Below, piece after piece: positions 1-52,197 of a stretch of 52,197 nt of DNA. This DNA comes from Gemmatimonadota bacterium. Lineage in GTDB: Bacteria; Gemmatimonadota; Gemmatimonadetes; Gemmatimonadales; Gemmatimonadaceae. A model generated the notes under the pieces. That model did not search any database, was not told the DNA's origin, and saw nothing but the letters and a program-made list of their open reading frames with translations. Every line of letters starts with the position of its first letter. Position 1 is the first letter of the stretch. Location of the stretch: NCBI GenBank assembly GCA_031127225.1, contig JARIEV010000007.1, positions 1 to 52,197 on the forward strand, in the 5' to 3' direction. The translations under genes were made by a program, and so were the position numbers.

Positions 1-1308
1 ACCCAGCAGGCCGCCGCTAAGGCGTTCGATCAGAACGGCGTGCCCGTGAGCGGCGTATCGGTGAAGTGGCGCAGCACCAATCCTGCGGTGGCCACGGTAT
101 CGAAAACCGGTCTGGTCACCCTGCTCTCAGCCACGGGGTCGGCCACCATCGTGGCCGAAACGGGTGGCGCGCGGCCGTTGGCAGGCACCGCCGTGGTCCG
201 CAGCGCGCGTGAGGGGGTGACCATCGCGGCGGGCGGCCTGGGATACTCGTGGGGGCACAGCTGCGCGCTGGGGTCCACCACCGGCGTCGCCGCCTGCTGG
301 GGGTCGAATGATTTCTCGGCACTCGGACTCGGCGCCGTCGGCGACGTGCCGGCGTACTCGGTCGCGCCCGCGCGGACTGTGGGCAACGTGCCGTTGGTCA
401 GCATGACCTCGGGGGCGCTTCATCATTGCGGTCTCAACACCGCCGGGCAGGCCTTTTGCTGGGGAGAAAACGCCGGTGGTCAGGGTGGCACCGGGAGCAC
501 GGCCGTAGGCGTCGTGTTCGAACCCACGGCGGTCACGGGCGGCCACACCTTTGTCTCGTTATCCACGTCCTCGCGCTCGGCCCACACCTGCGGCCTGATC
601 TCGACTGGTCAGGCCTACTGCTGGGGGTCGAACGGTGGCCAGATTCTCGGGCTCGATCCGAGTGTGGTCTTCACTAGCACACCGACGCCGGTGCCACAGG
701 GCGCCCTCCGGTTCGTGTCCACGGCGGTAGGCGGCACGCACACCTGCGGCCTCACCCAGGCAGGCACAGCCTACTGCTGGGGTGGCCAATCCGACGGACA
801 ACTCGGCGATGGCGTCATCGATTTCTCGGCCTTCACCGGCACGCCGACCGCCGTGCAGCAAGGCAGCCATCGCCTCGTGAAGCTGGTGCTGGGTCGCACT
901 TTCTCGTGCGGTCTCACCACCACGGGCGCCCTGCTCTGCTGGGGCTACGGCAGCCACCTGCAGACCCCGTCGCTCCCGACGCTGCTGAACGATCCCCGCC
1001 GGTTCATTGACGTGGCCGCCGGTGACTGGTCCACCTGTCTGATCGACGCCGAGCAGAATGTGTACTGCCTCGGGATCAACAACCGTGGGCAACTCGGTGC
1101 CGTCACCGCGACCGATTTTTCGCCGCTGCCGGTACGCATCGCCAGCACCCTCAAGTTCACCGAGGTGACCGTGGGCGGCCTCCACGCGTGTGCGCGCACC
1201 ACCACCGGCGCGGTGTACTGCTGGGGCGAGAACGACCGAGGCTCGCTGGGCGACGGCACCCTGATCAGTCGCGCCACGCCGGCCCAGACGCTGGCGATCA
1301 CCCCCTGA
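1..1308 (+). CDS. Ig-like (BIG2) / RCC1-repeat surface protein, 5' partial
   Basis: The frame is already open at base 1, so the true start lies outside the window. The first residues (SVKWRSTNPAVATVS, then GSATIVAE) are the second half of a bacterial Ig-like BIG2 domain. From about base 235 seven RCC1-type units follow, each with a (H/S)xCGL-like strand and a (Y/F)CWG-like strand, often ending in GQLGDG-type turns. Seven units fit one seven-bladed propeller. Most units carry the same cysteine pair, which suggests a disulphide per blade and an extracytoplasmic location. Such proteins are normally secreted or lipid-anchored binding proteins; the ligand is unknown. The gene converges on the PrsW-like gene 12 bp away. 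Family call is firm, function is not. Confidence 0.85.
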   Translation, partial: TQQAAAKAFDQNGVPVSGVSVKWRSTNPAVATVSKTGLVTLLSATGSATIVAETGGARPLAGTAVVRSAREGVTIAAGGLGYSWGHSCALGSTTGVAACWGSNDFSALGLGAVGDVPAYSVAPARTVGNVPLVSMTSGALHHCGLNTAGQAFCWGENAGGQGGTGSTAVGVVFEPTAVTGGHTFVSLSTSSRSAHTCGLISTGQAYCWGSNGGQILGLDPSVVFTSTPTPVPQGALRFVSTAVGGTHTCGLTQAGTAYCWGGQSDGQLGDGVIDFSAFTGTPTAVQQGSHRLVKLVLGRTFSCGLTTTGALLCWGYGSHLQTPSLPTLLNDPRRFIDVAAGDWSTCLIDAEQNVYCLGINNRGQLGAVTATDFSPLPVRIASTLKFTEVTVGGLHACARTTTGAVYCWGENDRGSLGDGTLISRATPAQTLAITP

Positions 1309-1320
1309 CCGCCGCCGGCG

Positions 1321-2337
1321 TTACCCGGCTGACTCACTAAGCAGCCGCAGCTGCCAGAGATCCTGCATCGACGTGGAGAGGAACGGCCGCAACGCGCGCA
1401 CGCCGGTCGTTCCCAGGCTCCGCTCGAGGTGGCGCAGTTCCCTGAATTTTCCCGGCAACGACGGATCGGGTGCGACCTCGAAGCCGGCCTCGCGCGCCAG
1501 CAACATCCCCTTGGCCTGAATGCTCAGCTCGACGCGCAGACGAACGAGACACAGCATGTCCACGACGGCCTCGGGGGGGAACCGGCGGCGCAGCGCCATG
1601 AGGTACGCGCCCACCGGCGTCGTCAGGAGTTGCCCGGAACGCACCGCCGCGAGCAATTGCTGATCGGTGTCGAACCCGGTCCCGATCCACGCGCGGGTGC
1701 CGCGCTCGCTCTGCTGGAACACCGCGAGACTGAGATAGGGGAACACCAGCACGATGAGCCCCGTCATGATCACCGGCTTCAGCAACAGGTGGTTGTAGAG
1801 CGAGTGCAGCACCACGGCCGCGAGCAGCCCCGGCAGCATCCGGGACAGCTGGAACTGCTCGACGCGATCGTGCAGGGTGCGGGTGATCATGGTGAGAATG
1901 GCGGTGCAGCCACCGTGCATCACGGCGGTGCCGAAGCCACGAACGAACCACACCCAGATCGACGCGTCCGGATTCACCGTGAGGTAATACAGATTTTCGG
2001 TGACGGCGAAACCAGTGCCGATGGCGAATCCGAAAATGGCCGCATCCACCACGAACCCGACTCGGCTCCGCGACATCAGGAACACGATGTACGCCGCTTT
2101 GCACAGCTCTTCCAGGAACGGGGCGACGTAGCGCGAATACTGCGTGAACTCCATCCCAAGCGCGGGGCGGAGCCGGACATTCACCGCGTAGCTGGCGAGT
2201 GCCGCGGCGATACCGGCGGCCAGTCCCAGCAGCACGGCCCGCCGCGTGACCAGCTTGTAGCTGTCGAGCACCACCAGGATCCCGAGAAACAGGACCACCG
2301 GCACGACGCTCACGGCGACCCCGAGGAGCGTGATCAC
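1321..2337 (-). CDS. PrsW-family intramembrane protease-like protein
   Basis: 338 residues with about eight hydrophobic segments in the N-terminal two thirds and a soluble C-terminal tail. The PrsW signature is visible: an APFLEELCKA segment (paired Glu plus Lys), GFAIGTGFAVTEN, and a later membrane segment with GFGTAVMHGG. In the family these Glu and His residues form the membrane-embedded active site; Bacillus PrsW cleaves the anti-sigma factor RsiW. The GTG start overlaps the stop of the upstream metallopeptidase/barrel gene (GTGA), so translation is probably coupled. An anti-sigma-like membrane protein lies one gene further upstream, which makes it a conceivable substrate, but that is inference. 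The C-terminal cytoplasmic-looking tail of roughly 120 residues is not recognised. Confidence 0.8.
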   Translation of the reverse strand: MITLLGVAVSVVPVVLFLGILVVLDSYKLVTRRAVLLGLAAGIAAALASYAVNVRLRPALGMEFTQYSRYVAPFLEELCKAAYIVFLMSRSRVGFVVDAAIFGFAIGTGFAVTENLYYLTVNPDASIWVWFVRGFGTAVMHGGCTAILTMITRTLHDRVEQFQLSRMLPGLLAAVVLHSLYNHLLLKPVIMTGLIVLVFPYLSLAVFQQSERGTRAWIGTGFDTDQQLLAAVRSGQLLTTPVGAYLMALRRRFPPEAVVDMLCLVRLRVELSIQAKGMLLAREAGFEVAPDPSLPGKFRELRHLERSLGTTGVRALRPFLSTSMQDLWQLRLLSESAG

Positions 2338-5300
2338 ATGAGTTTCAGCGACAGCATGAAGGCCCGGTTGAGCGGGACGCCATCACCCTGGGCCGCGGCG
2401 TAGCCCAGCGAGATCGTGGAGTCGATCCACGACATCGTCACGAGTCGCAGGTTGACCTGCACGCCGGCGCTGGCGAAGGCACGCCGTTCGGCGGTTTCAT
2501 GAACGTCGGTCACGAGCCCGTTGGCAAAGAGCGAGAGATTCGCCCACCGCAGGTACGCGCTCGGGGCGCCGATGCTCTGGAAACGAACTGGCGGCGAGAC
2601 CCACTCCACCTGCGCCTTGGCGTAGGTGGACCCGCCGACTTCGTTGATGGCGAGCCCCGGGAAGCTTCCCGCATCACGGAACTGCTTGATGTCGCGGTGG
2701 TCCACCCAGTTGTTCGCGAATCCACCGAAGTAGAAGCGGGCGAAGGGCTGCGTTCGATCGCCTGATAACGCGGAACCGGCGGCTCCCCGGAACCACAGGG
2801 AGGAATGATCGAGTGGGAGCAGGAACCCCTTCGAGGCCTCGAGGTTGAGGCGCGGATAGAGCGCCCCGTTCACCAGGTTGCTGCGCACGGACGCGCTCCA
2901 CGAGGAGCCGAGTTCGTCCTCGACCGCGCCGATCGACCGGCGCAGGGACTTGTACGCGAGTTCACCGGAGAACGAGCTCAGGCGGTCGAACGACGTGGCG
3001 ACGTTCTGGAATTCGGGAAGAATCGCGAGGTTACCGTTGGTCGCTGCCTTGAGCGTGTAGCGGAGGCTCGTCGGGCCGTCGTACACGAGGTAGTCGGCGT
3101 ACTGCGCCCCCAACGAGTAACCGCGTCGGCTCATTTTCGTGGGGCCAACGAGGTCGTAAAAGTCGGCGCGGTTGAGCGATCCGGTCAGAGTCCAGTTCCA
3201 GTGCTGGAAGACGCTGTTCACATGCAGGCGCTCGGCCGCATCGAGCCGCTGATCGGGGGAATAGGAGGCGCTGACGAAGAGATTGGTGATCCCGACGTGG
3301 TCGGAGAAGTTGAGGCGCATCCCGGGAGCCACGGTATTGACGCCGGCCGCGCTCTGATAGCCTTCGACGATCGGATACGCGTTGTCGAGCCGGAAGGTGT
3401 TGCGCGAACGATACGCACGCGGCGCTGTGACAGCGGACTCGTTGCCGAGGTCGGCGAGCGGGGGGAGCGCCCAGTCCCGCACGTCGGGCCGACGTTCGGC
3501 GATCTCGTTGCCCAGGAAGCGGATGGAGCTGACGCTGTCGGCGACCGCGTTCGAGATCATGGAGGGGACGAAGCCGTCACCCGAGTAGTTGAAGACGATC
3601 AGCGAGTCGCCGGTCAGTGGCACCGGCTTGAAGAAGCCCGTCTCGGCGTTACTCAGCGGTTCCATCCGCTTCCGCGTCAGATCGTACCGGAAGACGTTGG
3701 AGACCCCCGAGTAGTAGGACGACCCGTAGAGGTACCGCCCATCGCGCGAGTACACGAAGTTCGAGGGCGCCCACTGGTCGAAGGCGAAGAGCTCCTCCGT
3801 TGCCGTGTCACCCTTGATCAGGGCGGCCACATGCATCCGGACAAGCCGCGTGTCGCCGCTGACCTCCGACATGGAGCCCGCGATCGAGCCGCCATCGGGG
3901 GACAGGTCGATGTCGAACAGATCCTGCCCGTAGGGCATGGTGCGGACGAGGTCCCATTTGGTGTACGGCGCGGGCATGCGCACGAGGGACGAGAGCCCGT
4001 TGTCGTGACGCACCCCCCAGAGCGTGCGGTCGGCGGTGTTGAACGCGAGGTCGCCGATCCGCGCGTTGGAGATCAGCATCCGCGACTCCCCCGTGGCGAG
4101 GTCCAACGCGCGGAGGTGCCGCCAGTCGCTGTTGTTGGTGGTGTAAAACAGGGTGCGCGCCGCCGGATCGAAGGCGAGCGAGGTCACCGAAAGCCCGCCG
4201 GCCGCCACGATATTGGCGATACGCGTGAACCGGCCGGAGGCGATGTCGATGCTGGCGATGTGCGCCTCCTGCCCGGGATAGCGCACGGCCAGCAGCATGC
4301 TGCCATTGGTGCTGTCAACAAACGCGCGGGAGACGGCGCCGAGTGTGCGGTCGGTCAGGGGCCGCGTGGCGGTCGTGGCATGCTGGCGAATCAGGGCGAG
4401 GTTGCTGCGCTGCCACTCCTGTTCCCACGCGATCCATCGTGTCCACTCTTCTTCGAGCGATCGGCCGTAGACCTCGCGGAACTGTGCGGTGAAATACCGG
4501 TGGCTTCCTTCGCGTCGATCGACCCAGCGCAGCAGGCTGTCGTTGCCGTAGCGGAGCGCCAGGTAGCTCATGAAGCGCGTGCCGTACAGATAGGAGTTGG
4601 CACCCGCGAGAAAGTCCACCGCGGTGCCCTCCGACTCCAGCCCGACGAAGTCGTAGATGGTGCTGCTGTCGCGCACCAAGGTGCGAAACACCATCTCGTC
4701 GTAGGGACCGATGGCGCGACCCAGGCCGCCATTCATCCACGTTTCGAGGTAGGTCGCAATCCCCTCTACATACCATCGGGGGCTGAACCACCGTGGGGTC
4801 GTGAGGAAGGCGTAGGCCAGCGACAACGGCGCATCGGCGGTGGTGTTGACCTTGCCGAGGAAGAGGCGCCGGAAGGTGCGGTCGGATGCCGTGGGCTTGT
4901 CGGTGGTGACGATGTGCGCCAGCTCGTGGCTCATCGCCGACAACATCCGTTCCGGTGAAGGGGCGGATTCGTAGTCGTGTGACACCGGGGCGATGCCGAC
5001 GGTGACATTGTTCTTCGGCAATGCACGGGCACCTGCATTGCCGCTGTGCCAGAGGTCGTGCATGAGCACGTTCATCTGGCCCTTGTACGTGTAGTCGAAG
5101 AAGCGGTTGTGAACCCGCATCGCATTCTCGAAGCTTCCCGTGACCTGCGGCACCAGATACTTCTGCAGCGGCGACGTGTACACGAGGCGCAGCGTTGGCG
5201 TTTCCACCATCGTGATCTGCGCACCGGCAGGGCGCTGAGGGGCAAGGAGCGCCGCACACACGACGAAGGCGAGCGTGCGGACATGCCGGCAATGCGGGAG

Positions 5301-5342
5301 AGGCGACAACGGGGGATTCTCCGAAAGGGTGGGGGACACCAT
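2334..5342 (-). CDS. Secreted metallopeptidase / beta-propeller / outer-membrane barrel protein
   Basis: About 1002 residues from the ATG at 5342; a GTG at 5408 in the same frame would add 22 residues. The ATG was preferred because it places a signal peptide (RTLAFVVCAALLAP, cleavage after AGA) nearer the N-terminus. A zinc motif HELAH lies at residues 139-143, and E193 in WYVEGIATYLE is the likely third ligand (gluzincin style). The middle (about 330-620) contains repeated TolB/WD40-like propeller strands such as FVYSRDGRYLYGSSYY. The last about 350 residues alternate aromatic beta strands and end in a surface-antigen-like barrel. This suggests a peptidase displayed at or threaded through the outer membrane. 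It is coupled to the PrsW-like gene by a 4-bp overlap. Substrate unknown. Confidence 0.75.
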   Translation of the reverse strand: MVSPTLSENPPLSPLPHCRHVRTLAFVVCAALLAPQRPAGAQITMVETPTLRLVYTSPLQKYLVPQVTGSFENAMRVHNRFFDYTYKGQMNVLMHDLWHSGNAGARALPKNNVTVGIAPVSHDYESAPSPERMLSAMSHELAHIVTTDKPTASDRTFRRLFLGKVNTTADAPLSLAYAFLTTPRWFSPRWYVEGIATYLETWMNGGLGRAIGPYDEMVFRTLVRDSSTIYDFVGLESEGTAVDFLAGANSYLYGTRFMSYLALRYGNDSLLRWVDRREGSHRYFTAQFREVYGRSLEEEWTRWIAWEQEWQRSNLALIRQHATTATRPLTDRTLGAVSRAFVDSTNGSMLLAVRYPGQEAHIASIDIASGRFTRIANIVAAGGLSVTSLAFDPAARTLFYTTNNSDWRHLRALDLATGESRMLISNARIGDLAFNTADRTLWGVRHDNGLSSLVRMPAPYTKWDLVRTMPYGQDLFDIDLSPDGGSIAGSMSEVSGDTRLVRMHVAALIKGDTATEELFAFDQWAPSNFVYSRDGRYLYGSSYYSGVSNVFRYDLTRKRMEPLSNAETGFFKPVPLTGDSLIVFNYSGDGFVPSMISNAVADSVSSIRFLGNEIAERRPDVRDWALPPLADLGNESAVTAPRAYRSRNTFRLDNAYPIVEGYQSAAGVNTVAPGMRLNFSDHVGITNLFVSASYSPDQRLDAAERLHVNSVFQHWNWTLTGSLNRADFYDLVGPTKMSRRGYSLGAQYADYLVYDGPTSLRYTLKAATNGNLAILPEFQNVATSFDRLSSFSGELAYKSLRRSIGAVEDELGSSWSASVRSNLVNGALYPRLNLEASKGFLLPLDHSSLWFRGAAGSALSGDRTQPFARFYFGGFANNWVDHRDIKQFRDAGSFPGLAINEVGGSTYAKAQVEWVSPPVRFQSIGAPSAYLRWANLSLFANGLVTDVHETAERRAFASAGVQVNLRLVTMSWIDSTISLGYAAAQGDGVPLNRAFMLSLKLM

Positions 5343-5455
5343 GAAAAACAGGGCGGCCCCCCAACCCGTCAAGGGCCGAGGGACCGCGGTGCTGTACCGA
5401 CGCGCCACCCCAAACGGGCGACCCTTCAGGAACCTAGCGGTCGCCTTTCATTCTA

Positions 5456-6382
5456 CTATTGTTGCCGACCGACTTTGTCTACGCCATTTCTCTCGAGTTT
5501 GGCGCCCACTTCTTCCTTGAAGTACTGATCGATCGGGCCAATGGACTGGCCAATAGAACCACCAACACTTTCACTCGAGTTGAAAAACTGGGCGATTCCG
5601 TCCGCCATGAAGAACGACTTGAGTTCTTCATTCTGAAAGAAGTTCTTGGCGTCCTCGCCCTTCATGAATTGGCCGACTTGCTTCTCGAAATTCTTGAACT
5701 CTGGGTTGTTGAAGAAATTCCCAACGTTCGTCTGGTCGAAATTCTTGAACTCATCGCTACTGAAGAACTCCTTCGCCGCCTCACTGGCGAAGACTGCCCG
5801 GACCTCGGGCTTCGACAGGAGCTCGCGCACTTTCGGATTCTGAAGGAGGATCGCGACCCGCGGATCGCCGGTCTTGACGTCGCGTTTCGTCATGGTGCGA
5901 CCCCGGTACCGCGACGCCTGCTGGACCCCGCTGATCTTGTCGTCGCCACCCATGGTGCCAGCCACGCCGTCACTCGGCGTATTCGTGAGCAGCGACCCGC
6001 CAACGATGGCGATGATGGCCACGCCCGTCATCCCCAACAGCATCACCTTTCTCGTCAAAACTCCTCCACCGATAAATCGTTCGAGAATGTCGAGCGGTGC
6101 AGACAGCCATCCCGCTACGCCTTGCCAACCCGCCGCGCTACCCGCCAGTTCCGGTGCGGTGCGCCCCAACGGCGGCACCGCGGCCAGAATGGCGTCCCGC
6201 AGATGCGGGGACGGCACTCGCTCCTCCACCTGACGAAACAGCGCGTCCATGCGCCGCAGGTCGTCCGCCAGCGCGGCGGCCGCCGGCTCCGCTGCGATCA
6301 ACGCCCGGGCAGCCATACTCGCCGCCGACGGGTTCAGACCGTCCACCTCGCCGTGCACCAACTCCTCTTCTGTGGGCGTCAC
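5456..6382 (-). CDS. Anti-sigma-factor-like membrane protein with 17-residue helical repeats
   Basis: 308 residues, GTG start 3 bp after the stop of the ECF sigma gene, the usual position for a cognate anti-sigma factor. The N-terminal about 100 residues are Ala/Leu-rich, helical and start with an acidic TPTEEELVHGEVDG segment, as in sigma-binding domains without the zinc HxxxCxxC motif. One membrane segment (about 112-133) follows. The outer part (about 165-285) is made of degenerate units such as NPKVRELL, KPEVRAVF, SDEFKNF, NPEFKNF and NEELKSFF. Two of them are spaced by exactly 51 bases and share 17 identical bases (5685-5701 and 5736-5752). The pattern resembles STI1/DP-type helical repeats. 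Local base composition is clearly lower in GC than the flanking genes. Anti-sigma role is inferred from context. Confidence 0.6.
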   Translation of the reverse strand: MTPTEEELVHGEVDGLNPSAASMAARALIAAEPAAAALADDLRRMDALFRQVEERVPSPHLRDAILAAVPPLGRTAPELAGSAAGWQGVAGWLSAPLDILERFIGGGVLTRKVMLLGMTGVAIIAIVGGSLLTNTPSDGVAGTMGGDDKISGVQQASRYRGRTMTKRDVKTGDPRVAILLQNPKVRELLSKPEVRAVFASEAAKEFFSSDEFKNFDQTNVGNFFNNPEFKNFEKQVGQFMKGEDAKNFFQNEELKSFFMADGIAQFFNSSESVGGSIGQSIGPIDQYFKEEVGAKLERNGVDKVGRQQ

Positions 6383-6385
6383 CAG

Positions 6386-6940
6386 TCAGTCGCCTCCCTG
6401 CGAGAGCAACACGGTGCGTAACCGCTCCCGTGCCGTAAACAGCCGCGACTTGACCGTGCGTGCCGGCACCTCCAGCACCTCGGCGATCTCTTCGTACGAG
6501 AGTGACCCGAAATACCGCAGTACCACCACCGCTCGATCGTCCGGCTTCAAGACCGTCAGTGCCTTCCTCACCTGCTCCTCTGCCTCCAGTGCGTCATCCA
6601 CCGCCACCCCGGCCGCGGGAATGGCCAGCTGTTCCTCCAGCGTGACCATGGTCTTCCGCCCCTTGAGCACGTTCAACGACTGATTCACCGTCATCCGGTA
6701 GATCCAGCTGAAAAACCGGAAGCGCGGGTCGTACGTGGTCAGTGACCGGAACACGGTGCCAAAGACCTCCTGCGTTGCATCCTCGGCGTCCTGCGCATTG
6801 CCCAGCATGCGGAGCGCCACAGTGAACACGGGGCGCTGATACCGATCCACCAGATCCGTCGCCGCGCGCCGGTCCCCGTCCAGATAGCGCTGGACAAGGC
6901 TCCGATCGGCGGCGTCGCTCGCGGTGGGGGTCTCTTCCAC
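6386..6940 (-). CDS. ECF-type RNA polymerase sigma factor
   Basis: 184 residues from a GTG at 6940, which starts close to the conserved part; the frame stays open upstream to 7099 but those 53 residues are Arg/Pro-rich and not sigma-like. Region 2 is clear (DLVDRYQRPVFTVALRML, then NAQDAEDATQEVF, then FFSWIYRMTVNQSLNVL) and region 4 has the helix-turn-helix LSYEEIAEVLEVPARTVKSRL. It directs RNA polymerase to a dedicated promoter set and should be held by the membrane protein encoded 3 bp downstream. No convincing Shine-Dalgarno precedes the GTG, so the start is uncertain. Its 136-bp upstream spacer to the TonB receptor gene shows no obvious hairpin. Confidence 0.88.
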   Translation of the reverse strand: MEETPTASDAADRSLVQRYLDGDRRAATDLVDRYQRPVFTVALRMLGNAQDAEDATQEVFGTVFRSLTTYDPRFRFFSWIYRMTVNQSLNVLKGRKTMVTLEEQLAIPAAGVAVDDALEAEEQVRKALTVLKPDDRAVVVLRYFGSLSYEEIAEVLEVPARTVKSRLFTARERLRTVLLSQGGD

Positions 6941-7076
6941 AGTACAACTCAGCCGGCAAAAGGTTGGAAACAGTGCAGCGGCGCAACAGCCCAGGCGGGG
7001 GGGGCGTCGGGATGCCGGACCCGTCAGCCGGAAAAATGGCCTTTGTAACGGCCGAGGGGCAACCCATGCGCGGGCC

Positions 7077-9197
7077 TTACCGAACCATCTGCACCCCAAG
7101 CACCACCACCCGTCCTTCCTGCGGCGCCGGGGTGAGCACCCCGCGCAGGGCGTAGGCGTGATCGGTCAGGTTGCGCCCCTGCAGAAACAGCACCCAGCGC
7201 GGAGTCGGCATATACCGCACGGAGGCGTTCACTTCGTACGGGGTCTGCAGCGCACTCGCCAGCGCGCCGGGATTCGCGATCCCCTCCGGCGTGGAACGCA
7301 CCGACACACTCGGCGTCACCGACAGGGTGCGGAGCAGCTGCAGCGTGGCACCCAGCCGCAGGTTGTGCGCCGAGAGCCCGGCAAGCGTGGAGTCCACGGC
7401 GTCCGACGCCGAGCTCACCGCCACCGTGGAGTACGACGCCCACGCCGAGCCCCACGACCGGGTGAGCTGCGCGGACACGTCCACGCCGCGCACGGTGCGC
7501 TCGCCGCCGTTCACGGTGCGCGTGAGCAGGCGCTGGCCGCCGCCGGCCGCGTCGAGATACACCGTACGCGTGATGATGTTGGCCGGCAACAGCAGGTCGC
7601 CGATCAGGAACAGGTTGGACTGGCGGTTCACGTACGCGCTGGTGGTCACCTGCACGCCATCCGACCGCCAGCTCACGTTCCCCTCGTACGAGCGCGCCCG
7701 CTGTGTTTGCAGATCGGGATTGACCGTGTTGATCTGGATGCCGTTGTCATACACGTTGTAGCCGTAGTACGGCCCCGGCGCCACGAAGCCCTGCGCATAC
7801 GCCACGTGGTACGTGAGACGGCTGCCATCGGGGGAGAACACGATGTCGGCGCGCGTGCTCAGTGGGGTGTCCTTGAAGCGCGTGTTGTCGTCCACACGGC
7901 CGCCGGCGAGCAGCTGCAGCGCGCGGGTGGGCTGGTAGCGCGCCTGCACGTACCCCGAGGTGCCGCGATACGACAGATGCGTGGCCCGCGGCACATCCAC
8001 CCGTGACGTGGCATCGCCGCGCCGGGTGTAATACGACAGCACACCGGCCTGACGCACCACGTCATCGTTGGTGCGCGCGCCCCCGGGGATCGTAGCCTTC
8101 GGCGTCACTTCATAGAAGCTGGCCGTGGCACCGCCCGTGAGCGTGAGCTGCGACGACACCGTGTACCGTGCCTCCTGCTCGAGCGTCGTGCTGCTCCCCA
8201 GCGCGTACTTGAAATCGTTCAGGAACAGCGAGCCGTTCACGGGAAACACATAGCGCGTTTCGGGATCCACCTCGTAACGGTTCCACGTGATCGACGAACT
8301 CACGCGCAGCGGCGCGGTGAGCTGTGATTCGTGACGCCCTTCCACCACCAGCGACCGGTCGTGCCACACGCTCTGCGGCACGAACTGCAGCACCGGCGCC
8401 AGCCCGCCCTCGGCGCTGCTGCGCGACGACTCGCGGTACCACGCCTGCACCGACCCGCCGCCGTTCTCGACGCGCACGAACATGTTGGTGGCGTCGTCCT
8501 GCCGCGCCGGCGCGTCGGGGAGTCCGTACGCGCGCGCGTTCTGCGCGTACCCCTTCCACCACTCGGGAAAACGCCGGTCGAGACGCGACAGATCCGACCG
8601 CGAGCGCTGCGCGAATCCGGAAATCCGGATCGCGGTGTCAGACGCGCCACCCAGCCGCGTCGCGAACTGGATCCATCCCTCGGCGGTGCCCAGCGTACCC
8701 AGCGCCGCCACCGCCTCGACCCCGCGCCGCGCGTCGGCGGTGCCGGTGATGATGTCGATGACCGCACTCACCGCATTCTGGCCGTACGTGAGCGACCCCG
8801 GGCCGTAGCGCACCTCCACCCGTTCGGCGCCGCGCACGCTGACATCACGGCGCAGCATCAGTTCCTCGTCGCCGGGCGGGTTGACGCGCATCCCGTTCAC
8901 CAACAGCACGATCGCGTTGTTGCCCGAGAAGCCGCGCACCCCCACCGCCGTGCCCACTTCGGAGAAGTACTGCTCGACGGTTTCCATCCCCGGCAGATCA
9001 CGCAGCACATCGCTGAGTGCGGCGTAGCCACGCGCCACAATCTGCGCCTTGGTCACCACGTAGGTGGTGCCCAGGGCCGCCACGCTGCTGTCGTTGCGCT
9101 CCTGCGGCGTGGCGAGCGACTGTGCACCGGCGGCGGGCGCGAGGATCAGGGAGAGTGCCACAACACCGGCACGGGTGCGGAGAAAACGGAGCGACAT
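7077..9197 (-). CDS. TonB-dependent outer-membrane receptor
   Basis: About 706 residues from the ATG at 9197, which begins a good signal peptide (SLRFLRTRAGVVALSLILA, cleavage after AGA). The plug domain follows at about residues 35-150 (IVARGYAALSDVLRDLPG; VGVRGFSGNNAIVLLVNGMR; RVEVRYGPGSLTYGQNAVSAVIDIITG). The rest is a 22-strand-type barrel with paired aromatic strands such as HNLRLGATLQLL and SVRYMPTPRWVLFLQGRNLTD. It imports a substrate across the outer membrane using TonB energy. The plug style is that of the vitamin B12/siderophore/catecholate group, but the substrate cannot be read from sequence. Its 193-bp upstream region is divergent with a STAS gene and contains a long inverted repeat. 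Confidence 0.92.
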   Translation of the reverse strand: MSLRFLRTRAGVVALSLILAPAAGAQSLATPQERNDSSVAALGTTYVVTKAQIVARGYAALSDVLRDLPGMETVEQYFSEVGTAVGVRGFSGNNAIVLLVNGMRVNPPGDEELMLRRDVSVRGAERVEVRYGPGSLTYGQNAVSAVIDIITGTADARRGVEAVAALGTLGTAEGWIQFATRLGGASDTAIRISGFAQRSRSDLSRLDRRFPEWWKGYAQNARAYGLPDAPARQDDATNMFVRVENGGGSVQAWYRESSRSSAEGGLAPVLQFVPQSVWHDRSLVVEGRHESQLTAPLRVSSSITWNRYEVDPETRYVFPVNGSLFLNDFKYALGSSTTLEQEARYTVSSQLTLTGGATASFYEVTPKATIPGGARTNDDVVRQAGVLSYYTRRGDATSRVDVPRATHLSYRGTSGYVQARYQPTRALQLLAGGRVDDNTRFKDTPLSTRADIVFSPDGSRLTYHVAYAQGFVAPGPYYGYNVYDNGIQINTVNPDLQTQRARSYEGNVSWRSDGVQVTTSAYVNRQSNLFLIGDLLLPANIITRTVYLDAAGGGQRLLTRTVNGGERTVRGVDVSAQLTRSWGSAWASYSTVAVSSASDAVDSTLAGLSAHNLRLGATLQLLRTLSVTPSVSVRSTPEGIANPGALASALQTPYEVNASVRYMPTPRWVLFLQGRNLTDHAYALRGVLTPAPQEGRVVVLGVQMVR

Positions 9198-9276
9198 GCG
9201 CGAAGATGCAGAAGGAGCCCGCGCAATCGCGCCGGGGAAAGAGCAACAGAAGCGCGAAACGTATGCCACCCTCCCA

Positions 9277-9349
9277 GGTAACGCGAACGAGGCGTCCTAT
9301 GACCGGTGTGCCGCGTGCGCCCTCCCGAGGAGCGGCCGGGCGCGTTACC
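9277..9349. promoter_or_regulatory. Long inverted repeat in divergent promoter region
   Basis: GGTAACGCG at 9277-9285 is perfectly complementary to CGCGTTACC at 9341-9349, with 55 bases between. A competing inner pairing joins GCGCCC at 9317-9322 with GGGCGC at 9338-9343 and would steal part of the outer right arm. On the minus strand this sits about 80-150 nt ahead of the TonB receptor start, a normal place for a regulatory leader; it could equally be a pair of operator half-sites. I compared it by eye with the cobalamin, TPP and SAM riboswitch cores and saw no match. Confidence 0.35.
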
Positions 9350-9390
9350 GTTGGGGAGGCTCGGCGGCATGCGCCGAATCTCCCCTCCGC

Positions 9391-9744
9391 ATGGTGACGC
9401 ACGTGTTGACTCTTACACCACGACAGCAGCACGGCATCGGCATTCTGACCGTCGCCGGCCGCGTCGATCCCACCACCGTCGCGGAGTTCGAGGCCGGCGT
9501 ACAGGCACTGCTCCCCGAGGTGGGACACCGTCTCGTCCTCGATCTCACCGCCGTGCCCTTCATGAGCAGCCTCGGACTGCGAGTGCTCATGACGACGCTC
9601 GTGAGCGTGCGTGCCCAGCAGGGCGCACTCGTGATCTGCGGCCTCAGCGACGACCTCACCTCACTGTTCCGGATGGCGGGATTTTTGGGACTGTTCGAGA
9701 TCACCGCCACCGAAACCGACGCGCTGGCCAAGCTCGCGGTGTAG
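9391..9744 (+). CDS. STAS-domain anti-anti-sigma-factor-like protein
   Basis: 117 residues forming one STAS domain (SpoIIAA/RsbV type). The diagnostic loop is LVLDLTAVPFMSSLGLRVL; by alignment with SpoIIAA, S60 sits at the phosphorylated serine and the usual preceding Asp is Ser59. In partner switching the unphosphorylated protein sequesters a kinase/anti-sigma factor. No GHKL (RsbW-like) kinase is encoded anywhere in the window. Start is the ATG at 9391; a GTG one codon later is equally possible. The next gene, also with a STAS domain, begins 42 bp downstream after a short GC hairpin (9748-9762). First gene of the plus-strand run that ends at 14150. Confidence 0.85.
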   Translation: MVTHVLTLTPRQQHGIGILTVAGRVDPTTVAEFEAGVQALLPEVGHRLVLDLTAVPFMSSLGLRVLMTTLVSVRAQQGALVICGLSDDLTSLFRMAGFLGLFEITATETDALAKLAV

Positions 9745-9786
9745 TCCGCCGCCCGTGGCGGCATCCATCCTCCTACGCTGCGTGTC

Positions 9787-11961
9787 ATGGCCCTCGAGAT
9801 CACCGTCGACGCCGACCTGCTGGTTCTCTCCGGACGCCTTGACGCCGCGGGGGCAATCGCGCTCGACGCCTGGAAAGCGGATGCACCCACCGTCCCCGCC
9901 ATCTGGGACCTGCGGGCGCTCGCCTTTATCTCCAGCCTCGGCATCCGGAGTCTGATCACGCTCGATCGGCGTGTCCGCGCGGCGGGACAGCGGGTGCAGG
10001 TGGTGTACGTGGCGGAATCGTTCGTAGCCGACGTACTCACCGCCGCCGGCCTCACGAAGCAGTGGCCCATGCACACCGAGGTCGCGGCCGCGCGTGCCAC
10101 CGGGCAGTCGGTCGCGTCACCGGCACCATCGGCCGCCTGGACCGGCGCCGGCGGCGATCGCTATGCCCGCACACCGGCCCGCGGCACGGGACGGGTGTCC
10201 CGCTTCGAGACGGCCCCGGATGCGCCCGCGATGCTGGTGCGCTTCGATGAACTGGGGCTTGCCTTCGGCACGGGTGAATTCGGCACCGGCCCCGCTGATG
10301 AACCGGCGGCCGCCCTGGTGGCCACAGGGCACACCGTACTGGTGCACACCGCCGACGGCCTGACCGATCTGCTCGACACCGTGTCGCCCGCCACCACCTT
10401 CGCCCGCCTCGTCGACGCCGTGCGGCTCGACCTCGACGACGCGGAACGGTGGGACGCCGAGGGCGATGTCACGTGGGGGCGCCTCCGCGCCGACCTGGAG
10501 GCGCAGGCGGCCACCGCCGGTACCGGTCCGTGGGCCGCCGGCGCGCTGGCCAGCTGGAACGACCGGCCGTGCGTGCTCCTGATGTTCGCCCCCGAGGGCG
10601 AGGGCCACCGCGAAGGCCACGACGAGGCGCTGCGCGTGGTGGCGCTGCGTGCCGTGGCCGACCCGAACACCGCCCCGCAGGCGGGCGGAGCGACCACGTT
10701 GGCCGAGGCCGCGGCCGCACTGGCCCGCGGCGACGACGCCGAAATCTGCTGGCCCGACGACGCCACCACGTTGCGCGGCGCGCGCGTGTGGTTCGCCCCG
10801 ACGCCCACCATCGTGGACGGCGGCGCGCACCGGTTGGTCATCGAAGCGGCCGAGCCGGTGGCGGACGCGTGGGAGCGGATCATCCGCTCCACCTTTGCCG
10901 ACGAGGCCCGCGTGTCGCTGCGCCGCCTCACCGGCGGGTTCATGGCGTCTACATTCGCCACCGACACACACGACCGGCACGGCCGGCGCACGCTCCCCAG
11001 CGTGCTCAAAATCAGTCCGCGCGCCGTGACCGCACGCGAGGAGGCGGCGTATCAGCAGTACGTGCGGCCGTTCATCCTGAACAACGCCACCGTGCTCATG
11101 GCGCAGGCCGTGCACGGAGAATACGCGGGGCTGCGCTACAACTTTCTGGGGATCACGGGCGGCGAGTCACGGCTGCAACCGCTGGAGTCGCTCTACCTCG
11201 GCGACACGCCGGCGGAGGCGATGACGGCCATCCGGCAGACGCTCACGAACGTGCTGCGGCCGTGGTACGGGCAGGCTGTGGTGGCGCCGGTGCAGCCATT
11301 CGCCGACCACGATCCGCGGGGGTTGTTCACCAACCTCCCCGCCGTGGCGCAGGAGGTACTGGGCGTCGACCTTGACGCCCCGTGGATCGAATGCCCGCCG
11401 CTGGGGCGCAGCGTCCTCAACCCGTACCATTTCCTGCAACACCGGTGGGACGCGCTGCGCGGGTACACCGCGTCGTGGGCCACGTCGATCACGCACGGCG
11501 ACCTCAATCTCAACAATGTCCTGGTCGACGAGCGGCGCAACATCTACGTGATCGACTTTTCCGAGACGAAGGTGCGCAACGTGGCCGCCGACTTCGCGCG
11601 GCTCGAAGCCATCGGCATGTTGCAGCACACGCGACTCGAGCACGACGACGATGCGCGCGCGGTGCTCACGCAGGTGGCCCGCTCGCTGGAGGGGGCCGTC
11701 TGGACGCCGCCCGCCGCGGACGTACCGCAGGAGCCCATGCTGGCGCGTGCGGCGGCGCTGGCCGCGGACGTCCGCGGGCTGGCGTCTGAGCATGTGGCCG
11801 ACCCGGCGCACGAGGCGGCGTATCTGCTGCCGCTCCTGGAGTGGAGTGCACCGATCGTCGCCTTCCGGCAGGTGGAACGCGTCCGGAAGCAGGTGGCGAT
11901 GTGGTCGAGCGGGTTGATGCTGGAGCGTCTGTTGCACGCCCTCGCGTTGCCCGCGGTGTAG
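9787..11961 (+). CDS. STAS domain fused to APH/protein-kinase-like domain (TCAD9-like)
   Basis: 724 residues. Residues 1-90 are a STAS domain with FISSLGIRSL carrying the phosphoacceptor-type serine. Residues about 135-360 form an unrecognised alpha/beta region. From about 380 a kinase-fold domain follows: a nucleotide loop-like LTGGFMAST, the lysine in PSVLKIS, a helix-C glutamate in REEAAYQQY, the catalytic HGDLNLNN (H570, D572, N577) and the metal-binding D590 in IDFSE. This is the aminoglycoside-phosphotransferase-like fold. It recalls a domain I remember as TCAD9 from MoxR/vWA 'ternary' conflict systems, and a MoxR-vWA operon does lie on the facing strand. The catalytic residues look intact. 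It could phosphorylate STAS serines in place of a GHKL kinase; that is hypothesis. Confidence 0.75.
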   Translation: MALEITVDADLLVLSGRLDAAGAIALDAWKADAPTVPAIWDLRALAFISSLGIRSLITLDRRVRAAGQRVQVVYVAESFVADVLTAAGLTKQWPMHTEVAAARATGQSVASPAPSAAWTGAGGDRYARTPARGTGRVSRFETAPDAPAMLVRFDELGLAFGTGEFGTGPADEPAAALVATGHTVLVHTADGLTDLLDTVSPATTFARLVDAVRLDLDDAERWDAEGDVTWGRLRADLEAQAATAGTGPWAAGALASWNDRPCVLLMFAPEGEGHREGHDEALRVVALRAVADPNTAPQAGGATTLAEAAAALARGDDAEICWPDDATTLRGARVWFAPTPTIVDGGAHRLVIEAAEPVADAWERIIRSTFADEARVSLRRLTGGFMASTFATDTHDRHGRRTLPSVLKISPRAVTAREEAAYQQYVRPFILNNATVLMAQAVHGEYAGLRYNFLGITGGESRLQPLESLYLGDTPAEAMTAIRQTLTNVLRPWYGQAVVAPVQPFADHDPRGLFTNLPAVAQEVLGVDLDAPWIECPPLGRSVLNPYHFLQHRWDALRGYTASWATSITHGDLNLNNVLVDERRNIYVIDFSETKVRNVAADFARLEAIGMLQHTRLEHDDDARAVLTQVARSLEGAVWTPPAADVPQEPMLARAAALAADVRGLASEHVADPAHEAAYLLPLLEWSAPIVAFRQVERVRKQVAMWSSGLMLERLLHALALPAV

Positions 11962-12092
11962 CGGACCACGCAGACCACCGATGCCGGCGGGATGCGAGTG
12001 GCGTCGTATCACGGACTGGACTAGGTATCCGTGCACATGATCGGAGGCCACGACGTGGCACTCGACCTCTCCTTGTCTCCGGTCCCATCGCG

Positions 12093-13121
12093 TTGTCTCT
12101 GGAACTGCGGCTCACCACCACCCCGCTCAACGCCGAGTACGTACCGGGCGTCCACACGCGGCTCACGACCAACTTCGGCAATCTCGCCAAGGATCCGCTT
12201 GGACGCGGTGAACGGATCGCGGCCACGCTGGCCACCATGGACCGGCGGTTTCACGAGCTGATGGGCGCGTCCGGCGACCCGGAGCGGTACGGGCTCGCCC
12301 TCGACATCGTCACCATCGGCGTCCGCTTCACCGACGGCGTCACGGACAGCGACTGGTTTCCGATGACGGAGACGCTTCGCTGCCGGATCCATGACCGCCG
12401 GCAGGATCGTTGGCTCGCGGGACCTACGGGCGGCAATTATTCGTCGTATGTGCGCGACCACGATTTCAACGTGGTCCTGCCGCGCATCCGCGCCGGCACC
12501 GCGACCCCCGAGGAGATGGCGTCCTTCGGCCAGTTGCATGGCCTGCTCTTCCGACTGCAGTTCCAGCGTCATCACCCCGCCGGCGTGCTCCACGAGCCGC
12601 TCATCATCGCCATCAGTGCGTCGAGCGGCCGCAGCTATCGCCGCAGCAGAATCGTGCACCCGGTGCTGGGCCACGCGTACCTCCCCGAGCGCGGCGAATC
12701 GCCGACCAGCCGGTACTTCGCGCAGATGGGGCTGGAGGTGTCGTACTTCATGCCGCCGGGCAACCGCGCGCCGCTGGCCTTCTACCACGAGCCTGGCGAT
12801 CTGACCGGGCGTGATCAACCGTACCTGGCCGCGCTGGTCGCGATCATGGACACCTTCGAACGCATCTACCGCCCGGAGATCTACTGTGCCCGCACGCCGG
12901 CGGCGGCGCTGTTCCGCCCCGATCTGGCCAATACGGAGTACGACGCGCCGCCGGCCATCTACGACCGCGTGGAGCGCGACACCACCCTCGGCCCGCAGCA
13001 GGCAGCGCTGGTGCGTGACGCGTTTCTGCACCCCAATGCCGCTGCACTCCGCCAGCTCATGGCGGACCATGCGCATCTCCTGCACGGGCTGACCACCGGC
13101 GTCGCACATGCCGCTCGCTGA
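12093..13121 (+). CDS. mesX: MesX-like putative oxygenase (DUF1852)
   Basis: 342 residues from a TTG at 12093; no ATG or GTG exists in frame nearby, and the N-terminus then aligns with the family (SLELRLTTTPLNAEYVP). Conserved DUF1852 stretches are plain: TRLTTNFGNLA, GGNYSSYVRDHDFNVVLP, SGRSYRRSRIVHPVLG, MGLEVSYFMPPGNRAPLAF and ERIYRPEIY. Family knowledge: MesX is needed together with the core-MetE protein MesD for a folate-independent, oxygen-dependent methionine synthase. No MetE/MesD gene is in this window, so the partner must be elsewhere or the protein has another role. A SAM synthetase is encoded 1 kb away on the facing strand. The gene overlaps the next one by 14 bp. The 131 bp upstream lack a clear Shine-Dalgarno. 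Confidence 0.82.
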   Translation: MSLELRLTTTPLNAEYVPGVHTRLTTNFGNLAKDPLGRGERIAATLATMDRRFHELMGASGDPERYGLALDIVTIGVRFTDGVTDSDWFPMTETLRCRIHDRRQDRWLAGPTGGNYSSYVRDHDFNVVLPRIRAGTATPEEMASFGQLHGLLFRLQFQRHHPAGVLHEPLIIAISASSGRSYRRSRIVHPVLGHAYLPERGESPTSRYFAQMGLEVSYFMPPGNRAPLAFYHEPGDLTGRDQPYLAALVAIMDTFERIYRPEIYCARTPAAALFRPDLANTEYDAPPAIYDRVERDTTLGPQQAALVRDAFLHPNAAALRQLMADHAHLLHGLTTGVAHAAR

Positions 13122-13707
13122 ACTCTTCGGATGGCTGGCGGCCGTCCTCGTGTTCACCGCCTTCTGGTCCACCACGATGGTGCGGCTCCGGATGGTGGCC
13201 ATGGCCAGCAACGTCGCCTTCATCGTGTACGGCGTGATGCTCGGTGCGCCGAGTATCATTGCGTTGCACGGCGTGCTGCTGCCGCTCAATGGCTGGAAAT
13301 TGATCCGGCTGCGTCAGCTCGCGGCCTTAGTCCGACGTGCCTCGCGCGGCCCGATGACACTCGAGATGCTCGTGCCAGCGATGGAACAGCAACGGTATGG
13401 CGCGGGGGCGATACTGTTCCGTCAGGGCGACCCCGCCGATCACGTCTTCTTCGTGATCGACGGGACGCTGCGGGTAGTCGAAGGCGGCACGCTGCTCGGC
13501 CCCGGCGAACTCGTGGGGGAAATGGGGCTCTTCGCGGCCGACAGTCGCCGCACCGCGACGATCGTCACCGAGACCGATGTGCGGTGCGGGCGGATTGCGG
13601 CGGATCGGTTCTGGGAGCTGTTTCTGCAGGATCCTGTGCTGGGCGGGTTCGTGGTGCGCACCATCGTGCAGCGACTCGCCGGCACACCACACACCACGCC
13701 ACCATGA
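13108..13707 (+). CDS. Membrane-anchored cyclic-nucleotide-binding-domain protein
   Basis: 199 residues. Residues 1-72 contain three short hydrophobic segments (LFGWLAAVLVFTAFW; MVAMASNVAFIVYGVML; IIALHGVLLPLNGWKLI), an arrangement like Popeye-type proteins. Residues 85-195 are a CRP-type cNMP-binding domain: ILFRQGDPADHVFFVIDGTLRV, then the phosphate-binding-cassette region GELVGEMGLFAADSRRTATIV. The Gly-Glu of the cassette is present, and the Arg-Thr of the RRTAT segment fits cyclic nucleotide binding. There is no DNA-binding helix-turn-helix, so it is a sensor rather than a transcription factor. Starts inside the end of mesX (14-bp overlap) and ends in an ATGA overlap with the next STAS gene, indicating one operon. 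Confidence 0.82.
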   Translation: MPLAELFGWLAAVLVFTAFWSTTMVRLRMVAMASNVAFIVYGVMLGAPSIIALHGVLLPLNGWKLIRLRQLAALVRRASRGPMTLEMLVPAMEQQRYGAGAILFRQGDPADHVFFVIDGTLRVVEGGTLLGPGELVGEMGLFAADSRRTATIVTETDVRCGRIAADRFWELFLQDPVLGGFVVRTIVQRLAGTPHTTPP

Positions 13708-14150
13708 CCGACCATTCGCACCACGCACCGCCGCCACGGAGCGCCCTCCAGCTGGGCGTTGAACGGGAGGGCCCCGCCGCCGTCGTGACGATGGCCGGCC
13801 AGATGGACGGGGCTACGGCCACGCAGTTCACCGCGTTCCTGGACCAACACCTCACCGACGAAGACCGGTGTGTGGTGCTCGATGCCACGGGACTCACCTT
13901 CCTGAGCAGCGCAGGGCTGCGCGAACTGATGCTGCTGCTCCGGCGTCTCGCGAAGCATCAAGCCAAGCCGGCCATTTTTGGCATGACCCCACCGGTCGCG
14001 CTGGCTCTGGGGATCTCGGGATTCGAGACGATGGTCATCCGCGCGCCGGACCGCGCGTCGGCCGTGCACGCCGTCACCCCGGTCACCCCCGCCGCGGCGG
14101 ACAAAGCGGGGCTGTTCTCGCGCTTCTTCACGGGCGGGGCGACGTCGTAA
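13704..14150 (+). CDS. STAS-domain anti-anti-sigma-factor-like protein
   Basis: 148 residues: a 12-residue His/Pro-rich leader, then a STAS domain (about 15-115) with CVVLDATGLTFLSSAGLRELMLLL carrying the phosphoacceptor-type serine in FLSSAGL, then a short Ala/Pro-rich tail ending LFSRFFTGGATS. The ATG overlaps the TGA of the cNMP-binding gene (ATGA), so translation is probably coupled. It is the third STAS domain in 4.8 kb. Likely a phosphorylation-switched partner for a kinase or anti-sigma factor; the kinase-fold protein two genes upstream is the only local candidate. The gene converges on the SAM synthetase gene across 21 bp. Confidence 0.85.
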   Translation: MTDHSHHAPPPRSALQLGVEREGPAAVVTMAGQMDGATATQFTAFLDQHLTDEDRCVVLDATGLTFLSSAGLRELMLLLRRLAKHQAKPAIFGMTPPVALALGISGFETMVIRAPDRASAVHAVTPVTPAAADKAGLFSRFFTGGATS

Positions 14151-14171
14151 CCCGTCGGGGGTAAGGGCTGG

Positions 14172-15401
14172 TTACGCCAGCGCCATGGCGCCGTGGGTCG
14201 GGGCACATTCGTCCGGCGTGCGCCCGAAGTGACCCGCGCGGGCCCGGTTCTCCCAGTTCACGCGGGCCAGCCCCAGCGCCGCGTGCGTGGCCGAGAGGCT
14301 CGGATCGAAGCGCGCGAGCCACCGCGCGGTGGCCGTCGCGTCCAGTACGCGACCGTCAGCCACGAGCGTGACACCGCTGGGGCGCTGATCCCGCGGCCCC
14401 CACACGAACGTCACCTGCGCCTCGCGCACGAACCCCGTTTCCACCATCGCCACTGCGATCTGCCGCGCGCGCAACGCGCCCGCGCGATCGAGACGCCAGG
14501 GGTCTTTCCCCGACAGCGCACCACCGCCGATGGGCACACGCGGGCCGTAGAAGTCCATCACCAGCTTGCGGCCGGTCTGCCCGTTATCGTTCATCGGACC
14601 GCCGTCGGTGAAGGGACCCGCCTCGTTCACGCGCACCACGAAGTCGGGGCCGGGTGCCGTGAGCAGCTCAGGCATCCGCGCCGCCTCCTCGCGCAGCACG
14701 CGCGTGAACAGCTCCCGCACCGCGCGCTCCAGCACCACCGTGGGCGCGGCTGCGATGTGCTGTACGCTGCTCACCACCCACGCCGGTGAGTAGCGCACAA
14801 AGCCGTCGGCACTCACTCCCACTGCGCGCAACGCCACCAGCAGCTTGCCATCCGGCCCGGCGCCCAGCGTGCGATCGGCCACGGTGAGCGTGAGCAGCGC
14901 GTCGCGCAACGTCAGCGCCAGATGCTGCTCCAGAGGCAGCCACTGGGTTTCCGGCGTGCCGATGGCGTACCCGATGTGGATGGCCTGATCGTCGGTGTAC
15001 TCGCGCATCGCGCGCTCGTCGGGGTCCGACTCGTCGATCGTGCAGGCGAGTTGCACCTCCACCTGATCGGGACGCGGGCACTGGTAATCGGTGCCGTCGC
15101 CCACGCCCTCGAACGGCACACCAAAGCCGGCGCGCTCGTACACGCCACGCACGGTCGCCTCCACATACGCGCGGTCCAACGCGCCTCCGGCCGTGGAGAC
15201 GCGGCCGTTCACGTGACAGATGTGCTGGTGCACGGCCACCTCCACCTGCACGATCGCGCGATCGTCCTGCGCGAGCGCGATGTCGACGATGGCGTCGGCG
15301 ATCTGGTCGGCGAGCTTATCAGGATGTCCCGGCAGCACCGCTTCGGCGAAGCGCAGCCCAGCCGCACTGATGTCGTGATGGTTGCTCATGTGATCACTCA
15401 T
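14172..15401 (-). CDS. metK: Divergent S-adenosylmethionine synthetase (methionine adenosyltransferase)
   Basis: 409 residues from the ATG at 15401, 2 bp after the vWA gene stop; an ATG 4 codons later is also possible. Compared from memory with E. coli MetK, catalytic positions are kept: H26-P-D-K in LPGHPDKLADQIADAIVD, the Asp of TDDQAIHIGYA, the Lys of PDGKLLV, TGRK, and GGGALSGKDPWRLDRA (the second lysine of that loop is Arg). It should make S-adenosylmethionine from ATP and methionine. Overall it diverges strongly from housekeeping MetK (for example VNEAGPFTDGGPMNDNG), and its place as last gene of a MoxR/vWA operon suggests a specialised paralog. Whether the genome has a second, housekeeping metK is not visible here. 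Confidence 0.85.
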   Translation of the reverse strand: MSDHMSNHHDISAAGLRFAEAVLPGHPDKLADQIADAIVDIALAQDDRAIVQVEVAVHQHICHVNGRVSTAGGALDRAYVEATVRGVYERAGFGVPFEGVGDGTDYQCPRPDQVEVQLACTIDESDPDERAMREYTDDQAIHIGYAIGTPETQWLPLEQHLALTLRDALLTLTVADRTLGAGPDGKLLVALRAVGVSADGFVRYSPAWVVSSVQHIAAAPTVVLERAVRELFTRVLREEAARMPELLTAPGPDFVVRVNEAGPFTDGGPMNDNGQTGRKLVMDFYGPRVPIGGGALSGKDPWRLDRAGALRARQIAVAMVETGFVREAQVTFVWGPRDQRPSGVTLVADGRVLDATATARWLARFDPSLSATHAALGLARVNWENRARAGHFGRTPDECAPTHGAMALA

Positions 15402-15403
15402 GA

Positions 15404-16915
15404 TCAGGAACCCGGTGTAGGAAGAGGAGTGGTGCTGTGCAGCCATGGCGCGCCGGTATGCAGCGGGCCGCCACCCACGACACCCACATGCAACGCCACC
15501 TGCGCGCGGCCCAGTGCGGCGCTCGTGGCCGCGGGCACGCGCTCGAGGTGACCATCGGTGAGCACGATGGCGGCGCTGCCGGCGGGGAGCTGTTGCGTGG
15601 CGTGTGTGATTACCGCGCAGATCGCGGTGCCACCGTTGGACGGCACCATGCCGCTCTCCAGCTCGTGCGCCGATGCGGCCACCACGACCGTGGAGAACCA
15701 GTACACGGTGGGCTCGATCTCACGGCACAGCGTGATCAGCGCGCGTCGCAGATGCGGCAGGAGCTGCCCCATGCTGCCGCTCACATCCACGTAAATAGCC
15801 ACCTCCTGCGGCTCGCGCCTGCGCTCGTACACGTGTCCATCAAACAGCAATGGCATCGGGGCCCCCAGCAGCGCCGCCGCGCGCATTCGGCACGCCGCCC
15901 GCCGATCGTGCATGCGGTGCACCACACGCACGTCGCGCTGCCGCCACGATACCCGCGTGCCGCCCGCGCCGTTCGGTTTGATGGCCTTCCGCAGCAGCGT
16001 ACGCAGTGCCTGCTCCAGCGCCGGTGTCCGCGACGCATCACGCACCGGCGTGAGCCCCACGTGTTCACCGCGGCCGGGAAGCTGCCCGCACAAGGGCTCG
16101 AGCGCCGACGCCAGCAGTTCGGCCGCGTCGTGATCGCGCGAACCTCTGATGGCATCGCGGTCAGCCGCGGTGTCGCCGTGCGCCCCGAGCAGCGGCACGC
16201 CCTCCGCCTGGGACTCGCCGCCTTCGCGCAAGGCGGCGATGATGTCGGCGTACGTGACCTGCGTGTACCGCGGCACGCGTGACTCCCATCCGTTACCAGC
16301 GGCGTCCGCGAAACGCGTCAGGTCATAGAGATCGCGATGAATGTCGCGGAGCGCCGGTGGCATCGCGTGCGATGCGCTCCAGTCGGGCGCCAACGGCCAC
16401 CCCGGCGGCGGTCGCAAAATGAATTCCGGCGCTTTGCTGGCCGAGTAGAAGTCGGTGAAGAGGTCGGTATAGCGCTCGATGTCGTAGCCGAATTGCACCG
16501 CGCTGTGGCGCACGCGTGTGCCCTGAATGGCCGCCAGCAGCGTACGGTTGATGATGGCGTCGAAGGCGATGTTGTGCGCGAGCGTGGGGCGCGGAAAGAG
16601 ACGCGTATGGCCGAGGGCGATGTGCAGCAGTTCGTGCAGCACCAGCGTGGCCAACCGCTCGGGGGTGTGGCACCACTGTGCCACGAAACTCGGGTTGAGC
16701 AACAGGCGCGGCCGGTCCACGCACTCCACGCAGGCCGTGGCCGTGGCGTCGCTCCATTCCACCGTCGACACGGTGAGCAGCGCGTTGATGGCGTGTGCGT
16801 GGACACCCACCAGCTCGAGTACGCGCGCCACCCGCGCGTCGGCGGTGCCGAACGCATCGCCGGAGGCGGTGCCCAATGCGGTGCGCGCGAGTGGTGGCAT
16901 GTGGGCGGCGGTCAT
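15404..16915 (-). CDS. DUF2201-type metallopeptidase fused to vWA-like domain
   Basis: 503 residues from the ATG at 16915, which overlaps the previous stop (ATGA); the open frame further upstream is not family-like. Residues about 25-300 are the DUF2201 metallopeptidase-like part with HELLH at 94-98 in LATLVLHELLHIALGHTR, followed by NIAFDAIINRTLL. Residues about 365-490 are a vWA-like domain with the metal-ion site D377-V-S379-G-S381 in IYVDVSGSMGQ and a later Thr in GGTAICAVI plus Asp in IVLTDGHLER. Proteins of this kind are encoded next to MoxR ATPases and are thought to act with them as a chaperone or metal-insertion pair. Here the MoxR is two genes upstream in the same overlapping operon. 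Confidence 0.85.
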   Translation of the reverse strand: MTAAHMPPLARTALGTASGDAFGTADARVARVLELVGVHAHAINALLTVSTVEWSDATATACVECVDRPRLLLNPSFVAQWCHTPERLATLVLHELLHIALGHTRLFPRPTLAHNIAFDAIINRTLLAAIQGTRVRHSAVQFGYDIERYTDLFTDFYSASKAPEFILRPPPGWPLAPDWSASHAMPPALRDIHRDLYDLTRFADAAGNGWESRVPRYTQVTYADIIAALREGGESQAEGVPLLGAHGDTAADRDAIRGSRDHDAAELLASALEPLCGQLPGRGEHVGLTPVRDASRTPALEQALRTLLRKAIKPNGAGGTRVSWRQRDVRVVHRMHDRRAACRMRAAALLGAPMPLLFDGHVYERRREPQEVAIYVDVSGSMGQLLPHLRRALITLCREIEPTVYWFSTVVVAASAHELESGMVPSNGGTAICAVITHATQQLPAGSAAIVLTDGHLERVPAATSAALGRAQVALHVGVVGGGPLHTGAPWLHSTTPLPTPGS

Positions 16916-17595
16916 TGTGACACACCAGTAGCTGTCCCAGCGCCGAACCACCGCACCATGAGGGAGTGACCCAGGCGAAACCACATCAGCGACGGCTGTC
17001 GGTTGAACAGCAGAATCGGCGGCGACGCGCAGGCGATCGCGACGAGTCCCCACGCCAGCGGAGCAATGCGATTATTGGCGCCGCACGACAGCCACGGCAG
17101 CGGTCTGCGCTCCTTTACGTAGTCGTACGTCACGCAGCTCACGAGGCCGTGAAACGGCGGCAGCAGCTGGCGATCGCGGAGGACGTCGCGCAGTTCAGCG
17201 ATCGACGCTATCGCGCGCTCCTCCATGCTCCGCGTGACCGGTGTGCCCTGTGGTGGGGCGTTGCCCGCGAGGGCATTGATGACGCCTCTGGACGAGCGCA
17301 TGACGTCGGCCGGTGCCCCAAGCTTCACCAGGGCCGAACAGGCGGCGCCGTGAATGAGCGCCGGATGCAGTCGCACACCGGAGGCGTAGCTGTTGCAGCC
17401 TTCGAGTGCATGCGTGAGCTTGGCCATCGTGAGCAGCGTGGTCACGATGAAGTAGCTCGACATGTCCACCTGTACGCCCACGGCCCCGGTGCGATAGGTG
17501 TTGTTGGGCATGGGCCCGGAGTTGTGGTAGGCCGGTACGAAGTCGGCGGCGTACCTACCGGCGGCCGGCGGCAGTGGCTGACGGCGCGCGGTCAT
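16912..17595 (-). CDS. Unrecognised protein between MoxR and DUF2201-vWA
   Basis: 227 residues from the ATG at 17595, overlapping the MoxR stop by 4 bp; its own stop overlaps the next ATG by 4 bp. I do not recognise a family. The N-terminus is Arg/Pro-rich; residues about 40-120 contain YRTGAVGVQVDMSSYFIVTTLLTMAKLTHALEG broken by polar residues, predicted helical; the C-terminal third has a fairly hydrophobic stretch (IAPLAWGLVAIACASPPILL) that could be buried or membrane-associated. Four cysteines are scattered in the middle and C-terminal parts (GCNSYAS, GAACSAL, SCVTYDY, SCGANNR). Its fixed position suggests a third subunit or client of the MoxR-vWA pair. Confidence 0.7.
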   Translation of the reverse strand: MTARRQPLPPAAGRYAADFVPAYHNSGPMPNNTYRTGAVGVQVDMSSYFIVTTLLTMAKLTHALEGCNSYASGVRLHPALIHGAACSALVKLGAPADVMRSSRGVINALAGNAPPQGTPVTRSMEERAIASIAELRDVLRDRQLLPPFHGLVSCVTYDYVKERRPLPWLSCGANNRIAPLAWGLVAIACASPPILLFNRQPSLMWFRLGHSLMVRWFGAGTATGVSQ

Positions 17596-19097
17596 ACCAC
17601 CCTCAGCTGCGTAGCCAGCGACGCCAGGCAGGCCTCGCGCACCTCCAACAGGCGCACGATCACGCGGTCCGCATCGGGCAGTGGCACGCCGGTGAGCTGC
17701 TGCGCCGGCGTGCAGCACGTGGCGATCACGCCGTGCATGAACTCGAGGTCGTTGGCCGGCAGCGCGGTGAGCGACAAGCGACGCCGCACATCAATGGCCC
17801 ACGTGCGATGCGGACCGAACCCCCGCACCTCGGCGCCGCCATACGCGATCCCCGACACCAACGACGCCACCGTCTCCACGGCGGTGGCGGGCACGAGTTC
17901 GCGCTCGAGCAAGGTGGGCAACACCGTCCACGCCAGCATGGTGGATTCCGCGGCGGGCAGATCCGCCAGCGCCGTGCACAGCGCTTCCCCGCGAATCACC
18001 GACGACACCCCCGGCAACGACAACGACAGCAGCGCGCGACGCAGCGGATCGCGCACCGACAGCAGCGTGCGGCGCGGATCGTCGTCGCTCATGGACGTTT
18101 CGCGCCACGCCGCTTCGTGCGCGGCCAGCAATGTGGCGCGCGACACTCTGGTGCGCACCACGTCGGGAATCGACGACAGCACCGCGGCTCGGCAGGCGCG
18201 TTCGTCGCTCGCGAGGCCGAGTGCAAGGTGGGCGGCACGAAGAGCGACGACGTTGCGCAGCAGCATGGCGGCGCGGCGTCCGCCGATCACGATCTTGGCG
18301 GCGCCAAGCTTGGCGATGAGCACATCCACGTACGTCGCGAGCGCGTCCCCCGAGGTGGCGCGCACGGTGGGGATGAGCGCCTTGGTGGCGTACACCAGTT
18401 CGCGCACCGTGTTGGCGGCACTCGCCGTTGGCGCGTCGCCCACGCCGCCGATGATGAGCCTGCGGTCGGCGTCGCTCAAGTCCGCGAAGCGCGGCAGCGA
18501 CACGATGAACGCGAAGCGATCGGCCAGGGCGGGGTCGAGCGGTTCCACGCCGTCGTAGCGACCGTCGTCGTCGCTGGCCTGCGCATCGGGGGGCGGGTTG
18601 GTGGCGGCCCAGCGATAGCGCAGCCGTTCGATGGCCACGCCCTGGATGCGCTTCTCGTGGATGACGGGGAACAGCTTGTTGGCAACGTCGGGGCGACAGC
18701 GGCCGATCTCGTCGAAGAACGCCACCTCGGCCTCCCAGATCGCCCCCGGTGGCGCCGCGTAGCGAATGGCGCCGGCATCATCGGGAATGGGGAAGCCGAT
18801 GAGATCGTCGAACTGGAGGATGCTGGCGTTGTAGTGCCGGAGCGCGAGGCTTAATGCGTTGGCGAGTCGCACCAGCAGCAGCGTTTTCGCGGCGCCGTGA
18901 TCGCTCACGAGCAGCAGCGGTTCCTCGGTGGCGAGTGCGGCGAGGAGCGCGGGCTCGAGGGTGTCGTAGCCCACGACGCCGAGCGGGCGGAGGAGCGAGC
19001 GGGGCGCCGATGCCGGGGTGCCGGCGACGGCAACGGCGACGGGAGCGACGGGAGCGACGGCACGCTTGCGTCGCATTCGTGGAACAACGACTGCCAT
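17592..19097 (-). CDS. MoxR-family AAA+ ATPase
   Basis: 501 residues. The ATG at 19097 is fixed by a strong GGAGG seven bases upstream. After a basic, Ala/Val-rich leader (1-40) the AAA+ core follows: Walker A variant SDHGAAKTL with K71, Walker B VAFFDEIGR (D129, E130), a sensor-1 region WAATNPPPD and an arginine region DPALADRFAF. The C-terminal about 250 residues form the lid and an unrecognised extension. MoxR ATPases work with vWA proteins to mature or dismantle target complexes. First gene of a four-gene minus-strand operon. The Walker A has Ala where GxxGxGK[ST] usually has Gly, a substitution seen in some MoxR/RavA relatives, so activity is plausible but untested. Confidence 0.88.
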   Translation of the reverse strand: MAVVVPRMRRKRAVAPVAPVAVAVAGTPASAPRSLLRPLGVVGYDTLEPALLAALATEEPLLLVSDHGAAKTLLLVRLANALSLALRHYNASILQFDDLIGFPIPDDAGAIRYAAPPGAIWEAEVAFFDEIGRCRPDVANKLFPVIHEKRIQGVAIERLRYRWAATNPPPDAQASDDDGRYDGVEPLDPALADRFAFIVSLPRFADLSDADRRLIIGGVGDAPTASAANTVRELVYATKALIPTVRATSGDALATYVDVLIAKLGAAKIVIGGRRAAMLLRNVVALRAAHLALGLASDERACRAAVLSSIPDVVRTRVSRATLLAAHEAAWRETSMSDDDPRRTLLSVRDPLRRALLSLSLPGVSSVIRGEALCTALADLPAAESTMLAWTVLPTLLERELVPATAVETVASLVSGIAYGGAEVRGFGPHRTWAIDVRRRLSLTALPANDLEFMHGVIATCCTPAQQLTGVPLPDADRVIVRLLEVREACLASLATQLRVV

Positions 19098-19104
19098 GGA
19101 GATA

Positions 19105-19109
19105 CCTCC
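19105..19109 (-). promoter_or_regulatory. Shine-Dalgarno deciding the MoxR start
   Basis: GGAGG on the minus strand, seven bases before the ATG at 19097. It rules out the earlier in-frame start at 19139. Confidence 0.75.
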
Positions 19110-19136
19110 GCGCAGGAACTGCGCAGAGCGCGACGC

Positions 19137-19152
19137 CACGCCGGCCGGCGTG
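19137..19152. promoter_or_regulatory. Perfect 16-bp palindrome upstream of the MoxR operon
   Basis: CACGCCGGCCGGCGTG reads the same on both strands and lies 40 bp before the MoxR start codon, in a spacer that has no gene. Position and symmetry suit an operator for a dimeric repressor. GC-rich palindromes also arise by chance in such a genome, so the call is tentative. Confidence 0.35.
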
Positions 19153-19256
19153 ATGTCAGTGGTCCGCTTTAGTGGACTTCTTTAGCGTCGCGCCACAAGC
19201 TGGCCGAATCAAATCGCGACGTGGTACGGTGGTACGGGACGGCGACGGCAGACAAC

Positions 19257-19289
19257 AAAAAAGCCCGGTCAGCGAAATCGCTGCCGGGC
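19257..19289 (-). terminator. Rho-independent terminator
   Basis: On the minus strand an 11-bp GC-rich stem (arms 19263-19274 and 19279-19289, one bulged base, four-base loop) is followed by six T (19257-19262). It lies about 85 bp beyond the stop of the AraC-type regulator gene and separates that unit from the MoxR operon. This is the clearest intrinsic terminator in the window. Confidence 0.85.
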
Positions 19290-19374
19290 CGGTGTGCTGG
19301 ACGGGAAGCGGTTTAGCTGAATTTGTAACGCGGCCAGCAATCGCCAGAAAGCGCCGCGGTGTTAGTCAAAGAAG

Positions 19375-20505
19375 TTAGCGCAATCGGCGTGGTGCGGCAA
19401 GGGCACCCGCGGGCGGGGCGAGCGAAGCGCCGACGCCGCGCGCACGATATTGGCGCGGTGTGTCACCCGACCATTCGCGGAAGGCCCGGTAGAACGAGTT
19501 GGGCTCGTCGAACCCCAGCAGCAGCGCGATCTCCGCAACGGTCATCGTCGTGGCGCCGAGGTAGTAGCGCGCGAGGGCGTCGCGTGTTTCCTGCACGAGC
19601 GCGGAAAACGAGGTGCCCTCGAGCGCAAGCCGCCGCTGAATGGTGCGTGGGCTCATCGCCAGCCGTCGCGCCACAGGCTCGATGGCGACCAGCCCGGCCG
19701 GTAAGGCTTCGTGCAGTACCGCGCGCACGCGGTGTCGGAGCGCCACCGCATCATCCAGCGTCGCGAGGCGCGTGCACAGCGCCGGCTCGAAGATCCGCCA
19801 TAGCTCCTCGTTGACGGTGAGAAACGGCCGCGTGGCGTCTTCCCGCGTAAAGACCACTTCGTGATGGCGCCCCGCGTGGATGGGCCCGCCCAGCAGCGCG
19901 ACGTACGCCGCGGAGCTCGGCGGCGGGGTGATCGTGCAGACACGCGTCGGCGTCACGTCCTGCCTGGTTCCCATGCGCGCCAGCGAAACCAGCAGTAGTA
20001 ACTCGGTGTGCACCAGCGACGGTGGGGGCTGCACGCTCCCGGCCGGCCAGCGCAGACGCGCCGTCACCTCACCGTTGGCCTCGAGTACGTCCAGCTGGAT
20101 GGGCGCCAGCAACGCCTTGAAGCGGGACAGTCGGTGCAGCGCCATCACGAGGGTGGGGCTGCAGAGTGCGGCGAACGCCGCCGGCGAGAATGCTTCCACG
20201 CGAACGGTGCGGCACAGATGCAGCGCGACCTCGTCGGGGCCCACCGACCGCGCCACGTCTTCCCACAGCCGGTAAAAGTCCACTGGGTCGAGGCTCGCGG
20301 ACGGGTGCGACAGCAGGTCCTCGGGGAGTCCGGCGCGTCGCAGGATATCGGCCATCGGGAGCCCCAACTGCTGCAGCATGGGGGTCCACACGCCATGCAA
20401 GGCATAGCGGCGGCGTACACCGACGGACGCGACCGCCGGCGACGCAATCACCGCCGACGCGTCGGCCACGGCTGCGTGGCGCCCCGGGGTACGACGGGCC
20501 GACAC
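19375..20505 (-). CDS. AraC-family transcriptional regulator (arabinose-binding-domain type)
   Basis: 376 residues from a GTG at 20505, 4 bp after the SDR stop; a second GTG 12 codons in is possible and would be closer to the usual length of about 340. The N-terminal half (from LHGVWTPMLQQLGLPMADILRRAGLPEDLL) matches the ligand-binding domain of the OruR/ArgR-like AraC group. The C-terminal DNA-binding domain has two helix-turn-helices: EPVARRLAMSPRTIQRRLALEG and the signature IALLLGFDEPNSFYRAFREWSGDTPRQYR. It lies directly downstream of an SDR gene in the same direction, so it may regulate that enzyme. A clear terminator follows. Confidence 0.88.
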   Translation of the reverse strand: MSARRTPGRHAAVADASAVIASPAVASVGVRRRYALHGVWTPMLQQLGLPMADILRRAGLPEDLLSHPSASLDPVDFYRLWEDVARSVGPDEVALHLCRTVRVEAFSPAAFAALCSPTLVMALHRLSRFKALLAPIQLDVLEANGEVTARLRWPAGSVQPPPSLVHTELLLLVSLARMGTRQDVTPTRVCTITPPPSSAAYVALLGGPIHAGRHHEVVFTREDATRPFLTVNEELWRIFEPALCTRLATLDDAVALRHRVRAVLHEALPAGLVAIEPVARRLAMSPRTIQRRLALEGTSFSALVQETRDALARYYLGATTMTVAEIALLLGFDEPNSFYRAFREWSGDTPRQYRARGVGASLAPPAGALAAPRRLR

Positions 20506-20509
20506 AAGG

Positions 20510-21331
20510 CTATTCGCCAAGCCCGAACTGGGCGCGGATACCCGCAAAGAACTCCGTATCGTCGACCGCGCGGCGCACGCCGAGCAGTTCGTCGGCGTCG
20601 GCGCCGGCCGTGTACCGGAGCCGGTCGGTGTCATCGATGGACGCGTCATAGATGACCTGCGCCGCGACGTCGGGCGCCGAGGCCTGCTGCGTCATCGTCC
20701 CCATGGCGGTGAAGAGCGCATTCATTACCGGATGATACTCCGTGAGCGCGGAATCCGACGACAGGTCGAATGAGCGGCCGGCGAAGTCCGTGTTGACGAA
20801 GCCCGGCTCGACCACTTTGACGCGGATCCCGAGCGGCGCGAGTTCGTACTGCAGCGCTTCCGAGGCGCCTTCCACGGCGAATTTCGATCCGTGGTAGAGC
20901 GTGCCCAGGGGAAACGCAAGCCGCCCGCCGATGGAGGAGATGTTTACGATGACTCCTCGGCGCTGCTGCCGGAAATGCGGCAGGACGGCCTTCGTGGTGG
21001 CCAGCAAGCCCAGCACATTCACCTCGAACTGGCGCCGAATCGTGTCCAGCGACGTGGCCTCGAGCGCACCGTACGCACCATAGCCGGCGTTGTTCACCAA
21101 CACCTCGATCGCCCCGAACCGGGAGAGGCCGGCCTGTACCGCCGCGTTGATCGAGTCCATGTCCTGCACATCCAGTCGCGTCACGAGGACGCGGTCACGA
21201 TCGCGAAACGCCCCCGCCGCCGCGGGGTCGCGCATCGTGGCCACCACGTTCCAGCCTGCGGCGTGAAAACGCTCTGCCGTGGCGCGGCCGATGCCACTCG
21301 AGGCACCGGTAATCAGCACAGTCTTTGTCAT
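20510..21331 (-). CDS. Short-chain dehydrogenase/reductase (classical SDR)
   Basis: 273 residues; ATG at 21331 preceded by GGAGGTGA six bases upstream. Rossmann motif TGASSGIGRATAERF binds NAD(P); the Arg of ATMRDP at the end of strand 2 favours NADP. NNAGYGAYG, the catalytic Ser in IVNISSIGGR and YHGSK (Tyr, Lys) complete the active site. Sequence style (LDVQDMDSINAAVQ, VVEPGFVNTDFAGRS) is that of the oxidoreductases often named after retinol or 3-ketosteroid dehydrogenases; substrate unknown. Shares a transcript with the AraC-type regulator gene 4 bp downstream. Confidence 0.93.
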   Translation of the reverse strand: MTKTVLITGASSGIGRATAERFHAAGWNVVATMRDPAAAGAFRDRDRVLVTRLDVQDMDSINAAVQAGLSRFGAIEVLVNNAGYGAYGALEATSLDTIRRQFEVNVLGLLATTKAVLPHFRQQRRGVIVNISSIGGRLAFPLGTLYHGSKFAVEGASEALQYELAPLGIRVKVVEPGFVNTDFAGRSFDLSSDSALTEYHPVMNALFTAMGTMTQQASAPDVAAQVIYDASIDDTDRLRYTAGADADELLGVRRAVDDTEFFAGIRAQFGLGE

Positions 21332-21442
21332 CTGGTGTCACCTCCGTGCCGGATTCTCGCCTCGTCGGACGCCGGAGGGACTGGCCCAGACCGCCAATGT
21401 GCTATCCGTTCACGCCACGGCGGGGTGGGCCGTCGCGCGCGG

Positions 21443-22612
21443 CTACTTCTTGTACAGCACGAACTGCCCACGGTCGTCCACGACGTACGCGCGGTGGATC
21501 GTCCCCAGCCGGTCGCCCTTGTCGTCGAAGCCGATGATCGGACCCGTGATCGCGGGGTAGTCCTTGAGGCTCTTGTGCAGCCACTCGGCCAGCACCGTCG
21601 GATCGGTGGACGTGGTCTGGATCATCGCATGGCGCACCACCCGGAAGGCGTCGGCCGCCATCATGGTCCACACGCTGTTGGGGGCCGCGCCGTACTTGGC
21701 CGTGTAGTCGGCCACGAACTGCTTGGCCTCCGGCGAGTCGAGATCGCCCGGCAGCGGCTCCGTGGTCACGATGACCCCCTTGGCAACGCCCACACCGGCA
21801 GCCGTGATAAGCTCCGTGGTGCTCATGCCGTTGCCACCGATCCACTGCATCTTGAGCCCCATCGCCGCCGCCTGCTTGAGCAACAACGCCCCCTGCGGAA
21901 AATACCCCGTGAAGTACACCACCTCGGGGTTCGTTGCCTTGAGCTTGGTCAGCGTGGCGCCGAAGTCGCTCTCCGCCGGATTGATCGCATCGTAGAACGC
22001 GATGTTGGCGCCCTGCGCCTCGAGGTACCGCTTGGTGGATTCGGCCAGCCCGAGCGCGAACCCGGAGTTGTCATGCACGAGGGCGACCTTCCTGAGCCCC
22101 AGCTGCTGCGTGATGAACGTGGCCGCGAACAGTCCCTGCCGCTCATCGAGGAAGCAGATGCGGAAGAATTGCTGGTAGCCCTTGGTGGTCAGGCGCGTGG
22201 CCGTGGACGCGGGCGTGACGTGCAGGATACCGGCGCGGTTGTAGGTGGCCGACGCCGGCTCGGTGGCGCCAGAGTTCCACGCCCCGATCACCGCCACGAC
22301 CTTCTTCGCCACCAGCCGATCGGCCACGAGCGCCGACTCCTGCGCGTCACCTTTGTCGTCTTCGATCACGAGCCGGATCGTCCGTCCGTTGATGCCACCG
22401 GCGGCGTTGGTCTGATCGACCAGCATGCTCACGGCATTCCGGTACCCGAGTCCTTCCGCAGCATACTCACCCGTCATCGGCCCCTGCAGCCCGAGCATGA
22501 TCACAGTGTCGCCGTCCGGTGCCGCGACAGAAGAACAGCCCACGAGGGCCAGCGGCAGCGCAACCCGCGCGCGGGACCACGCGCGGGACAGGGACCAACG
22601 GCTCATCGCCAT
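21443..22612 (-). CDS. ABC transporter substrate-binding lipoprotein (LivJ / branched-chain amino acid type)
   Basis: 389 residues. Signal peptide with lipobox LALVGCSS (lipidated Cys about residue 26). The periplasmic-binding-protein type I fold is clear: IMLGLQGPMTGEYAAEGLGYRNA, AGGINGRTIRLVIEDDKGD, VAVIGAWNSGATEPAS, FFRICFLDERQG and VYFTGYFPQGALLLKQA. Family members capture branched-chain amino acids, amides or aromatic acids for a LivHMGF-type permease. No permease or ATPase gene is adjacent, so this is an orphan receptor here. Divergent from the DUF2156 gene; a perfect palindrome lies 25 bp upstream of its start. Confidence 0.9.
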   Translation of the reverse strand: MAMSRWSLSRAWSRARVALPLALVGCSSVAAPDGDTVIMLGLQGPMTGEYAAEGLGYRNAVSMLVDQTNAAGGINGRTIRLVIEDDKGDAQESALVADRLVAKKVVAVIGAWNSGATEPASATYNRAGILHVTPASTATRLTTKGYQQFFRICFLDERQGLFAATFITQQLGLRKVALVHDNSGFALGLAESTKRYLEAQGANIAFYDAINPAESDFGATLTKLKATNPEVVYFTGYFPQGALLLKQAAAMGLKMQWIGGNGMSTTELITAAGVGVAKGVIVTTEPLPGDLDSPEAKQFVADYTAKYGAAPNSVWTMMAADAFRVVRHAMIQTTSTDPTVLAEWLHKSLKDYPAITGPIIGFDDKGDRLGTIHRAYVVDDRGQFVLYKK

Positions 22613-22637
22613 ACTCCGAAAGTGTGTGTGACCGAAC

Positions 22638-22654
22638 GCTTGGCCGGGCCAAGC
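22638..22654. promoter_or_regulatory. Perfect 17-nt palindrome between divergent genes
   Basis: GCTTGGCC-G-GGCCAAGC, eight-base arms around one base, in the 108-bp spacer between the binding-lipoprotein gene and the DUF2156 gene. It suits an operator controlling one or both promoters. Confidence 0.35.
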
Positions 22655-22720
22655 CTCGCAGCCTACGGGACATCGGGTGACGCCGCAAGCGCGGCGGCCG
22701 AGTAGTATCCCACAGCTACC

Positions 22721-23818
22721 GTGCCTGTGTCCTCACTCTCCGCTTCCGCGCCACGGCGCGACGATGCCCGTGCGCTGGCGCTGATCACGCGTGACGGCCG
22801 CACGGCCACGGCCTTTCGGGCGCTTGGCCCCGGACTCGAGCACTGGTTCCTCACCGACGGGCAAGGCGATCGCGGCCTGGTGGCGTATCAGCGCGTCCGC
22901 GGGGCGCTGGTGGCGGCGGGCGAGCCGGTGGCGGCACCGCACGACGTGGCGGCGGTGGCGGAGGCGTTCGTGCACTTTGCGACCGCGCAGCAGTGCCGTG
23001 CGAGTTTTTTCGCCACCGGACACGAGCTGGCGGCATCGCCGGCGTTCCGGGGGGTGATGCTGGGGGAGCAGCCGGTGTGGGATCCACGCCACTGGGCCGC
23101 GGATCGCGCACGGCACCGATCGCTGCGCGAGCAGCTGCGTCGCGCGCGCGCCAAGGGGGTTTCCGTGCAGGCCCTGGACGCCCACACCATGGGCGAGCCG
23201 GCGTCTCGCGCCGCGGTGGCGCAGCTGATCGCGCGCTGGCTGGCGGCGCGACCGATGGCACGCATGCGCTTTCTGGTGGAGGTCGATCCCTATGCGGCGG
23301 TGTCACAGCGCCGGACCTTCGTGGCCACTCGCAACGGTGTGCTGGTCGCCCTGTTGTCGCTGGCCCCAGTGCCGGCCCGCCACGGATGGCTCTTCGAGCA
23401 TCTGCTGCGCGACCCCGAGGCGCCCAACGGCAGCGCCGAGCTCCTGGTCGATCACGCCATGGAGACGTTGGCCGCGGAGGGCGTACCGTGGGTGACGCTG
23501 GGGCTCGCCCCGCTGGCCGGACCGGTGCAGGGGTGGCTGCGCACCGTGCGACGCTGGTCGCGTCCGCTGTTCAACTTCGACGGCCTCGCGGCATTCAAGC
23601 GGAAGCTGCGCCCGCAGCGGTGGGAACCGATCTACCTCACCGTGCCCATTGGGCAATCGGGCGCGGGCGCCATGCTCGACGGATTGCGGGCGTTCGCCGG
23701 CGGGCCGTTGTGGCGCTTTGGGGCTCGGACGCTGCGGCGCAACCGCGGCCGTGGGGAAACAGTCGGCGCCCCGATGGCCCACGGCCGATGGCCCATGGCC
23801 GATGGCCGTGAGCCGTGA
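22721..23818 (+). CDS. DUF2156 / MprF C-terminal-domain-like protein
   Basis: 365 residues, GTG start. The fold is that of the catalytic domain of phosphatidylglycerol lysyltransferase (GNAT-like, DUF2156): SLREQLRRARAKGVSVQAL, FLVEVDPYAAVSQRRTFVATRNGVLVALLSLAP and LLVDHAMETLAAEGVPWVTLGLAPLAG. Unlike MprF there is no N-terminal membrane flippase, so it is a stand-alone soluble form that may aminoacylate a lipid or a peptidoglycan precursor; specificity is unknown. The last 16 residues (from APMAHGRWPMADGREP) are encoded by the start of the heptamer-repeat field, so repeat DNA has supplied a new C-terminus. Conserved domain ends about residue 345. Confidence 0.8.
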   Translation: MPVSSLSASAPRRDDARALALITRDGRTATAFRALGPGLEHWFLTDGQGDRGLVAYQRVRGALVAAGEPVAAPHDVAAVAEAFVHFATAQQCRASFFATGHELAASPAFRGVMLGEQPVWDPRHWAADRARHRSLREQLRRARAKGVSVQALDAHTMGEPASRAAVAQLIARWLAARPMARMRFLVEVDPYAAVSQRRTFVATRNGVLVALLSLAPVPARHGWLFEHLLRDPEAPNGSAELLVDHAMETLAAEGVPWVTLGLAPLAGPVQGWLRTVRRWSRPLFNFDGLAAFKRKLRPQRWEPIYLTVPIGQSGAGAMLDGLRAFAGGPLWRFGARTLRRNRGRGETVGAPMAHGRWPMADGREP

Positions 23819-23839
23819 GCCCTGAGCCCCAAGCCCTAG

Positions 23840-23926
23840 GAGCCCAAAGCCTGTTCTGCGCTGCGAGTCAGGGACGGTCGGCGCCCCGATGGCTTGACGC
23901 GATCAGGCTGACCGCTCTCGGCCGTG
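23840..23926 (+). repeat. Direct repeat, copy 1 (about 87 bp)
   Basis: Begins GAGCCCAAAGCCTGTTCTGC and ends at GGCCGTG. Nearly identical to the copy at 23964-24049, at a spacing of 124 bp. A 17-base internal piece (from 23877) is also present at 23762-23778 inside the DUF2156 gene. Confidence 0.85.
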
Positions 23927-23963
23927 GGCCGTGGGCCGAGAGCCCTCAAGCCCCGAGCCATGA

Positions 23964-24049
23964 GAGCCCAAAGCCTGTTCTGCGCTGCGAGTCCGGGGGC
24001 AGTCGGCGCCCGAGGCTTGACGCTATCGGGCTGACCGCTCTTGGCCGTG
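23964..24049 (+). repeat. Direct repeat, copy 2 (about 86 bp)
   Basis: Second copy of the repeat at 23840-23926, differing by a few substitutions and short indels. Both copies are embedded between heptamer runs, so the unit duplicated was probably repeat plus heptamers. Confidence 0.85.
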
Positions 24050-24325
24050 AGCCCTGCGCCGTGAGCCCTGCGCCCTGGCGCCGTGAGCCCTGCGCCCTGG
24101 CGCCGTGAGCCCTGCGCCGTGAGCCCTGCGCCGTGAGCCCTGCGCCCTGGCGCCGTGAGCGGGACATCCGCGTAACCACCACGCGCAAGACTGGCGCCCC
24201 GATTTGCCCCACGCGTGCGCCGACCCCATCATAAGTCAGCCCGCCCGCGTATCTCAATGTACCCGGCACGCGCGCCGGCACCTTTCCCTTCCCATTCTCC
24301 ATCGACGGCTACTGCGGCCGTCCCC

Positions 24326-24331
24326 AGGGAG
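24326..24331 (+). promoter_or_regulatory. Shine-Dalgarno deciding the amidohydrolase start
   Basis: AGGGAG six bases before a GTG at 24338. It selects the GTG that begins directly with a signal peptide, against an earlier in-frame start at 24215. Confidence 0.65.
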
Positions 24332-24337
24332 CCCTTC

Positions 24338-27328
24338 GTGAGCGTGTTTCGTCGTTTCCTCCTCGGCCTCGCGGCATGCGCCGCCAGTTCGCTCGAGGCC
24401 CAGCAGTCGTCCCGCACGCAGCCGGTTACCGGCCTGCGCGACAACACCACGGGCTACCATGCCCTCGTGGGCGCGCGCGTCGTCACCGCCCCCGGGCAGG
24501 TGCTGACCAACGCCACGATCGTGGTCCGCAACGGACTCATCACGGCCGTCGGCGCTGGGATGACCCCGCCCGCGGGTGCGCGCGTGTGGGACCTCAAGGG
24601 TCTCACCGTTTATCCGGGCTTCATCGACGCCTCTGCCGACCTGGGCGGTGACGCGCCCCCGCAGGGCGGCGACGTCGGCCCCACGCACTGGAATCCGCAG
24701 GTGCGCGCGTGGTTCAGCACCACGTCCAATCTCAAGGACGACTCCACGCGTCGCGTCGCCCTCCGCTCCCTCGGCTTCGGCACCGCCCTCGCCGTGCCGC
24801 GTCAGGGGATCTTCCGCGGCACCGCGTCGGTGCTCAACCTCGGCGACGAAGGCGTGCGCGATCGCGTGCTGCGTCCCGACCTCGCGCAGTCCATCGGCTT
24901 CCAGCGCTCCTTCGCGCTGGGCGGCATGTACCCCAACTCCGCCATGGGCACCATCGCCCTCATGAAGCAGACCTTCATGGATGCCGAGTGGTACATCCGC
25001 GCGTGGGGCGCCTACGAAACCAGCGGACGCTCGCTGCTCCCCCCCGAGACCAGCGAGGCGCTCGCCGCCCTCGGTAAGGCCGTGCAGGGTAAGCAGCCCG
25101 TGATGTTCGAGACCACCAGCGAAGAGGACTACCTCCGCGCGTACAAGCTGGCCGGTGACTACAAGCTCACGCCGTGGTTCCGCGGCAGCGGGCAGGAATA
25201 CCGCCTGATCGACGTGCTCAAGGGGCGCCCGCAGCCGCTGGTGGTACCGCTCACCTTCCCCGACGCTCCCAACGTGTCGAGCCCGGAAGCGGCCTCCAAC
25301 GTGTCGCTGGCCGACCTCCGTCACTGGTATCTGGCCCCCACCAACCCGGCGCAGCTCGCCGCGGCTGGCGTGCCGTTCGCCATCACCGCCGACGGGCTCT
25401 CCTCGCTCGCCGAGTTCCTCCCGAATCTCCGCATCGCCGTTGCCCGCGGCCTCGCCCCCGACAAGGCGCTCGCCGCCCTCACCACGGTGCCCGCCACGTG
25501 GCTGGGCATCGAGAAGACGCACGGCACCATCGCCATCGGCAAGGCCGCCAATCTCGTGATCACCGAAGGCGACCTCTTCACCGAGGAATCCGCGGTGCGC
25601 GACGTGTGGGTGAAGGGCACGCACTACGCCGTCTCACGGCCGCCGCAGGTGGATCCGCGCGGCACGTGGGCCATCACCTCCGACGACGCCGGCACGTTCA
25701 AGAACGCGACGCTGCGCCTCGAAGGGCCGCTCAATCGCATCCGTGGTAGCGTCGAACTGAGCGGCCGTCGCCCGGTGCCGCTCACGTCGGTCCGCGTGAT
25801 CGCCGAGACCGGCCGCCTCGAGGCGACGTTCGCCGGCGAACCGCTCGGCCAGGAAGGCGCCATGCTGCTGTCCGGCTCCGTGCGTGACGCGGAGTTCTTC
25901 GGCTGGCTCTCGCTCCCCAACGGCACCGACGCGAAGTACCGCGGTACGCGCACCGAAGGGTACGAAGGCCCCGCGCGCGGCACGATTGCCGTGAAGGTGC
26001 CCAAGATCGACCTGCCGTTCATCCGGCCGTCCATGGAATTCGGCCGCGCGGCGGCACCGGTGCAGCCGGCCACCGTTTTGGTGCGCAACGCCACGGTGTG
26101 GACGCAGGGACCGCAGGGTCGCCTCGAGAACGCCGACCTGCTGGTGCAGGCGGGCAAGATCGTGAAGGTGGGGCAGAAGCTCAGTGCCCCCGCCGGCGCC
26201 GTGATCATCGACGCCACCGGCAAGCACGTCACGCCGGGGCTCATCGATCCGCACACGCACTCGGGTGTGAGTGCGGTGAACGAATCGGGCTTCGCGATCG
26301 TCCCTGAAGTGCAGATGGGCGACGTGGTCACGCACAACAACATCTGGTTCTACCGCCAGCTCGCCGGCGGTCTCACCACCACCATGATCAAGCACGGCTC
26401 GGCCAACCCCATCGGTGGCGAGAACGTGTTCGTGAAGACGCGGTGGGGCTCGCTCCCCGACGAGTACAAGATCATGGGCGCGCCGCGCACGGTGAAGTTC
26501 GCGCTGGGTGAAAACCCGAAGCGCAGCCCCACGCGCTATCCCAATACGCGCATGGGCGTGCAGGAAATCATCCGCGACCATTTCCTGGCCGCGCGTGACT
26601 ACGAGAAGGAATGGAAGGCCTGGGAGAAGACGAAGACGGGCATTCCGCCGCGCAAGGATCTGCGCATGGAAGCCATTCTCGACATTCTCAACCAGAAGCT
26701 GCTCGTCTCGTCGCACGGCTATCGCGCCGACGAGTTCCTCGCGCTCGTGCGCCTCGCGGAAGAATTCGGGTTCCGCATCCAGACGCTGCAGCACGGCGTG
26801 GAGGCGTACAAGATCGCCAGTGAACTCAAGAAGTCGGGCGTGGCGGCGGTGGTGTGGAGCGACTGGGGTGCCTTCAAGCTTGAGGCGTACGACGCCACGT
26901 CGTACAACGCGCGCCTGCTCATGGAAGCCGGTGTGGTCACGTCGCTGCACTCCGACGATGCCGAAATCTCGACGCGCATGAACTGGGAAGCGGGCAAGCT
27001 GCTCCGGTCGGGCGTGGACGAAGTGATGGCGCTCTCCACGGTCACGAATCAGTCGGCCAAGGCCATCGCGATCGACAGCAAAGTCGGCTCGCTCGAAGGC
27101 GGCAAGGATGCCGACTTCGTGATCTGGAACGGCAACCCGCTGTCGCAGTTCACCAAGGCCGAGCAGACGTGGGTGGACGGCCGGAAGTACTTCTCGCTTG
27201 ATGAAGACAAGGTGCTGCGCGAGGACGTCGCCAAGCAGCGCGCCCAGCTCATTCAGGCCGTGCTCGCGGCCGGCGGCAGCGAGGCGCCCGCCGGGCCGGC
27301 CCGTGGTGGCCCGGGAGCGCGCCAGTGA
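24338..27328 (+). CDS. Secreted tandem amidohydrolase (degenerate N-half, intact C-half)
   Basis: About 996 residues from the GTG at 24338 with a signal peptide ([19 protein letters not shown]). Two amidohydrolase units are fused. In the first (about 40-460) the metal motif is lost: [18 protein letters not shown] has no HxH. The second (about 580-970) keeps it: [12 protein letters not shown] (HxH), SSHGYRADE and LQHGVEAYK (His ligands or substrate-site His), and LHSDDAE (catalytic Asp). A beta-rich linker with a [10 protein letters not shown] segment joins them. Active members hydrolyse cyclic amides or dipeptides in the periplasm with one or two zinc ions. The next gene encodes a second, degenerate amidohydrolase. 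Substrate unknown. Confidence 0.88.
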
Positions 27329-27357
27329 CCCGCCCTTTCCTTTCGACTCTTCACACC

Positions 27358-28746
27358 ATGCGAACCATGAACAACACCGCACGCCTGACGAGTACTCGTC
27401 TCGCGACGCTCGCGCTGGCGACGGCGATCACCGGGCTGCTCGCGCCCCGCGCGGCGTCCGCGCAAGTGCGCATGACGGTGGCACCGCAGGAGCAGCCGGT
27501 GGTGCTGCGCGGCGCGACCATCCACACGGTAACCAAGGGCACGATCTCCAACGGCACCATCGTGCTGGACCGCGGCAAGATCACCGCGATCGGCGGGGCC
27601 GAGGTGGCCACACCCCGTGGCGCCAAAGTGGTGGACGTAAGCGGTAAGCATATCTACCCGGGGCTCATCGACGCGTACAGCACGGTGGGTCTCACGGAGA
27701 TCGGGTCGGTGGACATGTCCAACGACATCGGCGAACTCGGCGACTTTAACCCGAACGTGCGCGCGGACGTAGCCGTGAACGCCGAAAGCCGGCACATCGG
27801 CACGACGCGCTCCGCGGGCGTGCTGGTGGCGTTCAGCACGCCGGAAGGCGGCGTGATTTCCGGGCTGTCCTCGGCGATGTCGCTGGAAGGCTGGACGTGG
27901 GAAGAGATGTCCATGAAGGGCGCCGCGGCGCTCAACGTGAAGTGGCCCGACCCCAACGCCCAGCCGCGGCGCGGCGGCGGACCGGGCGGCCCCGGCGGTC
28001 GTGGCGGACCGGGCGGCCCGCCGCCCAAGAGCTACGCCGAGCAGGTGCAGGCGATCAAGGATTACTTCGCGGAGGCGCGCGCGTACCGCGACGCCGTGAA
28101 GTCCGATCAGGTGATGCGCACCGATCCGCGGTACGCCGCCATGACGCCGGCGCTCAATGGCACGATTCCGGTGGTGGTCGCGGCCGAGGGGGCCGCGCAG
28201 ATCAACGACGCCATCACGTGGGCCAAAGCCGAAGGCGTCAAGCTCGTGATCCGCGGCGGGCGTGATGCGCTCTTCGTGGCCGATCGCCTCAAGGCGGAAG
28301 GGGTGCCGGTGATTCTCACCTCCACCATGTCCGCGCCCGACCGGCAGTACGAGAGCTACGACAACGCATACGCCACGCCCGCCAAGCTGCACGCCGCGGG
28401 GGTGAAGTTCGCCATCGCCGGTGGATCGGGCGGGCTGTACAGCTACCGCCTGCCGTGGGAGGCCGGGGTGGCCGTCGCGTTCGGCCTGCCCGAAGAGGAA
28501 GCCCTCAAGGCGGTGACGATCAACGCCGCCGAATTCATGGGCGTCGCCGACAAGGTGGGCTCGCTGGAAGTGGGCAAGGAAGGGACGCTGCTCATCACCA
28601 CGGGCACGCCGCTGGATATGACCAGCAACATCATCCAGTCATACATCCAGGGGCGTGAGATCAACATGTTGGATATTCACAAGCACTTCTTCCAGAAGTA
28701 CATGGAGAAGATCAAGCAGCAGGCGCCGAGAAAAATCACGCCGTAA
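27358..28746 (+). CDS. Secreted amidohydrolase-fold protein lacking the metal-binding HxH
   Basis: 462 residues from the ATG at 27358 (an ATG three codons later also works; a GTG at 27325 overlaps the previous stop). Signal peptide ATLALATAITGLLAPRAASAQ. The amidohydrolase scaffold is recognisable (LRGATIHTVTKGTISNGTIVL; GKHIYPGLIDAYSTVG; GVADKVGSLEVGKEGTLLI), but GLIDAYST replaces GLIDxHxH, and the usual later His ligands are missing. A Gly/Pro-rich linker sits at about residues 205-223 (GGGPGGPGGRGGPGGPPP). It is probably a non-catalytic partner of the upstream enzyme, with which it is likely co-transcribed; heteromer formation is inference. Confidence 0.85.
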   Translation: MRTMNNTARLTSTRLATLALATAITGLLAPRAASAQVRMTVAPQEQPVVLRGATIHTVTKGTISNGTIVLDRGKITAIGGAEVATPRGAKVVDVSGKHIYPGLIDAYSTVGLTEIGSVDMSNDIGELGDFNPNVRADVAVNAESRHIGTTRSAGVLVAFSTPEGGVISGLSSAMSLEGWTWEEMSMKGAAALNVKWPDPNAQPRRGGGPGGPGGRGGPGGPPPKSYAEQVQAIKDYFAEARAYRDAVKSDQVMRTDPRYAAMTPALNGTIPVVVAAEGAAQINDAITWAKAEGVKLVIRGGRDALFVADRLKAEGVPVILTSTMSAPDRQYESYDNAYATPAKLHAAGVKFAIAGGSGGLYSYRLPWEAGVAVAFGLPEEEALKAVTINAAEFMGVADKVGSLEVGKEGTLLITTGTPLDMTSNIIQSYIQGREINMLDIHKHFFQKYMEKIKQQAPRKITP

Positions 28747-28759
28747 CGGGTGTGGTCGG

Positions 28760-28791
28760 CGTGCCGCGTCTCCGGTGAGAGGCGCGGCACG
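28760..28791 (+). terminator. Hairpin after the amidohydrolase pair
   Basis: Nine-base perfect arms (28760-28768 with 28783-28791), extended inside by TCTC/GAGA with a two-base bulge and a CGGT loop, 14 bp after the stop codon. There is no T-run, so it may be a weak terminator or mRNA 3' end stabiliser. Confidence 0.5.
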
Positions 28792-28837
28792 CGTGGCGTA
28801 CCGCCGTCCTCACGTCTGCCACATCCCGCATCCCACC

Positions 28838-29722
28838 ATGACGCCGCCGAACGATCACGCCGTATTCCACCTTTGCCGTCGCGAGGCGGTCGTGCAGGCG
28901 CGGGCGGCGGGCGCGTATCGCGCCGACAGCCTCGGGCGTGAGGGATTCATTCACCTGTCGCGGGCGCATCAAGTAGTGCCCACCGCCGCCGCCTACTTTG
29001 CCGGCGTGCCCGACCTCGTGGTGCTGGTGATCGATCCCACCCTGCTCACGGCGCCACTGGTGTACGAACCGCCAGCCCCGCTGCCGTCGGCCGCACCGAA
29101 AAACGACGCACCGGGCGAGCTGTACCCGCACTGCTATGGTCCCATCGATCTCGCGGCCATCGTGGACGTCATGGAACTCGCGCACATGAGCGGCCTCGCG
29201 GTGCACGTCGACACCATGGCGCTGCTGCGGCAATACCGCTTCCACCGACTGCCGATCGAGGGGACACTCTACCGCGAGACGTGGCGCTCGGACGACGCAG
29301 ACACCGCAGGCACGCCGGCCGGCACCGCGATGATCGGGTGCTATGCCGAGAGCTTGGGCAGCGTGTCGCGCTTTCATCGGCTCACGCACGACGAAGTGTG
29401 GCATGCCTATGCCGGTGATCCATTCGTGCTGTATCTGCTGCACGCCGATGGCTGCACCAGCGACGTGCTGATGGGCACCGATCCCCTCGCGGGTCAGCAG
29501 GTGCAGTTCGTGGTGCCGGCCGGTACGTGGCAGGCCGGGTGTTTGCTGCCCGGTGGCCGACATGCGCTGTTCGGATGCACAATGGCACCGGGATTCACGC
29601 CGGCCTGCTTCGAGGCCGGGCGCGTAGATGATCTCACCACGCGCTATCCGCAGCGGGCCGACATCATCGCACAACTCGGCGTGACCGACGGGGCGACGCG
29701 ATTGCCCGACACCCTCGCCTAG
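28838..29722 (+). CDS. DUF952-DUF985 (cupin_5) fusion protein
   Basis: 294 residues from the ATG at 28838. Residues 5-110 are DUF952: FHLCRREAVVQARAAGAYR, EGFIHLSRAHQVVPTAAAYF and LYPHCYGPIDLAAIVDV. Residues 120-285 are the DUF985 cupin: FHRLTHDEVWHAYAGDPFVLYLL, FVVPAGTWQAGCLLPGG and LFGCTMAPGFTPACFEAG. The two domains are usually separate small proteins; their joining suggests related small-molecule roles. The cupin His/Glu positions (FHRL, DEVWH) are present, so metal binding is plausible. Its stop is 9 bp before the R2lox gene, indicating co-transcription. Function of both families is poorly known. Confidence 0.85.
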   Translation: MTPPNDHAVFHLCRREAVVQARAAGAYRADSLGREGFIHLSRAHQVVPTAAAYFAGVPDLVVLVIDPTLLTAPLVYEPPAPLPSAAPKNDAPGELYPHCYGPIDLAAIVDVMELAHMSGLAVHVDTMALLRQYRFHRLPIEGTLYRETWRSDDADTAGTPAGTAMIGCYAESLGSVSRFHRLTHDEVWHAYAGDPFVLYLLHADGCTSDVLMGTDPLAGQQVQFVVPAGTWQAGCLLPGGRHALFGCTMAPGFTPACFEAGRVDDLTTRYPQRADIIAQLGVTDGATRLPDTLA

Positions 29723-29731
29723 GCACTGCCC

Positions 29732-31102
29732 ATGCACCCCCTGTTTTCGCACGAGTGGGCGTTAGCGCTGGGCGCGGCGCTGGAAGCCAGCACCGTCTAC
29801 CGCGACGCCGCGCGCCGCTGGGATGGCGCCGTCTGCCTAGAACGCACCGCCGACGTCGGCGACGAAGCGTCGGCCGTCGCCGTGTTCCTCGACTTGGCGC
29901 ACGGACGCTGTCACGCGGCGCGTCTGGCCACGGACGCCGACCGGCGACAGGCCCGATACATCATCAGCGGACCGCTCACCGCGTGGCTGACCGTGCTGCG
30001 CGGCGATGAAGCGCCCACGGTCGCACTCATGCGCGGCCATCTCACGCTGTCCAAGGGGATGCTGCCCATGTTGCTGCCGCACGTGGGAGCCGCCAACGCG
30101 CTCGTGGAAGTGGTCCGCGCGATCAGCCCGTCTGCCGTGAGTCCATCCGTGGTAAGTCCGTCCGCCGTGACGGCCGCCGATCACACCGCCGATCACACCG
30201 CCGTCCCCACCGCGGCGCCGACGCGACGGACCGGGTTCCGCAGTCTCGACGCGGGCGCGTTGACCGATGCCTCGGTGCCGTGGCGCTTGTGGGAGAAAGC
30301 CAAACGGCACGGCATCTGGAATCCGGCCGACATCGACTTCACGGTCGATGCCCAGCAGTGGCGCACGCTCGCGCCCGATGAGCAGGACATCCTGCTCCGT
30401 CTCGCGACCCTCTTTCAGAGCGGCGAAGAGGCCGTGGTGATCGACATCCTGCCGCTGCTGGATGTGATCTCGCAGGAAGGGCGGCTGGACGAACAGCTGT
30501 ATCTCACGTCCTTCGTGTGGGAGGAAGCGAAGCACGTGGAGGGGATGCACCGGTTTCTGCACGCCGTCGGCGCGCTCGACACCGATCTGAGCCGCTTCCA
30601 CACGCCCGCGTATCACACGATCATCACCGAGGCGCTCCCGCAGGCGATGCAACGCCTCCGCCACGACACATCGCCCGACGCGCAGGCACGCGCGTCGACC
30701 ACGTACAACATGATCGTGGAAGGCGTGCTGGCGGAAATGGGGTATCACATGTTTCACGAAATTCTCGTGACCCGTGGCATCCTGCCGGGGATGCAGCAGA
30801 TGACCGCGCTGCTCAAGCTGGATGAGTCGCGCCACATCGCCTACGGGCTGTATCTGCTGTCGCGATTGGGGATCGAGCATGGCGCACCCGTGTGGAACGC
30901 GATTGCCGACACCATGAACGTGTTGATGGACCCCACCATTGCGGTGATCACGGAAGCGTTTGCGGCGTATCCGGCCGATGCCGTACCCTTCGCCCTGTCC
31001 GCCGCGCCGTTCGTGGAGCACGCCATGTCGCAGGGCGCCAAGCGCCTCGAACGTCTGGAACGGGCCCGCGCACAGGGCGTGCCGGTGGGCACGAAGGAAT
31101 AG
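29732..31102 (+). CDS. SCP2-like domain fused to R2-like ligand-binding oxidase (R2lox)
   Basis: 456 residues. Residues about 5-128 resemble an SCP2 sterol-carrier domain (ARYIISGPLTAWLTVLRG, TVALMRGHLTLSKG). A repetitive linker follows (SPSAVSPSVVSPSAV, then ADHTADHTA). Residues about 165-440 are an R2lox/ribonucleotide-reductase-R2-fold ferritin-like domain with all six metal ligands in place: E233, E265-K-H268, E330 and E365-R-H368. V236 and Y325 stand at the spacings of the R2lox Val-Tyr ether crosslink (E+3 and E-5), so it is R2lox rather than true RNR beta. R2lox has a Mn/Fe centre and binds a long-chain fatty acid; an SCP2 lipid-binding domain is a sensible partner. Probably the second gene of the DUF952-DUF985 unit. 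Confidence 0.85.
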   Translation: MHPLFSHEWALALGAALEASTVYRDAARRWDGAVCLERTADVGDEASAVAVFLDLAHGRCHAARLATDADRRQARYIISGPLTAWLTVLRGDEAPTVALMRGHLTLSKGMLPMLLPHVGAANALVEVVRAISPSAVSPSVVSPSAVTAADHTADHTAVPTAAPTRRTGFRSLDAGALTDASVPWRLWEKAKRHGIWNPADIDFTVDAQQWRTLAPDEQDILLRLATLFQSGEEAVVIDILPLLDVISQEGRLDEQLYLTSFVWEEAKHVEGMHRFLHAVGALDTDLSRFHTPAYHTIITEALPQAMQRLRHDTSPDAQARASTTYNMIVEGVLAEMGYHMFHEILVTRGILPGMQQMTALLKLDESRHIAYGLYLLSRLGIEHGAPVWNAIADTMNVLMDPTIAVITEAFAAYPADAVPFALSAAPFVEHAMSQGAKRLERLERARAQGVPVGTKE

Positions 31103-31144
31103 CGGCGTGCGCCACGATCACCTGTTCGCTTTGCGAGCGTACCT

Positions 31145-32950
31145 ATGAACACCCGCCGTCAGTTTCTGCTGCAGGCACCCATCGGCATGCTCGCGGCGGC
31201 CGCGGCCTGCCGCGGCACGGAGCCCACGCCAACCACCGCAACGGCCACCACGCCCGGTGCGCCGCCCACCTTCGGCACGTCGGCCGCCGCCGGCCCATCA
31301 GTGACGGCCGAGACCTTCGCCGCCGCCGAGCCGCTGATGCAGGTGCAGATGACCGACGCCGAACGCACGCAGGCGGCGGCGAACTGGCGCACCAGCATGG
31401 CGGGCACGCTCGAGCGACGTGTGGGTCCGCGCCTCGTGCCGCTGGATGACACCATCGTGCCGGCGTCGCAGTGGAATCCCGCGGTGGCCGGCGCACCGCG
31501 CGGCTCCACGCGCGATCGGTTCATTCGCACCGTCGTGAACCCGGGCCCGTTGCCCGCCTCGGACAGCGCCATCGCGCTGGCGCCGGTCACGCAGCTGTCG
31601 CGGTGGATCGAAACGCGTCAGCTCACCTCCGAACGGCTCACGAACATTTACCTGGCCCGCATCGCGCGGCTGGATCCTCAGCTGCGCAGCGTCATCACCG
31701 TTACGCGCGATCTCGCCCTCACGCAGGCGCGCGCCGCCGATGCGGAGATCGCCGCCGGCCGCTATCGCGGACCCCTGCACGGCATCCCGTACGGCGTGAA
31801 GGATCTGCTCGATACCGCCGGCATCGCCACGACATACGGCGCCGACATCTATCGCGACCGCATCCCCTCGGCCGACGCCGTCGTGGTCACGCGCCTGCGC
31901 GAGGCCGGTGCCGTGTTAATCGCGAAGCTCAGCCTCGGCGCGCTCGCGCTCAACGACATCTGGTTTGGCGGACAGACCATGAACCCGTGGCTGCCGGAAG
32001 AAGGGGCGTCGGGTTCGAGTGCGGGGCCGGGCGCGGCCACGGCCGCCGGTCTCGTCGCGTTTTCGATCGGCAGCGAAACGGGTGGCAGCATCATCAGTCC
32101 CGCCATGCGCTGCGGCGTGACGGGGCTGCGTCCCACCTTCGGCCGCGTCCCGCGCACCGGCGCGATGACGCTGTGCTGGTCGTTCGACAAACTGGGCCCC
32201 ATGACGCGCAGCGTCGAAGACGCCATGCTGGTGCTGCGCGCCATCTCCGGGCCCGATGCGGGCGATGTGGCGAGCGTACCCAGTACGCTCGACTACGACG
32301 CGAACGGCAGTGTGAAGGGGCTCCGCGTGGGCTACGTCCCGCAGTGGATGCAGGAGCACCCCGCCACGAACGTGGATCGCGCCGCGCTCGACGCCGTACG
32401 CACGTTGGGGATGGTGCCGACCGAGGTGTCACTCCCCGATTGGCCGTATGGCGCGCTCACGTTGCTGATCTTCGCCGAGGCCGCGGCCGCGTTCGAGGAG
32501 ATCACCCTCAATGGCAAGACGAGCCAGCTGACGTCGCAGACGAACGACTCCTGGCCCAACCTCTTCCGGCAGGCGCGCTTTCTGTCGGCGGTGGACTTCG
32601 TGCAGGCCGACCGGTTCCGCCGTCGCGTCGCGAACGAGATGGCGCGGATCTTCAGCGAGGTCGATGTGCTGCTGGTGCCGTCGCTGCGTGACGAAATGCT
32701 CACGCTGTCCAACGCCACAGGGCACCCGAGTCTCACCCTGCGCGCCGGCTTCGTGCAGGTGTCGGACGCCCGCAGCGACTGGGCGCCCAACCCCGAGCGT
32801 CCGCTGCCCCACTTCACCACGCCGCGCCGCGTGCCGCATGGCATCACACTGCTGGGGCGGTTGTTCGACGACGGACTGGTGGGACAAGTTGGCGTCGCAC
32901 TGGAACGACACTTCCGGGTGGCGGGAGAGCATCCGCCCGGCGTCGCGTAG
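31145..32950 (+). CDS. Tat-exported lipoprotein amidase (amidase signature family)
   Basis: 601 residues. The N-terminus NTRRQFLLQAPIGMLAAAAAC combines a twin-arginine motif with a lipobox ending in Cys22, so the protein is probably folded, exported and lipidated. A Thr/Ala/Pro spacer follows. The amidase-signature triad is present: Lys in YGVKDLLDTAG, the cis-Ser in GASGSSAGPGAAT and the nucleophile Ser in GSETGGSIISPA. These enzymes hydrolyse amides; export excludes a GatA tRNA role. The active-site loop reads GSSAGPG instead of the usual GSSSGS, a small departure. Starts 42 bp after the R2lox gene. Confidence 0.9.
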   Translation: MNTRRQFLLQAPIGMLAAAAACRGTEPTPTTATATTPGAPPTFGTSAAAGPSVTAETFAAAEPLMQVQMTDAERTQAAANWRTSMAGTLERRVGPRLVPLDDTIVPASQWNPAVAGAPRGSTRDRFIRTVVNPGPLPASDSAIALAPVTQLSRWIETRQLTSERLTNIYLARIARLDPQLRSVITVTRDLALTQARAADAEIAAGRYRGPLHGIPYGVKDLLDTAGIATTYGADIYRDRIPSADAVVVTRLREAGAVLIAKLSLGALALNDIWFGGQTMNPWLPEEGASGSSAGPGAATAAGLVAFSIGSETGGSIISPAMRCGVTGLRPTFGRVPRTGAMTLCWSFDKLGPMTRSVEDAMLVLRAISGPDAGDVASVPSTLDYDANGSVKGLRVGYVPQWMQEHPATNVDRAALDAVRTLGMVPTEVSLPDWPYGALTLLIFAEAAAAFEEITLNGKTSQLTSQTNDSWPNLFRQARFLSAVDFVQADRFRRRVANEMARIFSEVDVLLVPSLRDEMLTLSNATGHPSLTLRAGFVQVSDARSDWAPNPERPLPHFTTPRRVPHGITLLGRLFDDGLVGQVGVALERHFRVAGEHPPGVA

Positions 32951-33003
32951 GTGAGACGGCGCGCGCTGCATCCCGCCGCGTCGCGTCCGGGCCGGGACTG
33001 ACC

Positions 33004-34134
33004 ATGCATGTCTGCCTGATGTGCATCGAGTTCTTCGGGGATTCGATCTACGGCGGCTTTGGCCGGTCCACGCGCTTTATCGGACGGGAACTGGCACGTC
33101 GGGGGGTGCAGGTGTCGGTGGTCGTCTCTCGGCGCTCACCCGATCGCCCGGACCGGTACGAGCTCGAGGGGATGACGGTGCATCAGGTCGCGCCGGCCCG
33201 GATGGACCACGCGGTACGGTTATTCCGCACGCTGCGCGCCGATGTGTACCACTCGCAGGACACCTCGATGCTCACCCTGCTGGCCCGGATCGCCTGTCCG
33301 CAGGCGGCGCATGTGGTGACCTTTCGCGATCCCATGGACCACGGGGACTGGCGCATCGAATCCGACCACGCCGGCATGCCGGCGGCCGGGTGGTGGAGTT
33401 ACCGGCAGTTCATCGGCAATCCGCTGGTCACGCGTGCAGTGCGCCAAGCCGATGGGCGCTACGCCGCGGCCACGTTCATTGGCCCCAAGGCGCAGGCCAT
33501 TTTCGGGTTGCCGGAGACGCCCCCCCTCTTGGCGTCGCCGGTGGACCTGCCGCGCACCGGCACCCCGAAGGCCACGCGTCCCACGATCTGCTGGGTGGGG
33601 CGATGGGAGGGGCGCAAGCGTATCGAGCACTTCTTCGCGCTCGCGGCCGCCAATCCGCACGTGACCTGCGTGGCCGTGGGTGGCGCGCGCGACGCGCAGC
33701 GCGACCGGGCGCTGCGGGTGCAGTACAGCGGCCTGCCCAATCTCCTCATGACCGGGGTGCTCGATCAATTCGCCGACCCGGCGTGGAGCCGCGTGATGGG
33801 CGAGAGTTGGGTGCTGGTGAACACCTCGCTGCGCGAGGGGCTGCCCACCACCTTCCTGGAAGCGGCGGCCCACGGGACCGCCATCCTGAGCGGCAACGAC
33901 CCGGACGGGTTTGCGAGCCGGTTCGGGGCACACGCCGAGGAGGGACGCCTGCAGGACGCGCTGACGTGGCTGCTGGCGCACGACCGCTGGCGCACGTTGG
34001 GTCAGGCGGGATACGCCTTCGTGGCCCAACAGTTCGCCACCGAACCGGCGCTGCAGGCACACCTTGCCGCCTACGTCGTCGCCATCGACGCCGCGCGTCG
34101 CCGCACCGGGGCTACGTCACGCCGCGCCTCGTGA
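33004..34134 (+). CDS. Glycosyltransferase family 4-like protein
   Basis: 376 residues. GT-B fold: N-terminal LCIEFFGD-like strand followed by GGFGRSTRFIGRELARRGVQVSVVV, acceptor domain to about 190, then the nucleotide-sugar domain beginning with ICWVGRWEGRKRIEHFF. The donor-site Glu pair region is SLREGLPTTFLEAAAHGTAILSG, the GT4 EX7E-type motif. It transfers a sugar in cell-surface or exopolysaccharide synthesis; the acceptor is unknown and no other polysaccharide genes are adjacent. Its 3' end overlaps the convergent ABC-F gene by 18 bp (34117-34134). Confidence 0.88.
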   Translation: MHVCLMCIEFFGDSIYGGFGRSTRFIGRELARRGVQVSVVVSRRSPDRPDRYELEGMTVHQVAPARMDHAVRLFRTLRADVYHSQDTSMLTLLARIACPQAAHVVTFRDPMDHGDWRIESDHAGMPAAGWWSYRQFIGNPLVTRAVRQADGRYAAATFIGPKAQAIFGLPETPPLLASPVDLPRTGTPKATRPTICWVGRWEGRKRIEHFFALAAANPHVTCVAVGGARDAQRDRALRVQYSGLPNLLMTGVLDQFADPAWSRVMGESWVLVNTSLREGLPTTFLEAAAHGTAILSGNDPDGFASRFGAHAEEGRLQDALTWLLAHDRWRTLGQAGYAFVAQQFATEPALQAHLAAYVVAIDAARRRTGATSRRAS

Positions 34135-35739
34135 ACGGCGGGCGCGATCCGCTTCCCATTCGTCAAACGGACCGTCGAAGTCCATCAGCCGTGTGCCGTT
34201 GAACCACCACACCCGGGTGGCCACCTGACGCAGGAAGGCGCGGTCGTGGCTCACCAGCAACACGGTGCCATCGAACTCGTCGAGCGCATCTTCGAGCACC
34301 TCGATGTTCTCGACGTCGAGGTGGTTGGTGGGTTCGTCGAGCACCAGCAGGTTGGCGCCGGTGAGCGTCATGAGCGCCAGCGCCATGCGGGCCCGCTCAC
34401 CGCCGCTGAGGGTGCGGATTTCGCGGAACACTTCGTCGCCACTGAACCCGAAGGCGCCCAGATGGTTCTGGATGTTGCCGCGGCTCCAGAGCGGCCGCTG
34501 CGCCTGAATGGCGTCCGACAGCGACAGCTTGAGCGGAAGGTCGGCCAAGTCCTGTCGGAACCACGCCGGCGTGATCGAACTGCCCACGCGCGCCTGGCCA
34601 CCGGCCGGCTCGAGATCGCCGAGCATCGTGGAGATGAACGTGGATTTGCCGGCGCCGTTGGGGCCCACCAGCGCCACGAAATCGTTGCGCCGCAGTGTCG
34701 CCGTGAAGTCGCTCACGAGCACACGCCCTGGCACCTCCACGCGCAGCTCATCGATGGAGACCACTTGGTCGCCGCCGCGATCCGCAATCTTGAATTCGAG
34801 CGACATCGCCGCGGGATCGCCCACCGGCGGTGCGAGGCGCGGCAGCCGTTCGAGTCGCTTGCGTTTGCCCTTCGCCTGGAACGAGTTGACGCCGGCCAGA
34901 TTCCGCCGGATGTACTCCTCTTCCTTCTTCACGTAGGCACGCTGCTTCTCCACTTCACGCTCGCGCGTGAGCCGTCGTTCGGCGCGCTGCGGCACGAACT
35001 GGCTGTAGTTCCCCTTGTACGCCTCGCTCGTCTTCGCCTCGATGTGCAAGATGTTCGTGCAGATCGCGTCCATGAACGCACGATCGTGCGACACCACGAG
35101 TACGGTTTCGTCGCACTCCTTGAGCCACTCCTGCAGCCAGGTGGTGGTGTCGAGGTCGAGGTGGTTGGTGGGTTCGTCGAGCATCAGCAGGTCCGCGGGC
35201 GCAATGAGCTGCGCCGCCAGTCCCACACGTCCGCGCTCTCCGCCCGACAGCGTAGACACGAGCCGCGTCTTCGACTCCTCGGCATCGAAGCCGAGTCCCT
35301 GCAACACGGCATCCACGCGGGCGTGGTAGATGTACCCGCCGAGGTCCGCGAAGCGCTCCTGATCCTGCCCGAATTTTTCGAGCATCTCGTCGGTGCACTT
35401 ATCACCCATCTCCCCGAGGGCCATCGCCTGGTCGGCGATGCGCTGCTCGAGGGCGATGACCTCACGCCAGGCGGCAGCGCCGGCCTGCCAGACCGTGGTG
35501 GCGCCCTCAAAGGCCCGGTGCTGATCGAGCAGGGCGTGACGCAGTCCCGGCTTCCGGGCGACGGCGCCGACCGTGGGCTGGATCTCGCCGGTGATGACGC
35601 CGAAGATCGACGTCTTGCCGGCGCCATTGCGGCCGATGATCCCCCACCGCTCACCTTCGGCGACGGTGAAAGTGATGTCTTTGAGGAGTTCGGTGGCTCC
35701 GAAGGAGATACCGATATTGGAGCAGGAGAGAAGCGTCAC
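34117..35739 (-). CDS. ABC-F family ATP-binding protein
   Basis: 540 residues with two nucleotide-binding domains and no membrane part. Walker A motifs GRNGAGKT and GPNGAGKS, signatures LSGGERGRV and LSGGERARM, and Walker B LLMLDEPTNHLD and LLVLDEPTNHLD, each followed by VSHDRAF. The charged helical P-site linker (EREVEKQRAYVKKEEEYIRRN) between the domains defines ABC-F proteins, which act on ribosomes in translation or antibiotic protection. Length and lack of a C-terminal coiled coil fit the housekeeping EttA/YbiT/Uup-like groups rather than a known resistance type; I cannot assign the subgroup. Confidence 0.93.
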   Translation of the reverse strand: MTLLSCSNIGISFGATELLKDITFTVAEGERWGIIGRNGAGKTSIFGVITGEIQPTVGAVARKPGLRHALLDQHRAFEGATTVWQAGAAAWREVIALEQRIADQAMALGEMGDKCTDEMLEKFGQDQERFADLGGYIYHARVDAVLQGLGFDAEESKTRLVSTLSGGERGRVGLAAQLIAPADLLMLDEPTNHLDLDTTTWLQEWLKECDETVLVVSHDRAFMDAICTNILHIEAKTSEAYKGNYSQFVPQRAERRLTREREVEKQRAYVKKEEEYIRRNLAGVNSFQAKGKRKRLERLPRLAPPVGDPAAMSLEFKIADRGGDQVVSIDELRVEVPGRVLVSDFTATLRRNDFVALVGPNGAGKSTFISTMLGDLEPAGGQARVGSSITPAWFRQDLADLPLKLSLSDAIQAQRPLWSRGNIQNHLGAFGFSGDEVFREIRTLSGGERARMALALMTLTGANLLVLDEPTNHLDVENIEVLEDALDEFDGTVLLVSHDRAFLRQVATRVWWFNGTRLMDFDGPFDEWEADRARRSRGAA

Positions 35740-35788
35740 GCGGCGATGATGGCGTCAGGTGGAAGATGTCATCGTAAATTTAAACCCC

Positions 35789-36775
35789 ATGCGCACCCTC
35801 CTTCCCATCGTCCTCGGCCTCACGCTGCTGTCGGCCTGCCGTCTCCCCGTGGGCCGGACCGCGCACGTCCCGCGCAAGGCCGTGTTCATTCTGCTCGATG
35901 GCATCCCCGCCGATGTGATCGAACAGGTGGACACCCCGATGCTCGATGAGATCGCCGCGGCCGGTGGGTACGCACGCGCCTCCGTGGGCGGCCAACAAGG
36001 TGGGCGCACCGAAACGCCGACCATCTCGGCGCCCGGCTACATGAGCCTCCTCACGGGCACGTGGGCGAACAAGCACAACGTGTGGAACAACAACAACCAG
36101 TCGCCCAACTACGCCTACTGGAACGTCTTCCGCATCGTCGAGTCGGTTGACCCGTCCCGGACAACGGCGCTGTTCTCGACGTGGCTCGACAATCGCACGG
36201 TGCTCGTGGGCGAAGGGCGCCCGGGGGCAGGCGACTTCCGGCTCGACCACACCGCCGACGGGTTCGAGCGGGACACCGTGGCCTTTCCACATGATCGGGC
36301 GTCGCGATACATCCAGGCCATCGATGAACGCGTGGCCACGGACGCCGCGCAGTACATCGCGGCGAACGGGCCCGACCTGTCGTGGGTGTATCTCCAGCAC
36401 ACCGACGACGTGGCCCACGCGAACGGTGACAGCGAGGCGTTTCATACCGCGGTGCGTCAGGCGGATGCACGGGTGGGACGCATCTGGGCAGCCGTGAAGC
36501 AGCGCCAGGCGCTGGGCGAGCATTGGATGATCGTGGTGACGACCGATCACGGGCGCGATGCCCGCACCGGGAGAGGGCACGGCGGGCAGTCCGAGCGGGA
36601 GCGCATCACCTGGATCGTGACCAATCAGTCGCGGCTCAATGCGCGCTTTACACGCGGCACGCCGGCGATCGTGGATATCGCGCCCTCGATTTTGCAGCAT
36701 CTGCGCATCGCGGTGCCCACCGCGGTGGCGCGTGAAATGGATGGTGTGTCGTTCCTGCGGCGCGGGGTGCGCTGA
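35789..36775 (+). CDS. Alkaline-phosphatase-superfamily phosphodiesterase lipoprotein
   Basis: 328 residues from the ATG at 35789, which begins a lipoprotein signal (LPIVLGLTLLSACRLP). The metal sites of the nucleotide pyrophosphatase/phosphodiesterase branch are visible: FILLDGIPADVI (Asp), TPTISAPGYMSLLTG (nucleophile Thr), YLQHTDDVAHANG (Asp/His) and VVTTDHGRDARTG (Asp/His), plus GHGG near the end. It likely hydrolyses a phosphodiester in the periplasm. The upstream TAAATT lies only about 12 bases before the ATG, hinting at a leaderless or very short leader transcript. Divergent from the ABC-F gene (49 bp). Confidence 0.87.
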   Translation: MRTLLPIVLGLTLLSACRLPVGRTAHVPRKAVFILLDGIPADVIEQVDTPMLDEIAAAGGYARASVGGQQGGRTETPTISAPGYMSLLTGTWANKHNVWNNNNQSPNYAYWNVFRIVESVDPSRTTALFSTWLDNRTVLVGEGRPGAGDFRLDHTADGFERDTVAFPHDRASRYIQAIDERVATDAAQYIAANGPDLSWVYLQHTDDVAHANGDSEAFHTAVRQADARVGRIWAAVKQRQALGEHWMIVVTTDHGRDARTGRGHGGQSERERITWIVTNQSRLNARFTRGTPAIVDIAPSILQHLRIAVPTAVAREMDGVSFLRRGVR

Positions 36776-36812
36776 GCCGTGTGATGCCGTCGACGTCCTG
36801 CGACGCGCGGTC

Positions 36813-39773
36813 CTATGGCCTCGTGATGGCAGCTGGCCGCTCGGATGCCCCACCCAACCGGCCAATCCCCGCCGCCGCGAGGTCGCGGAGCGGACGCAGT
36901 TCGGCCTCCGCATCCGCCAGCAGCACCACGGCCTGCCGGTAGTAACCAAGGGCGTCCGCGCGGCGACCCGCCCGTTCGGCAAGCTCGCCGCGCCGCACGA
37001 GACTGGGAGCGAGGTACACGTAGTCGAGCCGCGCCCCAAGCGGGATGGACGCGAACGCTGTGGCGGCCAGCACATCACGACCGGAGGCCACCAGTGCGTC
37101 GGCCCGCTGCCATCGCTCACGGGTGCGGGAGAAGTACGTGGACCGCCCCGCAAACTGGTACGGAACGACCGGCACAAAGTCCTCGAGCACGCGCGGCGCG
37201 CGGCGTCCCGCCCGCCGACCGGATTCGGTGGTCAGGCCCAGCTGCAGATCGGGGCAGAGCGCCCGCACGCGCGCCAGCGCGCTGATGTCACAACGCAGCG
37301 GCGACGTCGCACGTCCATCGGCCAGCGCAAGCTGCGCGTGCAGGTACGCGGTGATGAGAGGCGCTGCCGGCACGTCGACGCCGAGTTCGAGACTCAGCGG
37401 CAGACTGCCGGTGGAGAGCCCCGCGAGGTTATCGAGGCCTTGTTGGGCGTCGTGCCGCCGCTCGGCGCTGACCGTGGCAAAGGGGAGCGTCGCGAAGTAC
37501 GCTCGGCTCCAGGCTGCCGCGACGGGGTCAAGCGGGGCCGCCAGATCGAGCTCACGCCCAGCCTCCGTGAAGCGCCCGCGCGCCACGGCCAGATGTGCCA
37601 GCGCGACATGCCCCTGCGCCTGCACGGTGCGCGGGTACGATGCGACCGTGAGCCGCCGAGCCAGCGGCGCGGCAGCAGACGGATCCGCCATCATCCCGGC
37701 GAGCATACTGTGGAGATAAAAGAGCGAATAGTCGGGGAGCGAATCGAGCAGTGGCTGCACGGCCGCGATCGACGCCGTGGTGCCGATCCCGTACGCCGCG
37801 AGCACACGCGACTCACCGGCGACGGCGCCGCGCGCGCCGAGACGCTCGAGCTGGCGCAGCAACGCGCGCAGTGCCGGCGCATTCCGGGCCCGCGCCTCGG
37901 TGCGGAAGCCGTGGACGATCGCTTCGAAATTGCTGCTGTCGAGCGCGATCACCGTGCGCCACGCATCGGTGGCGTCGTCCATCGACTGCCCCAGCACCGC
38001 GGCGCCATGAAACAGCACCTCGGCCAGCTGGAACCACGCGTCGCGGTCGAAGCGGTCGCTGGTCGCGAGCTCGCGGAAGATCGCCTCGGCACGAACCCCG
38101 TCGCCGGCGCGCCACCGGGCGTACCCGGTGAACAGCTCGCGGTTGCGGCCGGTGATGGCCGTGGCGCGCTTCAGCGCCTCCACGATGGCGCTGTCCGCAT
38201 CCTGCGTACGCTGGGTGTACTCGGCGGCGATAGCGCGCCGGTACCATGCCTCCGCGAAGCGCGCATCCAGCACGGTCGCGTCACGGAACGCCTTCCATGC
38301 CCCATCGAAGTCTCCCCGACGCAACAGCATCTCGCCGTCGAGGTACGTGCGGAGCGTGCCGGGCACCACGCTGCCACGCAGCCCGGCCGCGCGGGTGCGC
38401 TCGCCCAACTCCGGATACAGCGCGGCCGTGAGTTCGCGCGCGAGCTGGTCGGCCACCACGAGCACGGAGTCCCGGGAGCCCGTGACCGACAGGTGCACCG
38501 GGCTCGTGGTGTTCAGGTCGAGATCGACGCGCAGCTGACTCGTGGCGAGGTCCAGCGAGCCCGTCACGACGATGTCGGGGGCGACCGACTCGCCGTTACG
38601 CTGATTCGCGACCCCACGATGTACGATACGGACACCGTTCGATCCCTGTGCACCGCTGACGAGCGCATCGGCCAGCGCGGTCGCCAGCGCTCGCGCGCCG
38701 ACGGTATCGCCGCGCAAGACGAAGGGCTCGATGATCACGTCCCGCGGGCGTGACGCGGCATTTCGGGAGGGCTCGACGTCGGGCTGGGTGCCGGAACGGC
38801 GTACCGCTTCGGCGGCCAACCCCACCACACCAGCCACCAGTGCGACCGCCAACGTACCACCACGCCAGCGCGGGGTACTGGCACGACGGGGCGCGGCCGG
38901 CGGTGGCGGAGGCGGTACGGCCGGTGCGGCGGGCGGTGCGGCCGGTGCGGCGGGCGGTACGGCGGGCGGCTCCGCTTCACTGCTGTCGGCGGACACGGGC
39001 GCAGCCGTCCACGCGGCCGGGCGCGCGACGAATCGCTGCGCGAGGCGCGCCAGCACCTCCGGATCGGGCTCGACCTCCAACTCCGTGCGCATCCGCCGCT
39101 CCCACGCCGCGGCGGCGGCCCGCGCGGCCGACGGGTCGCCGGCACTGGTCACCGCATACACGTACCCGAGCAACGCGCTGCTGTCGAACGGAAACAGCGA
39201 CAACACGCGCTCCCGGCAGCGTCGAGCGGCCGGCCAATCGCCCTGCGCTTCGTCGGCGTCGGCGCGTTGCTCGAGGGCGGACCGGAGGCGTTGCGCGGTG
39301 TCGACGCGCACCGCGTCCACCCACCGTTCGAATTCTGCGGCGCCCTTGATGTAGAGCCCTTCCACGAAGGTGCCGCGGTAGAGCGCCACGGCGCGAAACA
39401 CATCGCCGTCCGCCAGCGCTGACCGAAACCGGATCAGATCGGTGGACAGCGCGTCGGGGTTGAAGGTCAGGTCGTGCGCGGTCGCCCGAATGACGTCGTC
39501 ACCCAGTTCCCGCTTGAGCACATACAGGGCCTGCGTGAGCAGCCGGCGGGCGCCGGCGATGTCTTGCTCGGGCCAGAGAAGACCAATCGCCCGCTCGCGC
39601 GCGACGGGCGACGGAAACGCCTCGGCGACCACAGCCAGCAGCGCGAGGCGTCGCGGCTGCGCGGCGCCGGCGGGCACCGCGGTGGGGGTGTCCACCACGG
39701 TGATGGCCGCCGCGCCAAGCAAATGCAGCTCGAATGCGGACGGCGTGGCGCTCCGGTCGCCGGACTTAGGCAT
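36813..39773 (-). CDS. Membrane-anchored BTAD/TPR transcriptional regulator-like protein
   Basis: About 986 residues from the ATG at 39773. Residues about 12-90 look like the winged-helix domain of SARP-type activators (FELHLLGAAAITV; RRLALLAVVAEA; RERAIGLLWPEQDIAGARRLLTQALYVLKREL). Residues about 100-245 are the BTAD helical domain (DVFRAVALYRGTFVEGLY; FERWVDAVRVDTAQRL). A Pro/Ala linker and one membrane segment (about 317-338) follow. Next is a TolB/FlgO-like domain (RDVIIEPFVLRGDTVGARALATALADALV), then many TPR-like helices. An activator with its DNA-binding part tethered to the membrane could sense an envelope signal. Target unknown. Confidence 0.82.
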   Translation of the reverse strand: MPKSGDRSATPSAFELHLLGAAAITVVDTPTAVPAGAAQPRRLALLAVVAEAFPSPVARERAIGLLWPEQDIAGARRLLTQALYVLKRELGDDVIRATAHDLTFNPDALSTDLIRFRSALADGDVFRAVALYRGTFVEGLYIKGAAEFERWVDAVRVDTAQRLRSALEQRADADEAQGDWPAARRCRERVLSLFPFDSSALLGYVYAVTSAGDPSAARAAAAAWERRMRTELEVEPDPEVLARLAQRFVARPAAWTAAPVSADSSEAEPPAVPPAAPAAPPAAPAVPPPPPPAAPRRASTPRWRGGTLAVALVAGVVGLAAEAVRRSGTQPDVEPSRNAASRPRDVIIEPFVLRGDTVGARALATALADALVSGAQGSNGVRIVHRGVANQRNGESVAPDIVVTGSLDLATSQLRVDLDLNTTSPVHLSVTGSRDSVLVVADQLARELTAALYPELGERTRAAGLRGSVVPGTLRTYLDGEMLLRRGDFDGAWKAFRDATVLDARFAEAWYRRAIAAEYTQRTQDADSAIVEALKRATAITGRNRELFTGYARWRAGDGVRAEAIFRELATSDRFDRDAWFQLAEVLFHGAAVLGQSMDDATDAWRTVIALDSSNFEAIVHGFRTEARARNAPALRALLRQLERLGARGAVAGESRVLAAYGIGTTASIAAVQPLLDSLPDYSLFYLHSMLAGMMADPSAAAPLARRLTVASYPRTVQAQGHVALAHLAVARGRFTEAGRELDLAAPLDPVAAAWSRAYFATLPFATVSAERRHDAQQGLDNLAGLSTGSLPLSLELGVDVPAAPLITAYLHAQLALADGRATSPLRCDISALARVRALCPDLQLGLTTESGRRAGRRAPRVLEDFVPVVPYQFAGRSTYFSRTRERWQRADALVASGRDVLAATAFASIPLGARLDYVYLAPSLVRRGELAERAGRRADALGYYRQAVVLLADAEAELRPLRDLAAAGIGRLGGASERPAAITRP

Positions 39774-39796
39774 TGCCGATAATAGCGTGAGTACCA

Positions 39797-39817
39797 CGCC
39801 GCCGCTTGCGGGCGGCG
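39797..39817 (-). terminator. GC hairpin downstream of the Ig-like lipoprotein gene
   Basis: CGCCGCC at 39797-39803 pairs with GGCGGCG at 39811-39817 around a 7-base loop. It sits between the end of the Ig-like gene and the start of the BTAD gene. A second hairpin (arms 39895-39902 and 39907-39914) straddles the stop codon itself. Neither has a T-run. Confidence 0.4.
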
Positions 39818-39902
39818 GCGCGACACACACGCACGGACGTAACGGTTCGCGCAACGCGCGTTCGACGTCGAGGAACGGCGTGGCGCCCGCTGCCGCGACG
39901 CC

Positions 39903-41489
39903 TTACGGCGTCGCGCCGCGCGACACGGACAGCGTGTAGTTGATCACGGGTTGTATCCAGTCGCCTTGAAAATTCGCGAGCTGGAATCCACCCGAACTGA
40001 TCTCGATTGCGTAGTTCCCCGCCGTGGCCGGCGTCACCGTGACGGTGCGCACCCCGTTCACCGTCGGGCCGACATTCTGCGCTGCCACAACACCACTGCG
40101 GAATATGGTCAGCGCACTCTGCCCCGGCATGCCGCTCACGCTGATCGTGTACGGCTTGCCGGCGTCGAGCTTAGCGACGAGATAATGCGCAAGAATCGGC
40201 TTCCCGATCACCGCCGGGAAAGGCGAAAACTGAATGTTGAACGTACAGCTGTTCTGCGCGGTCACGGCATCCTGATACGAGGCGCCGGGCACGATGTACA
40301 GAATTGGCGCGGCCCCACCGGAGGTGCAGGCATGACCGACCGCCGCCGACTTGGTGAGCGTGTACGCGCCGGTGGTCGTGGATGTCATACCGCTCACGAA
40401 GAGCTGCATCGGATCACCGTTGCCGACGATCCGCAGTTCGGGGGTCGTGCCGAAAATCGAACCGTATACCAGCCCGGCGGCCACGTCGGCGGTGGACTCC
40501 TTCATGCCGAACACCCCAGCGAAGTCACGCGTCCACCGGATCACCGTGACCGTGTTCGCCGGCGGCACCATCCGGTAGTAGTCCGAGTAGCGCTGGGATG
40601 CGACGAACAGGCAATCCGACGTGGTGATGGTGCCACTGATGACGGTGGGGTTGCCGTTCTTCAGCGCGCACGGATCCGCCACGACCCGGTAAGGGGAGAA
40701 GTGGCGCGTGGCCGCACGCACCGTGTTGGTGATGGAATCGACGCTCACCGCTTCGGTGAGCGGGACCCACACGCCATCCTCGAAGCGGGCCACGCGCAGG
40801 GTGCCCTGATCGGTGTTCGGTGGCAGCAGCGTGGGGTCATACTTGAGCGCCATCTCCACCGGCTGGTCGAATTGCGTTCCGCTCGGCCCGAATTCGTAGG
40901 CGGGCCCGACCGTGTTCGGCGTGTCTTCCGCCTCGGGGTCGAGCGTGACCGTGATCGGCGTGGTGGTCGTCAGCGCACCTTGCGGGAGCACCAGCGTGAC
41001 GTCGCCGGCATAGCCGGAGACGGTGCCTCCCGCTGGGGAGGTTACAGCGAGTTGGCCAACGATAATCGTGCTACTACCGCTCACGGCGCTCGACACGCTG
41101 CCGCTCGACGCGTGATTCGCCTCCCCGAACGTGGCCGTGATCGTGGCCGTACCAGAAGCGACGGACGTGACGACACCCGCTGGCGATACCGTAGCCACGG
41201 CCGTGTTGGAGCTGTGCCAGGACAGGCTCGCGTTGGGCAGGGGCGTTGGCCGACCGTTAATGGCAGCGGTTGCTAGAATCGTGACCCCTTGGACAATCGG
41301 GCCAGTTCCAACGGTGACGGTGAGCGCGGGCGCGGCGGCGAGTGCGGCAGCGGCCGCCGACGCCGCCGAGGTGGGAGAGGGCGCGACGTCGCGCGGGGTC
41401 GTGGGATCACCGCAGGCAGTGGCGAGCAGCACCACGGCGCTGAGGACCGAGCCGCGACCGGCCCAGCCGAGAAGAGCGGATTGAGACAT
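39903..41489 (-). CDS. Ig-like (BIG2) surface lipoprotein with ZU5-like domain
   Basis: 528 residues from the ATG at 41489, which starts a lipoprotein signal (GSVLSAVVLLATACGD). An Ala-rich spacer leads to a BIG2-type domain (LSWHSSNTAVATVSPAGVVTSVASGTATITATFGE). A ZU5-like beta domain follows at about 145-270 (AGGTVSGYAGDVTLVLPQGAL; FDQPVEMALKYDP). The C-terminal half (about 275-528) is beta-rich and ends with a bacterial pre-peptidase-like domain (NYAIEISSGGF). Probably an outer-membrane or surface protein for binding or adhesion. A 42-bp element upstream is identical to one upstream of the next Ig-like gene. Confidence 0.82.
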   Translation of the reverse strand: MSQSALLGWAGRGSVLSAVVLLATACGDPTTPRDVAPSPTSAASAAAAALAAAPALTVTVGTGPIVQGVTILATAAINGRPTPLPNASLSWHSSNTAVATVSPAGVVTSVASGTATITATFGEANHASSGSVSSAVSGSSTIIVGQLAVTSPAGGTVSGYAGDVTLVLPQGALTTTTPITVTLDPEAEDTPNTVGPAYEFGPSGTQFDQPVEMALKYDPTLLPPNTDQGTLRVARFEDGVWVPLTEAVSVDSITNTVRAATRHFSPYRVVADPCALKNGNPTVISGTITTSDCLFVASQRYSDYYRMVPPANTVTVIRWTRDFAGVFGMKESTADVAAGLVYGSIFGTTPELRIVGNGDPMQLFVSGMTSTTTGAYTLTKSAAVGHACTSGGAAPILYIVPGASYQDAVTAQNSCTFNIQFSPFPAVIGKPILAHYLVAKLDAGKPYTISVSGMPGQSALTIFRSGVVAAQNVGPTVNGVRTVTVTPATAGNYAIEISSGGFQLANFQGDWIQPVINYTLSVSRGATP

Positions 41490-41553
41490 AAACAGGAAGG
41501 GGCAATAGGTGAATGTGGTGCGACTCGTCCGCACACGCCCTCACCGTACCGTC

Positions 41554-41595
41554 CGCCGCTCAACCCGCTCTGCTACGGGGAGTCAACTGCGCCGC
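41554..41595 (-). repeat. 42-bp direct repeat, copy A (upstream of Ig-like gene)
   Basis: Perfectly identical to 43988-44029. On the minus strand it reads GCGGCGCAGTTGACTCCCCG onward and lies 65 bp upstream of the start at 41489. TTGACT could be a -35 box but no good -10 follows. Weak similarity (a GTGAAAAAC-type stretch) continues on the promoter-distal side. Confidence 0.9.
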
Positions 41596-41685
41596 TGATC
41601 GATGTGTTTTTCACCATAAATCGGCCGATAGTCGGCGGGCGACCACGAATATTTCCTGATGCCTTTGGCTGTGACCGGCCGGCGG

Positions 41686-43878
41686 CTAGTTCTTCTTGAA
41701 CAGCAGCGATGCGCCGTCGGCACTGCTTGTCAGCTGCCCCTTGCCCACCGTGGCCCCGTAGATGTTGTCAATCTGACCGGTCTTTTGCGTAAGCACCAAG
41801 CTCAGCGAGCCTCCCGTCACTTTGTACGTGCCCGCTCCCGCTGATCCTTCATCGAACTTCTCGGTATTTCGCGTGTTTGCGCCTTGAGCCGTCACTGAGT
41901 AAGAAAAGCCACCATTGGCGCCAAGAGACAGCGTCCCTGATAACGTATTGATGATGTAGAGATCGTCCTTGTACGTCTCGCCGGGGATCTTCACGCCATT
42001 CACTTCGATGAGCGTGTACGCGCCCGTGATGGCCGACAGCACGGTAGCGGTGTCTTGCGCCACACCTGCCCGTGCCGTCGCGATCACCGCCCCGTTGTCC
42101 ACCGTTTTCAGCTGGCCGGTTGCCCGGGTGATCGTCGCGATGCCGGTGCTGCCGCTGAACCATTCGGGCGAGCGGCCGACCATCAGGCGTCGCTTGTCGT
42201 CGTAGACATTGGCGAGCAGGTTGAAGGTGCCGCCGATTGTGCTCACCTCGGCGCCGCGCGTGATAATCGAGACACTGTCGGCGCAGCCGCCATAGAGCTT
42301 GAAATTCTCGAAACACGCCGTGGCTTCTTCAGGCGGCTCAAACCAGTACAACGCCGCTTGGCCGGCCGTGATGGGCGCCTTGAGCAGCGCGACCGCCTGG
42401 TCGGCGCGATTGAGAACCTGGAGCATCATCCTCGCGATGCCGGAGAAGATGTTGCGACCAACGATTCCGCGATTCAACGCAATATCAAAGAGAGCAGGTG
42501 CCGAGCTGATGGCGGCGTTGGTCGCAGCCGAGACGACCGCGGGATACGCCTGCCTGCCTGCAAAAAGGTCCGTAAGAACACCCGCCTTGTTGACCGTAGC
42601 GTAAACCTCGGCGATCGTCTTGGCGTCGTTCGGAAACTTGACGCCCACGAAAGTCATCAGCGTGTTTGCAAAGTCGACTACCAGCTGGCCAACGACGAGT
42701 TCCTTGTCGATCTGCACCGTGAGTGTGAGCGGGCCGTCTGCGCTTGCGCGCACAGTGCCGTCGCCGGCTGTGTAGCCCGGCGGAAAGCAAAGTATGCACG
42801 CCCCGGAGCCCGTCACGATGGCGCGGCGTTCCTCGCTTGAGGACTTGATGGAGAAGGGGATCAACGACTCGTTCCGGAACGAGATCGTTCCCCCAGCGAT
42901 AGCCGGGGGCGCCGCGCCGGCACCGTTGATTCCCACCACCTTGTAACGGCTAAAAGACGCGACGCTTTCGTCCACCGCAGCGGACTGCTTTGCCGGTAGG
43001 GGCACCGGATTGCGCGCAGGCTGGAGCGCCGTCGTCGTCGCCGTCGCGATACGGCCGCCCATCGCGATTGCCGGCGCGGACAGCGCGAAGGACTGGCCAC
43101 GCCTCGCGATGGCGGTGATGGAATCTGAGAGCGCCGCGAAATCAGCGTTCGTGAAAATGGCTTGGTTCAGCGTGGCTATGGGCAGCGCCTCCAGAAGTCG
43201 AATCGGCAGCAACAGGCGGACGAGCATCTGGGCCGTGGAGGATGCATCCAGCGCCGTAGTGCCGTTCGGCGTGACAAGGCCGGCGAGCAGCGCGTCGCCC
43301 GCCGCATTCAGCGCGACGACAGGCGAAAGGGCGATGTTGCCGGTCGCGATCTTGCCCGGGCCAGCAGCACTAATTGAGTCACCAACGCCGACGAACGCGA
43401 CGATGCTTGCCCGTATTGTGGCGTCAACAGATGGTGCGAATTGCACTGTCGCCCCGATCACCGGCACCACCGCCGAAACCACGACACTCGCCGCCCCGGA
43501 CTTCCCGTCCACCGCTGCCGCGATCGTCACCGTGCCCGCGCTGAGCCCCGTGACAGTCCCGCTCGACGACACCGTCGCCACGGCCACGTTCCCCGACGTC
43601 CACTGCACGGTCTTCCCAGCGACCTCGTTGCCGCTGGCGTCGCGGACCGTCGCCGCGAGCGCGACCGTCGCCCCGACGTTCACGGACGCCGAGGCGGGAG
43701 AAACCGCCACCGACGCCACCACACTGACGGGTGGTTGCGGCGTCGGGCTGGGTGGCGGGGTCGGCACGTCGGGTCCACAGGCCGCAAAGAGTACGAAAGC
43801 ACCACACAGCGCCGCGCCGCGCCACACGGGGTGCACACCGGCGCCATTCATTGGAATTCTCGTACTCGGGGACAACAT
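41686..43878 (-). CDS. Large Ig-like (BIG2) surface lipoprotein
   Basis: 730 residues. The ATG at 43878 has GGAG five bases upstream; a second ATG lies nine codons in. Lipoprotein signal GAALCGAFVLFAACGPD, then a Pro-rich spacer and a BIG2 domain (SVAVSPASASVNVGATVALAATVRDASG; VQWTSGNVAVATVSSSGTV). The large middle part (about 160-520) is unrecognised, with both helical and beta segments. Near 540-600 is another BIG-like fragment (SPEWFSGSTGIATITRATGQL), and the C-terminal about 110 residues form a beta domain (YTLIEVNGVKIPGETYKDDLY). Base composition is lower in GC than the neighbours. Probable surface protein; role unknown. Confidence 0.78.
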   Translation of the reverse strand: MLSPSTRIPMNGAGVHPVWRGAALCGAFVLFAACGPDVPTPPPSPTPQPPVSVVASVAVSPASASVNVGATVALAATVRDASGNEVAGKTVQWTSGNVAVATVSSSGTVTGLSAGTVTIAAAVDGKSGAASVVVSAVVPVIGATVQFAPSVDATIRASIVAFVGVGDSISAAGPGKIATGNIALSPVVALNAAGDALLAGLVTPNGTTALDASSTAQMLVRLLLPIRLLEALPIATLNQAIFTNADFAALSDSITAIARRGQSFALSAPAIAMGGRIATATTTALQPARNPVPLPAKQSAAVDESVASFSRYKVVGINGAGAAPPAIAGGTISFRNESLIPFSIKSSSEERRAIVTGSGACILCFPPGYTAGDGTVRASADGPLTLTVQIDKELVVGQLVVDFANTLMTFVGVKFPNDAKTIAEVYATVNKAGVLTDLFAGRQAYPAVVSAATNAAISSAPALFDIALNRGIVGRNIFSGIARMMLQVLNRADQAVALLKAPITAGQAALYWFEPPEEATACFENFKLYGGCADSVSIITRGAEVSTIGGTFNLLANVYDDKRRLMVGRSPEWFSGSTGIATITRATGQLKTVDNGAVIATARAGVAQDTATVLSAITGAYTLIEVNGVKIPGETYKDDLYIINTLSGTLSLGANGGFSYSVTAQGANTRNTEKFDEGSAGAGTYKVTGGSLSLVLTQKTGQIDNIYGATVGKGQLTSSADGASLLFKKN

Positions 43879-43987
43879 GGTAGCTCCGTAATTACACGTG
43901 AAAGTCAGGCGTCCGGGCACCGGCGTGGATTTCACGCGAGCGATCCACCCTCGCCGAGGCGTCGGGCGCCAAGTTCAGTTTAGAGCT

Positions 43988-44029
43988 CGCCGCTCAACCC
44001 GCTCTGCTACGGGGAGTCAACTGCGCCGC
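43988..44029 (-). repeat. 42-bp direct repeat, copy B (upstream of large Ig-like gene)
   Basis: Identical to 41554-41595; lies 110 bp upstream of the start at 43878 in the 237-bp divergent spacer shared with the VanZ-like gene. Conservation of a non-coding 42-mer next to two genes of the same kind suggests a shared promoter or leader element. Confidence 0.9.
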
Positions 44030-44115
44030 AAGGACTCGTTTTTCCACCGTCAATGCACGTACACGCCGGTAGGGTACGGTCGCGCGGCGACGCCCCGGCG
44101 CCGAGACTCCGGCGC

Positions 44116-45471
44116 ATGACCCCCGTCATCTTTCCGGCCGCACACCGCCCGCGCCGCACCACCGACCGCACCGGCGCCCGACTCGGGATCGCCCTGCTCG
44201 CGTACCTCACGGCGATTACGCTGGTCGTCACGCTGGCCCCATTTGCGTTCACGCGGGACATCGTCCACGGCGTCGACCTCGCCGTCAGGCCGTGGGACAT
44301 GGCGAGGCACGGGGTGATGTTCGCGCCCCTTGGGTTCGTGTATCAGCTCTCCCGCCCGCGGGGATCCCGGGTCCGCTGGGGGTGGGTGGCGTGGGGGGCC
44401 GCGGGCCTCGGCATCCTGATCGAGACGCTGCAACTCCTCGAGTCGACGCGGCAGGCGTCCCCCGTCGACGTGGTGTCCGGCACACTGGGCGCGGTGCTGG
44501 GCGCCGGCAGCTTCCAGCTGCTGAGCCCGTCACGCGAGAGCGAACGCACGGTCCGCACGCTCGCCGTCGAGCTCCCGGTCATGGGGTTGGTCTACCTGTT
44601 CGTCCCGCTCGGGTGGCTCATCGGCCTCGCGAGTGCCGGCACCGCCCGGGCGTGGCTGGTCCTGCCGGTCGCCGCCGCGGCCGCGCTCGTCCTTGGCACC
44701 GTGCACGGCGCCGTATTGGCCGACCGGGCGCGCCGCACCATGCCCTGGCTCTGGGCCACCTGCCTCGTCTGGTGCGCCGTCGCGCTCATTCCGGGCACCG
44801 TGCGCGATCCGCGGCTGATGGCCGCGTGCGCCATGATCATGCTTATTATCGCACATATTCGCGCCATTATCGCGTCACGATACAATGAGCATCACACCAC
44901 GCGGCGGTTTGAGCGGCCCACGCTGGTGGTTATTGCCCCGCTCGTCCTGCTCTATCTGGCCGGGGCGGCGGGCTGGCCGTGGCACGACATCGCGTGGCCA
45001 TGGCCCGGGGTGGCAGGGCTGCTCCCCGCGGAGACGTTCTCCACGGCGCAGATCTTCCGTCCCCTGGAGCAGCTGGCCGCGTTCACGCTGGTGGGGTACG
45101 GGCTCGCCGAATGGGATGGCCGCGTTGTGGAGGACACGGGGGCGTTGGCCGTGCGGGTAGCGGGGCGGGCGGGGCTGCTGGCCGTACTGTTGGCGGTGGC
45201 CACCGCGTTCCTGAACGGCCGCCCCGCCAGTGTGCTCCTCGCCGTGCTCAGTACGGCGGCCGCGGTGATGGGCGGTCGCCTGTACAGCCTGCAGCGCGAC
45301 CACGTCCGCGCCCTGATCCGCCGGAGCATCCGCACGATGCCCGCGGCGGCCGAGATATCCGGGCGTCGGGCGGACAGCGGACCGGAGGAGAGCGGACCGG
45401 TGGTCAACGGACCGGTGGTCAGCGGACCCGCGAGCCGTCCCGCCGCGCGTCCGGCAAGTCCATTCCGCTAA
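44116..45471 (+). CDS. VanZ-like family membrane protein
   Basis: 451 residues from the ATG at 44116. About ten membrane helices are predicted by eye. The VanZ-like features are LVVTLAPFAFTRD, DMARHGVMFAPLGFVYQL and GILIETLQLLESTRQASPVDVVSGTLGAVLG (Glu in helix 3 and the Asp-Val-x-x-Gly turn). Residues about 290-400 form a second membrane half. The C-terminal tail is soluble, low in complexity and repetitive (SGPVVNGPVVSGP), coming from an 18-bp tandem DNA repeat. VanZ itself gives low-level teicoplanin resistance in enterococci; most family members have no known role. Ends 26 bp before a strong hairpin. Confidence 0.8.
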   Translation: MTPVIFPAAHRPRRTTDRTGARLGIALLAYLTAITLVVTLAPFAFTRDIVHGVDLAVRPWDMARHGVMFAPLGFVYQLSRPRGSRVRWGWVAWGAAGLGILIETLQLLESTRQASPVDVVSGTLGAVLGAGSFQLLSPSRESERTVRTLAVELPVMGLVYLFVPLGWLIGLASAGTARAWLVLPVAAAAALVLGTVHGAVLADRARRTMPWLWATCLVWCAVALIPGTVRDPRLMAACAMIMLIIAHIRAIIASRYNEHHTTRRFERPTLVVIAPLVLLYLAGAAGWPWHDIAWPWPGVAGLLPAETFSTAQIFRPLEQLAAFTLVGYGLAEWDGRVVEDTGALAVRVAGRAGLLAVLLAVATAFLNGRPASVLLAVLSTAAAVMGGRLYSLQRDHVRALIRRSIRTMPAAAEISGRRADSGPEESGPVVNGPVVSGPASRPAARPASPFR

Positions 45472-45496
45472 CGCGCGGCACCGGCGGCGCAGACGC

Positions 45497-45538
45497 CAGA
45501 TCGCCCTCGCACCGAGGTTCCGATGCGAGGGCGATCTG
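45497..45538. terminator. Bidirectional 15-bp hairpin between convergent genes
   Basis: CAGATCGCCCTCGCA at 45497-45511 is the exact complement of 45524-45538, loop 12 bases. It lies between the ends of the VanZ-like gene and the PEP-CTERM gene. No T-run on either side, but stem strength and position fit a shared terminator. Confidence 0.7.
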
Positions 45539-45569
45539 ACGTCCGGGCCACACGATGCGGCGTGGGGTA

Positions 45570-46160
45570 CTACGCGCGGCGCCGGCGATACGCGGTGCCA
45601 CCCAACAACGCGAGACCCGCCAGCATCAAAGCGTAGGTCTCGGGTTCGGGGACCGTGGTAGGGACCGAGGACAGATACGCGGACGTTGCGTCTGCGGAAT
45701 AGCGCTGCGTGCTGCAGCCGCTGCTGCACTCGATAAAGTTCCAAGTGTTTCCGAACTGTGCGGTAGTCACCGCCAGATTCACGCGAGCGCTTGCGACGTC
45801 GAGATCCGCGGGGGTAACTCCGAAGCCAAAGCTAAAGGTGTCCCAACCCCCATTACCTACGAATCTCAAATATCCGCCAATGTTCGATACCGTGTTGTAG
45901 CTCAGAACATTTGCGTATCGCAGTGGGGAGTTCTGACTGTAAGAGCCAGCATAAAATTTACTGCTCATGGCAATATCCCAGCTCAGGATTTGGTCCGTAT
46001 CAGGAGCCCATTCAAAGCGACCGGTCGCCGTGGCTCCACCCGCGAACGTGAAGTTGTTGAGAGTCCACACGACCGACGCCGTCGGTTGGGCGTGCGCCGC
46101 CCCAGGCAAGGCCAGCGCGGCTGCCGCCAGCAGGACGGTCTTCAGGAGCATCTTCTTCAT
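45570..46160 (-). CDS. PEP-CTERM sorting-domain protein
   Basis: 196 residues from the ATG at 46160. Signal peptide KKMLLKTVLLAAAALALPGAAHA. The beta-rich middle (about 25-165; GNTWNFIECSSGCS has a close cysteine pair) is unrecognised. The C-terminus is a textbook PEP-CTERM signal: VPEPETYALMLAGLALLGG followed by a basic tail (YRRRRA). Such proteins are processed by an exosortase (EpsH/XrtA), which is not in this window but should be elsewhere in the genome. GC content is lower than the neighbours. Confidence 0.88.
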   Translation of the reverse strand: MKKMLLKTVLLAAAALALPGAAHAQPTASVVWTLNNFTFAGGATATGRFEWAPDTDQILSWDIAMSSKFYAGSYSQNSPLRYANVLSYNTVSNIGGYLRFVGNGGWDTFSFGFGVTPADLDVASARVNLAVTTAQFGNTWNFIECSSGCSTQRYSADATSAYLSSVPTTVPEPETYALMLAGLALLGGTAYRRRRA

Positions 46161-46570
46161 CGTGGATTGGCTCTCTTGGGAGGGAAATCGGGGGGCTGGC
46201 TGGACCGTCAGACGCGGGCGCCTACATTCCATCGGTTCCACGCTCGAGTGAATCGCAAGAGGCATGCCATACATTACGACTCATTCAGACATCGCAACTG
46301 CTTGTGCTGTAGTCGCTTGCGTGCAATGCACGAGCCTGCTCGGCAAGGCTGAGGTCGGAGCTGCTGCATAAAAGCGGCAGTCCCGTGTCACACCCCCCGC
46401 GGACACGTCCGGCGTCGGCGCCGTTGGGTGATGCGAGTCGCTGGCGTCCTGTCCCGACGCCTAGTGTCACGGCGCCTCACGTCGTATCGTCCTATGGAGT
46501 ACGCCTTATTCGGTTCTTCCGTCCGACCGGCTCGCACGCCGGACCGGCACACTCCCGGAGCACGCTCGCC
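46161..46570. other. 410-bp divergent intergenic region
   Basis: Separates the PEP-CTERM gene (minus) and the DUF305 gene (plus). GC content is relatively low around 46260-46330. The only symmetric element I see is the 13-mer CGTGCAATGCACG at 46320-46332. Two promoters must lie here, but no convincing -35/-10 pair can be named. No coding frame in it resembles a gene. Confidence 0.5.
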
Positions 46571-47185
46571 ATGATGGTCCGCCGCCCGATCGTCAGCCTC
46601 GCGGTCTTTTGTCTGCTCGCCGGCGCCTCGTCGCTCGCCTCGGCCCAGGCTGGCATGGATCACAGCATGCACCACATGGGCCCCGAAATCGTCATCCCGA
46701 ACGGCGCGCGGTACACCAAGGCGGACGTCGAGTTCATGCAGGGGATGATCGCCCACCACGCGCAGGCGATCGTGATGTCGCGCTTGGCGGAAAAGAACGG
46801 CGCCAATCCGCAGGTGCTCAAACTGTCGCGGAAGATCGATCAGTCGCAGGTGCCCGAGATTCAGATCATGCAGCACTGGCTCGAGCGGTACGGCCAGTTT
46901 GCCCCGGACACCGCCTCGTGGCACGGCATGCGGATGGACGGCATGCTCACCGACGAGGAAATCGCCGCCCTCGACAAGGCGAAGGGCGTCGCCTTCGACC
47001 GCGCCTTCCTGATCGGCATGATCAAGCACCACGAGGGCGCGCTCAAAATGGTCGACGATCTCTTCAAGGTGAAAGGCGCCGGACAGGAAGTGGACGCCAA
47101 CGTCTTCGCCAATGATGTGGTGAGTGCCCAGACGGCCGAAATCGGCATCATGCGCGGCCTGCTCGCCAAGCTCCCTCCGCAGTAA
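46571..47185 (+). CDS. Secreted DUF305 protein
   Basis: 204 residues from the ATG at 46571 with GGAG ten bases upstream. Signal peptide PIVSLAVFCLLAGASSLASA, then a Met/His-rich stretch (GMDHSMHHMG) of copper-binding character. The DUF305 four-helix, ferritin-like fold shows as its two repeats: FMQGMIAHHAQAIVMSRLA and FLIGMIKHHEGALKMVDDL, each with the HH pair. Periplasmic proteins of this family are often linked with copper handling. The LVIVD propeller gene follows 64 bp later in the same direction, a pairing consistent with one unit. Confidence 0.88.
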   Translation: MMVRRPIVSLAVFCLLAGASSLASAQAGMDHSMHHMGPEIVIPNGARYTKADVEFMQGMIAHHAQAIVMSRLAEKNGANPQVLKLSRKIDQSQVPEIQIMQHWLERYGQFAPDTASWHGMRMDGMLTDEEIAALDKAKGVAFDRAFLIGMIKHHEGALKMVDDLFKVKGAGQEVDANVFANDVVSAQTAEIGIMRGLLAKLPPQ

Positions 47186-47249
47186 CCCGGGGAGACCACG
47201 CCATCCGGCGTGCCGTCTTCCCCATCCCCACCCACTGGAGTGTGTACCG

Positions 47250-49088
47250 ATGCGCGTCATGCGTGGCTTGACCCTGCTGTTCGCGACCGCCGTCGTGCCG
47301 ACGCTGTTGTCGGCGCAGACGTACCCGAGCAAGTCCGATCCCCGGAACAACCTGAAGCCGGGTCGGTTGGACGCGGGCGTTGCGGCCAGCAACATGAAGC
47401 TGCTGTCGTTCACGCCCAAGCCGGCGCAGTTCGACACGGTGCGCGGACTCACGTTCGTCAACTCCGACCTCGCCTTCGGCACCCATTACGTCTATCAGGC
47501 CAACTTCGCCGGCTTCTCGATCTGGGACATCACCGACCCGGCCAAGCCGGCCATGACGGCCGTGGTGCAGTGCATCACGTCGCAGGGTGACCCGTCGATC
47601 TACGGCAACCTGCTGTTCATCTCCGCCGAGGGCGCGGGCAACCGCAACGACTGCGGCAGTGGCGGCGTGCAGGATCCGAAGGATCACATGGCCGGCGTCC
47701 GCATCTTCGACGTGTCCAATCCGAAGGCGCCCAAGCTCGTGAAGAACGTGCAGACGTGCAAAGGCTCGCACACGCACACGATCGTCCCCAGCCCGACCGA
47801 TCCGCGCACGATCTACCTGTACGTGTCGGGACAGCAGGCGGCGCGCCCCGAGACGGAGCTGGCCGGCTGCAAGAACGGCACCGATCCCTCCGATCCCACC
47901 AACTCGCTCTTCCAGCTCGACATCATCAAGGTGCAGCTCGATCGTCCCGAGCAGGCCAAGGTGATTCCCGGCGCGCGCATCTTCGCCGGCCTGGACGGCG
48001 CCAGCGAGTGCATGCGCTTCTGCGCGCCCGGCGACGCGCGTCGTGCGGCGGGACGCGCCCGCCCGGTGGCGGATCCGGCCATGCCCACCGGCCCGCGCAA
48101 CTGCCATGACGTGACGGCATATCCGGCGATGAACCTGCTCGCGGCGTCCTGCTCGACGCACTCCATTCTCGTGGACATTTCGAACCCCGAGAAGCCGTTC
48201 CGCATCAGTGCCCTCGCCGACACGAACAACTATCAGGGGCGGCACACCGCCGCGTTCAGCAACGACGGCAAGAAGCTGATCCAGACCGACGAATGGGGCG
48301 GCGGCACGGGCCCGATGTGTCAGGCCTCCAGCATGATCGAGCTCGGCGGCAACACGGTCATCTCCCTCGACGCGAAGAAGAAGCAGACCCAGCGCGCCTA
48401 CTTCAAGCTGCCGTCGGCCCAGACAGCCGAAGAGAACTGCGTGTCGCACAACGGGGGCGTCATCCCCGTGCCGGGGCGCGACCTGTACGTGCAGGGCTGG
48501 TACCAGGGCGGCGTGAACATCATGGACTTCACCGACCCCGACAAGGCGATTGAAATCGGCTACTTCGATCGCGGGTCGATCGATCCGCCGCAGCCGGTGG
48601 ATGTCCCGTCGGCCGCCGCGGCCGCCCTGGCGCCGGGCGCGCGTCCGCGCAGCAACACGATCGGTGGTTCGTGGGGCGCGTACTACTGGAACGGCCTCAT
48701 CTTCTCGTCCGAACTCGACCGCGGCATGGACATCCTCGAGCTCACGCCGAGTGCACAGCTCTCGGCCAACGAAATCGCCGCGGCGAAGCTGGTCACCTTC
48801 ACGGACTACAACCCGCAAAGCCAGCCCAAGATGACGTGGCCGGCGGCGTTCGTGGTGGTGCGCTCGTACCTCGATCAGCTGGTGCGCGGCACCGGCCTCG
48901 CGTCTGAGCGCACGACGGCCATTTACGCGGCACTCGATGCGGCGGAAATGAAGTCGGGGCTGGCGCGCGCAACGGCGCTCACCGCGCTCGCGCTGCAGGT
49001 GGACAAGGACGTCGCTGGCGCGAAGGATGGTGCCCGCGTGAAGACGATGGCCGGTGAGATCCGGCGCCTCGCGGCGGCGTCGAAGTAG
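47250..49088 (+). CDS. Secreted LVIVD-repeat beta-propeller protein
   Basis: 612 residues from the ATG at 47250 with GGAG ten bases upstream. Signal peptide MRGLTLLFATAVVPTLLSAQ. The body consists of LVIVD-type blades: FAGFSIWDITDPAKP, AGVRIFDVSNPKAPKLV, STHSILVDISNPEKPFRI and GGVNIMDFTDPDKAIEIG, each giving 'xVDIxNPxxP'. Several conserved Cys (TCKGSHTHTIV, ECMRFCAPGD, GPRNCHDVTAY) and His suggest disulphides or metal binding. The C-terminal about 110 residues are helical. Its partner gene encodes the DUF305 protein. A secreted binding or scaffold protein; no enzyme motif seen. Confidence 0.85.
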   Translation: MRVMRGLTLLFATAVVPTLLSAQTYPSKSDPRNNLKPGRLDAGVAASNMKLLSFTPKPAQFDTVRGLTFVNSDLAFGTHYVYQANFAGFSIWDITDPAKPAMTAVVQCITSQGDPSIYGNLLFISAEGAGNRNDCGSGGVQDPKDHMAGVRIFDVSNPKAPKLVKNVQTCKGSHTHTIVPSPTDPRTIYLYVSGQQAARPETELAGCKNGTDPSDPTNSLFQLDIIKVQLDRPEQAKVIPGARIFAGLDGASECMRFCAPGDARRAAGRARPVADPAMPTGPRNCHDVTAYPAMNLLAASCSTHSILVDISNPEKPFRISALADTNNYQGRHTAAFSNDGKKLIQTDEWGGGTGPMCQASSMIELGGNTVISLDAKKKQTQRAYFKLPSAQTAEENCVSHNGGVIPVPGRDLYVQGWYQGGVNIMDFTDPDKAIEIGYFDRGSIDPPQPVDVPSAAAAALAPGARPRSNTIGGSWGAYYWNGLIFSSELDRGMDILELTPSAQLSANEIAAAKLVTFTDYNPQSQPKMTWPAAFVVVRSYLDQLVRGTGLASERTTAIYAALDAAEMKSGLARATALTALALQVDKDVAGAKDGARVKTMAGEIRRLAAASK

Positions 49089-49107
49089 GCCGACACCGCG
49101 AGTCATG

Positions 49108-49149
49108 AACGACAAGGGCGCCCTTCTCACGAGGGGCGCCCTTGTCGTT
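49108..49149 (+). terminator. 16-bp perfect hairpin
   Basis: AACGACAAGGGCGCCC at 49108-49123 is the exact complement of 49134-49149 with a 10-base loop, 20 bp after the LVIVD gene stop. No T-run follows, but the stem is the strongest in the window and separates the DUF305/LVIVD unit from the creatininase-like gene. Confidence 0.7.
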
Positions 49150-49278
49150 GGTGGTGATGCGGTGTGCGCATGGGTGATGTTCATGAGGAGGAACGAGGAT
49201 TGGCGACCGGCGTGCCGATCCGCGAGATTGCGCCTGTTGATGTTCCGGCGCGACCTGCCCCCAGCCCTCGGAGATGTG

Positions 49279-50193
49279 ATGCGAACAACGTTGATGGTGC
49301 TGTTCACGCTGCCGCTGCTCGCGGTGAGTGCCTCGGCGCAGGCCACAGGCGGCGCCGGTGGCACTGGCGGCGCGGCACAAGCGGCGCAGCGCGCGGCGGC
49401 CGCGAACAAGCCGCGCACCATCGAGGGGATCAACACGGTGTGGCTCGAGGAACTCACGCAGCCCGAGTTCCGCGACATGATCAAGGATGGCTACACGACG
49501 GTGCTGATCATGACCGGAGGCGTCGAAAACAACGACGGCAACCTCTCGATGAACAAGCACAACATCAACAACAAGCTGCTCGGCGAGATGATGGCGCGGA
49601 AAATGGGCAAGACGCTCGTCGCGCCGCTCGTCACGCTCGAACCCGGAAACGCCGGCCCCAACATTCAGCCCGGTCGCGCCGGCCCGATGCTCTCGCAGGC
49701 CACGTACACCGCGCTGCTGTATGACATGGGCAACTACCTGCGCAGCATGGGCTTCACGGAGATTTACTACCTGGGCGACAGCGGCGGAAACGGCCGCGGT
49801 ATGCAGACGGCGGCCGATTCACTTACCAAGGTGTACGCCGACAGCCCGAATAAGGTCGCCTTCAAGCACATCCCGGAGTACTACAACCACACCAGCGTGG
49901 TGCAGCCGTACCTCCAGAACGATCTCAAGATTCCTGAAGGGATCAAGATCGGCGCGAGCTCCGGCACCAGCGGTCTGCACGAAGAGCTTGGCATCGACGC
50001 CACGATGGCGCTGGCCGATCCGCAGTCGATCCGCTTTGCGCAGCGCGTGAAGGCCGGTCAGGCCGAGATCAACGGCATCAAGTTCGAGTCGCTGCAGTGG
50101 CTGCAGGAGCTCGGCCGCAAGGTGGCCGAGTTGCGTGTGACCACGACGATCAACGCGATCAACGCCTACCGGGCCACGCTGCCCACGCCGTAA
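49279..50193 (+). CDS. Secreted creatininase-fold protein with altered metal ligands
   Basis: 304 residues from the ATG at 49279, just after a GGAG. Signal peptide RTTLMVLFTLPLLAVSASAQ followed by a Gly/Ala-rich spacer. The creatininase/creatinine-amidohydrolase fold is recognisable: WLEELTQPEFRDMIKDG, TTVLIMTGGVENNDGNLSM and IYYLGDSGGNGRGM. The canonical EQHGPHLPLGTD segment is replaced by ENNDGNLSMNKH: the metal His and Asp are changed, while Glu and a new His remain. Export and loss of standard ligands suggest a different metal site or a non-canonical reaction. The hairpin at 50203-50227 follows the stop. Confidence 0.75.
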   Translation: MRTTLMVLFTLPLLAVSASAQATGGAGGTGGAAQAAQRAAAANKPRTIEGINTVWLEELTQPEFRDMIKDGYTTVLIMTGGVENNDGNLSMNKHNINNKLLGEMMARKMGKTLVAPLVTLEPGNAGPNIQPGRAGPMLSQATYTALLYDMGNYLRSMGFTEIYYLGDSGGNGRGMQTAADSLTKVYADSPNKVAFKHIPEYYNHTSVVQPYLQNDLKIPEGIKIGASSGTSGLHEELGIDATMALADPQSIRFAQRVKAGQAEINGIKFESLQWLQELGRKVAELRVTTTINAINAYRATLPTP

Positions 50194-50202
50194 GCGGGAC
50201 GC

Positions 50203-50227
50203 CGGGCGCGCGTATCACGCGCGCCCG
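50203..50227. terminator. Hairpin between convergent genes
   Basis: Ten-base perfect GC arms (50203-50212 and 50218-50227) with a five-base loop in the 35-bp gap between the creatininase-like gene and the lyase-sialidase gene. Probably ends transcription from both sides. Confidence 0.6.
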
Positions 50228-50228
50228 T

Positions 50229-52197
50229 TCAGCACCGCCCTACCCACGACGCCGGCACACGCACGTAACTGATCGCCGCGTACGCCCCTCGCTCGAACAG
50301 CACCCCCACATCGCCATCGGGGAGCACGGCCATCGTGGAGTACGCCGCCGCCCCGGGCTCGAGCACCCGCGACACGGGCCACGTGGCACCGCCGTCGCAC
50401 GACTTGCGCACCGTGAGCCGCTGCCGCGCCGTACGGTCGGCGGTGTTGCTGAACAACAGTGCACCGCCCGGCGTGCGGATCAGCGCGGCGTTGTTGGCCG
50501 GGTCCACTAAGGTGCTATCCGCGCGCAGCGCCCCGTAGTGCGCGCCGCCGTCGCGGGATGCGGCCACCAACCGGTACGGCGTGGCGCGCGCGTTCAACTG
50601 CACCGTGCCATCGGCCAGCTCCACCACCTCGTTCTCGTCCACCCCCGGCCCCACCAGCGCCCCCATGCGCCACGTGGCCCCGTGGTCGTCGCTCAATAGG
50701 CTCGCGCCATACGTGGCCCCCGCCATTCGGATCACGTACGGCTGCACCAGACGCCCGGCGTGCGCCCCCTGCTGCAGCTGGATCCCCGCGCCCGACGTGG
50801 CGAATAGCCCACCCCACGTGGTGTCCTTGATCATCGACGTCAACCGGCGATGCCGCCACGTGGCACCGTCGTCGTCCGACCAGCTCACATCGGCGTGCAG
50901 AATCTGTGGGTCGTCGTCCCGATGCCCGGTGCGCGAACCCATAAACCCCTGCGCTACCGACGCGGCGTGAAAGAGAAACACGCGCCCCGTCACGCGGTCC
51001 ACCACAAAACTCGGATCGCCGAAGCCGTACGGCGCGGTGTCCGACCGCACCACCACGCGCTCGCTCCACGTGGCGCCGCCGTCCGCGCTGCGACGCAGCA
51101 CCAGCGCGATGTTGCTGGGCACGTCGGCCATGGCCGGCCGCGCATCGTACGCCGCCAGCAACGTCCCCGCCGTCGTTACGGCGAGCGCCGGAATCCGGAA
51201 CACGGGCGCACCGCTGCCGCGCACATCGAGATCGCGCACGGGCAGCGGCATCGCGGCGTGCTGACCGTCCAGCCACGCGCGCAGCTCGGTCAGCTGCGCC
51301 TGCACCGCGTCGGGGTGCGTGGACTGCGGCGTGCGCTTGGCCCGCACCGACGACTGCGCGGTCACCACCCGCATCACATCGGCGCCGAACTGCGGATGGA
51401 ACGTCCGCCACTCCGCCGGCGTCAACGCCTCGAAGGTGCGCTGCTGCTTGAGCAGGTCACGCACCATCCCCCCCACCACCTCGTGCGCCGTGCGGAACGC
51501 CACGCCTTTGGCCACCAAATAATCTGCCACGTCGGTGGCCAGCAGAAACCCCGACGTCGCCCGCGCCGTGCGCGCCCGATCGAGCGTCAGCGTGCGCACC
51601 ACGGTGGCGGCCGCTCCCGCCGACCCCATCACGGTGTCCTCCGCGTCGAACAGCGACTCCTTGTCCTCCTGCAGATCCTTGTTGTACCCGGTCGGCAGCC
51701 CCTTCATCGTCGTCAGCAGCGCCGTGAGATGACCGATCGTGCGCCCCGTCTTGCCGCGCACCAGCTCCATCGGGTCGGGGTTCTTCTTCTGCGGCATCAG
51801 ACTGCTGCCGGTGGCCACGGCGTCCGACAGCCCGAAGAAGCCGAACTCCTCACCCGTGAACAACACCACGTCTTCCGCCAGCCGGCTCAGGTGCACCATC
51901 GCCAGCGACGATGCGTGCAGAAAGCTGCTGGCATAGTCGCGATCCGCCGTGGCGTCGATGCTGTTTGCCACCACGCGCGAAAAACCGAGTCGCTGCGCGA
52001 GAAACGCCGGATCGATGGCGTAGTTCGTGCCCGCGATCGCCCCTGACCCCAGCGGCATGGCGTCGGCCTCTGCACGCACGGCGTCGAAACGCTGCACATC
52101 GCGGCGCAGCGCCTGCGCGTGCGCCAGCCAGAAGTGCGACACCAGCACCGGCTGCGCGCGCCGCACGTGCGTGTACGACGGCATCACCGCATCGCCC
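50229..52197 (-). CDS. argH: Argininosuccinate lyase fused to sialidase (BNR/Asp-box) domain, 5' partial
   Basis: At least 655 residues; the frame runs off the right edge, so the N-terminal third of the lyase is missing. The visible lyase part (51250-52197) has PSYTHVRRAQPV (catalytic Thr-His loop), the fumarase/lyase signature GSSLMPQKKNPDPMELVRG and a complete C-terminal end (FHPQFGADVMRVVTAQSSV). Without any stop it continues into a sialidase domain (50229-51205): the FRIP motif (VFRIPALA) and four Asp boxes of the form SxDxGATW near 51066-51089, 50857-50880, 50670-50693 and 50379-50402. ArgH splits argininosuccinate into arginine and fumarate in the cytoplasm; sialidases are normally exported, yet no signal sequence separates the domains. 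I know of no such fusion. Confidence 0.85.
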   Translation of the reverse strand, partial: GDAVMPSYTHVRRAQPVLVSHFWLAHAQALRRDVQRFDAVRAEADAMPLGSGAIAGTNYAIDPAFLAQRLGFSRVVANSIDATADRDYASSFLHASSLAMVHLSRLAEDVVLFTGEEFGFFGLSDAVATGSSLMPQKKNPDPMELVRGKTGRTIGHLTALLTTMKGLPTGYNKDLQEDKESLFDAEDTVMGSAGAAATVVRTLTLDRARTARATSGFLLATDVADYLVAKGVAFRTAHEVVGGMVRDLLKQQRTFEALTPAEWRTFHPQFGADVMRVVTAQSSVRAKRTPQSTHPDAVQAQLTELRAWLDGQHAAMPLPVRDLDVRGSGAPVFRIPALAVTTAGTLLAAYDARPAMADVPSNIALVLRRSADGGATWSERVVVRSDTAPYGFGDPSFVVDRVTGRVFLFHAASVAQGFMGSRTGHRDDDPQILHADVSWSDDDGATWRHRRLTSMIKDTTWGGLFATSGAGIQLQQGAHAGRLVQPYVIRMAGATYGASLLSDDHGATWRMGALVGPGVDENEVVELADGTVQLNARATPYRLVAASRDGGAHYGALRADSTLVDPANNAALIRTPGGALLFSNTADRTARQRLTVRKSCDGGATWPVSRVLEPGAAAYSTMAVLPDGDVGVLFERGAYAAISYVRVPASWVGRC

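Follow-up and report, generated by a model that had tools for sequence, protein, structure and literature searches.

Few clients are known for MoxR-vWA machines. Pairs such as NorQ-NorD, CbbQ-CbbO and RavA-ViaA join a MoxR ring to a co-encoded vWA partner with an intact MIDAS, and the available text of PMC9976466 presents MoxR-vWA pairs as acting in client remodelling or metal insertion and counts them with the most poorly studied AAA+ systems. In the MoxR-vWA ternary systems, as far as the accessible part of PMC7159879 describes them, MoxR, vWA and a third gene share one operon. The locus reported here contains an operon, module A, which has the same MoxR ring and vWA partner with intact MIDAS. 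However, its client is apparently a methionine adenosyltransferase, and it adds an HExxH (DUF2201-type) domain, a third protein and SAM riboswitch control; compared with the ternary systems in that same part of PMC7159879, it carries a MetK and a SAM riboswitch instead. Module A is apparently a bacterial operon not previously described. Among the papers searched, none joined "SAM riboswitch" with "MoxR", and titles and abstract openings among the matches listed gave no description of the operon, which does not prove its absence from the literature.

The window, which is the whole stretch of DNA analysed (52,197 nt of contig JARIEV010000007.1, assembly GCA_031127225.1), carries nine genes at 9391..19097 in two convergent operons whose stops, at 14150 (plus strand) and 14172 (minus strand), leave 21 bp in between. 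Module B, on the plus strand (9391-14150), encodes STAS, STAS-TCAD9 kinase-fold, MesX, cNMP and STAS proteins, with overlaps at 13108/13121 and of 4 bp at 13704-13707. Module A, on the minus strand (14172-19367 with its leader), encodes MoxR, the third protein, an HExxH-vWA protein and a divergent MetK (MetKd), with 4-bp overlaps at 16912-16915 and 17592-17595. The original prediction had described nine genes, their overlaps and their domains in two tight convergent operons, all of which was borne out by coordinates, Pfam and motifs. It had also taken the nine genes for one system, and on this point the co-occurrence check across the genus went against it, as the modules were mostly found apart. 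The module B marker, TCAD9, was above cut-off in 5 of 30 genus genomes, and the module A marker, a divergent MetK at 60% identity or more, was present in 6 of the 30. Four genus genomes hold both modules (G000, G289, G309 and G219, the last scored for module A from a MoxR-third-vWA contig that stops before MetK), and the modules are adjacent only in the window, lying on separate contigs in G289, G309 and G219. Within the same genus, G311 has the entire STAS-kinase-MesX-cNMP-STAS operon without module A, while G302 and G310 have module A alone. DNA similarity between the window and G311 breaks off at 14148, where the plus-strand operon ends, and similarity to G289 extends from 14233 to 19363. 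A single nine-gene device was thus rejected because the modules are separated in G289, G309, G311, G310 and G302. The adjacency and convergence of the nine genes in the window speak for such a device, but with adjacency in one of the four genus genomes holding both modules, and with each module standing alone in other relatives, it retains hardly any probability. Modules A and B are two unrelated gene sets side by side, and module B is most likely a separate signalling module that lies beside module A by chance.

The first gene of module A encodes a MoxR-type AAA+ ATPase (17592..19097, minus strand; alternative start 19139), as predicted, with an AAA_5 match of 27.9 bits (cut-off 22). GAAKT and FFDE, which we take to be its Walker motifs, are readable in the sequence; a sequence search (E up to 0.01) turned up RavA chains as the only solved relatives, and the order of the gene is conserved in relatives. 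The third protein (16912..17595, minus strand; 227 aa) had been expected to belong to no recognised family, and indeed no Pfam match was obtained, nor any PDB match at E up to 0.001 in a fold search. Its predicted model reached a pTM of 0.73, with low confidence at residues 1-38, and the motif HNSG..YRTG lies in the predicted unstructured N-terminal tail. The vWA protein (15404..16915, minus strand), predicted as a metallopeptidase-vWA partner, combines a DUF2201-type HExxH domain (DUF2201_N, 33.5 bits) with a vWA domain (VWA_CoxE, 23.7 bits, under the cut-off of 26.4), and in 10 aligned members HELxH was conserved and DxSGS (MIDAS) invariant.

MetKd (14172..15401, minus strand; alternative start 15446) matched the S-AdoMet_synt N and C domains of Pfam above cut-off (82.9 bits for S-AdoMet_synt_C) and the middle domain below it. 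With 151.6 of the 309.4 bits set as the cut-off of NCBIfam TIGR01034 (metK), it falls far under that threshold; the original prediction had named a divergent SAM synthetase. Its fold is that of a methionine adenosyltransferase (MAT), the best 50 fold matches shown all being MATs. MetKd shares this fold with MetK and MAT2A, together with GHPDK/GHPDR, DDQ, GRK/GKK and GGGA..GKD, but the divergent proteins form one separate clade with a support of 1.0 (one run of this tree omitted the canonical loci L104, L119 and L126 as well as L071, a fragment). We aligned 27 divergent and 58 canonical rows, with no row dropped. Nine catalytic positions were kept in every readable divergent row, and of the 12 catalytic residues listed in the accessible part of PMC7271947, 8 were kept in all readable rows, short of the full set. 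In the available portions of three studies (PMC6850014, PMC7271947, PMC5729408), Glu70 (human MAT2A numbering) holds the amine of methionine and Ile322 belongs to the S-alkyl pocket. Glu70 was replaced in all 27 MetKd, by Arg in 25, by Cys in the deltaproteobacterial one and by Tyr in one from actinobacteria; Ile322 was replaced by Pro in 26 of 27, the exception (L167) having a broken reading near there. The positions of Arg264 and Lys289 vary, with K or R, or S in two. The QSPD gating-loop string was absent from all 27 divergent rows and detected by pattern in 41/58 canonical ones; in the Gln113 column, where the loop alignment is uncertain, no MetKd row has Gln, against 57/58 canonical rows (one gap). 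A decaying pseudogene was rejected because every readable row retains the catalytic positions. Judged by these residues, MetKd keeps the predicted ATP-splitting half of the active site and has the methionine-holding half rebuilt, and it probably either uses a substrate other than L-methionine or has its site opened or reshaped by the machine. That the methionine-holding acid has given way, nearly always to a residue of opposite charge, in members from several phyla suggests an adenosyl chemistry for which we came across no assay.

The original prediction did not mention the leader of module A (19148-19367, minus strand), which contains SAM riboswitch elements. Just upstream of MoxR lies a SAM-II aptamer (19148..19230, minus strand; RF00521, 40.9 bits, gathering threshold 36, E 1.5e-6), also present as the same element in three relatives. 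Farther upstream is a weak SAM-II-like copy (19292..19367, minus strand; RF00521, 22.4 bits, under the threshold of 36, E 0.16) whose sequence is conserved in three relatives. Between the two, folding revealed a terminator-like hairpin followed by TTTTTT (19245..19300, minus strand; -27.9 kcal/mol, z -4.5, 0/200 shuffles as good), although a simple terminator pattern scan of the leader found none. Known tandem SAM-aptamer leaders likewise place one SAM aptamer after another, separated by a predicted hairpin and poly-U; the window differs in that its pair consists of a SAM-II aptamer and a SAM-II-like copy and precedes a MoxR-vWA-MetK operon. Elsewhere, SAM-I/IV elements precede the operon in two actinobacterial loci, G057 and G362 (both in tandem), and in G710, and SAM-I precedes two Hydrogenedentota loci that have the MoxR, third and vWA genes (the trio) without MetKd. 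We surveyed 26 trio operons in which MoxR is present and the leader can be read, all metK-linked or, in one case, cut. Nine leaders matched at the Rfam threshold and 7 further ones at E < 1e-3 by our own RNA model, which was not trained on them and whose E-values are rough owing to a short calibration; the leaders of L259, L260 and L262 were scanned with this model only. Two leaders gave weak matches only (L066, L086), and in six (L060, L069, L090, L168, L170 and L262) no riboswitch was found. A SAM riboswitch ahead of a MoxR-vWA machine connects it with SAM metabolism and suggests which client it may have. The link to methionine/SAM chemistry that had been proposed for all nine genes is supported for the minus-strand operon alone, where its riboswitches and MetK linkage make it much stronger.

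The order MoxR, third protein, HExxH-vWA, MetKd recurs in Gemmatimonadota, Verrucomicrobiota, Lentisphaerota, Planctomycetota, actinobacteria and one deltaproteobacterium. In two trio loci a canonical metK lies upstream, and in one metA is a neighbour. A MetKd profile run against 334 genomes gave five high scorers (377-541 bits; next match 224), one already known and four new, all four behind MoxR-x-vWA. MetK does not accompany the machine everywhere: in 17/17 Chloroflexota loci a related vWA protein is present, MoxR being detectable in 13, but no SAM riboswitch reaches the Rfam threshold and MetKd is missing from both locus and genome. Comparing profiles of the window-type third proteins with those of the Chloroflexota type gave no direct similarity, and intermediates link only part of the series. 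The MetH reactivation domain was detected in 24/28 trio genomes tested, including that of the window, and a role of the trio as a methionine synthase replacement was rejected on this basis.

Taken as a whole, module A probably serves SAM homeostasis: it would encode a MoxR-vWA remodelling machine that SAM represses and whose dedicated client is a methionine adenosyltransferase, along with a rebuilt-site MAT paralogue. Low SAM would let the riboswitches permit transcription and translation of the operon, yielding the MoxR AAA+ ring, the HExxH-vWA protein, the third protein and MetKd. MoxR, vWA and third protein would then assemble into a remodelling machine of the kind known from other MoxR-vWA pairs, the conserved N-terminal tail of the third protein probably docking onto a partner, and the dedicated client would be MetKd in most genomes and ordinary MetK in the two where a canonical metK lies upstream of the trio in place of MetKd. 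Against this reading stand the Chloroflexota loci, the leaders with weak riboswitch matches or none, the low TIGR01034 score of MetKd and the missing direct similarity between the two types of third protein. More tentatively, MetKd may be a new adenosyltransferase whose product is a SAM analogue, or SAM built from an unusual precursor, and which depends on a MoxR-vWA "MAT activase" dedicated to it, the whole set being switched on by SAM shortage via riboswitches of unrelated classes that separate lineages recruited; this reading is put forward because the amine-holding acid became Arg in nearly all members and the S-alkyl pocket was rebuilt. It is somewhat doubtful that MetKd is instead a catalytically weakened regulatory subunit ("prozyme") that joins ordinary MetK and is loaded or stripped by the trio to tune SAM synthesis. 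The loss of Glu70 beside retained ATP-side positions would suit such a subunit, as would the two trio operons with canonical metK and the canonical MetK also present in 12/14 MetKd genomes tested. However, the nine catalytic positions argue for retained chemistry, and only MetKd was found in G316 and G320, both possibly incomplete MAGs. We consider it unlikely that the trio matures another methionine/SAM enzyme, e.g., B12-dependent MetH, with MetKd as a co-regulated passenger. The MetH domain is frequent in trio genomes, metA follows MetKd in one locus (L069), and Chloroflexota have the trio without MetKd; yet MetH is common enough for its presence to say little, and each of the four new MetKd genes, which came from a blind search, adjoins the trio.

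The conflict part of the stress- or conflict-response device originally proposed was unsupported by PADLOC, the flanks, and phage and plasmid searches. In such a reading the trio would be a thresholding machine and MetKd its captured effector, as in MoxR-vWA ternary conflict systems (Kaur et al., 2020), and we regard it as very improbable. It could draw on the TCAD9 domain (in Pfam, a ternary-complex associated domain) of the neighbouring operon and on the Eco57I-type methylase that adjoins the trio in two Hydrogenedentota loci, followed by a helicase in L082. Against it, the TCAD9 operon is independent of module A, the bpMoxR match of the module A MoxR is 17.4 bits (cut-off 27), and SAM riboswitch control fits metabolism. 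The third components described in the accessible part of PMC7159879 are not recognisable in module A, where no VMAP, iSTAND, FtsH or beta-propeller component was recognised and the third protein lacks a Pfam match. The PADLOC matches were all either weak or due to shared domains, and among eight flanking proteins scanned, six belong to ordinary families and two to none; a defence system was rejected for these reasons. An origin of module A in phages or plasmids was also rejected, since neither the phage nor the plasmid collection contained a match to the vWA protein.

Module B, for its part, begins with a STAS protein (9391..9744, plus strand; 61.7 bits, scanned from 9430) and ends with another (13704..14150, plus strand; 43.5 bits). 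The third of the three predicted STAS domains, at the N-terminus of the kinase-fold protein (9787..11961, plus strand), scored under cut-off (20.3 of 22.6). In that protein, TCAD9 scored 126.7 bits, and the intact HGDxxxxN and DFSE noted earlier are readable as HGDLNLNN and DFSE; its middle region gave no Pfam result, and a PP2C-like look there is not claimed. Orthologues occur in G289, G309, G311 and G219. The predicted DUF1852 protein is MesX (12099..13121, plus strand; 246.8 bits), with an uncertain start at about 12093-12099. MesD/MesX is presented in the available text of PMC7857596 as a methionine synthase system; the MesX family (PF08908) is common to both, but the module B MesX sits in a STAS/kinase operon. 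MesX was found in 2/30 genus genomes, and a gene of PF01717, to which MesD and MetE belong, in 0/30, the genome of the window being 84% complete. The predicted membrane cNMP sensor (13108..13707, plus strand) has a cNMP_binding domain (72.7 bits) behind a membrane segment that resembles the membrane protein YgjV (23.2 bits, just under the cut-off of 23.5).

The window, a 52-kb contig, belongs to a MAG of 3.6 Mb that is 84% complete. Gene calls and Pfam recovered the nine genes and the overlaps described in the original prediction, but its proposal that they form a single system did not hold. The plus-strand operon (module B: STAS, STAS-kinase or TCAD9, MesX, cNMP, STAS) and the minus-strand operon (module A: MoxR, a third protein, an HExxH-vWA protein and MetKd, a divergent methionine adenosyltransferase) are separate in relatives (G289, G309, G219, and G311) among 30 genomes of the same genus. 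Divergent MetK was found in six of the 30 at 60% identity or more (the G250 copy being only a fragment), MesX in two and TCAD9 above the cut-off in five. Genome G311 shares window positions 6915-14148 (86.8% DNA identity) in the same order, from a TonB receptor through STAS, STAS-kinase, MesX, and cNMP to STAS; beyond this stretch it has other genes, coding for HupE/UreJ-like and PAP2-like proteins, and a search at 60% identity or more found no divergent MetK there. In G289, contig C5 carries STAS and STAS-kinase but lacks MesX, the third STAS gene and the cNMP gene; MoxR-third-vWA-MetK is on contig C59, with DNA similarity spanning 14233-19363 of the window. Both modules lie on different contigs in G309 and G219 (in the latter, no MetK was visible, the contig ending there), and G302 and G310 have the MoxR operon without module B. 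Since DNA similarity and gene content part there in relatives, we place the module boundary at approximately 14150-14230. The incompleteness of MAGs lowers the weight of each absence; the separations seen directly in G289 and G309 are unaffected.

Module B, which is common to G311 and partly to G289, G309, and G219, combines three STAS domains, a TCAD9 kinase fold that looks intact from its sequence, a membrane cNMP-binding protein and MesX (12099-13121, plus strand, inside the STAS/kinase/cNMP operon). This content suggests a signalling operon whose output is an oxygenase. No PF01717 gene (MesD or MetE) was found in any of the 30 genus genomes, and MesX, an orphan in this respect, perhaps has another role.

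The operon of module A is conserved. A vWA-alignment profile search of genome contigs returned 37 loci, 17 of them with MetKd directly after the vWA gene (in L071, only its first 53 matched residues precede the contig end); the remaining 20 comprised 17 loci from Chloroflexota and two from Hydrogenedentota, with lineages taken from record titles, and a contig that breaks off inside the vWA gene. Of the genomes in phylum samples, strong vWA matches (E below 1e-50, a few of them cut by contig ends) were present in 11 of the 395 from the window's phylum, counting its own, in 5 of the 387 from G317's phylum, counting G317, and in 1 of the 396 from the phylum of G323, the one being G323. Module A is therefore rare and patchy. 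In a reverse test, the MetKd profile alone was run against 334 genomes of the phylum of G325 (Planctomycetota by record title) and gave bimodal scores: five matches scored 377-541 bits, and the next best reached 224. Apart from one previously known, the high scorers were new, and all four new genes follow MoxR and vWA in the conserved order (in L261, the contig end truncates MoxR); the best canonical MetK is not so placed. In G574 and G594, the MetKd linkage is replaced by a canonical metK (55-57% identity) followed by MoxR-third-vWA. At L069, metA lies downstream of MetKd.

The leader of the window operon holds, on the minus strand, a SAM-II aptamer (19148-19230) that Rfam scores at 40.9 bits against a threshold of 36, and a second, weaker copy at 22.4 bits (19292-19367); a terminator-like hairpin and T-run separate the two, and the leader is kept in three relatives. 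At the same place, Rfam identified SAM-I/IV in L071, L089, L166, L167, and L224 (in tandem in L166 and L167), and SAM-I in the leaders of the Hydrogenedentota loci L082 and L084. Below the threshold, sensitive searches added SAM-I/IV matches ahead of the operon at L063, L066, L073, L086, L222, and L223. Our own RNA model, trained on eight of these leader RNAs, matched the untrained L073, L081, L221 (approximately 0.9 kb from MoxR), L222, L223, L259, and L260 at E below 1e-3, and the untrained L091 at E 0.011. As a control, the model was run on 67 other sources (317 kb: the window, plus loci that carry module B or have only weak matches) and gave a single hit; it fell in L185, on the other strand from that locus's weak vWA match. 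The overall count covered the 26 trio (MoxR-third-vWA) operons outside Chloroflexota and Hydrogenedentota that have MoxR and whose leader can be read; 23 of these were linked to MetKd, two to canonical metK and one was cut before that gene. Nine leaders reached the Rfam threshold, seven more had E below 1e-3 with our model, L063 (a training-set member) was just below threshold, L091 was at 0.011, L066 and L086 were weak, and no riboswitch was found in six (L060, L069, L090, L168, L170, and L262). The Rfam threshold scan gave no SAM riboswitch in the 17 Chloroflexota loci. Among the loci scanned at this threshold, one such element lay away from the operon leader, in L221. In that locus a SAM-I/IV riboswitch and, close to it, a gene for a ThiS-like sulfur carrier (region 10557-11384) share the neighbourhood of the trio, the riboswitch being on the opposite strand.

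The 27 divergent MetK sequences formed one clade against 58 canonical ones (support 1.0, stem 1.9), also recovered with 19 divergent and 28 canonical sequences. The predicted MetKd structure has the MAT fold (pLDDT 83), and all 50 Foldseek matches listed for it are MATs. The positions of human MAT2A His29, Asp31, Glu57, Asp134, Lys181, Asp258, Lys265, Lys285, and Asp291 are kept in all readable rows. Glu70, described in PMC6850014 as holding the methionine amine, is Glu in 56 of the 57 canonical rows readable there and Arg in 25 of 27 MetKd rows (Cys in L090, Tyr in L228). Ile322, mutated when making expanded methionine-binding pockets (PMC5729408), is Ile in all 58 canonical rows and Pro in 26 of 27 MetKd rows, the exception being L167, where the reading is broken nearby. 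The string QSPD, which contains the gating-loop Gln113, was found in none of the 27. Because of these residue changes, an unaltered L-methionine site appears unlikely; MetKd may use another substrate, depend on the machine or act as a regulatory subunit. Of 14 genomes with MetKd that were tested, 12 also have a canonical MetK. Among the Chloroflexota (17) and Hydrogenedentota (two) genomes, 18 have canonical MetK only and one has no MetK. Possible remnants of lost copies, in the form of short sequences similar to the C-terminus of MetKd, occur elsewhere in the window's own genome (L051, approximately 7760-7901, contig C121) and in relatives (L052, 1348-1413, contig C393 of G309; L223, 7404-7499).

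Known MoxR-vWA pairs, as described in PMC9976466, remodel a specific client. Given the riboswitch control, the metK gene within the operon and the outcome of the reverse test, module A probably acts in the context of SAM synthesis, and the trio probably has MetKd or MetK as its client. The third protein evolves fast and matched no Pfam family. By inspection, those linked to MetKd mostly carry an N-terminal motif HN(M/S)(S/G)..P..R(T/S) with clear variants, which in the window protein lies within a tail predicted to be unstructured; it was not seen in nine aligned Chloroflexota versions. Comparison demonstrated no direct similarity of the window type to the L089 or Chloroflexota types. The actinobacterial L089 protein carries the motif and shows homology to one of the Chloroflexota versions (28%, E 3e-10).

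Several loci showed further peculiarities. MoxR of L057 (6243-7225, G310) lacks the stretch equivalent to residues 132-289 of the window's MoxR, through a real deletion or an assembly error. A second MoxR-like/DUF2201-vWA pair lies upstream of the trio operon in L066 (542-2892). L226 (4963-8198), which is distantly related, is arranged as vWA, small gene and MoxR amid many same-strand small genes, possibly on a mobile element. The MAG label Candidatus Kuenenia on one contig (L058/L169) looks wrong: a contig from a genome of the window's genus is equally long and yields identical matches. In Hydrogenedentota L082 (9512-15237) and L084 (10452-17302), the SAM-I-led trio is followed by an Eco57I-type methylase; in L082 a PLD/SNF2 helicase gene comes next, and the gene at that place in L084 starts similarly.
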